The notes under the pieces were generated by a model. The model was given only the letters and a program-made list of their open reading frames with translations. It searched no databases and was not told the DNA's origin. A stretch of DNA of 51,205 bases, from positions 1 to 51,205 of the forward strand of contig JADGJG010000075.1 of the NCBI GenBank assembly GCA_027596195.1, given 5' to 3'. The stretch's first letter is position 1; the number at the start of each line of letters is the position of its first letter. A program made the position numbers and the translations under genes. The stretch is from Podochytrium sp. JEL0797 (taxonomy: Eukaryota > Chytridiomycota > Chytridiomycetes > Chytridiales > Chytriomycetaceae). Shown one piece after another: positions 1 to 51,205 of the stretch.

Positions 1-1614
1 CCACACCTTCTCCCTCACACTCTGCTTCGCCTCCAGCACACTCAAACACCACGCGACCAAAATAACCGACATTCCGAGCCAATCACCCCACACGGCATAG
101 GTAGTCAGCTCACGAGAAGTTCTCTCCCTCGGAAATCCAGCAACGATCGCAAAGCTCTCGACCATCTCGGATCCCCGAAACACGACCTGCTCTCTGCCCT
201 TGGCATCAATGAACGCACTGACCCCGTCCTTCGCATCACATCTCAACACGGCCACCCCATTCTCAATCGCCCTCACCTTCGCCATCCTCATGTGCAAATC
301 CCCAACGTCCACATCCCACGTCCCCGCAGGACTCAACACGAGATCCACCTGTGGTCCACCAGAACGCGTCTGCAAGCCCGAAAACACGTCTGGGAAATCC
401 ATGTCCAAACAAATCGCACTCGAAACGACCACGTCGCGGAAACTGCCCTTTTTGGGGTTCACAACGGCCGGAAGTGGGACAACGGGAACGGCTTGTTTGC
501 CTTTCGCGATGCGTGCGGTTTCGGCGAATGGGACGGGATGCTGTTTTGTGTAGTCGAGTACGATTCCTTCGGGGCCCACGAGGGTTAGTTTGTTGACAAG
601 CATTCCGCGGACGGGGTCGGCGTTGGGTTCGGGGGTAGTGTAGGTCACGCCGAGATAGGATTTGTATTGGAGGGCGATTTCTTGGGCGCGTTGGAGGAGG
701 GGGGCGGGGTCGGTGATTTGGAAAGATGACTCGGGCCAACTAATAATTTTGGCGCCCTGGGAGGCGAGGTGGGTGGATTCGGCAAAGTAGTAGTCAGAAA
801 TGGATGCGTTGGCAGCGGTTTGTGCGGTGAAGGAGCGGTGGTCGATGACACAGCCGATCTTGACGTAGGTTTGAGGGGCGGTGGAGGGTGGCGACAAAAG
901 ACGCGCGTTTCCCCACAGCGAGAGTGAGACGAGAAGTGGGAGCAAGATGTACGCGTTTCTAGAATTGTTTTGGATTGGATGATGCAGTGGAGTGTAGTTG
1001 GAGTAGTCTTCGAGGAGGGGTGTTTGTTCATCGACTTGTTCGGTCTCGCGTTCGGGGTGGCGCAGACGATGAGTCATCAGCACGACCACGCACTCGGCGA
1101 ACGCGGCCATGTGCAGGTCGACGGCAACAAGGCCAGCGACACTCGCGAGCTGCAAAGTGGCGTCATCTGCGGCAAACGCAAAAGCGCCCCAGGCGCCAAG
1201 CGGACTGAGGCGGCGTGCGGCGAGTTGAAAAGCGGCGCACAGAAAAGAAAACGAAAGAAGCGGCGCGCCACCCAGTGCGCCGCACTTCAAATGCATCGGC
1301 GCAAACGTTATCACAGCCGCAGCAGCGCAAACAGCGGCGATGGGCACCAAGCCGCCAAGCGCACCGTGGCTCGCAAACACGGAGTAATAAGACACGCCCA
1401 TCGCAGCACCAACAACAGCAGCCTGCACAGTGCCAAGCATGGCGATCTGACGCACACTCAGTCCGCTCGAGTATTGCATCTCCACTGACCACAGAAGCAG
1501 CGGAAGCACAACGTACTGCGAAACTGGCCCGTATGCATTCGCACCGGTCCCAAACGCGATGAGAACAAGCAAGGCAGCAAGGCAGAGAGCCACTGGCCGC
1601 AAGCTGTTGTTCAT
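1..1614 (-). CDS. Membrane CN-hydrolase, apolipoprotein N-acyltransferase (Lnt)-like, partial
   Basis: One uninterrupted frame runs leftward from the ATG at 1614 to the window edge (at least 538 codons), so the C-terminus is missing. The first ~230 residues are hydrophobic and rich in Ala/Leu/Val, consistent with several membrane helices. From about residue 250 a nitrilase (CN-hydrolase) fold is recognisable by its triad: E295 in WPESSF, K357 in YTKQHPVPFAE and C402 in SSAICLDMDFP. A membrane N-terminus followed by this domain is the architecture of bacterial Lnt, which N-acylates lipoproteins, and YxKxxxVPFxE is close to the Lnt lysine motif. Fungi lack bacterial-type lipoproteins, so the substrate is unknown. 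A membrane acyltransferase or amidase is the safest reading. No intron is needed. Confidence 0.8.
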   Translation of the reverse strand, partial: MNNSLRPVALCLAALLVLIAFGTGANAYGPVSQYVVLPLLLWSVEMQYSSGLSVRQIAMLGTVQAAVVGAAMGVSYYSVFASHGALGGLVPIAAVCAAAAVITFAPMHLKCGALGGAPLLSFSFLCAAFQLAARRLSPLGAWGAFAFAADDATLQLASVAGLVAVDLHMAAFAECVVVLMTHRLRHPERETEQVDEQTPLLEDYSNYTPLHHPIQNNSRNAYILLPLLVSLSLWGNARLLSPPSTAPQTYVKIGCVIDHRSFTAQTAANASISDYYFAESTHLASQGAKIISWPESSFQITDPAPLLQRAQEIALQYKSYLGVTYTTPEPNADPVRGMLVNKLTLVGPEGIVLDYTKQHPVPFAETARIAKGKQAVPVVPLPAVVNPKKGSFRDVVVSSAICLDMDFPDVFSGLQTRSGGPQVDLVLSPAGTWDVDVGDLHMRMAKVRAIENGVAVLRCDAKDGVSAFIDAKGREQVVFRGSEMVESFAIVAGFPRERTSRELTTYAVWGDWLGMSVILVAWCLSVLEAKQSVREKVW

Positions 1615-1768
1615 GAATTGATCCATTCGCCGGATTCAGGATTTTTTTTCGCTCGATTTCCATTATTGGGAAAACGCGTTGTGAGACGCGTTTTGTTATC
1701 GAATAAATGGTATATTGGAATGAAGGTGAAAAGCACAGCAAGAGAGAAAGAAACAAAGAGAACAACTC

Positions 1769-3247
1769 TCAAAACTCATCCCCGATCGCCTCTTGCACAA
1801 CAAACCCATTGCTCTTCTCCCACTGCATCTGTTCACAATGCTTCAGAGCACCCTCAATATCCGATCCAAACTTCAACCCCACCGGCACCGCTACTCTAGT
1901 TCCTTCCGCACGCGCCACCGCCACGCTCCGCAACACAGCCTTCCACTCACTCCACACGGCATCATTCGGCAAACAATTCAAAAACCCTTCACGAGCCCCC
2001 AACAGCTCCTCCTTCAGATATAACACGGCAATCGCCAGCGCTCTCGACTGAGCGCGGATTTTGACGAGTTTGGAGCCCGGTGGAATTTGGCCAATTGAAA
2101 TATGGCTGTCTTCGCTCTTCATTTTGAGACGGTTGTCGGCGAACCAGCCGAATAGCATGGAGAGCAGGCTGCTGATTTGGTATGGGCTTGAAGTGTATTG
2201 GAAGAGCAGGAGGAACGAGATGGACGCGAGAGATGTCGTCACAACGGCGAGGGCAAACACCGCGTCCGTGAGATAGAGTCTTGTCCAGAGGGCTTCGAAT
2301 CGACTGCACGCCTTGATCTTGTCGAGATTTTGAACTTGGTCACCCAGAGAACCGAGGTGTCGAACGCTATCCATGGCGCGCTTGTCATGCACGACGTCAA
2401 CCACCTCCTCTTCAACAACCCGACTGCCATCTTGCCGCCCCCCTCCATCTCCAAACACCGAAACCACATCCTCTCCAAGCAAAAACTTGTTCATGCATCC
2501 ATAACTCGCGCTCACAAACACCTCCGTGGACGCACGGTCCTTCACATCCATCGACACCACCGCGCGTGGAACGTCCTTTGTCTGCACTCGTTTCGGCCCA
2601 TGATAACTGACAAAGGAGATGCACAGCGAAATCAACAGCCGAGACGCGATGTGCATCGCGCTGATGAGAATCCCCGAAAAGTCGGGTTGCAACGCATCAG
2701 CACCCACACCGCACGCAGCGATCGCGAGACACGTTAGATTCAACAGCGACGAAACGACTTGAAACATGGGCAACAACGCGTCATGAAGCGCGAGGATTGG
2801 GCCATCACTGTCGTGTGCGTATTCTCCGAGATGAAGGTACGCGACACACGTCTCGGTACCACCCTCCTCACTCCTCTTGATGAGTTTCGTGCTCTTGTCA
2901 TGCGCGGCAGCCATAAGTTTGTCCTGCAATACACTCGCCATGTAACAAGAAACATGCCTCGGCACTTGCGACACAATCTCCTTGGCGTCAATCGTGTGCG
3001 TATGGATCCCAAGCAACAACGCCTTAGACTCAAACGCAGCCCCGCTCCAAGGAGTCGGGATGCATTGAAGCACGTGCGAAGCGAGGGACATTTGGCCCGG
3101 GTGGATGCCAATGTCGAGCCAGGACGTGCGTTTGCGGAAACAGGATTGACGGAGGGTTGAGACGGCGCTGTCGCCGGCAAAGAGGGCAATTACAGAGGAC
3201 GGATTGAGGACGCTGGGTGAGACGGTGGTCCACCATTGGTCTGCCAT
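1769..3247 (-). CDS. Unrecognised multi-pass membrane protein, 492 aa
   Basis: A single-exon frame of 492 codons from MADQWW to a TGA stop; I do not recognise the family. Hydrophobic stretches suggest at least three membrane segments: near residues 160-185 (LLPMFQVVSSLLNLTCLAIA), 190-215, and a longer one around 325-365 (LTDAVFALAVVTTSLASISF then FQYTSS). A Gly/Asp-rich loop and an Asp/Glu/Val-rich segment separate the helices. It is transcribed in the same direction as the Lnt-like gene, with only ~150 bases between its stop and that gene's start. A piece of its coding sequence (around residues 110-140, containing AHDKSTKLI) recurs inverted near 4.6 kb, so the locus has taken part in local rearrangement. 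The length of the clean frame is the main support for a real gene. Confidence 0.7.
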   Translation of the reverse strand: MADQWWTTVSPSVLNPSSVIALFAGDSAVSTLRQSCFRKRTSWLDIGIHPGQMSLASHVLQCIPTPWSGAAFESKALLLGIHTHTIDAKEIVSQVPRHVSCYMASVLQDKLMAAAHDKSTKLIKRSEEGGTETCVAYLHLGEYAHDSDGPILALHDALLPMFQVVSSLLNLTCLAIAACGVGADALQPDFSGILISAMHIASRLLISLCISFVSYHGPKRVQTKDVPRAVVSMDVKDRASTEVFVSASYGCMNKFLLGEDVVSVFGDGGGRQDGSRVVEEEVVDVVHDKRAMDSVRHLGSLGDQVQNLDKIKACSRFEALWTRLYLTDAVFALAVVTTSLASISFLLLFQYTSSPYQISSLLSMLFGWFADNRLKMKSEDSHISIGQIPPGSKLVKIRAQSRALAIAVLYLKEELLGAREGFLNCLPNDAVWSEWKAVLRSVAVARAEGTRVAVPVGLKFGSDIEGALKHCEQMQWEKSNGFVVQEAIGDEF

Positions 3248-3535
3248 TTTTCAGTCGATTGCGGCGCGCAAAAGAAATTGGATGCCTGGGCATGTGATCA
3301 CGCGTTTTTAATGGGTTTTCAGTGCTTTGTGCTTTGGCAGAGATGTAAAGCAGAATCTTTCCATTCTTGCGTTTTACTGGAACATGAATTAAGGCCATCA
3401 AAAAAAAATTAGTGACTGGGAGGAGAAGAAAAAAGGGGAAAAAACGACTGATCTACTCACGCGGCACCTACGCAGAAATATTTTGGTATTCTGCTCTCCG
3501 ACATCAAAGTCGAAAAAGCGAGTGGAAGCATGACT
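3248..3535. other. Intergenic region, no gene seen
   Basis: AT-rich spacer between the unknown membrane gene (leftward) and the MYND pseudogene (rightward). It probably holds the 5' region of the leftward gene. No conserved frame or RNA gene was recognised. Confidence 0.5.
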
Positions 3536-4444
3536 TGAAAAGGGCAAGTCGGGCTATTGCTGACCCTGACCCTTGCCTCGTTTCCTCTGGGTTTCGGGAA
3601 AGAAAGGGAGCGTTGCCTGAACAACATCTGGTACCTCATCGACAAAACGCCACCTACCGGCGAAGACAAGAGACGCGTTTCTGCGATTGATGCCAACCAT
3701 GCCGAACACCCTTACATTCGTGGATTTGCCGTGTGCCTTGCAGGCCAAATCTATATGAATCTGCCACGTTCCAAACCCGAAAAAGCGGAGAGCTACTTCG
3801 TTCGAGCCAAGGGTTGGTTTGAGAGTCTCGAAACTTCAAATGAAGAAAGTATGGTTATTCAGGGACTCCACGAACGCAACATTGGTTCCTATACAATCCC
3901 CTTCAGCAGCCATTGCTCAAAAATGCAACAAGGTACTTGATCCAACGCCCCATTTCTCCTCCCGCCACTGCTTCAATGTAAACGACGACCTCAAAATTTC
4001 AAGGTTCCATCCCTACCGCCTTTGGTACATGTGTATGCTGCGTTGCCTCGGCGCTACTCAATGCATACAGTGAAACAAGACACCGAGCTCAGGACGCCTC
4101 CAAATATGCTCTCAGTGTAAATCGGTTGCCTTTTGCGATAAAACGTGTCTGAGACAGTATTGGCGGGGGGAAGAGGAAAATTGGGTCATCGCTCTTTTTG
4201 TCGTCCGCCATCCGACTTGAGAGTGGGAGATATAGCTATGATCCGTGGACTGCTTGGACCACAAGAACGCGCATTGAACCGCGAATTCTTTGAGCTGTTG
4301 GAATTTCTGGGACCAGAGGATTGGAGGGTTGGATGGATTCTCGATGGAGGGGCGGGCGAACACATTCCGTGAACGTCAAAAACCTGCAGCGGGCCATGAC
4401 CAAAGAGGAGTTGGTCGATCTTCTACAGCCCTATCTTAATAAAA
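3536..4444 (+). pseudogene. Dead tandem copy of the MYND-finger gene
   Basis: Collinear with the intact gene at 4774-5667, about 1.2 kb downstream. Lesions are visible by comparison. About 7 bases are inserted near the start (GCTGACCCTGACCC against GCTGACC), which shifts the frame. The ATG region is altered. The middle part around 3840-3950 has substitutions and small indels that change frame. A Cys codon of the zinc finger has become TGA (TGCATACAGTGA near 4065). Pieces such as LASFPLGFGKERERC, EHPYIRGFAVCLAG, KGWFESLETS and the 3' segment around GPEDWRVGWILDGGAG are still readable in separate frames. No single product can be made. Identity remains high enough to suggest a fairly recent tandem duplication. 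Confidence 0.85.
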
Positions 4445-4578
4445 AGCATTCAACATTATATTCCGCCTCCCGGCATCGTCCACGACCAATGAGAGGTTGT
4501 ATTCGCACAAGAAATCCATCCCAACAACATTCACATTGGCGAAGCGCTTGTCCCGCGGAGAAAGATGTCATTCAATCA

Positions 4579-4656
4579 CTGCCGCCGCGCATGACAAGAG
4601 CACGAAACTCATCACGAGCGAGGCGGGTGGTACCGAGACGTGTGTCGCGTATCTGC
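4579..4656 (+). repeat. Inverted fragment of the unknown membrane gene
   Basis: About 75 bases match, in opposite orientation, the coding strand of the gene at 1769-3247 (window positions ~2846-2923). The first ~31 bases, from GCCGCGCATGACAAG onward, are identical. The translated piece keeps AHDKSTKLI and GGTETCVAYL. No complete gene surrounds it, and it lies between the MYND pseudogene and the intact MYND gene. It reads as a captured gene fragment. Confidence 0.75.
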
Positions 4657-4773
4657 CGGTCAATAGTAAATTATACTTTTTCCAAGGGTATTTTGTCTTC
4701 ATTTTGGTAATTCTCCTTTTTTAGGTATAAATTTTTGGAAATGCAAATGTACGAATTTTTTTTTATTCACGAT

Positions 4774-5667
4774 ATGGCGAGTCAGGCCATTGCTGACCTT
4801 GCCTCGTTTCCTCTGGGCCTCGGCAAGGAAAAGGAGCGGTGCCTGCTCAGCTTCTGGTCCCTCATCGATTTGACGACACCGACCGACGAAGACAAGAGAC
4901 ACCTTGCTGCGATCGCCGCCAACGACGCCGAACACCCTTACGTTCGTGGATTTGCCGAGTGCCTTGCAGGCCGGATCTACATGAGGTCTCCGCGTCCCAA
5001 ACCCGAAAAAGGGAAGGCTTACTTCTTGCGATCCAAGGGTTGGTTTGAGAGTCTCCAAACCTCAACGGAAGTTGTATCCGACAAGAACGGAAACCCGCAT
5101 CCTATCCGATTCCCCTCCAAACTCATGATTCAGGAATGCAACAAGTTACTTGAAACGCCCACCTTGCTGTCCGCATGTCGCCGCTTCAATGTGAACCCCA
5201 ACCTTGAAATTGATGAATTCAATCTCTGCCGCCTTTGGTGCCTCTGCATGCAGCGTTGCAAACGCGCTACCCGATGCATCCAATGCAAGAAGGCACCGAG
5301 CTCTGGACGTCTCCAAATATGCGCTCAGTGCAAATCAGTTGCCTTTTGTGATCAAAATTGTCAGAAGGAGTATTGGCTTGGGGAAAGAGGAGCCATTGGA
5401 CACCCTTCTTTTTGCCGTCCGACATCCGATTTGAGAGTGGGAGACATTGTGTTGACCCATGGACTAGTGGGACAAAATGGACGCGCACTGAACTGCCAAT
5501 TCTTCGAACTGTTTGAATTGCTGGGACCAGAGGAATGGAGGGTTGGATGGATTCTCAATGGAGGCGCGGGCGAGACACATTCCTTAAACGTCAAAAACCT
5601 GCGGCGGGCCATGATCAAAGAGGAGTTGGAGTCAATAATCTGTAACCCCATCTTAATAAACAGTTAA
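4774..5667 (+). CDS. MYND-type zinc-finger protein
   Basis: Single-exon gene. I start it at the ATG of MASQAIADL (4774) because the dead upstream copy aligns from there; an in-frame ATG at 4735 would add 13 residues. The product is about 297 aa. Counting from 4735, a MYND finger occupies residues 181-227: C181, C184, C196, C199, C205, C209, H223 and C227, with the typical FCDQNCQKEYW core. The gap between Trp and the first His is longer than the usual WxxH. MYND fingers bind proline-rich partners. The N-terminal half (SFPLGLGKEKERC, EHPYVRGFAECLAG, KPEKGKAYFLRSKGWF) may be helical and TPR- or Sel1-like, but this is weak. No SET domain is visible. Partner and role are unknown. Confidence 0.82.
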   Translation: MASQAIADLASFPLGLGKEKERCLLSFWSLIDLTTPTDEDKRHLAAIAANDAEHPYVRGFAECLAGRIYMRSPRPKPEKGKAYFLRSKGWFESLQTSTEVVSDKNGNPHPIRFPSKLMIQECNKLLETPTLLSACRRFNVNPNLEIDEFNLCRLWCLCMQRCKRATRCIQCKKAPSSGRLQICAQCKSVAFCDQNCQKEYWLGERGAIGHPSFCRPTSDLRVGDIVLTHGLVGQNGRALNCQFFELFELLGPEEWRVGWILNGGAGETHSLNVKNLRRAMIKEELESIICNPILINS

Positions 5668-6144
5668 TCCTTAAGCAAATAATTATTATGGTGACTGTCA
5701 CGAAAAATGCGCGGTAGCCGGTTATCAATGTCAGTTCCGGCATGCCGCCCTTTCGTCGTCCCGGCCCTATGAGTCTGCAAACGCTTTTGCTTCACTAACT
5801 CGCCTCCAACCACAGTGGAAGAGTCTTTCTACGGATCAAATCTCATAAGTTTTTCAGTCAGATTCTTCGCTCCGCAATGCAAACAGTGCAAAACAAAAAA
5901 ACCGGTTTTCATTCACGTCTGAAGAATCGCTTTTGATGCACGACAATAGATAGGTGAATTCCACGCTGAATCCGACAGGCCAACTCCGTCAAATCACTCT
6001 TTCCCGCTGCTTTGAGAACTTCCATGAATGTGACTACTTTCAGGCTTGAGACACACTCTGGACGCGATTTTCCAAACCCAGGCGAGCTTGCATGAACCAT
6101 CGAGAAAAAGAGCGCCCCACAAGCGAAGCAATCGGCATGAATAG
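5668..6144. other. Intergenic region with weak leftward frame
   Basis: Spacer between the MYND gene and the fragment that copies the golgin 3' end. A leftward frame (5909-6166, 85 codons) is open but begins inside the duplicated golgin tail and resembles nothing I know. It may be an altered extension of that duplicate rather than a gene. Otherwise nothing was seen. Confidence 0.35.
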
Positions 6145-6270
6145 GCACAGGGAGCACACGCCACACTCCGATCCATACCCATCACATTCTTGTGGCCCCA
6201 TCAGTATGGTGCACGTTTGTCAAATCAGATAACGCCACAACAGTCATAAGGCCACAACAGTCCTCCCCAC
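6145..6270 (-). repeat. Partial duplicate of the golgin gene 3' end
   Basis: Matches 6356-6486, the last coding bases of the golgin-like gene, with small indels. Shared blocks include GGCACAGGGAGCAC, CCACACTCCGATCCA, CCCATCACATTCTTG and AATCAGA(C/T)AACGCCACAACA. The short peptide MGMDRSVACAPCA is still readable and matches MGVDRSVACAPCA in the golgin tail. It is a downstream 3' remnant of a tandem duplication. Confidence 0.85.
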
Positions 6271-6326
6271 CCCGCACTCTTTTGAATTCCAAAACCCGTT
6301 CATGAAATATATTTCATTAAACCATT

Positions 6327-7871
6327 CTATAACACGAATACGCGCCCTGAACAATCGGCACAGGGAGCACAAGCCACACTCCGATCCACACCCATCACAT
6401 TCTTGACAGCCCGCGGCACCTTCAACATTGTTCCATCACGATCATGCACGCTCGTCAAATCAGACAACGCCACAACACTCCTCCCCTTCTCCCCCGCAGC
6501 GGCAATCGACGAAGAAGCCTTGCTAATGAGCAATTTGCGCTCCTTATGGTACAAATGGATATAATCGGGAATACATTCAAGTTCCATGGCGAGGAGTTCG
6601 GTGCGGTGTCGTTCTTCGGCGAGGGCTTGGCGGGTGAGTCGGATTTCGGTTTGGAGGGATTCGAGTTCGGCTACGAGTGCTGGGGGTGGGGAAGGTGGTG
6701 TAGTGGTGGTATTTGTGACGGCGGGGAGCGGGTTGGTAGTGGTAGAGAGGACGGGGTCGGAGAGGTGCATGGAATGCGAATGAATGGGTGATTTGAACTG
6801 CTTGTCGAGGAGTGTGGCGGGGGGGATTGAGGAGGTGTCGACGTCGAGTTTGGTGATTAATGTTGGGGCTGTGACGTTGAAATGGACAGAGGACGGTTCG
6901 GCAATGGGGGGTGGTGCGGGAGCGAGAGGAGAGTTTCCATTCCGGAGCAGTTCTTTCAGCATGGCGGCTTCCTCCCTCAAGGCCTCGAGCGTTTGAATCT
7001 CAATCTCGAGTTTGGACGCACGCTGATTCGCCGCGTCGAGATTGATCACGAGGGCCACCTTGTCGTCCTGCAGCGCGATTTGGGCCTGCCTCAGCTCCGC
7101 CAACCGCTCCATGAGTGCATTGTTGTCGAATAGGAGCTCTGACACGCGAGATTCCGCGGTTTGCAGTTTCTCTGCACAAGTACCCAGATCGAGTTTGTGC
7201 ATGTCGAGTTCGCGTGTGAGGGAGGACAAGGATTCCGATTTCTCTTTGGTGAGTTTGACTTGGTCAATCATTTCCTGTTCGAGGACTTTTGAGCGGTCGT
7301 GGACAAAGTCTTCGAGTCTGGCCCTGGCGTTGTTGGATTCCTTTTCGGCAGCCGTGGCCTTGTCTTCTGCTGCGTTTGCTCGTTGCTGGGCGTCTTCGAC
7401 GAGAAGGGCGAGAGCCTCGTTGTCAGCGAGAAAGGCGTCAGCGTCAGCGGCCTTGTTGTTCAAGAGAGTTTCCAGCTCAGCGATGCGCGTCTTTGCCTCG
7501 CCAAGGTCGGCAAAGAGCTGCTCGATGGTCTCCTGTTTTGCGCCGAGTTGCGCGCGAAGGTCGTTGAAGAGGGCGTCGTTGGCGCGAAGGTCGTTGAAGA
7601 GCATGTCGTTGCCTCGGAGAGACTCGGAGGGGGTTGCGGCTCGGAGAGACTCGGAGGGAGTGGCGGCTCGGAGAGACTCGGGTGCGGCGTCTCTTTGCGG
7701 CGAATGCAACGAAACACTTGGCGCAGATGACGCAATCGCCGCATCGCCTGGCTCTGCCAAAGACGCCGCGTAGATCGACAACGTCGAGTCTTCGGAAGTG
7801 CGTCGTTGCTGCTGCCGCTTTTGGAACTTGGCGAGTCGCTTTCGCCCTGCTGAGACGAGATCGGTGTCCAT
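6327..7871 (-). CDS. Golgin-like coiled-coil protein (GM130/GOLGA2-type tail)
   Basis: Single exon, 514 aa. The N-terminus has a basic GRKRLAKFQKRQQQRR segment like the start of several golgins. Residues ~100-320 form a long coiled coil rich in Ala/Glu/Leu/Lys (for example RIAELETLL, AEDKATAAEKES, TKEKSESLSSLTRELDMHKL). A Pro/Ser/Thr-rich linker follows. Near residue ~430, IPDYIHLYHKERKLL resembles the VPEYIxLYxxQR motif in the conserved C-terminal domain of GOLGA2. Golgins tether vesicles at the Golgi, so a tethering role is inferred from architecture. The extreme C-terminus (VACAPCADCSGRVFVL) is Cys-rich and unusual. Two small in-frame minisatellites lie near the N-terminus. It diverges from IFT172 across only 28 bases. 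The GOLGA2 assignment is tentative; the coiled coil is clear. Confidence 0.72.
   Translation of the reverse strand: MDTDLVSAGRKRLAKFQKRQQQRRTSEDSTLSIYAASLAEPGDAAIASSAPSVSLHSPQRDAAPESLRAATPSESLRAATPSESLRGNDMLFNDLRANDALFNDLRAQLGAKQETIEQLFADLGEAKTRIAELETLLNNKAADADAFLADNEALALLVEDAQQRANAAEDKATAAEKESNNARARLEDFVHDRSKVLEQEMIDQVKLTKEKSESLSSLTRELDMHKLDLGTCAEKLQTAESRVSELLFDNNALMERLAELRQAQIALQDDKVALVINLDAANQRASKLEIEIQTLEALREEAAMLKELLRNGNSPLAPAPPPIAEPSSVHFNVTAPTLITKLDVDTSSIPPATLLDKQFKSPIHSHSMHLSDPVLSTTTNPLPAVTNTTTTPPSPPPALVAELESLQTEIRLTRQALAEERHRTELLAMELECIPDYIHLYHKERKLLISKASSSIAAAGEKGRSVVALSDLTSVHDRDGTMLKVPRAVKNVMGVDRSVACAPCADCSGRVFVL
7552..7611 (-). repeat. 30-base in-frame tandem repeat, 2 copies
   Basis: Two adjacent 30-base units (7552-7581 and 7582-7611) within the golgin-like gene, differing at about 2 bases. 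They encode the decapeptide pattern RGND-MLFNDL / RAND-ALFNDL. Unit length is a multiple of three, so the frame is kept. Confidence 0.85.
7615..7689 (-). repeat. 27-base in-frame tandem repeat, ~2.8 copies
   Basis: Units at 7615-7641 and 7642-7668, with a partial third from 7669. They encode a 9-residue period, ESLRAATPS, in the N-terminal low-complexity region of the golgin-like protein. The unit is CGGAGAGACTCGGAGGG plus ~10 bases. Confidence 0.85.
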
Positions 7872-7899
7872 TTCGGAATTTATTTTTTAATTGAAAGAA
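7872..7899. promoter_or_regulatory. 28-base divergent start-codon gap (golgin / IFT172)
   Basis: The start codon of the leftward golgin-like gene ends at 7871 and the IFT172 ATG begins at 7900. The AT-rich 28 bases between them cannot hold two separate promoters with normal 5' UTRs. Promoter elements for each gene must therefore lie inside the other gene, or both use one very compact bidirectional start region. No TATA-like box was assigned. Confidence 0.6.
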
Positions 7900-10800
7900 A
7901 TGCAGATTCGGCATCTCAAATCCATAGTACCGGCCGGCGAGTCCCCGGCACGCATCTCGGCCATCGCATGGTCTCTCAACAACCAAAAACTGGCCGTGGC
8001 GGGATCTGATCGCGTCATCACTCTGTACGACGAAACAGGTCAGTTTGTTTGCTTCATGCATTATTATTACACAATGCACGCGTCTCACTCTTCAGTCACG
8101 CGTCTTAATATACGATCATCCCATCTCCTTATCCCTCCCTTTAATTTCTTCAAACTGATCGCATCCCAACAAATTCAAAACACAACCCCCCTGACAACAA
8201 AAACACATCCCAGGCGAACGCAAAGACCGCTTCTCAACCAAACCCGCTGACCCCAAATCCTCTAAACCATACTACATCTGCTCCCTCGCCTTCTCCCCAG
8301 ACTCCACCAAACTCGCCGTCGCACAAAGCGATTGCGTCGTGTTTGTCTACAAACTCGGTCTCGACTGGGGTGAAAAAAAATCAATTTGCAACAAGCTTAT
8401 TCAGACGGCTGAAATTACCTGTCTTGCGTGGCCCCGTGAGCAACCGAATGCCGTTGTTTTCGGTATGACGGATGGGAAAGTGAGAGTTGGGAATTTGAAG
8501 ACCAATAAGGCGGCTACGTTGTATCAGACTGAGAGTTGTGTCGTTTCTGTGAGTAGCAGTTTGGACGGGAATGCCGTGATTACTGGTGGGTCACCGTAGC
8601 GAAGCAAAGAAGCGAAGTGGTTTAGCGCGCGGAAGCACCGCAGCGCGTGGCGAAGCCAATAAAAGCAAGCGCGCAGCGAAGCAAAGCTGAGCGCGAAGCG
8701 AAGCGAGTCATCGAATGGGACTCGATGCAAAGCCACGAAGAGCTTCGAGAAATGACACGCTCAACGCGTTTCTCACCCTCCTTCTCCTTCATTTCTTTTT
8801 CACAGGCCACTTGGATGGAACCATCAATCGCTTCTTTTTCGACGACGGAGTCACAGGGGTGAGTGAAAAACAAATTTTAAACCTTCGTCGTTTTTAATCT
8901 GACACAAAAAAATCAATACAAGGCTTCCCAAGGAAAATTCACAACCCACACATGTGTCCCCAACGCCATTGCGTGGGGCGAACACGTGGTTGCTGCCGGC
9001 AACGACAAATGCGTCGTGTTTTACGACACCAACGGCCGAGTCTTGCAAGATTTTGATTACTCGCGAGATGAGGAGGAACAAGAGTTTACGGTGATTGAAT
9101 TTTCACCGAGTGGACAGAGCGTGGTTGTGGGTAGTTTCAACAGGTGCGTGCATTTATTGGGGCTCACCCAAAAAGTGACCGCACACTCACATCAACCCCA
9201 GATTCCACGTCTACAACTACTCCACCTCCAAACGCGCCTGGGAAGAAGCTCCCCTCAAAGTCATTGAAAATTTCTACACCGTCACGGGCCTCGCGTGGAA
9301 ACCGGACGGCTCGCGCCTGATTGCAGGCAATATGTGCGGGGCTGTCGAAATGTTTGACTGTTGCCTGCGTCGATCGAGATACAAGGGCAAGTTTGAATTC
9401 ACATACGTGTCGCCTTCGCAGGTGATTGTGAAGAGGCTTTCTACTGGTAATAACATTGTTTGAGTTTGAGAACCGTGTTGTACCCTCTCGAATAACTAAC
9501 GTTTTCCTCCCACAAAAAAACAGGCTCCCGAATCGTCCTCAAATCCCACTACGGCTACGAAATCCAAAAAGTAAACATCTTCCAAGACCAATTCCTCATT
9601 GCCAACACGCCCGACACCCTCCTCATGGGGGACCTCGCTTCCTGCAAACTCTCCGAAATCCCATGGACGGGCGTCGGCAACGAAAAGTTCCATTTCGACA
9701 ACCCGAACGTGTGTCTCGTGTTCAACGCGGGCGAGCTCTCGCTTGTCGAGTATGGTGTGAATGAAATCTTGGGCAGTTGTCGTACCGAGCATATGAATCC
9801 GCATTTGATTAGTGTGCGGTTGAATGAGAGGAAGAGTGACAAGGATGTGAAGCGGATTGCATATTTGGTGGATCTGCAAACGATTCATGTGATGGATTTG
9901 GTGAGTGGATTGAATTTGGCGGCGATTGGACATGATGCCAGAATTGATTGGTTGGAGGTAAAATGAGTGCACTCTATTTTTCTTGTTGTTCATTTTGATG
10001 CTCACATTCACCGCTCAATACCAGCTCTCCGGAAAAGCCAACAAACTCCTCTTCCGCGACCGCAACCAACAACTCCACCTCTACGACCTCACGACCCAAA
10101 CACGCACCACCCTCCTCCACTACTGCACCTACGTCCAATGGGTCCCCAACTCGGACGTTGTCGTGGCTCAGTCCCGCAACAACCTCTGCATCTGGTACGC
10201 CATCGACTCTCCCGAACGCGTCACCATGTTTCCCATCAAAGGCGACGTGGAAGACATTGAACGTGAGTCGGGCAAAACCGAAGTCGTGGTCGACGAAGGC
10301 GTCAACACCGTCTCCTACACTCTCGACGAGAGTTTGATTGAATTCGGAACAGCTTTGGAAGACAAGGATTACGACCGTGCGATCGTGTTGTTGGAAACGC
10401 TCGATTCGACGCCGGAAAGTTTGGCCATGTGGAAGTCTCTTTCGGGGGTCGCGTTGAAGGATGAAAAGATTGCGGTTGCACAGAGGTGTTTTGCGGCGTT
10501 GGGGGATGTGGCGATGGCGAGGTATCTGGCGAATATTGGGGAAAAGGTGGAGCGGATGGAGGGAGATGTGAGTATTTTTTTGTTGTTGTATTCCCTCGCC
10601 ATTGTCATTTCGTTTTGTTGACAGTTTTGTTTTTTTGCACCTCCGTAAACAGTCTTCGTATTTGATCCGCGCCCGGCTCGCCGTCCTCGACAAACAATTC
10701 AATGTGGCCGAAAACATATTCCTCGAACACGTTCGTACCCCCCGAGAAAAGTACACTTCCATCCATCCTCACAACAAAAATATAGGGAAAAGTTGACGAA

Positions 10801-13800
10801 TGCATGGCCATGTACCAAGAAATGCACAAATGGGACAAATCCATCAAAGTCGCCGAATTCAAAAACCACGGCGACTTGGACCACATGAAGCGCAATTACT
10901 TCCAGTGGTTGATTGATTCCGGGCAGGAGGATAAGGCGGGCGAGTTGAAGGAGGAGGAAGGGGAGGTTGTGTCGGCGATTAATTTGTATTTGAAAGGAGG
11001 TGAGTTTTTTTTTGTGAGTGGAAATGCGGATGCGGACTGAAAACGCCAAAATTGGAAAGGGTTGCCTGCGCGTGCTGCATTCTTGCTCAACAAGAGTGGG
11101 CTCAATCAAGTGGATATCATGGAGAGAGTCGCATCGTCTTTGTTCAAATCCGGCCTGTTTGAAAAGGTAACGATAAAATGAGAAACGAGAGGGAAAAGTA
11201 AATCACTAAACCCTTCCACAAGGCAGGTGAACTATTCGAAAAACTCGATAGCTGCGACCGCGCCATGGACGCCTACAAACGCGGTAAAGCCTTCCGCGCC
11301 GCCGTCGAACTATCCCGCGTCATGTACCCACACCAAGTCGTTGTGCTCGAAGAGCAATGGGGAGACCACCTCGTTTCCCAAAAGCAAATGGACGCCGCAA
11401 TCAACCATTACATCGAGGCGGGTAAATCGTTCAAGGCGATTGAGGCCGCAATTGCGGCCAAGCAGTGGAAAAAGGCTGTCGGGATCGTGGATTGTTTGGA
11501 TCCTCCTGAAAGTGGGAAACCGTACTTTCTGGAACTGGCGCAGCATTTCGCGTCTATTTCGGATTACTCGTTGGCTGAAAAGTATTATGTGGCTGCACGC
11601 AAGCCGCAAGAGGCGGTCGACATGTACACGAAAGCGAATAAATGGGAGAAAGCGCATTCGTTGGCAACCACGTACATGAACCCGGATGAGGTCGCATATT
11701 TGTACATTAGCCAGGCGAAGGATATGGAAGCTGCTGGTTTGTAAAAACTGCTTGGTCTTGATTTTGGCGTCCATTAATTTCTAACCTCTTCCTTTGACTT
11801 TTAGGTAAATTGAAGGAGGCCGAGAAACTATACCTCACCGTGCGCGAACCCGATCTTGCCATCAACATGTACAAGAACCACAAACACTATGACCAAATGA
11901 TTCGTCTCGTCACGAGTTATCACAAGGACTTGCTAACGGAAACGCATTTGTACCTTGGAAAAACGTTGGAAACAGAGGGCAACTTCAAGCAGGCAGAACA
12001 TCATTATGTGGAAGGAAAAGATTGGAAGTCAGCTATTAATATGTATTGCGCCAACAATTTGTATGAAGACGCGTATCGGGTGAGCTTCCGGTTATTATTT
12101 TTCGCGTGGCTGCCAGCTTCTGATATGTTTGAGTGCAGGTCGCAAAAAGCCATGGAGGAAGCAACTCCACCAAACAGGTGGCATATTTGTGGGCTCGATC
12201 GCTTGGTGGCGAATCAGCGGTGAAGTTGCTGACCAAATTTGGGCTGCTGGAAGCCGCGATCGACTTTGCCACCGAAAACGGCGCCTTTGAATTCGCGTTC
12301 GAGTTGTCCCGATTTGCAGACAAGTTTAAGCTGTCTGATATACACTACAAACATGGTAAACATGAACCCTTGCTTGTTTATGGCCTCATTCGCTTACCAA
12401 CCTTTCCCTATCACCCTCCCAGCAATGTTCTTGGAAGACGAGGGTAAATTCAAGGAGGCCGAAAGTGCGTTCATCCTGGCCGGAAAGCCGAAAGAAGCCA
12501 TCCTCATGTACATCCACACCGAAAACTGGACCGAAGCACTCCATGTGGCCGAAACCTACGAACCCAACAGCGCTCCCGAAGTCCTCATCAGCCAAGCCAA
12601 AGTCTCATTCGACCGCAAAGACTACTCATCAACCGAAACCCTCATGCTACGCGCACAACGACCCGACCTCGTCATCAAACTCTACAAAGACAACGACATG
12701 TGGAAAGAATGTCTCCAATTCGCCAAACAATACGTCCCGAACCGCGTCTCAGACCTACACGAAGAATACAACAAAATCCTCACAAACCGCGCCAACTCAT
12801 CCGGCGGCAAAGAAGAAATCCTCCAATCGATCCGCGTGTTGGAACAACAAAAGGACTTTGCACGCGCCATCGACTTGTACCTCAAATTCAACGTCCCGCA
12901 AGTCACGGACGTGGAGTTTTTGGAACAGGTGTGGGAAAAGGCGGCGGAACTTGCCATCAAGTTTGTGCCGGACCGTGGGCAGGAGGTTGTCACGACTGTT
13001 TGCACGCGGTTGATTGGGATCAAAAAGTTTGAACAGGCAGCAGAGTTTTACATGTCGATTGAAATGTACCGGGATGCGATTGATTGTTATGCACGTGTTG
13101 GGCAGTGGGAGAAGGCCAAGGAGGTGGTCAACATTGCTCCGCGGTTTGGAGAGTATCTCGAGACAACGTACATTTCGCATCTCAAGAATCAGCAGAATGC
13201 AGACGCGCTGGTGAATGTGGATGCAACGGCGGGGTTGGATTTGTTTGCGCAACGAGGGGATTGGGACAAGTGTTTGGATAAGGCTTCGAGTTTGGGGCCT
13301 GAGATTCTGCACAAATACCTCACGATCTATACAGTCAATCTCATCAAGGAGGAAAAATACGAAGTGGCGGCACAGAGTATTGTCAAATATGGCGTGCAGC
13401 ATAGTTCAACGAACTTGGATGTTTATTTGAGGTTGACCCGCGAAATCTTGCACAGTGGATCGCCACCCGGACTGGCTGCAATCAGAGAGTTACTGTACAA
13501 GCTGGTATGTGTTTTTGCATTTGGTCTTTTCTTTCCTAAATCCTCGCAACTGGTTCAACAGATCACCGCATCGCCAAACGTGAATCCGACATTCCACAAA
13601 TACCTCTTCATCTCGCACATTCTGACTCTCCGAAACTATTGCACGAAAAAACGAGAGCTGTATTATCTTGCTGCTAGGCAGAGTATTTCTCTGCTGCGAT
13701 ACATTGGAGAAATCCCACCCGACAGAGCATTCTACGAAGCGGGACACTTCTCAAAGGTTGGTTTTATCAAAACAGCAACAAGACATGATCTAAATTGTTA

Positions 13801-14398
13801 TATTTTAGCTCGCTGGAATTAATAACATGGCGTTTGTTTGCTGGAATCGATATTTGGATATCAGCGACGCGATTGAAGAAGGCGATGCGTCCTTGTTGGA
13901 AAACGCGGACTTTGTCAACACGGATGTTCCGTTTGACGTAGAGCTGCCCTCTGAAAATTCAAATGTGAGTATTGTGTGTTCGCCTTTTTTTTTGCTGTTC
14001 GGACATCTGATGATTGGAAACACACAGGAGAAACAAAGAGACACTGTCAGAGATTGGGTCCTGCAGGTGTCCCTGGATCAAAAAATCAAGCAAGAGATTG
14101 ACCGCCGAAACTGTGACGACTGTGGAACGCGCATTTATGATGCATCGTTGAGTTGCTTCAACTGCAAGACCGTTTCAGAGCCTTGCATCATCACGGGTGC
14201 GTACTGTTTGATTCCTGAACTCACGTTAGTAGAATCTAACGCGTATTTCATACTCCTTCAGGTTATCCAATCACGCGCAACAAGGTCAAATGCAATTCTT
14301 GCGGGAAATGCGCCAACAAGGACGATTGGAACAAGTTTACAATGATTGAACATGTTTGCCCTTGGTGTGGGACAAATCAGCAGCCTGTGTTCTTGTGA
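7900..14398 (+). CDS. IFT172: Intraflagellar transport protein 172 (IFT-B complex)
   Basis: Predicted 18 exons: 7900-8038, 8214-8585, 8806-8858, 8923-9143, 9202-9446, 9524-9957, 10025-10567, 10653-10730, 10786-10999, 11060-11166, 11223-11736, 11805-12079, 12139-12355, 12423-13504, 13562-13756, 13809-13964, 14028-14196, 14262-14398. All borders are GT-AG and the frame stays open, giving 1716 aa, the usual IFT172 length. N-terminal ~600 residues are WD40 propellers ([40 protein letters not shown]). The rest is a TPR-like solenoid ([48 protein letters not shown]). IFT172 is a peripheral IFT-B subunit carrying cargo along the axoneme and working at train turnaround at the ciliary tip. The C-terminus (1644-1707) carries Cys pairs C1644/C1647, C1658/C1661, C1682/C1685 and C1704/C1707, a likely zinc-binding end. 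Confidence 0.97.
8597..8712. repeat. Low-complexity AGCGAAG-rich tract in IFT172 intron 2
   Basis: Within intron 2 (8586-8805) the words GCGAAGC, AGCGAAG and GCGCG recur irregularly (GTAGCGAAGCAAAGAAGCG, GTGGCGAAGCC, GCGCAGCGAAGCAAAGC, GCGCGAAGCGAAGCG). It is purine- and GC-rich, unlike the AT-rich introns around it. It looks like a degenerate short tandem repeat. Confidence 0.6.
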
Positions 14399-14481
14399 TG
14401 ACCATTTTAATTATTTGTAGAATTCGTTGGAGAAAAAATTAGAAAAAAAACAAATTGTCTCGATAAAATCCAAACATTGAA

Positions 14482-15015
14482 ATGGAGCAGCGCAAATCAG
14501 TACGAGACGCACTTAGTGATATGGTTGGATTCTGCCCTAAAGGTATACGCATTTGCTTCAATCAAATCGCGTGTTCGAAGTCCGACGTTTGTCAGTTGCG
14601 AATTGCGTGGCGCCCGATCCTTCGGATATCTTGATACTGCGGGCTGCAAACACTGGCCGATACTATCAAAACTAAAATATTCATGTTCTGCAGATGCGAT
14701 CGGATGGCTCTATGCAGCCAGGTATGTGCTCGCTTCCCGTCGATCGAAACGAACGCGATTCTGAATTACTTCAAAAACAGAGGATTCTACAAGTTGAAAG
14801 ACTACCATTCAGTGATCGAATGTGTGACACCAGCGCTTAGAAACGAAAGAACAAAACGGGAGGCGCAGCATTTACTCGCGTTCAGCTTTTTGCAAACGGG
14901 TCAAACGGAGGCTGCGGCGGGTGCATTTTTCAAGAGCATCAGTTATGGAAATGACACAGACTGGCAGCCGTTGGTTGAATTGTTTATGGATCAGCCAAAA
15001 CTGACGCTGAAATAA
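14482..15015 (+). CDS. Small TPR-like protein, ~107 aa
   Basis: Three predicted exons: 14482-14542, 14694-14721, 14781-15015. The joins are GT-AG and give a continuous frame starting MEQRKSVRDALSDMVGFCPK. The main exon contains helix-turn-helix pairs typical of tetratricopeptide repeats: GFYKLKDYHSVIECVTPAL and HLLAFSFLQTGQTEAAAGAF, followed by a short tail. TPRs are protein-interaction modules, and the partner is unknown. It starts only 83 bases after the IFT172 stop in the same direction and ends 31 bases from the stop of the convergent epimerase gene. The 28-base middle exon is small but needed to keep the frame. The last exon is secure; the upstream exons are less so. Confidence 0.65.
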
Positions 15016-15046
15016 TTCAGGAATAGACATATTTTATTTCAAAAAT

Positions 15047-16073
15047 TTAACGGATCAACTGCTCTCCAACCCACTTCTCGCCAGCCTTCAAAACAACCGG
15101 CGTTGCAATCTGACCCACCTCAACACAAAGCATGTGCTTCTGTCCACCCGTCTGGAAGTCGCCCATTCCAGCCGACTTCTCCCACGGGTTCCACACAACC
15201 ACATCATCGAATCCACTGGTCGTGAAAGAGGTCGTAACTTGACCCTTCTCGAGAATCGACGCACCAGCGCTGCCCACGCCGTAATAAACGCGGTCGACTT
15301 CACTTTGGATTCCAACGAGCTCGTTTTGTTCGGTGGCCTTGAAAGTTTGGCGGATTTTTTCGTCGTACACCTTTCCTTGGAGTCCCTTGACTTGAGCGTG
15401 GTCGATATCCTGAAAAAGAAAGAGAGTAAGAGACCGAATCATTAGGGTGAGGAAAAAACACGTGGATACGAACGTTGACGGCAAAGTACGTGTGCAACAA
15501 GCTGGTGAAGCTGAATGGCCCGTTTCCAGTGTTCTCACAGCACAAGGAAGTTTTGAGCGTTTCCGGGGTCAAGGTGAGAGTGTAAACGAGCTTGAATTCG
15601 TGTGGCCAGAGTCCGGCAAGTGGGGCAGCGACGCCAGATGGGTCCAACGAGAAGGAGACGATCGTTTCAGTGGCAGAGACGGTCTGGGTACCAGCGTAGG
15701 TCCACCTTGTTGTGTGGGGATTTTAAGGCAACTGTTATGAAACAGGCAAGCACGATCACGCCGTGCAACTTACTTGGACAGTCTGGCGAATCCATGCTGG
15801 GGCAATCCGAATTCGGCGTTGGGTCCAAAGTGCGGGAACACAATGGGGCTGGAGAATGCGTGGTTGTTAACACGTGTTGTTAACTGGCGATAACGAGGCT
15901 CACATTCCGCCTCGAACTGCCTTGGATCCGTCGAGAATCGCCTTGTTGGAAAGGAAGAGCTTCTCTTTTCCGTTCGAGATCCAGCTGGTAACAGTGGCGC
16001 CGAAGAAGTAGATGTCAGCAGAGCTGTTGCCGCAGGTGATGTGGACTTTGTCGTTCTCGATTGTGACGGTCAT
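15047..16073 (-). CDS. Glucose-6-phosphate 1-epimerase (aldose-1-epimerase-like)
   Basis: Four predicted exons on the reverse strand: 16073-15904, 15848-15774, 15705-15474, 15409-15047. They sum to 840 bases (279 aa) with all joins in frame. Family hallmarks are visible: FFGATVTSW near the N-terminus, IPIVFPHFG, the active-site block HGFARLSKWTY, LLHTYFAV carrying the second His, and DDVVVWNPWEKSAGMGDF with CVEVGQI near the C-terminus. This matches the yeast YMR099c/bacterial YeaD group, which interconverts alpha and beta anomers of hexose 6-phosphates in the cytosol. Length and motif order are normal for the family. It is convergent with the small TPR gene. Confidence 0.9.
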
Positions 16074-16384
16074 TTTTCGATGATTTTTTTGGCATGGATT
16101 GGTGACTCATTGCGGCTTGGTGATCACCGGAAGAGAAGGGCGGAAATCCAAATATCAGACGTATTCTACCTGCCCGTTTTCATTGTTCTCTCTTTGACAG
16201 AATCGCAACATGGTTTTTTTTGGATTGGAATTCTGCCGGGAATCTGTTGCGAAACTTTTGGCAAACTTGTCCGCACCGCACCCTCGTCTCGTCCGAGCTA
16301 CCAACAAACATGTAAGAGGTTGCGTTTCAATCGGTCAAATGAACTGAGCTCCGATCAGCTTGCCAATCTTCAGCAAAACGAACA
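16074..16384. other. Divergent intergenic region, no gene seen
   Basis: About 310 bases between the start codons of the epimerase (leftward) and the zinc-finger gene (rightward), so it should hold both promoters. It contains pyrimidine-rich and A/T-rich stretches. No frame or motif was recognised. Confidence 0.5.
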
Positions 16385-17762
16385 ATGTTCTCGATCGGGA
16401 CTCTCCAACCGCACCAGCAGCAGCAGCAACAACAACCGCGAGGCAGAGGCCGCCCAAGAAGGACCCCAAAACTTGACCCAATCGTTCCGCATCCATTGAC
16501 TCGCGATTCTGGGACTCACCAACCGCGCAAACGCACGCCACCCGCCGGCAACGCTGGAGAACACTCTCCCACGGACTCTGCCATGTCTCTGGAGCTTGAT
16601 CGTGATCGTGAAGTCTTGTGCTCTGCGTGTGGAGGCCGATTTGAGCGTTCTCGTGACGGGAATCATGGAGCAGACTTATTCTTGAATACGCCGTCAATGT
16701 GTTATCACTGGTAACGATTGATTCGACGTGAAATCAACCCCTTGTACTTATAATTTGGAACGCAGGGGATGTGTTCCAGCGGGTCTCGTGGCCACCGCGA
16801 AAAGAGAAAACTTCTCCGGATTCGAGAGACTGCCAATGGCCGCACAGTTTCTTGTATACAGAGCGTTAGTGAGAGGATCTATAGAGGTGAGGAGGATGGG
16901 ATAAGGGGGGGAGAGTTCGATCGTTTTCCTATCAGTGGCTGATTGGTGTCTGCAGGTCGAATCCGTCTTCAGCAAACCTCACGCAATGCATACGCACCAG
17001 AAGCAAGAGCCCCATTCTATTAACAATACCTCTCTTCCACTCGTGTTTGTCGACGCCAACCTCAAACGAAACGGAGTCGTACCGAGTTGCTTTACCCAAC
17101 CGTCTCTCCCGACGTCGGAACCGGGCCCCGAACACTTTGACGATCTCGATTTCCCAGACGAGTTTCTCTTCAGAGACACCATTTGTTCGACCGCCATTCA
17201 TCAACGCAAGCAGATGCAACGAACGAAACTCATGTCTCACATGCACGTGCCCACACCTCCCCGCGAAACGATCACGATTGATTTGACAAGAGTGTTGACC
17301 CGCCAACAACCTCGCGACCGTCAGCAGCAAAAGCAGGATGAAGATGCGAGCTTGCTCAGCGACGCGTCGTCCCTGTCGAGCATTTCCGATCAGAGCGATG
17401 CGGATCCCTCCGACTCGGAGCTCTCGGCGGTTTCGTACCTTTCTTCATCCGAAGAGGACACTGTGAGCCTTCCTGGGGCACATGAAAAGGAGCGGACGCT
17501 TGCTTCCAAGACGGTGCAACGAACCAAGAGAATCCCATCGAGAACCGGCACTACGGCGACTCGTCCGCTCTCGTTTCTTTGCCATGAATGCGGCATCAGT
17601 TTCAAGCGGCCTCAGGACCTCAGGAGGCACGCGGTTCACGGGCATGAGAAGGACAAGCTCGCGGACGTGATTGAAAACCGGAAGTGCGGGTTGTGTGGGA
17701 TTATTTTTAGCCGCAGAGACGCCATGCTCAGACATGCGAGATTGCGTCGATGCACCAAATAA
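16385..17762 (+). CDS. PARP-type plus C2H2 zinc-finger nuclear protein
   Basis: Three predicted exons: 16385-16710, 16766-16886, 16956-17762; the frame is continuous for 417 aa. A Gln tract (~residues 11-17) and an RGRGRPRR basic patch (AT-hook-like) open the protein. Residues 79-111 give C79-x2-C82 ... H108-x2-C111 in a CYHWGCVPAG context followed by GFERLP, which resembles the PARP/DNA-ligase-III type finger (WxHxxC then GFxxL). An acidic Ser-rich middle (SLLSDASSLSSISDQSD) follows. Two C-terminal fingers are seen: C358-x2-C361 with His at 374/377, and C393-x2-C396 ... H409 ... C415. DNA binding is a reasonable inference. A transcription factor or DNA-damage-associated protein are both possible. 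Confidence 0.75.
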
Positions 17763-17841
17763 CTTGTAATTTTTTAATTCCCTTCGTTGAATAAATAAGC
17801 AAGGTTGAAAAAAAACATTCGAAAACCCCTTCCCCAATCCC

Positions 17842-18487
17842 ATGTTCTGGTGGATTGCGAAACAAATCGTCATTTTCCTCGTCGTTATGGTCGTTATGCA
17901 GGTCCGGCAGACCTCTCTCTTCTCATCTTCAAGATGCGTGAATTAACTCCTCCCCCATAGATCATTGTCCCATTCGTTTCGAAGCTGTTTTGGCCCCCCA
18001 AGTTTGGAAGCCTCGTCGAGCCCATCCAAGGGCTGAAGTTTATCAAAGGAACGGAATTCGAAGTTCCGAATACAAAGGAAAAGAAGGTGACAGTTCTGGA
18101 GCACTGGTGAGCTTGGTTTTTCGTGGTGGTTTTTGGAAGTTGCGCTTACCGAGATATCGCAGGGCAACGTGGTGTGGACCTTGCGTCAAGGGCATTCCAC
18201 ACATTACGGAAGTGGCAAAGAAGTTTCCGCAGGTGTCCTTCGTGGGAGTCACGCAAGAAAAGGATGAAGCTGTTGTCCAAGCGTTCGTGAAGCAGATGGG
18301 AGACAAGATGGATTACGCGGTCGCGATTGATGCTCGAGGAGCCATCAAGAAGGTGGTTTCGGACTCTGGCGGGATGGGAATCCCTCATGCAATCATTATT
18401 GGTGTCGATGGGAAGATGCTGTGGGCGGGACACCCGATGAGCCCCGACTTTGAAGTGCAAATCGAAGCTGCGTTGAAGGCAGAATAA
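17842..18487 (+). CDS. Membrane-anchored thioredoxin-fold (TlpA/ResA-like) protein
   Basis: Three predicted exons: 17842-17901, 17961-18106, 18163-18487 (176 aa). Residues ~8-28 form an uncleaved signal anchor or membrane segment (QIVIFLVVMVVMQIIVPFV). The redox active site is W-C73-G-P-C76 in the context LEHWATWCGPCVKGIP, and the cis-proline is P143 (GMGIPHAIII). Spacing and the VSFVGVTQEKDE segment fit the TlpA/ResA/AhpC-TSA branch, which act as thiol-disulfide reductases. Location (ER, mitochondrial intermembrane space or other) cannot be read from sequence. It is convergent with the next gene, with 45 bases between stops. Confidence 0.87.
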
Positions 18488-18532
18488 GGGGCGTGTTGAC
18501 GATTCGAATTCATGAACAACAGACGCGTCGGT

Positions 18533-19393
18533 TTATTTTTTGTAACGCTCTTCCTCGGCATAATATTCGTTGAAGCCAACCACGTCCTTCGTTTCCTCGA
18601 ACGAAACCATGTGAGGATCGGTTGGTTCCTCGTTCGAAATCGCCTTCAGCACGTCCTGCATCGCCTTAATCGACGCGCCAAGCAAACTGAGCGGATATGC
18701 TGCGATTTTGTATCCCATTCCGCCAAGCTCCGTTGGTGGCAAGATTGGAGTCACCCCATTCTCCACCATATTCGCCATCTTCCATCCAGGCACTTCGCGG
18801 CAATACCGGACCATCTCCTCTTTCGACCGCGGTGCTTCCAAAAACGTAATATCCGCGCCGAGACGCACAAACTCGTTGCACCGCTCAATCGCCTCCTCCA
18901 ATCCAAGCCCTTCTCTCGCATCCGTACGCGCCATAATCACAATATCTTGACCCGATTCGGCACGCGCGTCGACAGCGGCTTGGATGCGTGCGTACGCTTC
19001 TTCACGCGAGACCACGGATTTGCCCTTAGTGTGGCCGCAACGTTTGGGAGAGACTTGGTCCTCAATCATTATCCCAGCCATCCCCGCTTGAATGTAGCCA
19101 CGCACCGTGCGTTTGACGTTGAGTGCGTTTCCGTATCCCGTGTCGGCGTCACCGATGCAGGGGATGTGTTTGAGGGAGGCAGTGATGGTCTGTGCGGTGT
19201 GCAGCATTTCGGAGAAGGAGATGAGTTGTGTGTCGGGGAATCCGTGGACGGCAGAGGTTCCGAAGCCCGTCATGAATGTGAGTTTGAAACCGCCGCGCTC
19301 AATGAGGCGCGCTGTGAGGCCGTCGTAACAGCATGGCATGGATTGAATGCCTTCTTCAGAGAGGAGCGCGCGGAGCTTTTCGGCGGGACTCAT
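18533..19393 (-). CDS. Isocitrate lyase/PEP-mutase superfamily enzyme
   Basis: Single exon, 286 aa, complete from MSPAEKLRALL. Superfamily signatures are present: YDGLTARLIERGGF near the start, the metal/substrate loop GDADTGYGN (D82, D84), IEDQ at 110-113, and the catalytic lid PKRCGH with C119 and H121, followed by IMARTDAR. These define the methylisocitrate lyase / 2,3-dimethylmalate lyase / oxaloacetate hydrolase / carboxyphosphonoenolpyruvate mutase group. They cleave or rearrange C-C or C-P bonds of 2- or 3-carboxylates. The length is that of the short PEP-mutase type rather than of true isocitrate lyase. The exact substrate cannot be set by eye. Confidence 0.9.
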   Translation of the reverse strand: MSPAEKLRALLSEEGIQSMPCCYDGLTARLIERGGFKLTFMTGFGTSAVHGFPDTQLISFSEMLHTAQTITASLKHIPCIGDADTGYGNALNVKRTVRGYIQAGMAGIMIEDQVSPKRCGHTKGKSVVSREEAYARIQAAVDARAESGQDIVIMARTDAREGLGLEEAIERCNEFVRLGADITFLEAPRSKEEMVRYCREVPGWKMANMVENGVTPILPPTELGGMGYKIAAYPLSLLGASIKAMQDVLKAISNEEPTDPHMVSFEETKDVVGFNEYYAEEERYKK

Positions 19394-19496
19394 TGTGCGA
19401 GAGGGTGTCGGCGTTATCTCGTCCTTTGAAATCGCGATGATAAAAAAACGCGTTTTGATGGATCACCCCTGGATGGCACTCTTCATTTTTGATCCC

Positions 19497-19590
19497 CTTC
19501 ACAATTGCTTCCACATATAAAATACATGATTCCCTCCGCGGGATCCGCCCTAATCGTCGTTGGCTGCACCCGATACGCAAACTTTTCCGT
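19497..19590 (-). pseudogene. Dispersed 3' fragment of the 23-25 kb gene family
   Basis: This stretch aligns with the 3' coding end of the gene at 23171-23974. Shared words include CTTCCACA(T/A)A...AATACAT, CCCTCCGC(G/A)GGAT, CAATCGTC/TAATCGTC and CGATACGCAAACTTTT. Translation on the reverse strand retains KFAYR...DPAEGIMYFI, compared with KFAYR...NPAEGNMYFL in the intact gene. Only the last ~30 codons are present and the frame then drifts. It lies 3.6 kb from the nearest intact member, in the same orientation. Confidence 0.8.
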
Positions 19591-19659
19591 CACCCCACCG
19601 ACATGCTCTGAGGAAAGAGAGACTCCCCCTTGAAATGGTTCCGCGAGGTGGGGTGCGCT

Positions 19660-19722
19660 CGCATTCCGAGGGAAATGAGTAACTCTCGCATTCCGAAAGA
19701 ACGATTCTCTCGGAATGCGAGA
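19660..19722. repeat. CGCATTCCGA / TCGGAATGCG motif cluster with inverted copies
   Basis: Two direct copies of CTCGCATTCCGA and one inverted TCTCGGAATGCGAGA lie within about 65 bases, so the stretch can fold as a hairpin. Related words (CTCGGAATGCGCTCGG, TCGCATTCC, CGCGGAATG) recur at about 20420-20530, near the starts of two small divergent genes. Function is unknown. Confidence 0.6.
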
Positions 19723-19880
19723 TTATAGCCCCGCTGATAAATGAGAGAATATAGGATTTTTACACTTAAAAGTACTGCTTTTCAAATCAATTCTGCTATT
19801 TATTTCCTCCAAAATGATAAAAAAAGGATACAAAAAAAATTCTCAGCACCTACACCAATCCCTCCTCATCATCCAATTCA

Positions 19881-20403
19881 TCACCAGCACCAAGCACCAG
19901 CACCACCAGCGGCTTGGTTCTCGAGACCCCCGGCAAAAGAGGCTTGATCATCCCCAATGATTCCAGCAAGGTACCTGTAAAAACAAAGAAGAGTTTATGT
20001 TGAAAACAAATGAGTGGGAAGATCCACTTAACGCTTCTTTCGTTTGGGGAGTGAGCGATTCCAATCCCTCCAAATTTTCGTTGAGCTTCTTGTAAAAGCC
20101 CTTGTACGAGGTTGAGTTTCTGAACTTGTCTTCGAAACGAGTGCTGCGCTAAACACAGAAGAGAAGCGAATCAGTTGAAATCGTTCTACAACAAAAAAAG
20201 GAGGCGGGGGATGAGTGTGATGGGTGTGATACAATCATTGCAGCCCGCGCCATCGATTCGGGAGACGAGTCTCTGAAGAGGTACTTGGCAAACAGATCCA
20301 GCTTGAGACGGGACTTGATTGCCGCATTCTTTTCGCCATATTTCCTAAAAGCCTAATTGGAGGGAGGATTCGTGATCCTGGGCTCGAGAATCTGTGCCTC
20401 CAT
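19881..20403 (-). CDS. Small uncertain gene or decayed gene, ~110 aa
   Basis: Three blocks on the reverse strand join with GT-AG borders into one frame: ~20352-20233 (FRKYGEKNAAIKSRLKLDLF), 20148-20033 (STRFEDKFRNSTSYKGFYKK) and 19974-19881 (YLAGIIGDDQASF, ending GAWCW). The only plausible start, ATG at 20403, is followed in frame by TAG 16 codons later. Removing a 45-base GC-AG intron (20397-20353) would skip that stop and keep the frame, but the donor GCACAG is poor. So this is either a gene with a non-canonical first intron or a recently broken one. The charged, helical composition looks coding. Family not recognised. Confidence 0.4.
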
Positions 20404-20524
20404 CTTGTCAATTATGCGCTCGGAATTCGCGAATCGCTTTCCTTGTGCAGGGTTCCTCTCGGAATGCGCTCGGCAGTCCTTTCGCATTCCTCTCCCAATC
20501 CTGTTCTCGCGGAATGTCAGTGGA

Positions 20525-20883
20525 ATGTCAGAGGTAATTGAAGTTGCGGTGTATCTTCAAGACCGCCTCGAGCTGGCCGAACTCAAGCTTCCGTCAAACC
20601 CACACGATTGGACGATTTCCGAGTCTGCACACTGGGTGACCCACGTGTCTGGGGCAGGAGCGACGGTCAACTTTTTGGATGTGATGGAGGTGTGTTGAAG
20701 ATCAGGATTGTTGGACGACAGGCCAAGCTGATGAGCAAGTTGGAGAGGTTGAAGGGATTGGCGGTCAGTTTTCAGAGCTCTTCCGCTGCATTGAGTGATG
20801 GTGGTGGCGAGGAAAGGAGCTCAGTCTCGGCAGGATGGGTGACACTGAATCCTCCTCCCGCGTATCAAACCCGCAATAAATAA
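20525..20883 (+). pseudogene. Small unknown gene with apparent 2-base frameshift
   Basis: A frame from the ATG at 20525 (MSEVIEVAVYLQDRLELAEL ... NFLDVMEV) stops at 20698. A second frame takes over at once (LKIRIVGRQAKLMSKLERLK ... AYQTRNK) and runs to 20883. Dropping two bases in the GGTGTGTTG run at ~20690 would join them into ~119 residues of coherent composition. There is no room for an intron at the break. This is either a real frameshift (a decayed gene) or a sequencing error in a TG run. An AATAAA-like signal overlaps the end. Family not recognised. Confidence 0.4.
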
Positions 20884-20985
20884 TTGTTTTGCATTCACCG
20901 GATTCTTCCTTTTTCTTTCTCTGTTGTACAATTTGAGATTTTAATTGAATTCCGGAGTGAGATCTTTTCGAAAACGCTCTCGAAA

Positions 20986-22602
20986 ATGGGCGGCGAAAAC
21001 TCGAAACCATTGCCAGCACCACCAACCGAGGTCGAGACGATCAGTAAGTAGGAGAAATCTATTTACTACATACGCATGCAGGGGTCTTTCATTCGAGCTG
21101 AATGATCTGTGGCATTGCGGCTGAACCCGATGAAAACGAACAACTCATTCTTCTCTCTCAGCCTACGAAGACACGAACGTTCTTGTTCTAGGAGGAGGAA
21201 ACTTTGGAACCTGCCTTGCGGAGCACTTGGCTTGTGAGTTTCGATTCAGTGTACGAATGCTGTTGTGCTGGTAAACTGATCGTTGCGCCTCTGCCCTTAT
21301 TTTCGAACCAGCTATGGGATCCAACGTTACGATCTATGCCCGTGATCAGAAGGTTGTGGATAGCATCAACAACGACCATTGCAACAACAAGTACATGAAG
21401 GATGTGAGGCGGCGTGTTTTTCTTAGTAATCGTTTTTTGGAATACGAGCACGGCCTCGTTATTTGAACCTAAACTGATTACTGGCAACCGAATAGGTACT
21501 TTTGACGGAATCATTGAAAGCAACGACTCAATTGGAAGACGGTGTGGCCATTGCTGCTGCGTCCGTGATCATTTTCTCGATCCCAACCCAGCACCTTCGG
21601 TACGCCCGGATTCTTAAGACATGAATCCCACCCTGTTTTAATGATTCTCTTCTTTGTAGTGATATTCTCGCCAAGACCAAACCGTTCATCACGAAGGATC
21701 ACCTCACGATCTTTGTCAACAAGGGTATCGAGATCCATTCTGGAAAGCTTCCATGCGATATCGTGGAAGAAGTGTGGGGCCATGTAATTGGAGAATGCGC
21801 GACGTTTATGGTGAGTTCTAAATGATTTTGCATGCCTTTGCCCTCTGCTGACGATCCTCCCCTGAAGTCTGGTCCCAGTTTTGCTGCGGAAATTGTGAAA
21901 AAGCAACCCACGTGCGTTTCTGTTGCGAGTCATGTCAAGTCGCGTGCACTTCGTGCTCAAGCTGTTTTCCATGCCCCACACTTCCGTGTTTACGATTGCG
22001 ATGACGTGATTGGTGTTGAAGTCGCTGGTATTTTGTCCATTTGCTTGCGTCTAATCAGAATATGGTAATTGACGACTAGATTTTTCTGTGTAGGTGCTCT
22101 CAAGAATGTGATTGCTTTGGCCGCTGGTGCATGTGCTGGTCTTGGATTCCAGCAGAATGCTCGTGCCGCCATCATTACGAGAGGGTTCGTGTTTTTTTCT
22201 TACATATACAATTTTTAATTTTTAATTTGGATTAGTTTGGCCGAGATCATGCGTGTCGGCGTCAAGCTCGGGGCTGATCCTCTCACCTTCTCTGGCCTTG
22301 CCGGAGTCGGCGACCTCTTCCTTACCGCCCAATCTGAGAAATCGCGTAACTACACCGTTGGATATCGTCTTGGACGCGGTGAATCCCTTGATCACGTTGT
22401 TGAAACTCTTGGAAGTGTTGCTGAAGGTGTCGAAACAACGAAGGCCGCCTACAATTTGTGTCGTCGTATTGGCGTTGACAGCCCAGTCTGTGATGCTGTT
22501 TATGGTGTTTTATTTGAGGGTGTTGCTGTGAAGGATGCCGTTAAGTCGTTGATGGGTAGAGATCCTCACCATGAGTTCAGGGGGTTGGATTTGAAGAAAT
22601 AA
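20986..22602 (+). CDS. Glycerol-3-phosphate dehydrogenase (NAD(P)+), GpsA type
   Basis: Eight predicted exons: 20986-21043, 21162-21233, 21312-21403, 21496-21599, 21660-21810, 21868-22027, 22094-22184, 22236-22602; all joins keep frame. The dinucleotide fold is [17 protein letters not shown]. The catalytic Lys lies in [18 protein letters not shown], and the substrate Arg block is [14 protein letters not shown], then [12 protein letters not shown]. It reduces dihydroxyacetone phosphate to sn-glycerol 3-phosphate for glycerolipids, glycerol and redox shuttling. The SGPSFAAEI motif is typical of the bacterial GpsA branch rather than the usual fungal GPD1 branch. The N-terminus MGGENSK fits an N-myristoylation signal (Gly2, Ser6, Lys7), which suggests membrane attachment. 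No peroxisomal tripeptide is present (ends DLKK). Confidence 0.95.
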
Positions 22603-22737
22603 AAATCTTGCGGGTTCAAAATCATTTCCCTTGTACAGTAGTTTTACCACGCTGAAATCGTTCAAGCCCAAGCCGTCGGGCCAAGACTAAAACGCCATTG
22701 CCTCACTGAAACTGTACTACAGAATGAAAGGGGGGTC

Positions 22738-22986
22738 GTGGTGAAGACAAAACCGCGCTTCGTATGGGAGGACCTTGTGGCGGAGGTGGATGCGAATGGG
22801 AAAGAGACGTTCTTCAAAGATGGGCTCCTCAAGAAACAGAGAGCTGCGAAGCGAAAGCCAGAGCCTGAGCCAGAACCCATCCAACAGCCAAAGCGCAAGC
22901 CAACGAAAATGTCCGAGCCAGAACCCATGCCACAGCCAAAGGCAGCAGTGCCAAAGCCAGAAGCAGGACGGAATGCTGCGAAGTGA
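22738..22986 (+). CDS. Possible small gene with Pro-Glu-Pro repeats
   Basis: An open frame encodes a coding-like segment, KPRFVWEDLVAEVDANGK then ETFFKDGLLKKQRAAKRK, followed by PEPEPEP / PQPKAAVPKPE repeats, ~80 aa, ending TGA. There is no in-frame ATG at its left end, so a first exon upstream (a possible acceptor CTACAG at ~22722) would be needed. The repetitive part (AGAGCCAGAACCC words) continues past the stop to ~23015. Family unknown. Confidence 0.35.
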   Translation: MVKTKPRFVWEDLVAEVDANGKETFFKDGLLKKQRAAKRKPEPEPEPIQQPKRKPTKMSEPEPMPQPKAAVPKPEAGRNAAK

Positions 22987-23170
22987 ATGCCAGAGCCAGA
23001 GCCAGAGCCAAAGGTGGCAGGTCATCAAGACGCGCCCATCAATTGTTGGATCCCCGCTCCAGTGTACCAGAATAAAAAGCCGTTTTGACCCTTTCCAAAG
23101 AAAATCAAATAAAAAGGCTCGACTTTCAACGCCGACTAATTTGTTGTTATTTTCTCCTTTGAATAGTCCC

Positions 23171-23974
23171 TCACAATGACTTCCACAAAAAATACATATT
23201 CCCCTCCGCAGGATTCACCCCAATCGTCTTTGGCAGCTTGCGATACGCAAACTTTTGCATTACCTCCCACCCACACTCGACCTGTCTCACACTCGACCCA
23301 TCATGCGAATGCGAATACATGGCTTTCCCACCTTGCACCCGCACCAACTCTTCCACCGCAAGCAACACGCGTTGGAAAATCGTAAATTTGGCTGTTGAAG
23401 AGTCCGTGCCAGACCAGCTGGCTGGGCCAACGAGGGATCCTCGGAATCGAGCGTCCACTGCAACTCCGTAGAGCTCATACGCGCCGTCGAACATGTACCC
23501 ACGCGACGTGAGCTCCGGATGAGCTTTTTGGTCCATGTACCGGAACGCGTCGTGTAACCGTTCCGTCCAATCCAAATAAACCTTGGTCTCATCAATCTCG
23601 TCTAAATGATCTTGCGGTTTCGCGTCACACTCAACCCAGACGTAACAAATGGCCGTATCCCCCGCCATCACAACCACAGACACTTGGTTCGCTGCGGATT
23701 CCTTTTCTTCAGCGATGCCTTGTTTGCCGCATGTGAGACCTAAGGGTTCGTCTGCGAATGCGGTTTCGAAGAGGGTGTGGATTGCGGCGGGGTTGGGTGC
23801 GGATGCGCTGAGGGTGACGTGGAGGGGGCCGAGGTGGGAGAGGTGGTGGGCGATGCGGTGGGCGGTTGGGGTGGCGCGGGAGGTGATGCATTGGTTGAGT
23901 TCGGATTTGAGGGTTGAGAGGATGGTGGCGATTCGGTCGGTCTTGGTTGAGTCGGGGAGGTGTGCAGACAACAT
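23171..23974 (-). CDS. Unrecognised family protein, member 1
   Basis: Single exon; I start at MLSAHLPDS (23974, 267 aa) by comparison with member 2, although the frame is open to 24049. Shared with member 2 are HxLxxLGPLxVxL near residue 55, a hydrophobic VVVMAGDTAICYVWVE strand, LDWTERLHDAFRYMDQKA, a VDARFRGSLVGPAS block, KFTIFQRVLLAVEELVRVQG, and a C-terminal MYSHSHDGSSVRQ ... KTIGVNPAEGNMYFL. The fold could be acetyltransferase (GNAT)-like given the FRGSLVG loop and the YSHS...W ending, but I see no certain acetyl-CoA motif. Two 3' fragments of the same family lie nearby. Confidence 0.7.
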   Translation of the reverse strand: MLSAHLPDSTKTDRIATILSTLKSELNQCITSRATPTAHRIAHHLSHLGPLHVTLSASAPNPAAIHTLFETAFADEPLGLTCGKQGIAEEKESAANQVSVVVMAGDTAICYVWVECDAKPQDHLDEIDETKVYLDWTERLHDAFRYMDQKAHPELTSRGYMFDGAYELYGVAVDARFRGSLVGPASWSGTDSSTAKFTIFQRVLLAVEELVRVQGGKAMYSHSHDGSSVRQVECGWEVMQKFAYRKLPKTIGVNPAEGNMYFLWKSL

Positions 23975-24126
23975 GGCTGGATTTTGATCTTTTTTTTGTT
24001 TCACGTCGATCTGCTGTCGAACCATGAAAACGCGGCGGATTCGTTTCAATTTGTCATTTGTTCGTTTTTGAGAATGCTTTCAACTAGAAACCCGTGAATA
24101 AAAAGCGGGTGTATTCATTCCATCCT

Positions 24127-24322
24127 TGACGGGTGAAACGGCAATATTACTTGGTACCTCGCTACACTGCACTTTGACCACCGTTTCCCAACCCCCAAGC
24201 TCCCTCTGCTTCGTAACCGACGAATCATTCGAATACGAGTAAAGGCCCGTGTATCCATGCAACGCAACAAGTCGTTCTACGACGAATTTAACGCGTTGGA
24301 AGAGCGAAGAATTCGGGATATC
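24127..24322 (-). pseudogene. 3' fragment of family member 2
   Basis: Aligns over ~196 bases with 24407-24602, the 3' part of member 2, with scattered substitutions. Identical runs include GTGAAACGGCAATATT and a block around GTAAAGGCCCGTGTATCC. Translation retains GYTGLYSYSNDSSVTKQREL and IAVSPVKDG. There is no upstream coding part and the natural C-terminus is altered. It is a tandem partial duplicate between members 1 and 2. Confidence 0.88.
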
Positions 24323-24370
24323 GTGTGAGTGGTCAAAAATAAAGACTGTATGGATTTGCAGATTCTATAA

Positions 24371-25204
24371 TCAAAGCTTCTTGTACAAAAAACACAAGTG
24401 TCCGTCCTTGACCGGTGAAACGGCAATATTCCTGGGTACCTCATCACACTGCACTTCAACCACCGTCTCCCACCCGCCTAGTTCCCTCTGCTTGGTCGCT
24501 GAAGAATCATTCGAATGCGAGTAAAGGCCCGTGTATCCATGCAAAGCAACAAGTCGTTCTACGACGAATTGAACGCGTTGGAATAACGAGAATTTGGGAT
24601 CCGTGTGTGGATTTGCTGGTGTGGACAAAGAAGGCGCACCAACGGCATGACCCGCAAGGGAACCACGAAAATCCGCGTGTGTCGCGCAAATCATGAGTTC
24701 GAGAGCGTGTCCGGAAAAAGGGGAACTCGACGCGCCGTGGGTGGCCCTGAAACGCGGGAGGGCGAGAGAATCCATGTATCGAAACATGGGCATGAGTCTG
24801 TCGTCCCAGTTTGGATGGATTGCGGTCGTGTCGTCTGGTTTGAGGGGTTCGTAATGCGGGAGGGATGTGAGGACTGTTGCGATGGCAGTGGAACCAGCGA
24901 GGACGACGATGGAGGTTGGGTTGTGGAATGGAAAGAGGTCTGGGGATCCTGATTTTAAGCCGACGGGGCGGCCAATGGTGAGGTTCAGGGTTTCAGTTTG
25001 GAACGTGTCTTGGAAGAGGTGGAAGGCGGCGAGTTTGTTGGTGTTGGAGCGGAGGGAGACGGAGAGTGGACCGAGGGTTTGAAGGGCTTGGGACATGCGG
25101 ATTGCGGCGGGGGTTGAGTGGGAGGCAATGGCGGAGGAGATTTCGGTTTGGAGGGTGTGAAGGAGGGTGGTGACGAGTTCTTGTTTGGCAGTGTGTGCAA
25201 TCAT
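24371..25204 (-). CDS. Unrecognised family protein, member 2
   Basis: Single exon, 277 aa from MIAHTAKQE (25204); the frame is open to 25288 but member 1 supports the shorter start. It is collinear with member 1: LQTLGPLSVSL, SIVVLAGSTAIATVL, WDDRLMPMFRYMDSLALP, THADFRGSLAGHAVGA, KFSLFQRVQFVVERLVAL, then GYTGLYSHSNDSSATKQREL and IAVSPVKDGHLCFLYKKL. The most conserved feature of the family is FRGSLxG followed 20-30 residues later by KFxxFQRV. Function unknown; a possible acyl/acetyltransferase-like fold is only a suggestion. Confidence 0.7.
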   Translation of the reverse strand: MIAHTAKQELVTTLLHTLQTEISSAIASHSTPAAIRMSQALQTLGPLSVSLRSNTNKLAAFHLFQDTFQTETLNLTIGRPVGLKSGSPDLFPFHNPTSIVVLAGSTAIATVLTSLPHYEPLKPDDTTAIHPNWDDRLMPMFRYMDSLALPRFRATHGASSSPFSGHALELMICATHADFRGSLAGHAVGAPSLSTPANPHTDPKFSLFQRVQFVVERLVALHGYTGLYSHSNDSSATKQRELGGWETVVEVQCDEVPRNIAVSPVKDGHLCFLYKKL

Positions 25205-25513
25205 TCTGGGTTCTTGGTGTTTCGACTCAAGTTGTTTCTGGAGTGTTCTATTATGAGTGACGTCATGGCAGTAATAAGTTGAAGTCATTCATGGTTGGTG
25301 AGTCAGGGCTTCCGCTTGAGGGAAATTAACAAGGTTAAAATTACTTGAAGTTTGAAGAGAATAGATAGAACGCGTACTTCTATCTCTATCTCTTATAATG
25401 CACGAATCCCTCGTAAGTCGTATCGTAGTTAATTACAAATGTTTCGATAAAGCCGCAAGGCCCACGTGTGCTGTCCATCAGGAAAATCTTTCAGAAAATC
25501 TCCGCCAGACGAA

Positions 25514-27280
25514 ATGTGGAAGACGCTCACCTCACGCAAATCGACGCTCACGATCCGCAACAGCGAAGACTCTGAGACTGAGTCCCTGTGTTCATCACCT
25601 GGCAGCGAGACTTCTTTCGCGGCGTCAGCGTACTCGTCGTCAGCGACTTTGTCTTCGCTCTCGTCGCCGGCACCACCACCACCACCACCACGTGCACTTG
25701 CCACTCCACAGCCGACTCTTCCGCGCAACGAAGGGCGCGTTGTGTCACTTGTTGAGATTGCGTCTACAACTTCTCAGGGCGCCACGCGCCACGTGGCCTT
25801 GGGCGTGTCTTTGGAAGCGCGCGCTGTTCTCGCTGCGCTGCCCGCGCCTTTGTCTGTGGCCGTGTTCGCCGGCTTTGGCCGCTCCGGCAAATCGCGCTCC
25901 GCGTCGCGCCTGGCCGCCTTCCTCGAGCACTGGGACGCCACCACCCCCAAAGACGCGCTGCTCTTCGCCTCAAAGCCCGGAAACACCCCCTGCACTCACG
26001 GTATCGACCTCGCCGTAGTCAAACACCCGGATCCAAACAAGGGACACATTCTGCTGCTCGACTGCGAGGGCGCAAGCAACCACAACCAGACTGCGATCCC
26101 TTTTGTGATGGGCTTGGCGGCTCGCTTAGCGTCAAAGATCTTTGTCTTTGAGCGCGGGTGCTTTACTACAGCGGGTCTCGAGTCGGTCATGCACATTGTG
26201 AACATGGTAACCTCCGCATCTCCACCCCAACTCGTGTCCCCAGCACTAATCACAAAAAAAAACTAGGGCTTGGCCACTCTCCCCATCCAAGACGACGAAC
26301 CCTCCACCACCACCTCCACCACAGACATGACCCGATCCCTCGTTCTCGTCGAAAACATGTCCATCAACTCAGGCATCCCATCCACCCACCTCCTCAACGA
26401 CCTCCTCTCGTCCACAGACGGCGACGAAATGTCGAACCGTGTCAAACGACTCATTCGGGACCAGTTTGATGTGTCGTTTGAAAAGTTGCCGTTTGTTCCG
26501 CCTACCGGGAGTACGGCCGAGTTTGATGACGTGTGTAGGAGTATGGTCGGGGATATGGTGGATGGGATGAAGTTGTTTGAGGTTGGTGGTGTTCCTGCGG
26601 ATGGAAAGTTGTTGATTCAGCTTTGTGATGAGGTAACTATCCGTCGAAATACCTGCGTTTCGAAAAGTCGTCAATCGAACCAACCAACTAAACCCCCCCA
26701 CCTCCTCCCCTCAATCCCACCACAGCTTCTCACCCAAATCCGACACGGCGGCTCCCGCTTCAACATGATCTCCGCAACCGAATCCCTCGTCTCCAACATG
26801 GCCACCGAAGCAGCCAACACGGTCTGGTCTGAATTCCTGCACCGCGCCACACAATCCAACAACACCCCTGCTCAACTGAACGGCCGCAAACACTTGCGCA
26901 CGGTTCTTCGTGAACTCGAAGGATTCCAAAACATGGCGTTGATTGATTTGGAAGGATTCACGAGCAGGTTGCAACCGCAACAACCGGCGGCGATTGCCAA
27001 GATTATTTGGGAGAGGAATTACGACACGTTCATTGAGGAAGTGAAGGCCGCGCATGGTGGACACAGTGGGGAGTTGGTGAAGCATGGGGTGTGGGCTGTG
27101 CGGTTGAATCGGTTTGTGGTGGAGATGGTGGAACAGTTTGTAGAGGCGTTACGGCAGATGGTGCGGTTGGCGCGGTTTGGGAGCATGTTGGTTGTGTTGA
27201 CGAATTATTACTTTTGGAAGCATGGGCTTGGGTTGATACGGAATGCGGTTGGGGGTGTGATTTCGGAGATTGTGGATTGA
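25514..27280 (+). CDS. GBP/atlastin-type large GTPase
   Basis: Three predicted exons: 25514-26206, 26267-26632, 26726-27280 (537 aa). After a Ser/Pro-rich N-terminus with a PPPPPP run, a P-loop G120-x4-G-K-S127 (GFGRSGKS) appears, then CTHGIDL (switch I Thr), then a block that closely follows guanylate-binding proteins: PNKGHILLLDCEG with D183-x-E185-G186, and LAARLASKIFVFERG. The usual RD guanine-specificity motif after this point is replaced by LVLVENMS. The C-terminal ~250 residues are helical, and a hydrophobic stretch near the end (SMLVVLTNYYFW) could touch membranes. GBP/atlastin proteins hydrolyse GTP to remodel or tether membranes. The first ATG after the 5' region was used as start. 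Convergent with the AIP-like gene. Confidence 0.85.
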
Positions 27281-27439
27281 GGCGTGGGTTGTGTGGGCTT
27301 TGTGGTGTCGTATCGTTTGCAGTTCCTTTTGCTGTCATTTTTCTCTCTTCGCTATTTAGAATTTTTGTTTTTACCCCCAGTTATCGTGATTAAAAGTTTA
27401 TGTAGCCTTCGAAATTGAAGCAGGGAACATGTTGATAAA
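27156..27439. repeat. Tandem repeat unit 1 across the GBP/AIP 3' junction
   Basis: Begins inside the last GBP-gene exon (AGATGGTGCGGTTGGCGC) and runs through its 3' UTR to a degenerate copy of the AIP gene's final codons (AACATGTTGATAAAC). It matches unit 2 at 27442-27698 with an offset of 286 bases at the left and 258 at the right. Confidence 0.9.
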
Positions 27440-27441
27440 CA

Positions 27442-27698
27442 AGATGGTGCGGTTGGCGCGGTTTGGGAGCATGTTGGTCGTGTTGACGAGTTATTACTTT
27501 TTGACATGTTGCGAATCGCCAAGCCTTAAAATGGGGGCTTATGGTGTATTCAGTTTGTTCTTGCAGTTCCATTTTGCTGCCTTTTTACTATCATTTTATC
27601 TCATCACTAACTTATAGTTTTTGTTTTTTAACCCCCAGTTATCGTGATTAAAGGTTTATTTAGCCTTCTAAGTTTAAGCAGAGAACATGTTGCTAAAC
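27442..27698. repeat. Tandem repeat unit 2 across the GBP/AIP 3' junction
   Basis: A second copy of 27156-27439, net ~28 bases shorter. It starts with a dead copy of the GBP gene's last coding segment (reads MVRLARFGSMLVVLTSYYF, then a different tail). It ends with the genuine AIP-gene stop and last codons. Shared non-coding run: ACCCCCAGTTATCGTGATTA. Confidence 0.9.
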
Positions 27699-29266
27699 AT
27701 CTTCTTTTCCTTCATCTCAACAGCCTTGAGTTTCGCGTCCAGCTCTTTCTCCTCGCGCTTCAGCTCCATAAACTCGGCATTCTCTTCCGCCGCCCCTCGA
27801 CCCACCAACAAATCACGCAGCGCGTTCAAGTCCTTCTGAGCCAACTCCAAATCTCTCCCAATTTTTCGATACGCCTGCGCGCGGCGAAACAAGGCCTTCA
27901 CATTCGTCTTGTCGTTCTTGATCACCTCAGAGCATTGCACCACCACGGTCACAAACTCGCCGAGTTTGAGCTTACATGCCGCGTAATTCAAACGACACGT
28001 CTGCATCAGCGAAATCACGACACTCGGGTTGATTCCATTGTTGGCTGAATAGTCCGGGTTTGAAATCGACGCGTCCGTTTCTTTGAGGTACCGCTCGACA
28101 CTTTGAACCGTGAATTCCTCGGGAACAGGCTTCCCCACGCGTTCCAACCGTTTCCGCTCCAACACGCGTCTCCTCACCTCCTTATCCCTCTCCTCCTTCG
28201 CCCTCGTCATATCACGCTGCGCGTCCGTCACACTCGGACTCTGGCTCAAACTCTCCAACAACACCAACGCGCGCGTATACTTGTCACACGCGTCCCCAAA
28301 CATCCCCTTCCCATACAACACCCCACCCTCCGCCTTTCGCACGGGCGCTTCCGCGTACTTTTCAACCGCACTCATTTCCCACACTTCCTTCACGAACCCG
28401 CCCGGTTCTTCGACCTTGTCGAGTTCAATTTCGAGTTCCAACACGGCCCCAGAGAGAACGAGGAGCTCTTTCTGCATTTCCATCGTTTCTTGGCCGCCTT
28501 CCGACATTTGAGCCGCACAACACCCGCTTGTCCGAATCGCAGGTTTCCCCTGCGCCACGCGCTCACGGTTCAGTTTCTCGGTGCGGAGGAGGGACTCGAG
28601 GTGTGCGAATCCGTCCGTTTCGGAGGGGAGGCAGAGGAAGCGAGCGCGTTCTCCTGGCCGCATTGTGCGCACGCATTTTTCGAGCATGGGGACGGAGAAG
28701 CCGAGACCGATGCGGAGGGAGAAGTGTGGGGTGGTGGGGGGGTTGGTGGATTTGGAGGAGGAGATGAGGCGGCGGGTTGGGGGGGTTGTGGCGTTGGGAG
28801 GGGAGGGTGTTGCGGAGGGTGTTGGGGTGGTGGTGGTTGTGGGAGGGGTGGGGGAGGAGGCGGATTTGAGTTGGGTGAGGATTGATTCGAGGGCGAGGGA
28901 GCGTTGTTTGAGTTTGGATTCGCGGTCGGTTTTGGGGTCGTGTTTGTGGTCGTGGTCGTGTTTGTCTGCGCGATTTTTTGACAGGTCAGCTTCCACGGGC
29001 ACCATTTGAACAGGAATTCGCAGCGCTGTGTGTACTTTACCTTTCGGATGTCCATGCGCGTGATCCTGCGTGATGCGCTGTGCTTCCTCGTTCGCCGCGG
29101 CGTCGAGTTCGGGCGTGACGTAAGCGTGGACGGTGAAATTGAAGCAGGCGTTCGAGCCTTTGGACCAGGTTGGGGGCCGGGTGGTTGGGTCGCCGGGGTG
29201 GACGGAGAGTTTGTAGATTTGGGAAGCGGGGTCGATAGGGAGTGGGAGGGTCGAGGATTGCATCAT
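27674..29266 (-). CDS. AIP/FKBP-like TPR co-chaperone
   Basis: Single exon, 530 aa from the tandem ATG pair at 29266/29263. The N-terminal part has an FKBP-like layout interrupted by long His/Asp- and Pro/Thr-rich inserts. Readable blocks are LRIGLGFSVPMLEKCVRTM, PGERARFLCLP and SGCCAAQMSEGGQE, the last resembling the CC-x-AQ segment of AIP. The C-terminal ~200 residues carry TPRs: KAEGGVLYGKGMFGDACDKY, CRLNYAACKLKLGEFVTVVV and NVKALFRRAQAYRKIG (the R-RxxA carboxylate-clamp helix), ending KMFSNMFSA like AIP's final helix. AIP-family proteins hold Hsp90 clients. The peptidyl-prolyl active site looks degenerate, as in AIP. Divergent from the TIR-chitin synthase gene. Confidence 0.8.
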   Translation of the reverse strand: MMQSSTLPLPIDPASQIYKLSVHPGDPTTRPPTWSKGSNACFNFTVHAYVTPELDAAANEEAQRITQDHAHGHPKGKVHTALRIPVQMVPVEADLSKNRADKHDHDHKHDPKTDRESKLKQRSLALESILTQLKSASSPTPPTTTTTPTPSATPSPPNATTPPTRRLISSSKSTNPPTTPHFSLRIGLGFSVPMLEKCVRTMRPGERARFLCLPSETDGFAHLESLLRTEKLNRERVAQGKPAIRTSGCCAAQMSEGGQETMEMQKELLVLSGAVLELEIELDKVEEPGGFVKEVWEMSAVEKYAEAPVRKAEGGVLYGKGMFGDACDKYTRALVLLESLSQSPSVTDAQRDMTRAKEERDKEVRRRVLERKRLERVGKPVPEEFTVQSVERYLKETDASISNPDYSANNGINPSVVISLMQTCRLNYAACKLKLGEFVTVVVQCSEVIKNDKTNVKALFRRAQAYRKIGRDLELAQKDLNALRDLLVGRGAAEENAEFMELKREEKELDAKLKAVEMKEKKMFSNMFSA

Positions 29267-29749
29267 TTTTGTCGGATGTTTTTTTGCGCGCTCCGTTGTA
29301 CGAGTTTCAGCGCTGTTCCTTTGGAAAGGGAAATCGAGAGAGGAAGAGGAAGGAGGGGGAGGGTGGCTGCACATGTTGTTTTGCCATTTTTTCAAAAGTC
29401 GCCGGGATCGCCTGGGATCGCCGACTTATGTAGATCTCGCGTCTCGCTGGCTTAAAATTCCCCCCCCCCCCCCCCCAGGTGCCTCCGTGCAAAAAACTCG
29501 ACAAATTCGACACGCGCCCCCCCGTTGCCGCCCTCCCACCCACAATTCCAGCACACTCCTCAAGCACTGGATCTTTAATTGCGAAAACTTCTACGTCCGA
29601 TAAGGTAACTTCAAAAGCAAGATCACGCGTTTGCATCCGCTGATCGTCTTGCCGCCCCATTTTTCACAGCTAATCGCCGTCAACGACTGTGATCACACGA
29701 AAACAACGTATCATCTCTAAGCAACTTCAGTTCAAAAGCAGGCTTCAAA
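29267..29749. promoter_or_regulatory. Divergent promoter region with 17-C tract
   Basis: The ~480 bases between the AIP-like start (leftward) and the TIR-chitin synthase start (rightward) should carry both promoters. A run of 17 C lies at 29460-29476, preceded by two GGGATCGCC words at 29404-29422. No coding segment was recognised. Base composition falls toward AT at the right end. Confidence 0.5.
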
Positions 29750-32700
29750 TGCACGTCGAGGTATGTGCTGAGATGGATATCCCCTGATCAACCTTTTTCC
29801 GCTGACCCAAGGGCACGCTGAATCAAAATTAATATTCAATTAGAATATTGAAGATGATGTCACTCCAACCAACTCAGAACCAGAGCTCAATGGGATTCCG
29901 ACAAGCTCAATCAAAAATCGCGAGGGTGGTGATCCCAACACTGAATTAGTTGATAAACCAAGTGTGCTTCAGACACAATCTGATGGCATTCCCACTCAGC
30001 TGGCTGCACAACAAGTGAATCGAAGTGCTTTCATTCCAGGCAGATTAAAACTCCAAATCCCGAAAAACTCGCCCAAATTGCCTTCAACATCAACAGCTTT
30101 GGTCATCAACTCAGTATCATCTCACCCTCTTAAGCCCTTTAATGAGTGCCAAGTATTTATCAGTTATTGCTGGAAAAACTCAAGATCGGCCCAGGCCAAC
30201 ATCAGCAATTGCAATTTTGGGGTGGACCCAATAGAAGTTGCAAATATGCTTAGAAAGAATGGCTGTGGTTGCTGGATTGATAAGGAACGCCTTACACCTG
30301 GCTCAACTACCTTCAAAGAAATTTCATCTGGCCTTGATAAAGGTGAGCACAAATCTGAGCCTGCGTGTTTGTAAAATCTGACATACAAGAACAGCAACAT
30401 TTGCTATCATGTTTGTAACAGATGAATACTTGGATTCAATAGATTGGTGAGCATGAATCATTTTCTCATTTAAAGTACAAACTAAAAATGAAATAGTATG
30501 AGGGAGAGCCATGTAATCATGAAAAATCTTCCATATCTGGTATGCCTGGTTGGAAGCACGTCTATAACTAAGAAAACGGAGTTTGAATTTAATTTTGGCC
30601 AACAAATTGTAAGTTGTGTTTTCCCATTCTGAATTAACACCTATTTTTTTATAGTATGTCAACCTTCAAAAGGAAATCAACCTACCTGATCAGGAGTTGA
30701 AAAAGATACTAAACGAAATTCAGCAACGCAGCATCAACCTGGAGAATGAAAATATAAGACACAATTTTATCCTTGGAGTGAAGCATGAAGATGGCAGAGA
30801 TGAAGCCAATGCCATCCTGCAGCCTGCCTCTTATGATTCAAGGAACAATCCGAAATCCTCAACTGCAAACTTACTATCAGCCTTCTCTGACTCCACTAGG
30901 AGTTTGTTCAACAAATTTCTTCCAAAATTGAGAAATCAAAACCTCAGAGAAGCAATTATCCATTTAGTGCAGAATGAAAGTACCCATGGAAAAATCGAAA
31001 TGGAAATACCTGTGTCATCAGAAGTCAGGAAAATCAGAAATGAAAAGATTGACTGTCCAGGAGAGGATGAAATTGGGTATTTGAAGTACACTGCAATAAC
31101 CTGTCCTCCCAAAGAATTTAATGGCAAGCATCAGCTTCATCAAACAAAAGATGGAAGGGATATTAAACTTGCTATTGCCATAACCTTGTAGGATGATCTG
31201 TTTTCATTTTTTAAGTAATACTAATACAAAAGAATAGATGCAATGAAGAAGACTTTGAATTCAGCAGAACATTTCATGCAATCATCAACAGCATTACATT
31301 TCTCTGCAACAAAAATGAGTTCAAGTGGGAAGAAATTGTGGTTGTTGTGATTTCAAATGGTCGTGCAGAGGTCAAACCAGATGTCCTCAAGCTCATGCAA
31401 GTCCTTGGAATTTATATTGATGGCCTGGCTCAAAGTGAAATCAATGGGCAAAAAATTCATGCAAACATGTATGAGTACACTTGCCAAATGAGCTATGATA
31501 TGCCATACCCTGTGATGTCAACTATGGATGTTTCTCATCAGACCACTGAGAAGGTCCCTTGTCAGACAATTTTAATACTTCCAGAGGACAATGGAAACAA
31601 TATTACTTCTCACAGTTGGTTTTTTGAAGCAATTTGCAAGCAGCTTAAACCTGAATTCTGTGTTCTCATTGATTCTGGGGCCAAGCCAACAGAGGAGTCA
31701 TTATTTCACTTACTCAAAGGTATGTTTTGTTCTTCTACATCAGTTTTTTGCTAATTTGTTCCACTGTGAAGAATTTCGCAATGAAGATGTTGGAGGAACC
31801 TATGGATCAATCATTGCTGCTGTGGATCCTTATTTGAAAGAAGACAAAAATTGGTTGCAGGTCTTAGCAAACAACTGGAACTTTAATCTGACCACACAAA
31901 AATATGAATATGCTATGGACAGCATGTTGAACAATCCATTCCAGTCTGTGTTTGGATTGAGGTTTGCCCTTCCTGGAACATTTACTGCATATAGATATGA
32001 TGCTCTGATTGGAGCTCCATTGGAATGCTACTTTGAAAGAAAAATGCCACAGAAACAAAGAGACATGAGAATCTATCTGTAAGAAAAAAATTTAATAATT
32101 TTTTCTAATACTGAAATAGAGGTGAGGACCGCATCCTTGGGTTTGAAATCTGCATGCAGCAAGGGAAGAAATGGCTCTTCAAGTATGCCAAGAATGCAAA
32201 AGCAGAAGCAAGTGTACCTCATGATTTCCATATCACTGTCTCCCAGCGTAGACGGTTCTTGAGTGGATCCTTTGCTGCTGCTGCATATGCTGTCACCAAT
32301 GTGGGAAGAATCTTCAGTACAAACCATACGAGAACTAGAAAAGCATGCCTTATGATTGAAATGATATTCAGTTTGATATCATTGATTTTCCAGTGGTTGA
32401 ATGTTGCAAACTGCTTTATAACTTATATGGCAAGTTAACCCCTCCCCCTTTTTTGTAATCTAACATCCATCACAGGTACTCAATGATGCCATAAGAACCT
32501 ACACTGACACCTCAAATTCTCCATTTTTAAGCCTATCTGTTTTCTACTTTGCCCTCATGTTTTTTTACTGCATAAGTTTTATCTTCATTCTTGGATTCTC
32601 TTTGCTTGGGCATGGCACAAGCAATTTCAAAAGATTGTTGGAATTTGGGAAATTCAGTTTCTCATCCATTGCTCTGTTCATGCTCATTATGGCTGTGTGG

Positions 32701-33565
32701 GCTGTAAACTACTCTTGGAATATGGGAGAGTCATTTGCAACTTGGGTTCTGCAGAATACCATTTTCCCATATATTGTGGTCACCATGGCAATCTCATTTT
32801 TTTCATTTCTTGTGAGTTCCTTCATGGAGATGGGAATATGGGATGCTATCTATGGAACTGTGCAATACCTGGTATTTTTACCTGTCTATATGAATGTGCA
32901 TGGAATTTATGCTGGTATGCCAAATTTCTTAAACCCTGCTATCAAAATGACTAAACTTTTGTTTTGTGCAGTTTCCACTCTCCATTTTACTGCACAAGGA
33001 AAAGATTCAGCAAAATCAGTAGCACAAAAACAATATCAGCCTGCAGAAATTGATTCAGCTTGGGATGAAGCAAAATTATCAGTTGATAACAGATGTGAAA
33101 AGGGGGGCAGGAATAAGAATGGCCACAATGAACACATTGGTAATATTGAATATGCTCAACTCAGTTCTCTAATCTTGGCTCTTGTGTGATAGATAATGAT
33201 TTGATCAACTTCAGAACAAAAGTAGTGCTGTACTGGATTGTTTCTAACATTGCTTTGGCATTCCTTGGCATTTTATTGGAGAAAAGCAATCCAACTGTAG
33301 TGGACGTGTAAGAATCTCAAGTTTCTCATGTTTACAAGTGGCTGAATTTTTCTTCAGATACCTCCCATTTCTATTCTGGTTTGTGACAGCCATGTCTCTT
33401 GTCAAATTTCTTGTATATACTGCTCTCAAAATCCAACTGAAATTGAGTATGGCCAAGGAGCGCCAAGTTGATCCAGAAAGGAATGAGAAAGAAGATAGAG
33501 CAAGCATATCAAGCACTCAAACAAACCAGAATGAGAAAATGGACAAACAGACAGCATTAAATTAG
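29750..33565 (+). CDS. TIR domain-chitin synthase fusion, 1097 aa
   Basis: Eleven predicted exons: 29750-29761, 29844-30342, 30395-30446, 30497-30608, 30655-31187, 31238-31719, 31772-32078, 32120-32429, 32476-33139, 33193-33307, 33358-33565. They sum to 3294 bases with every phase consistent; the intron after exon 8 is GC-AG. Residues ~106-240 form a TIR domain: CQVFISYCW, LRKNGCGCWIDKERLTPG, FKEISSGLDKATFAIMFVTD, then S185-IDC-MR-E191, where E191 sits at the usual NADase glutamate position. From ~390 a family-2 chitin synthase follows: ITLCNEEDFEFSRTFHAI, NMYEYTCQ, CVLIDSGAKP (D548), SVFGLRFALPGTFTAYRY, EDR (668-670), QRRRF (708-712), then ~7 membrane helices. The usual TrpĀ of QRRRW is Phe and DVGTKP is DSGAKP. 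It should sit in a plasma or vesicle membrane with both domains cytosolic. The 4-codon first exon is the weakest part. Confidence 0.85.
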
Positions 33566-34639
33566 AGAGGAATTTGGTAAAGAAATAAAAGCGAATTGCA
33601 AAGATTGATGTAAAAGAGGTGTGTGTCCCTGCCTGCATTGCAAAGATGGTGCTTCCTAGTGGAAAATTCATTTTTACCCATGACAAGTTCTTCCATGGGG
33701 ACCAGTTTGACATTGGGACATCAGCAATCTGCAAATGCAACAAAGATATGTCACAATGATAACAGTTGGGATGCTGAGGAGTGCAGACCATTTAGAAATT
33801 CCATATGCATTTAATCACCTCAAAACACCAATTTTTGGGTATTTTGGTGATTACTGTATCAGCAATCCAAAAAATTTTGCACGTGATGATCAACCTCACT
33901 CTTAAATATAAACACTATCTCCAGGAAGAGGAAACCAAGTAAAGGACTATCGAGAAACCTCCAATGAAAGCAACTCCTCTTGCACTTCACATAGACCATT
34001 TGGGGACTATCCATGCACATGGCATAATGTCTCATTATTTGCCCCTTCCCATACAACATACCACTCTCTCCTATTGTAGAAAGAATGCTTCCATCTCTTT
34101 GCTCTGTCTGCACATGCAGGTTGTTGTTAGAGAAGTTATTATGGTTGGTTTTTAGAATTTGAGACATACAAGGGAGAGAATCAGTCACTCCCACAAAATG
34201 CAAGTCTCCTTTATCTGGGAGGAGTTTCAGTTGCAGATCAGTACTCTTCTGTAAAAAGACTGTAATTATCCTTTTTTCTGTTGAAGTTTGATGTAGTTCT
34301 CTAGCAGTCAATTTCTTGGATTTCAGATCACAAAACTGTGTATTGGCTGTTTATGTTCCTGATATGGATGATGTAGTAACAGTTGTTAGTTTGAGTATCG
34401 TTTCGTCAAAAAAGTCTTTCATCAAAATCTATTTTTAACTTAACAAGGAAGGAAAGTGATTTTTTGGGAAATGACAGGTTTTACACAGCCTACTTCTTTT
34501 CAATTTGGGGAGGCCGGGGGCCTCCTGTTGGGTATATAACTGGGCAATCACTCACCCTCTCAGAAAGGGAAATTCATCGATCTGAATCGGATGCATTGTT
34601 TTGGTCGAGTTCACTCCCTGCCTTCCAGTTCACTCCCTG
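33566..34639. other. AT-rich region without a convincing gene
   Basis: About 1.07 kb following the TIR-chitin synthase stop. A 150-codon leftward frame (33859-34311) is open but resembles no family I know, has no splice support, and uses no distinctive motif. At ~34460 the composition shifts back toward GC. Just before the tandem unit, TTCACTCCCTGCC occurs twice (near 34609 and 34629). No terminal inverted repeat of a transposon was found. Confidence 0.45.
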
Positions 34640-35055
34640 CCATCCGCCACCCTCCACCCTCAATTCTTTTTTTTTCAAAAATGTTTCGCCACTGACTGAC
34701 CACCAACTGCCACCAACCTCCAAAGAGGATCCCTCCTATGACCACCACCAACGCCCAGCTCGCGAAAACTTCCGTTCTTGTTTCTAATATTATTTTTTTT
34801 CGTTCGTCATCTTTATTTCATCAAAAGGGTGAGCAGACTGCCCCACTGGGCTCGTATTTATCTGGCTTGCACCAAGAGGATGATGGTTTGGCACTCTGTC
34901 AATTATGTCGCCATTTAGGACGTATAATACTCTATTTTGGTTCACGCGGGATAACGACGAGACGATTGCGTGGCTGGCGGGGAAAATCGTCGGGAAATCA
35001 GCGGGAAATCAGACAAAATCGGTCATCACTCCCTGCCGCCCCACCCCACCTCCAA

Positions 35056-35877
35056 ATGAACACCCTCCCCTCCGAACTCCTAATCCTCATCACCTCCTTC
35101 CTCCACCCCCACCATGCAATGACCCTCAGCCTCACCACCCGCCGATTCGCATTCATCACATTCGATCGCCATTCCGCAATCTCCCATCTGCGTCTCATTC
35201 ATGTTGACTCAACCGATATCGAGGTGTCCGCCCTCAACCGCAACTACGCAATCGCTTTTATTGTGTGTTATGGATTCACAAAGTCCATCGAGAGGGTCGG
35301 AACCCGCATGATTCCGTTGCTCCGAATTGCGCTGCAGCATCCGTTGTGTGACCCCGCTGCGGATGATAACGCACTCATCAAATACGCAGCTTACAACGGA
35401 AACGCTCAACTCACATCCTTACTGCTACGCCATCCGAAAGTCGATCCCTCTGCCGACGACAACTTTGCCATCCGACAAGCCTCACGACTGGGCCACGCCG
35501 ACGTCGTGGCGTTACTGCTGCGGCACCCGCAGGTGGACCCCGCGGCCTTCAACAACTATGCGATTCGGCTGGCCTGTCATAAGGGACATGCGCGGGTGGT
35601 GAAGGTGTTGTTGGAGTCGAGAAGGGTGCAGCCGGGGGTGAATGGGAGTTGGCCGTTACGGACAGCTTCTTATAGGGGGTATGGGGAGATTGTGGGGATG
35701 TTGTTAGAGTCAGGGATGGTGGATCCTGGGGCGAGGGTTGCGGCTGCGCAGGTGGGGGGTTTTAGCGTGGATGTGGGGGAACTTGAGAAGGGGGGAGGAA
35801 AGCGACTTTTGGAGCGAGTGAGGAATACATTCGATCGTATCAAACAAGTGTTTAGGAAAAGGATGAGCGTGATATAA
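35056..35877 (+). CDS. F-box-like/ankyrin-repeat protein, copy 1
   Basis: Start chosen at MNTLPSELLILITSFL (273 aa) because an F-box-like helix pair (LPSELLILITSFLHPHHAMT) normally lies near the N-terminus. The frame is open further upstream to an ATG at 34738, which would give 379 aa with a Ser/Arg-rich extension. Ankyrin-type repeats follow: DDNALIKYAAYNGNAQLTSL, DDNFAIRQASRLGHADVVAL, FNNYAIRLACHKGHARVVKV and GSWPLRTASYRGYGEIVGML, each ~33 residues with LLLRHPxVDP turns. This is the common fungal F-box-ankyrin layout, a possible substrate receptor of an SCF ubiquitin ligase. The C-terminus is basic. Its promoter spans the left breakpoint of the duplication. Confidence 0.8.
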   Translation: MNTLPSELLILITSFLHPHHAMTLSLTTRRFAFITFDRHSAISHLRLIHVDSTDIEVSALNRNYAIAFIVCYGFTKSIERVGTRMIPLLRIALQHPLCDPAADDNALIKYAAYNGNAQLTSLLLRHPKVDPSADDNFAIRQASRLGHADVVALLLRHPQVDPAAFNNYAIRLACHKGHARVVKVLLESRRVQPGVNGSWPLRTASYRGYGEIVGMLLESGMVDPGARVAAAQVGGFSVDVGELEKGGGKRLLERVRNTFDRIKQVFRKRMSVI

Positions 35878-36020
35878 AGTAAAGAATATGTTTTCGGACG
35901 GAATTGACTCGGAAGTGGACGGAAGTGGAAATCTCTGCGACCCTTGCGCCGAAATTGTCACTCGTTTTTCCCTCTCGAAACCGCTGACGTCTCTCCAGAT
36001 TCCACTTTCAAAAGAAGAGA

Positions 36021-38184
36021 ATGAGCAAGGGTCTAGAGAAACCCGACTATGCCACCAAGCCCATGGGCATCAACAACAAGCGCAAGTGTCACGACGTCAT
36101 CTTTCTCGTCCTATTCCTCGTCTTTTGGTGTGGAATGTGGATTGTGGCCAATACGGCGATCAAGTATGGGAATCCAGCGTGGTTGTTGTGAGTATCCAAG
36201 GCGCTTTCATTGCTTTGATCGCTTCGTATTCCCAGTCTGATCGCGTTTTTTGTACAGACTTCCCATCGACTACCACGGCAACCGATGCGGAACTGACGTC
36301 ACTTTCAATGGAGTCAACTTACTGAACCTGCCGTACTTGTACTACACGAACCCGGTCTCGCCCACGGCATTTCCTTCCGTCTGTGTCGCGTCATGTCCAA
36401 CCGCTACAGTCTCCCCATCCTCTTCCTTCTACATCTGTGACTACGGCGTGAATCCATACGCGGGAGGACAAAGTCTGTCTTCCCTATCATCTGATTTCAC
36501 GTGCGCTGCAATCATTATCAAGTCGCAAGAAATTGCTGGGCGGTGTATTCCCAACGACACCAGCATTGCGTTTTCGTCAAAATCGCTGACCACCGCATCC
36601 AACACATTGCAAACTGTGATTCAGGACGTGGAAAAATGTTGGCCGCTTTACATTGGGGCCGTGTTTCTGTCCTTGATTTTATCGTTCGTCTGGTGCTACT
36701 TCCTGCGGATCGCAGCCAAACCCATGGTCTGGACGACCGTCATTCTCGTGAATATACTGCTTGGGGGTATTTCACTGTTCTGCTACTACTTTTGGAAACA
36801 AAAGGAATATTTATTTTTCGAGTCGACTGTCCCCGGACACGACGCGACGCCCGTGGTGTGGGAATACCAGACGGCCCGAGCCGGATGTTTCCTGTTTGCC
36901 GCGTTGTTTGTGATTTGTGTGTTGTTGACGATTTTCATGATCAAAAAGATAAGGATTGCGTGTGAAGTTTTGAAGGAGGCTTCGACGGCGATTGGGAAGA
37001 TGCCTATTATTAGTTGAGTTTTAAATTTTTTTCTTTGTTGGCATATAGCTAAACGCGCTTGGTGGGTTGCAGTATTTTTCCCTTTGCTCCTCTGGCTTGC
37101 CTCCGTCATCCTGCTACTGTATTTCATCTACATCCTCCTCTACATTGTCAGTATCAACACGAGCGTGACCCTCTCCGCCTTCAACGTGTCCATGACGCAA
37201 ACCCAAGTGAACTACCTCCTCATCTACCACCTGTTTGGCTTCTTCTGGTGCTACGCCTTCTTCCAAGGCTTCAACCAGGTCACCATTGCGGGAGGATTCG
37301 CGACTTACTACTGGACCATGGACAAGTCGCAAATGCCGCCGCATCCCGTCGCAAAGTCCATGTGGCGAACGGCGAGGTACCACCTCGGATCGATTGCTCT
37401 CGGAGCTTTCTTGATTGCCATTGTGCAGACGTTGAGATGTGTCATGTTGTTGTTCAAGAGGTTGGCCAAGAAGAGTAAGCTCAAGTTTTTGATTCCCTTG
37501 ATCAATTGCTGTCAGTGCTACCTTGCGTTGTTGGAGAGACTTGTGAAGTGGATCAACAAGAATGGATACATTATGATTGCGATTGAAGGCAAAGCGTTTT
37601 GTGCGAGTTGCGGGGTTTGTGTTTTTGTTTCGTGTTTTTTTTTGGCTGGTTTCATTCCTGACGAAATAGTTCCCCATCGAAAAAATTAGTCGGCATTGGC
37701 TCTCATCATCCGCAACGGTCTCAAACTCGTTGCCGTCGACCTCGTTGGTGACATGATCATCTTCATTTCCAAGCTCTGCATCACAGCCATGGTCGTGCTC
37801 ATCTTTTACTTCTTCATCAACTGGCAATCCACGTTAATCACCATCAACTTTATTTACGTTCCTCTCGCGGTGATTGGAATTATTGGGCTGTTTGTGTCGT
37901 CCGGGTTCATGAGTGTGTATCACTTGGGAATTGATACCATCTTCATGAGCTTTTTGGAGGATTCCGAGAGAAATGATGGGTCTCCGGAAAGACCTTATTA
38001 CATGTCTGATGCACTCAAGAACATTATGCATGTCAGCAACAAGATGAGAGTTGAGTGCCGTCGTTTTCGTTTTCTGTTGAATCGTTTTATCCTGATTCTT
38101 TTTTCTTTTGATTTGAATATTCAGGAGGAAGATGCAAAGAAGAAGACGAAGCGTGTGGAGCCCATGGCGATGGAGGAGTATTGA
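36021..38184 (+). CDS. SLC44/choline-transporter-like (CTL/Pns1) protein, copy 1
   Basis: Five predicted exons: 36021-36187, 36258-37012, 37073-37614, 37690-38049, 38125-38184 (627 aa). The CTL family pattern is clear: a first membrane helix (VIFLVLFLVFWCGMWIVA), an extracellular loop beginning DYHGNRCG with several Cys, then about nine more helices (LYIGAVFLSLILSFVWCYFL, LLLWLASVILLLYFIYILLY). The conserved core GFNQVTIAGGFATYYW and RYHLGSIALGAFLIAIVQ follow, then IAIEGKAFCAS and a C-terminal helix bundle. CTL proteins move choline or ethanolamine across plasma or organelle membranes. The cytosolic tail is short and Lys-rich. The exon 2-3 donor (GTTGAG) is weak but needed for frame. Confidence 0.9.
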
Positions 38185-38323
38185 GGGGATGGTTCGAGAG
38201 AGTACGCGTTTTTTTTCACCCCCTGCAGCAATGTACAGTTTTTCCTTCAGTAAGAATAGAATAGATCAAATCGGATAGCACGTTTATTCTCGCTCTCTGA
38301 GTTTTTTCCACCCTCGGACAGAA

Positions 38324-41300
38324 ATGCTCGCGCAAACACAAATGGCGCAAACACGCACACTGACACCAAACCCTGGCGAGGCCGACGCGATAATAACTGA
38401 GGAAGAGTCCTACGGCCTTGTTTCGTTCTTTGCGGCCAAAGAGACGCTTGCGCTGATTGACGAAGTCGTCGCTGCGGCCAACGAGTCGCTTGCCTTGCTG
38501 AAGACTGGGACCACCCCGGATTCGGATCTGACGGAGCGAATGCGGCGCGTGGGATTGACGACGCTGCCGCAGCTGCTCGAGCGCTACCAGGAGTGAGTGT
38601 TTATTTCGCCTAGACTCTCCCTCGGAAACGCCAGGGAAGCCTTGCACACTCCCTAGGAAACAAAACCTAACACCCCCTAGACAGCCCACACTTCTCGACG
38701 CGCACCTCGAGGCTCTTGTCGATGCCCTCGCGCAGCCACTCCGCACTGCGATGGCTGGTGGCGCCGCGCACTCCTCCGCTTCGTGCGAAGTTCTCGGGGT
38801 CCTTTTCCACCTCGTTTATTTTCTGTGCAAAGTGCGTGGCGCAAAGACGGTCGTGCGCTTTCTTCCGCACGAGGCTGCCGACCTCGAACCCACCCTGCAC
38901 CAACTCAAAGCAACGCCGCATTCCTCGGCGCTGTGGGCCTCGCGCTACGTTTTGCTGCTGTGGCTGTCGCTGGTCGTCATCACGCCCTTTGACCTGTGCA
39001 AGATTGATTCGACCCTAGGCGGTTCTTCTTTTGACCCAAACGCGATCACCAATCAGCCCAACCTCGTCGACTCCCTGATTGACCAGGCAAAACACTTCTT
39101 GTCCTCGACCGGCAAGGAATACGAAGGCGCCGCGATGCTTCTGACGCGTTTGTTGACGAGGCAAGTTGTGCCCAGTTCTCTTGCCAAGTCGAAACTCGAA
39201 ATAGTAAACGGCATTCTCGAATCATAGACGCGATATTGTCGACTCCCATCTGCCCCCGTTCCTCTCTTGGTGCATCCACGAAGCCTCCCTGCTACACTCC
39301 GACCCCCTCCCCATGTCCTCATTCCGCCTCCGCGGAATCCTATACACCCTCTGCACGCTCTACAAACTGGGCCCACGAACCCTCCTGTTGCCGACATTGT
39401 CCGAAATCACACCCCTCTGCTCAACCGTGGCGGAAGGATCGATTGCGCAAACGAATTCATTGATTCGCAAATTGATTGTGAAACTCACGCAGCGCGTTGG
39501 ATTGTGTTTTTTGAAACCCAAGGTGGCCAAGTGGAGGTATCAGCGTGGGAGTCGGTCTCTTGCTGCGAATTTGGGCAAATCATCGGCCGGCACGCGGGCT
39601 GTTGCGGCTGCTGCTACTGCTGCGATGGACGAAGACGACGAAGATGAAACCGAAATCCCAGAAGAGATTGAAGAAATCGTGCACAGTTTATTGAACGGTC
39701 TCCGCGACAAGGACACGATCGTGCGTTGGTCTGCGGCCAAAGGCGTGGGCCGCATTTCGGCGCGGTTACCACAGGAATTCGCCACCGAGATTGTGGCGAG
39801 CGTGATTGCCCTGTTTGAAGAAGATACCCTCCCGCCCTCCGTTCCCGGGTCGACGGTTCCGAATCTGGCGGCCGTTTCGGACTCCACGTGGCATGGCGCT
39901 TGTTTGGCGGTGGCCGAGTTGGCGAGGAGGGGTTTGTTGATGCCGGAATGGCTTGAGAAGGTGGTTCCCTGGATTTCCCTCGCGCTGCTGTTTGACATGA
40001 AACGAGGGTCTCATTCGATCGGCGCGCATGTGCGGGATGCCGGGAATTACGTGTGCTGGTCGTTTTTCCGCGCATATGACCCCGTGTTGTTGCTGCCGCA
40101 TGTGCAGACGCTGTCGAGACGCTTGATTGTATCGGCCACGTTGGATCGCGAAGTGAATGTGCGGCGCGCTGCGTCTGCGGCGTTTCAGGAGGGAGTCGGG
40201 CGGTTGGGTGGATCCGGGGAGTGTGGGGCGATTGCGAATGGGATTGAGGTGGTGACGATTGCGGATTATTTTAGTGTTGGGAATCGCGTGGGGTCTGTGT
40301 TGGAGGTGGCTGTGACTTTGGCGGGGTTCGTTTTTGGTCTTCTTGTTTTCGGTTTTTAGAGAAGCCTCATTCGCTGATTCCACGCTCTTTTCTCATACAG
40401 ATACAAAGAGTACCGCTCTGGAATTATTTCGCACGTTGCTGAAGTCATGACATGTCACTGGGACAAGACCATCCGCGTGTTGGCGTCACAAGCCCTCTAT
40501 AAACTCACTTTCATTGATTTGAACTTGGTGTTGACGACCGTGTTGCCCGAGCTGGTGAGATTTGATTGTGGGATTTCGGTTTGTCAGTCTAATTTTGGTT
40601 TATGCACTTTGCAGATCCTCAAAGCCAATTCGTTCGATCTGGCCGTGCGCCATGGCTCCTGTTTGGCCATTGCTGAGATTTGTTTGGCGTGGTCTCAAAT
40701 CCGCAACGGGAGTCCCTCTACGGACGCGTCGACTTCTACAGAGCCACCGCTCGCGGCAACCTGGTGGACCGAAGAAGAAAACGAACGGTTTATTAAGGTA
40801 AACCTCCATTATAACCGGAAACCTTGTCCTCAACACATCCAAATACCAGCCCATCACAAACATCATCCCCACGTTCCCCCAATCCACACTCGACACATTC
40901 GGCGGCGACCTCACACGCATCGCACTCTGCCACCTCGTCGCGTGCCTCTCCACATCCAACTGGCCCTCCACCTACCGTCTCGACCCTTCGAAAGGATATG
41001 ACGCGTTCCTCGCGACCTGGTGGAAACTCGTGCATTCAACGCTTGAGCATCGCGAGGAGGGTGTGCAGGAGTATGGTGCGCGTGCTTGTGCCGCGTTGGC
41101 GGGGTATTGTTGGCCATGCACTGGCGATGCAGGAAACGCGCAGTTGTTGGAGGACTTGGTGAATACAATATGCACCAAGATTGCAATCGCGGAATCTTCT
41201 GCGGTAGTTATCCCCGGTGCGAGTCGCAGGGGAATGGTGGATCGGTTCCCGAGGAGGGGGTACGCGCTTGCGGTGGGGATGTTGCCGCAAGGTGTTGTGC

Positions 41301-42690
41301 GGGTGTTTGCGGGGCGGTTGGTGAAGGGTTTAGTGGGGTTGGTTGGGGCGGTGGTGCAAGGGGGTGGGGAAGAGGCGGAGGGGAGGAGGAATGGGGTTGC
41401 GGCGTTGGTGGGGGTGTATGTGGGGTTGGGTGTGGAAGGGATTTTGAGAGGTAAAAAAGTCAACTGGATTATTCGTGTCTCCCGTGAAGTTAAAATTTTT
41501 TTTCGCAGTGATTCCGCGGGATCTGTTTAGCGAATCCTTGCAAGCCTTGTTCATCGGCATGGAAGACTATAGCATCGATTCCCGTGGAGATGTTGGCTCA
41601 TGGGTCCGTGAATCGTGTTTCAAAGCCTGGCCCGTCCTCATCCCCTTATTCGACCGCGTCAACCACACACTCACACAAACCCAACAAATGTACCTCCACC
41701 CCGAAACCTGCGCACGCGCCGTCAAATCCCTCATACGACAATCGGTCGAAAAAATCGACCGCGTGAGGGAAGCTGCTGGGATCGCGTTACGCGCTGTATT
41801 GGATCTTAAAGGTGTGGATTTTGGAATCAGTGTGGAGGCGAGGGAAGCGGTTGCGGTCGCCGTGTCCGGGGACGTGAATTGGTTGAATACGGCGCAAGTG
41901 TATCCACGCATGGTGCCGCTTTTGCGGTTTAGCGAGTTTCGGGATGATTTGTTGGTCGGGTTGGTTGTGAGTGTGGGTGGGATGAGTGAGAGTTTGGTCA
42001 AGTTTAGTACGTTGAGTTTTGTTGCGTTTGTGAATGCGTTGGCTGGGGTGGAAGGGGAAGGGCTGACAGTGCAGAAATTCGTGCGCGATTTCACGAGCGT
42101 GTTTGCGAAACCGGCGGGGATTCGGGACAGGATTTCAGTGAGTTTGATTGAGGTGACGGATGTTTTGGTTGGGTGTGGGGCTGTGGCGCGGGTGTTGGAG
42201 GCGCCGCAAGGACTGAAAGAAGTGGAAGGGTTGTTTGATGCGGTCAAGAAGGAGGTGGTGAGGTGTAAGGATGTCAAGAAGGTGTTGGCGGCGATCAAAG
42301 TGTGAGTTCATTCTTTTTCTATTGTTTCGATAGACATGGGAATTAACGCGTTGCTGAGTTAGGTTTACTGGGTTCGCCACTCTATCCGGGGAAGCAGCCA
42401 CCAACGTCCGCAACAAAGCCTTGACCCAGCTCGTCGTCTACCTGACGCACACGTTCCCACGCGTGCGTCGCGCCACGTCGGAGGGTCTTTACATTGCATT
42501 AACAACTTGCGGGGACGAGGAACAAGCCGCGTATGAGGAATCTATCGATCAGATGGAGGACATTTTGCTAGCCACGAATTGGGATGAACCCGTCGCGCAA
42601 TTGAAGGACGCGAGGGCGAAAATGGCGGGGTGGTTGGGTGTGAAGCTTCCTGTTGTTGTAAAGAAAGCGGTGGCGTTGGCTGTACAATAA
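38324..42690 (+). CDS. TBCD: Tubulin-folding cofactor D (TBCD), copy 1
   Basis: Eight predicted exons: 38324-38592, 38681-39160, 39228-40325, 40401-40554, 40615-40797, 40850-41450, 41509-42301, 42363-42690; 3906 bases, 1301 aa. The second intron uses a GC donor (ACGAG|GCAAGT). TBCD hallmarks are RDKDTIVRWSAAKGVGRI, a HEAT-repeat run with DREVNVRRAASAAFQE, EDYSIDSRGDVGSWVRE, and the C-terminal GFATLSGEAATNVRNKA followed by FPRVRRATSEGLY. TBCD holds beta-tubulin and, with cofactors C and E, releases alpha/beta dimers; it also acts at centrioles and basal bodies. An acidic stretch (MDEDDEDETEIPEEIEE) precedes the middle HEAT block. AATAAA overlaps the stop codon. Confidence 0.93.
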
Positions 42691-43347
42691 ATAAATGTTG
42701 GCCGTGTGTCCGAAACTTGTTCGAAACCGCATCTCCGCCAAATCCCTCTTCCACCAAAAATCCAGAAAGTTCACGTTCAAACAACGCAAATTTATTCAGA
42801 TCCGGGAATCACGTGGTTATGATAGTATCCAGCCAAATAAGACAAAACTACTGCGTATGCCAGAATTACAAACCATACATACTGTATTTTTTGAAGAAGA
42901 AGCGCGTTTCGGAATTGTCAGATATGCAAATCCATCCGCCACCCTCCACCCTCAATTCTTTTTTTTTCAAAAATGTTTCGCCACTGACTGACCACCAACT
43001 GCCACCAACCTCCAAAGAGGATCCCTCCTATGACCACCACCAACGCCCAGCTCGCGAAAACTTCCGTTCTTGTTTCTAATATTATTTTTTTTCGTTCGTC
43101 ATCTTTATTTCATCAAAAGGGTGAGCAGACTGCCCCACTGGGCTCGTATTTATCTGGCTTGCACCAAGAGGATGATGGTTTGGCACTCTGTCAATTATGT
43201 CGCCATTTAGGACGTATAATACTCTATTTTGGTTCACGCGGGATAACGACGAGACGATTGCGTGGCTGGCGGGGAAAATCGTCGGGAAATCAGCGGGAAA
43301 TCAGACAAAATCGGTCATCACTCCCTGCCGCCCCACCCCACCTCCAA

Positions 43348-44169
43348 ATGAACACCCTCCCCTCCGAACTCCTAATCCTCATCACCTCCTTCCTCCACCC
43401 CCACCATGCAATGACCCTCAGCCTCACCACCCGCCGATTCGCATTCATCACATTCGATCGCCATTCCGCAATCTCCCATCTGCGTCTCATTCATGTTGAC
43501 TCAACCGATATCGAGGTGTCCGCCCTCAACCGCAACTACGCAATCGCTTTTATTGTGTGTTATGGATTCACAAAGTCCATCGAGAGGGTCGGAACCCGCA
43601 TGATTCCGTTGCTCCGAATTGCGCTGCAGCATCCGTTGTGTGACCCCGCTGCGGATGATAACGCACTCATCAAATACGCAGCTTACAACGGAAACGCTCA
43701 ACTCACATCCTTACTGCTACGCCATCCGAAAGTCGATCCCTCTGCCGACGACAACTTTGCCATCCGACAAGCCTCACGACTGGGCCACGCCGACGTCGTG
43801 GCGTTACTGCTGCGGCACCCGCAGGTGGACCCCGCGGCCTTCAACAACTATGCGATTCGGCTGGCCTGTCATAAGGGACATGCGCGGGTGGTGAAGGTGT
43901 TGTTGGAGTCGAGAAGGGTGCAGCCGGGGGTGAATGGGAGTTGGCCGTTACGGACAGCTTCTTATAGGGGGTATGGGGAGATTGTGGGGATGTTGTTAGA
44001 GTCAGGGATGGTGGATCCTGGGGCGAGGGTTGCGGCTGCGCAGGTGGGGGGTTTTAGCGTGGATGTGGGGGAACTTGAGAAGGGGGGAGGAAAGCGACTT
44101 TTGGAGCGAGTGAGGAATACATTCGATCGTATCAAACAAGTGTTTAGGAAAAGGATGAGCGTGATATAA
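43348..44169 (+). CDS. F-box-like/ankyrin-repeat protein, copy 2
   Basis: The protein is identical to copy 1 over all 273 residues (and over the longer 379-residue reading from 43030), and I saw no nucleotide change in the surrounding ~1.5 kb. What differs is the upstream context. From 42931 leftward the sequence is the 3' flank of TBCD copy 1 rather than the AT-rich region that precedes copy 1, so the two copies may be expressed differently. The stop is followed by the same short spacer to the SLC44-like gene. Confidence 0.8.
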   Translation: MNTLPSELLILITSFLHPHHAMTLSLTTRRFAFITFDRHSAISHLRLIHVDSTDIEVSALNRNYAIAFIVCYGFTKSIERVGTRMIPLLRIALQHPLCDPAADDNALIKYAAYNGNAQLTSLLLRHPKVDPSADDNFAIRQASRLGHADVVALLLRHPQVDPAAFNNYAIRLACHKGHARVVKVLLESRRVQPGVNGSWPLRTASYRGYGEIVGMLLESGMVDPGARVAAAQVGGFSVDVGELEKGGGKRLLERVRNTFDRIKQVFRKRMSVI

Positions 44170-44312
44170 AGTAAAGAATATGTTTTCGGACGGAATTGAC
44201 TCGGAAGTGGACGGAAGTGGAAATCTCTGCGACCCTTGCGCCGAAATTGTCACTCGTTTTTCCCTCTCGAAACCGCTGACGTCTCTCCAGATTCCACTTT
44301 CAAAAGAAGAGA

Positions 44313-46475
44313 ATGAGCAAGGGTCTAGAGAAACCCGACTATGCCACCAAGCCCATGGGCATCAACAACAAGCGCAAGTGTCACGACGTCATCTTTCTCG
44401 TCCTATTCCTCGTCTTTTGGTGTGGAATGTGGATTGTGGCCAATACGGCGATCAAGTATGGGAATCCAGCGTGGTTGTTGTGAGTATCCAAGGCGCTTTC
44501 ATTGCTTTGATCGCTTCGTATTCCCAATCTGATCGCGTTTTTTGTACAGACTTCCCATCGACTACCACGGCAACCGATGCGGAACTGACGTCACTTTCAA
44601 TGGAGTCAACTTACTGAACCTGCCGTACTTGTACTACACGAACCCGGTCTCGCCCACGACATTTCCTTCCGTCTGTGTCGCGTCATGTCCAACCGCTACA
44701 GTCTCCCCATCCTCTTCCTTCTACATCTGCGACTACGGCGTGAATCCATACGCGGGAGGACAAAGTCTGTCTTCCCTATCATCTGATTTCACGTGCGCTG
44801 CAATCATTATCAAGTCGCAAGAAATTGCTGGGCGGTGTATTCCCAACGACACCAGCATTGCGTTTTCGTCAAAATCGCTGACCACCGCATCCAACACATT
44901 GCAAACTGTGATTCAGGACGTGGAAAAATGTTGGCCGCTTTACATTGGGGCCGTGTTTCTGTCCTTGATTTTATCGTTCGTCTGGTGCTACTTCCTGCGG
45001 ATCGCAGCCAAACCCATGGTCTGGACGACCGTCATTCTCGTGAATATACTGCTTGGGGGTATTTCACTGTTCTGCTACTACTTTTGGAAACAAAAGGAAT
45101 ATTTATTGTTCGAGTCGACTGTCCCCGGACACGACGCGACGCCCGTGGAGTGGGAATACCAGACGGCCCGAGCCGGATGTTTCCTGTTTGCCGCGTTGTT
45201 TGTGATTTGTGTGTTGTTGACGATTTTCATGATCAAAAAGATAAGGATTGCGTGTGAAGTTTTGAAGGAGGCTTCGACGGCGATTGGGAAGATGCCTATT
45301 ATTAGTTGAGTTTTAAATTTTTTCTTTGTTGGCATATAGCTAAACGCGCGTGGTGGGTTGCAGTATTTTTCCCTTTGCTCCTCTGGCTTGCCTCCGTCAT
45401 CCTGCTACTGTATTTCATCTACATCCTCCTCTACATTGTCAGTATCAACACGAGCGTGACCCTCTCCGCCTTCAACGTGTCCATGACGCAAACCCAAGTG
45501 AACTACCTCCTCATCTACCACCTGTTTGGCTTCTTCTGGTGCTACGCCTTCTTCCAAGGCTTCAACCAGGTCACCATTGCGGGAGGATTCGCGACTTACT
45601 ACTGGACCATGGACAAGTCGCAAATGCCGCCGCATCCCGTCGCAAAGTCCATGTGGCGAACGGCGAGGTACCACCTCGGATCGATTGCTCTCGGAGCTTT
45701 CTTGATTGCCATTGTGCAGACGTTGAGATGTGTCATGTTGTTGTTCAAGAGGTTGGCCAAGAAGAGTAAGCTCAAGTTTTTGATTCCCTTGATCAATTGC
45801 TGTCAGTGCTACCTTGCGTTGTTGGAGAGACTTGTGAAGTGGATCAACAAGAATGGATACATTATGATTGCGATTGAAGGCAAAGCGTTTTGTGCGAGTT
45901 GCGGGGTTTGTGTTTTTGTTTCGTGTTTTTTTTTGGCTGGTTTCATTCCTGACGAAATAGTTCCCCATCGAAAAAATTAGTCGGCATTGGCTCTCATCAT
46001 CCGCAACGGTCTCAAACTCGTTGCCGTCGACCTCGTTGGTGACATGATCATCTTCATTTCCAAGCTCTGCATCACAGCCATGGTCGTGCTCATCTTTTAC
46101 TTCTTCATCAACTGGCAATCCACGTTAATCACCATCAACTTTATTTACGTTCCTCTCGCGGTGATTGGAATTATTGGGCTGTTTGTGTCGTCCGGGTTCA
46201 TGAGTGTGTATCACTTGGGAATTGATACCATCTTCATGAGCTTTTTGGAGGATTCCGAGAGAAATGATGGGTCTCCGGAAAGACCTTATTACATGTCTGA
46301 TGCACTCAAGAACATTATGCATGTCAGCAACAAGATGAGAGTTGAGTGCCGTCGTTTTCGTTTTCTGTTGAATCGTTTTATCCTGATTCTTTTTTCTTTT
46401 GATTTGAATATTAAGGAGGAAGATGCAAAGAAGAAGACGAAGCGTGTGGAGCCCATGGCGATGGAGGAGTATTGA
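44313..46475 (+). CDS. SLC44/choline-transporter-like protein, copy 2
   Basis: Predicted exons 44313-44479, 44550-45304, 45364-45905, 45981-46340, 46416-46475; 627 aa. Three amino-acid differences from copy 1 were seen: Ala to Thr in SPTxFPS, Phe to Leu in EYLxFES, and Val to Glu in ATPVxWEY. One T is missing in the second intron. The last acceptor is changed from TTCAG to TTAAG but is still AG, so splicing could continue. The frame is intact throughout, which favours a functional second copy. Confidence 0.9.
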
Positions 46476-46612
46476 GGGGATGGTTCGAGAGAGTACGCGT
46501 TTTTTTTCACCCCCTGCAGCAATGTACAGTTTTTCCTTCAGTAAGAATAGAATAGATCAAATCGGAGAGTACGTTTATTCTCGCTGGCGCACTTTTCCAC
46601 CCTCGGACAGAA

Positions 46613-49600
46613 ATGCTCGCGCAAACACAAATGGCGCAAACACGCACACTGGCACCAAACCCTGGCGAGGCCGACGCGATAATAACTGAGGAAGAGTCCG
46701 ACGGCCTTGTTTCGTTCTTTGCGGCCAAAGAGACGCTTGCGCTGATTGACGAAGTCGTCGCTGCGGCCAACGAGTCGCTTGCCTTGCTGAAGACTGGGAC
46801 CACCCCGGATTCGGATCTGACGGAGCGAATGCGGCGCGTGGGATTGACGACGCTGCCGCAGCTGCTCGAGCGCTACCAGGAGTGAGTGTTTATTTCGCCT
46901 AGACTCTCCCTCGGAAGCCTTGCTCACTCCCTAGGAAACAAAACCTAACACCCCCTAGACAGCCCACACTTCTCGACGCGCACCTCGAGGCTCTTGTCGA
47001 TGCCCTCGCGCAGCCACTCCGCACTGCGATGGCTGGCGGCGCCGCGCACTCCTCCGCTTCGTGCGAAGTTCTCGGGGTCCTTTTCCACCTCGTTTATTTT
47101 CTGTGCAAAGTGCGCGGCGCAAAGACGGTCGTGCGCTTTCTTCCGCACGAGGCTGCCGACCTCGAACCCACCCTGCACCAACTCAAAGCAACCCCGCATT
47201 CCTCCGCGCTGTGGGCCTCGCGCTACGTTTTGCTGCTGTGGCTGTCGCTGGTCGTCATCACGCCCTTTGACCTGTGCAAGATTGATTCGACCCTGGGCGG
47301 TTCTTCTGTTGACCCAAACGCGATCACCAATCAGCCCAACCTCGTCGACTCCCTGATTGACCAGGCGAAACACTTCTTGTCCTCGACGGGCAAGGAATAC
47401 GAAGGCGCCGCGATGCTTCTGACGCGTTTGTTGACGAGGCAAGTTGTGCCCAGTTCTCTTGCCAGTCGAAATTCGAAATAGTAAACCGTATTCTCGAACC
47501 ATAGACGCGACATTGTCGACACCCACCTCCCCCCATTCCTCACATGGTGCATCCACGAAGCCTCCCTACTGCACTCCGACCCCCTCCCCATGTCCTCCTT
47601 TCGCCTCCGCGGAATCATATACACCCTCTGCACGCTCTACAAACTGGGCCCGCGAAACCTCCTGTTGCCCACATTGTCCGAAATCACACCCCTCTGCACA
47701 ACCGTGGCGGAAGGATCGATTGCGCAAACGAATTCATTGATTCGCAAATTGATTGCGAAACTCACGCAACGCGTCGGATTGTGTTTTTTGAAACCCAAGG
47801 TGGCCAAGTGGAGGTATCAGCGTGGGAGTCGGTCTCTTGCTGCGAATTTGGGCAAATCATCGGCCGGCACGCGGGCTGTTGCGGCTGCTGCTACTGTTGC
47901 CATGGACGAAGACGACGAAGACGAAACCGAAATCCCGGAAGAAATCGAAGAAATCGTGCACAGTTTATTGAACGGTCTCCGCGACAAGGACACGATCGTG
48001 CGTTGGTCTGCGGCCAAAGGCGTGGGCCGCATTTCAGCGCGGCTGCCGCAGGAATTCGCCACCGAGATTGTGGCGAGTGTGATTGCCCTGTTTGAAGAAG
48101 ATACCCTCCCGCCCTCCGCTCCCGGGTCGACGGTTCCGAATCTGGCGGCCGTTTCGGACTCCACGTGGCATGGCGCTTGTTTGGCGGTGGCCGAGTTGGC
48201 GAGGAGGGGATTGTTGATGCCGGAATGGCTCGAGAAGGTCGTTCCCTGGATTTCTCTCGCTCTGCTGTTTGACATGAAACGAGGCTCCCATTCAATCGGC
48301 GCGCATGTGCGGGATGCGGGGAATTACGTATGCTGGTCGTTTTTCCGCGCATATGACCCCGTGTTGTTGCTGCCGCATGTGCAGACGCTGTCGAGACGCT
48401 TGATTGTATCGGCCACGTTGGATCGCGAAGTGAATGTGCGGCGCGCTGCGTCTGCGGCGTTTCAGGAGGGAGTCGGGCGGTTGGGTGGATCCGGGGAGTG
48501 TGGTGCGATTGCGAATGGGATTGAGGTGGTGACGATTGCTGATTATTTTAGTGTTGGGAATCGCGTGGGGTCTGTGTTGGAGGTGGCTGTGACTTTGGCG
48601 GGGTTCGTTTTTTGTTTTTTTGTTTTCGGGTTTTTAGAGAAGCCTCATTCGCTGATTCCACGCTCTTTTCTCATACAGATACAAAGAGTACCGCTCTGGA
48701 ATTATTTCGCACGTTGCCGAAGTCATGACATGTCACTGGGACAAGACCATCCGCGTGTTGGCGTCGCAAGCCCTCTATAAACTCACGTTCATTGATTTGA
48801 ACTTGGTGTTGACGACCGTGTTGCCCGAGCTGGTGAGATTTGATTGTGGGATTTCGGTTTGTCAGTCTAATTTTGGTTTATGCACTTTGCAGATCCTCAA
48901 AGCCAATTCGTTCGATCTGGCCGTGCGCCATGGCTCCTGTTTGGCCATTGCTGAGATTTGTTTGGCGTGGTCTCAAATCCGCTACGGGAGTCCCGCCACG
49001 GACGCGTCGACTTCTACAGAGCCACCGCTCGCGGCAACCTGGTGGACCGAAGAAGAAAACGAACGGTTTATCAAGGTAAACCTCCATTATAACCGGAAAC
49101 CTTGTCCTCAACCCATCCAAATACCAGCCCATCACAAACATCATCCCCACGTTCCCCCAATCCACCCTCGACACATTCGGCGGCGACCTCACACGCATCG
49201 CACTCTGCCACCTCGTCGCGTGCCTCTCGACAGCCAACTGGCCCTCGACCTACCGTCTCGACCCTTCGAAAGGATACGACGTGTTCCTCGCGACCTGGTG
49301 GAAACTCGTGCATTCAACGCTTGAGCATCGCGAGGAGGGTGTGCAGGAGTATGGTGCGCGAGCTTGTGCCGCGTTGGCGGGGTATTGTTGGCCATGCACT
49401 GGCGATGCAGGAAACGCGCAGTTTTTGGAGGACTTCGTGAATACAATATGCACCAAGATTGCAATCGCGGAATCTTCTGCGGTAGTTATCCCCGGTGCGA
49501 GTCGCAGGGGAATGGTGGATCGGTTCCCGAGGAGGGGGTACGCGCTTGCGGTGGGGATGTTGCCGCAAGGTGTTGTGCGGGTGTTTGCGGGGAGGTTGGT

Positions 49601-50963
49601 GAAGGGTTTAGTGGGGTTGGTTGGGGCGGTGGTGCAAGGGGGTGGGGGGGAGGCGGAGGGGAGGAGAAATGGGGTTGCGGCGTTGGTGGGGGTGTATGCG
49701 GGGTTGGGTGTGGAAGGGATTTTGAGAGGTAAAAAAGTCAACTGGATAATTCGTGTCTTCCGTGAGTTAAAATTTTTTGGCAGTGATTCCGCGGGATCTG
49801 TTTACCGAATCCTTGCAAGCCTTGTTCATCGGCATGGAAGACTATAGCATCGATTCCCGTGGAGACGTTGGCTCATGGATCCGTGAATCGTGTTTCAAAG
49901 CCTGGCCCGTCCTCATCCCCTTATTCGACCGCGTCAACCACACACTCACACAAACCCAACAAATGTACCTCCACCCCGAAACCTGCGCACGCGCCGTCAA
50001 ATCCCTCATACGACAATCCGTCGAAAAAATCGACCGCGTGAGGGAAGCTGCTGGGATCGCGTTACGCGCTGTGTTGGATCTTGAAGGTGTGGATTTGGGG
50101 ATCAGTGTGGAGGCGAGGGAAGCGGTTGAGGTGGCTGTGGCGGGGGATGTGAATTGGTTGAATACGGCTGAAGTGTATCCACGCATGGTTCCGCTTTTGC
50201 GGTTTAGCGAGTTTCGGGATGATTTGTTGGTCGGGTTGGTTGTGAGTGTGGGGGGGATGAGTGAGAGTTTGGTCAAGTTTAGTACGTTGAGTTTTGTTGC
50301 GTTTGTGAATGGGTTGTCGGGGGAGGAAGGGGAGGGGTTGACGGTGCAGCGGTTTTTGCGCGATTTTACGAGCGTGTTTGCGAAACCGGCGGGGATTCGG
50401 GACAGGATTTCAGTGAGTTTGATTGAGGTGACGGATGTTTTGGTTGGGTGCGGAGCTGTGGCGCGGGTGTTGGAGGCGCCGCAAGGACTGAAAGAAGTGG
50501 AAGGATTGTTTGATGCGGTCAAGAAGGAGGTGGTGAGGTGTAAGGATGTCAAGAAGGTGTTGGCGGCGATCAAAGTGTGAGTTGCACTTTTTTTTATATT
50601 GTTTCGCTTGGGGAATTTACGCGTTGCTGTGTTAGGTTTACCGGGTTCGCCACTCTATCCGGGGAAGCAGCCACCAACGTTCGTAGCAAAGCCTTGACCC
50701 AGCTCGTAGTTTACCTGACGCACACGTTCCCACGCGTGCGTCGCGCCACGTCGGAGGGTCTTTACATTGCACTAACGACGTGTGGGGACGAGGAACAAGC
50801 CGGGTATGAGGAATTTATCGATCAGATGGAGGACATTTTGCTCGCCACGAATTGGGATGAACCCGTCGCGCAATTGAAGGACGCGAGGGCGAAAATGGCG
50901 GGGTGGTTGGGTGTGAAGCTTCCTGTTGTTGTAAAGAAAGCGGTGGCGTTGGCTGTACAATAA
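46613..50963 (+). CDS. TBCD: Tubulin-folding cofactor D (TBCD), copy 2
   Basis: Predicted exons 46613-46881, 46959-47438, 47505-48602, 48679-48832, 48893-49075, 49128-49728, 49784-50576, 50636-50963. Every exon has the same length as in copy 1 (total 3906 bases). I counted about 34 amino-acid differences out of 1301, mostly conservative, clustered in exon 3 start and exon 7 (for example NALAGVEGEG against NGLSGEEGEG, and LKGVDFG against LEGVDLG). The GC donor of intron 2 is conserved. Indels are confined to introns (intron 2, intron 3 and intron 6), the pattern expected if both copies are under purifying selection. Confidence 0.93.
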
Positions 50964-51205
50964 ATAAATGTTGGCCGTGTGTCCGAAACTTGTTCGAAAC
51001 CGCATCTCCGCCAAATTCCCTCTTCCACCAAAAATCCAGAAAGTTCACGTTCAAACAACGCAAATTTATTCAGATCCGGGAATCACGTGGTTATGATAGT
51101 ATCCAGCCAAATAAGACAAAACTACTGCGTATGCCAGAATTACAAACCATACATACTGTATTTTTTGAAGAAGAAGCGCGTTTCGGAATTGTCAGATATG
51201 CAAAT

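Follow-up and report, generated by a model that had tools for sequence, protein, structure and literature searches.

Myosin-chitin synthases keep their catalytic motifs, and in the integrated decoys of plant NLRs an immune module carries the degenerate version of some cellular protein. The catalytic domain of chitin synthases (CHSs) faces the cytosol, and the enzymes dimerize, as stated in excerpts of two reports (PMC9556331, PMC10409773). For TIR domains, a source cited here in part names both the catalytic-position Glu and a Trp four residues before it (Glu-4) as ligand-binding in SARM1, and states that this Glu is present in >70% of TIRs and is not necessarily tied to activity (PMC7075850). 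For chytrids, a passage of one survey reports no NLR hits (PMC4986451), and NLRs with TIR are mentioned for Chytridiomycota in an excerpt of a later paper (PMC9815663); part of a further source counts Podochytrium species among the diatom parasites (PMC10643281).

Here, the window, i.e., the whole 51,205-nt stretch of DNA analyzed from contig JADGJG010000075.1 of Podochytrium sp. JEL0797, encodes at 29749–33565 on the (+) strand one protein of 1078 aa, whose twelve exons give a stop-free spliced frame, with a TIR domain at residues ~101–247 and a division-1 CHS at 333–1078. The initial annotation had proposed an in-frame TIR-chitin synthase fusion, undescribed as far as it knew. We confirmed the fusion by splicing, by Pfam on the 1078-aa protein, and by the exon that both halves share, and we found no description of a counterpart in the literature searched, which was covered mostly by title and with most subscription journals outside coverage; likewise, "TIR" is not mentioned in the main text of a CHS review and of two CHS classification papers. 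The overall architecture is well supported and comprises the following features.

29749..29760, (+): exon 1, with the MHVE start; the weakest exon of the splice model, with no homolog seen
29844..30342, (+): exon 2, N-terminal region (aa 5–100) and first half of the TIR (VFISYCW, CWIDKERL)
30395..30446, (+): exon 3, a 52-nt TIR microexon (ATFAIMFVTDEYLDSID), equal in length and flanking phases (1, 2) to that of the C29 TIR-Sel1 gene
30497..30608, (+): exon 4, TIR with CMRE (Glu191)
30655..31187, (+): exon 5, the fusion exon, with the end of TIR homology (~aa 247, from the C29 alignment), a linker, and Chitin_synth_1N at 333–394 (Pfam)
31238..31719, (+): exon 6, Chitin_synth_1 with CNEED, SNGR, PEDNGNNITSHSW, and DSGAKP
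31772..32078, (+): exon 7, GT domain with EFRNEDVGGTYGSI, QKYEY, and ALPGT
32120..32429, (+): exon 8, GEDR, QRRRF, and the first membrane helix, followed by the GC-AG intron
32476..32914, (+): exon 9, membrane region
32915..32971, (+): intron inside what was initially annotated as exon 9, with counterparts in paralogs C900 and C417a
32972..33139, (+): exon 10, site of the lost SWG motif (AQG 923–925)
33193..33307, (+): exon 11, membrane helix
33358..33565, (+): exon 12, last membrane helix, tail, and stop
29760..34640 (edges approximate), no strand: AT-rich, CpG-depleted island of ~4.9 kb, covering the gene and ~1 kb downstream

The introns range from 41 to 83 nt, and all splice junctions are GT-AG except those of intron 8 (32430–32475), which starts with gcaagt and is of the GC-AG type. 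The initial annotation placed the start at 29750, which we corrected to 29749, and counted eleven exons; its open frame and splicing stood, but the count rose to twelve, as its exon 9 contains the 57-nt in-frame intron at 32915–32971. This intron has no in-frame stop, and once it is taken out, the loop that follows the membrane helices aligns again. It is supported by the CHS paralogs C900 and C417a, which, by eye, carry a counterpart at the same codon and in the same phase. After the start in exon 1, the next in-frame Met is residue 139, within the TIR domain.

We found that the C29 TIR-Sel1 gene of the same genome aligns with residues 101–247 at 53/152 identical positions (35%; E 3e-25), and that this alignment passes the exon 4/5 splice, which has phase 0 in both genes, into exon 5. 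Within exon 5, no in-frame Met precedes residue 341 (residues 226–340). Since the end of the TIR and the CHS N-terminal domain are both in exon 5, two adjacent genes are unlikely. Transcripts ending between exons 4 and 5, which the initial annotation had raised as the case against a fusion, are also judged improbable from the homology that crosses the splice and the Met-free stretch before residue 341. Specifically, introns 2–4 are identical in position and phase (1, 2, 0) to those of the C29 gene, including the 52-nt microexon, and introns 5–9 (phases 2, 1, 2, 0, 1) match in place and phase, by eye, those of CHS paralog C417a, which carries one further intron absent from the fusion gene. Because both sets of introns are matched within the same genome, they argue for a native fusion with its junction inside exon 5. 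Judged by homology and intron positions, the fusion joins two gene types of its own genome within one exon, and we regard it as a clear case of such an event.

Next, the CHS half was found to contain three Pfam domains above cut-off, namely Chitin_synth_1N (333–394), Chitin_synth_1 (404–565; 3.8e-45), and Chitin_synth_2 (602–776), and a simple hydropathy scan gave six membrane helices rather than the "seven or so" previously noted. The designation of a complete chitin synthase therefore held for the domains, all of which are present, but not for the catalytic motifs, which are extensively altered. The genome has 11 other Chitin_synth_1 genes, and of the 127 columns that do not vary among them, 51 are changed in the fusion; when each of these paralogs was left out in turn, 0 to 12 columns deviated, although the tblastn-anchored alignment reads through introns, which inflates the count for C417b (12) and some paralog motif cells. 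In an alignment with 107 fungal CHSs, the fusion differs at 92 of the 192 columns in which these reach at least 95% conservation (median for the 107, 1; maximum, 19, in a protein annotated as partial), where the 107 are the remainder of 120 listed proteins after 13 under 700 aa were dropped, and gaps in other sequences were not counted as deviations. All members of this set are closely related to a single canonical CHS, and two come from the genome of the fusion itself, so that the set is biased toward conserved enzymes.

The changes affect TMYNE (TLCNE in the fusion), DGR (NGR), DVGT (DSGA), ACGEI (TYGSI), KEKNAKKINSHRW (PEDNGNNITSHSW), VLPGA (ALPGT), and QRRRW (QRRRF), and the lysines of the KEKNAKK loop are lost. 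The motifs kept are EDR (GEDR 667–670), Q..EY (QKYEY 606–610), LPG, the Asp of DVGT/DSG, and the Q and R of QRRR. Asn443 replaces the DGR aspartate, and QRRRF (708–712) lacks the Trp, each of which is found in 107/107 of the others; W712F keeps an aromatic ring. In place of SWG, phmmer aligned AQG (923–925), and MAFFT put the Trp column outside the fusion protein, so that there is no Trp either way. In PsChs1, mutating the DGR aspartate, the DVGT aspartate, or the SWG Trp abolished activity, which was also greatly impaired when Ala replaced the VLPGA Val or the QRKRW Trp, as given in an excerpt of the report (PMC9556331). In yeast Chs1, V673S, W760A, and W969A disrupt function, and K578A, which lies in the loop whose lysines the fusion CHS has lost, has only a moderate effect, as stated in part of the source (PMC10409773). 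Among the VLPGA, QRKRW, DGR, and SWG sites, only the Val-to-Ala change in VLPGA equals a mutation tested in PsChs1. From the loss of sites whose mutation abolished or impaired these two enzymes, we infer strong catalytic impairment of the fusion CHS; residual nucleotide-sugar binding and a weak or altered glycosyltransferase activity are possible, as EDR, Q..EY, and the Q and arginines of QRRR are retained.

In the CHS tree, the terminal branch of the fusion CHS measured 1.52 (next longest, 0.61), and its grouping with the C417 genes is no more than suggestive, as the 11 paralogs in the tree were anchored on the fusion gene and other chytrids probably have C417-type genes that the tree lacks. 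Despite this branch, there are no stops or frameshifts across the 1078 codons. Within residues 395–790, CGN codons encode 5/9 of the arginines that are conserved in paralogs and 0/7 elsewhere (Fisher p 0.034; a small test with a modest p value), which is a weak sign that the active-site arginines are under selection. To our knowledge, this is the first candidate chitin-synthase pseudo-enzyme; the literature found to pair chitin synthase with pseudoenzyme concerns, by title, a different enzyme.

Since the CHS catalytic domain is cytosolic and CHSs dimerize, the N-terminal TIR would be cytosolic and near its twin. Our main reading, to which we assign a probability of about 45%, is that the CHS half is an impaired pseudo-enzyme that anchors, dimerizes, or senses for the TIR, with a signal triggered by clustering. 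Specifically, the catalytically impaired CHS half would hold the TIR at the cytosolic face of the membrane where the wall is made and would dimerize with itself or with real CHSs; wall damage, CHS inhibition, or loss of partners would gather the TIRs, which would signal stress or cell death through scaffolding or by cleaving NAD+, and the fusion would work like an integrated-decoy or guard receptor. We infer the sensing, the clustering, and the output alike. A narrower version, in which a degenerate CHS-TIR among real CHSs would detect that the machinery of wall building is under attack (from damage, inhibitors, or a parasite) and its TIR would launch a cell-death or stress response, is rather unlikely as it stands; if true, it would mean a cell-wall-machinery immune receptor outside the NLR class. 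Against the main reading, the two halves could have been joined in a single genome without functional meaning.

The initial annotation had suggested that the TIR could gate wall synthesis. The fusion on which this idea rests holds, but gating of a complete synthase is weakened by the lost DGR Asp, SWG Trp, QRRRW Trp, and VLPGA Val. A related explanation, that the protein is a divergent working synthase of chitin or a related product whose location or activity is set by TIR self-association, with the TIR acting like MIT or myosin-head modules, is consistent with the retained EDR, Q..EY, QRRR, and DSG Asp and with the six membrane helices, as well as with the N-terminal accessory domains known on CHSs (part of PMC9556331 and the CHS review) and the merely moderate effect of K578A in yeast Chs1 (excerpt of PMC10409773). 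We nevertheless consider it unlikely, though deserving of some weight, because it lacks the DGR Asp and the SWG Trp, each of which abolished PsChs1 when mutated, and because the Val-to-Ala change in VLPGA and the Trp-to-Phe change in QRRRW fall on sites where Ala greatly impaired that enzyme (excerpt of PMC9556331); the lost KEKNAKK lysines and the changes in 92/192 conserved columns add to this.

As for the TIR half, the TIR-like N-terminus noted initially was borne out by a TIR profile search, in which Pfam TIR_2 matched residues 135–242 of the 1078-aa protein (2.1e-10) with 41.6 bits, above its cut-off of 28, and the second TIR model, PF01582, did not reach its cut-off of 21.3, with a score of 17.0 on a 1097-aa version of the protein. 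For structure matching, a profile built from four TIRs of the Podochytrium sp. JEL0797 genome matched 20 distinct PDB sequences with E-values no higher than 0.01, mostly partially, with Cat1 first (5e-7), followed by the ADP-ribosyl cyclase 7xoz, Roq1, and RPP1, and with Toll-like receptor 1 among the weakest. The four aligned TIRs share thirteen invariant columns, including Glu191 (E90 of the aligned piece), which lies within SxxCxRE at the position of the catalytic Glu of TIR NADases, as had been proposed. At Glu-4, the fusion has Asp187 and the three other TIRs have Asn, i.e., none has the Trp found there in Cat1, Roq1, and 7xoz in the alignments shown. NADase activity of the fusion TIR is thus possible, but Glu191 alone is insufficient for such a claim, given that Glu occurs in >70% of TIRs without necessary activity and that Asp187 occupies the -4 position.

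These data bear on a further explanation, in which the protein would be a membrane-anchored TIR NADase with the CHS as a mere anchor, and activation would deplete NAD+ or make a cyclic ADP-ribose signal. The presence of Glu191 in SxxCxRE, its conservation in the four aligned TIRs, and the profile matches to Cat1, RPP1, and Roq1 point in this direction. We regard this explanation as improbable, since Glu-4 is Asp187 (Asn in the other three) and not the ligand-contact Trp of the SARM1 type, and since the Glu is common, too, among TIRs for which no activity is reported (part of PMC7075850).

The genome holds a set of TIR genes, including L051 (C29), L011/L053 (C275), and L001 (C177), some with ankyrin and Sel1 repeats. 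TIR_2 matched 13 times in the genome, plus two more places on C29, and this chytrid TIR repertoire may be undescribed. PF13851, which we take to be a flagellar family, is present in the genome over its cut-off.

Searches of a protein database of 5.8 billion sequences gave no match at E 0.001 for the whole fusion protein (5680 candidates) or for its CHS region (1775 candidates), negatives that speak against close relatives only, as the search needs shared exact 5-residue words; the positive control, the canonical CHS (C900) of the same genome, gave 6649 matches among 8000 scored candidates. Over residues 150–560 of the query, C900 is 100% identical to a CHS recorded for Podochytrium sp. JEL0797 (Chytridiomycota, Chytridiales, Chytriomycetaceae). 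In the precomputed domain annotation, the TIR Pfam domain occurred in none of the 120 matches listed of these 6649 CHS relatives. Within 1.5 kb upstream of the Chitin_synth_1 match, no TIR was found in the 11 CHS paralogs (best E 0.99) with a model built partly from the fusion's own TIR, whose match to the fusion is therefore no independent control. The full protein had no Pfam match at E 0.001 to NB-ARC/NACHT or to myosin head and DEK domains, and tRNA and Rfam scans of the window returned nothing. A viral origin was dropped, as a search with the CHS domain found no relative among viral contigs and phage records.

Further analysis revealed that the gene lies in the CpG-depleted island listed above, where the GC content is ~0.38 vs ~0.5, and the CpG observed/expected ratio is 0.18 vs 1.08 in the rest of the window (genome otherwise near 1.0). 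The dinucleotide distance of the island is 0.19, vs 0.016 to 0.073 in 36 control stretches of the window. Across 1964 overlapping 500-bp windows from 69 other genome loci (some overlapping), the minimum ratio was 0.37, and island windows reach 0.0; no comparable depletion was found among the other CHS, TIR, or methylase loci sampled. The depletion sets in close to the start codon, is less marked across the TIR part, and also covers the noncoding tail. Pieces of this tail recur on five other contigs with single CpG differences that run both ways. We considered local methylation with CpG decay, and transfer from a CpG-poor relative, e.g., another chytrid, as causes of the island. DNA_methylase matches over the cut-off number four, on four contigs of the genome. 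Of 12 reverse-transcriptase loci (from 16 matches), only L070 and L071 (C119) are moderately CpG-depleted (lowest 500-bp ratio 0.37; 0.63 is the lowest among the other ten), and thus no general mechanism of methylation and CpG decay is shown. The shared introns and the grouping with the C417 genes favor chytrid ancestry, which would be compatible with transfer from another chytrid.

From near the end of the island to the end of the contig, the window contains an 8.3-kb tandem duplication (34640–42931 and 42932–51205) that is 97.8% identical. Equal-scoring matches spaced 7 to 9 kb from each other on one contig were also seen for the pairs L051/L052 (C29), L064/L065 (C404), and L070/L071 (C119); these resemble the tandem copy in the window and would mean either that tandem duplication is frequent or that the assembly has placed two haplotypes one after the other.

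The strong CHS divergence, the CpG-depleted island, the single copy found, and the lack of a relative in the protein database searches would suit a decaying or non-functional relic, i.e., a fusion heading to a pseudogene with no selected role. This explanation appears quite improbable, considering that 1078 codons in 12 exons show no stop or frameshift and that the splice sites are intact at a branch of 1.5 substitutions per site. An assembly or annotation artifact, whether two neighboring genes or foreign DNA in a chimeric contig, is highly improbable in spite of a composition unlike both flanks, the lack of a close relative, and the tandem near-copies of long segments adjoining the gene, because TIR homology and Chitin_synth_1N lie within one exon, the introns are common to genes on other contigs, the downstream part of the island has pieces on five other contigs, and the CHS groups with C417 genes.

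A pseudo-enzyme CHS half that anchors and clusters a TIR, our preferred reading, would bear on how early-branching fungi sense attack. The combination of a TIR with a degenerate CHS suggests that wall synthesis may be under guard, and offers a single gene in which to study this.

Compared with known systems, the fusion resembles division-1 fungal CHSs (ScChs1, CaChs2, and the C417 paralogs) in its CS1N-CS1-CS2 domains, EDR, Q..EY, and six-helix membrane region, and shares five intron positions with paralog C417a; unlike them, it has an N-terminal TIR, and its TMYNE, DGR, KEKNAKK, DVGT, VLPGA, QRRRW, and SWG motifs are altered. The myosin-CHSs (classes V/VII) and the oomycete MIT-CHS likewise carry an unrelated N-terminal module on a CHS, but their modules are tied to trafficking, and PsChs1, with its MIT domain, is active (excerpt of PMC9556331). 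With the TIR immune proteins, the fusion has in common the Glu at the catalytic position (plant TIR-NLRs, Cat1, and SARM1) and the profile match (plant TIR-NLRs and Cat1), and it differs from them in its CHS partner and in having no NB-ARC, receptor repeats, or Glu-4 Trp. Like the integrated decoys of plant NLRs, it combines an immune module with a degenerate cellular protein, a likeness drawn from sequence only and with no NLR in the fusion. Finally, the ANK-TIR-Sel1 (C275) and TIR-Sel1 (C29) genes have the same type of TIR, marked by SxxCxRE and by an insertion ahead of the first helix, and C29 also has introns 2–4; in these genes, the partner of the TIR is a set of soluble repeats, whereas in the fusion it is a membrane glycosyltransferase.
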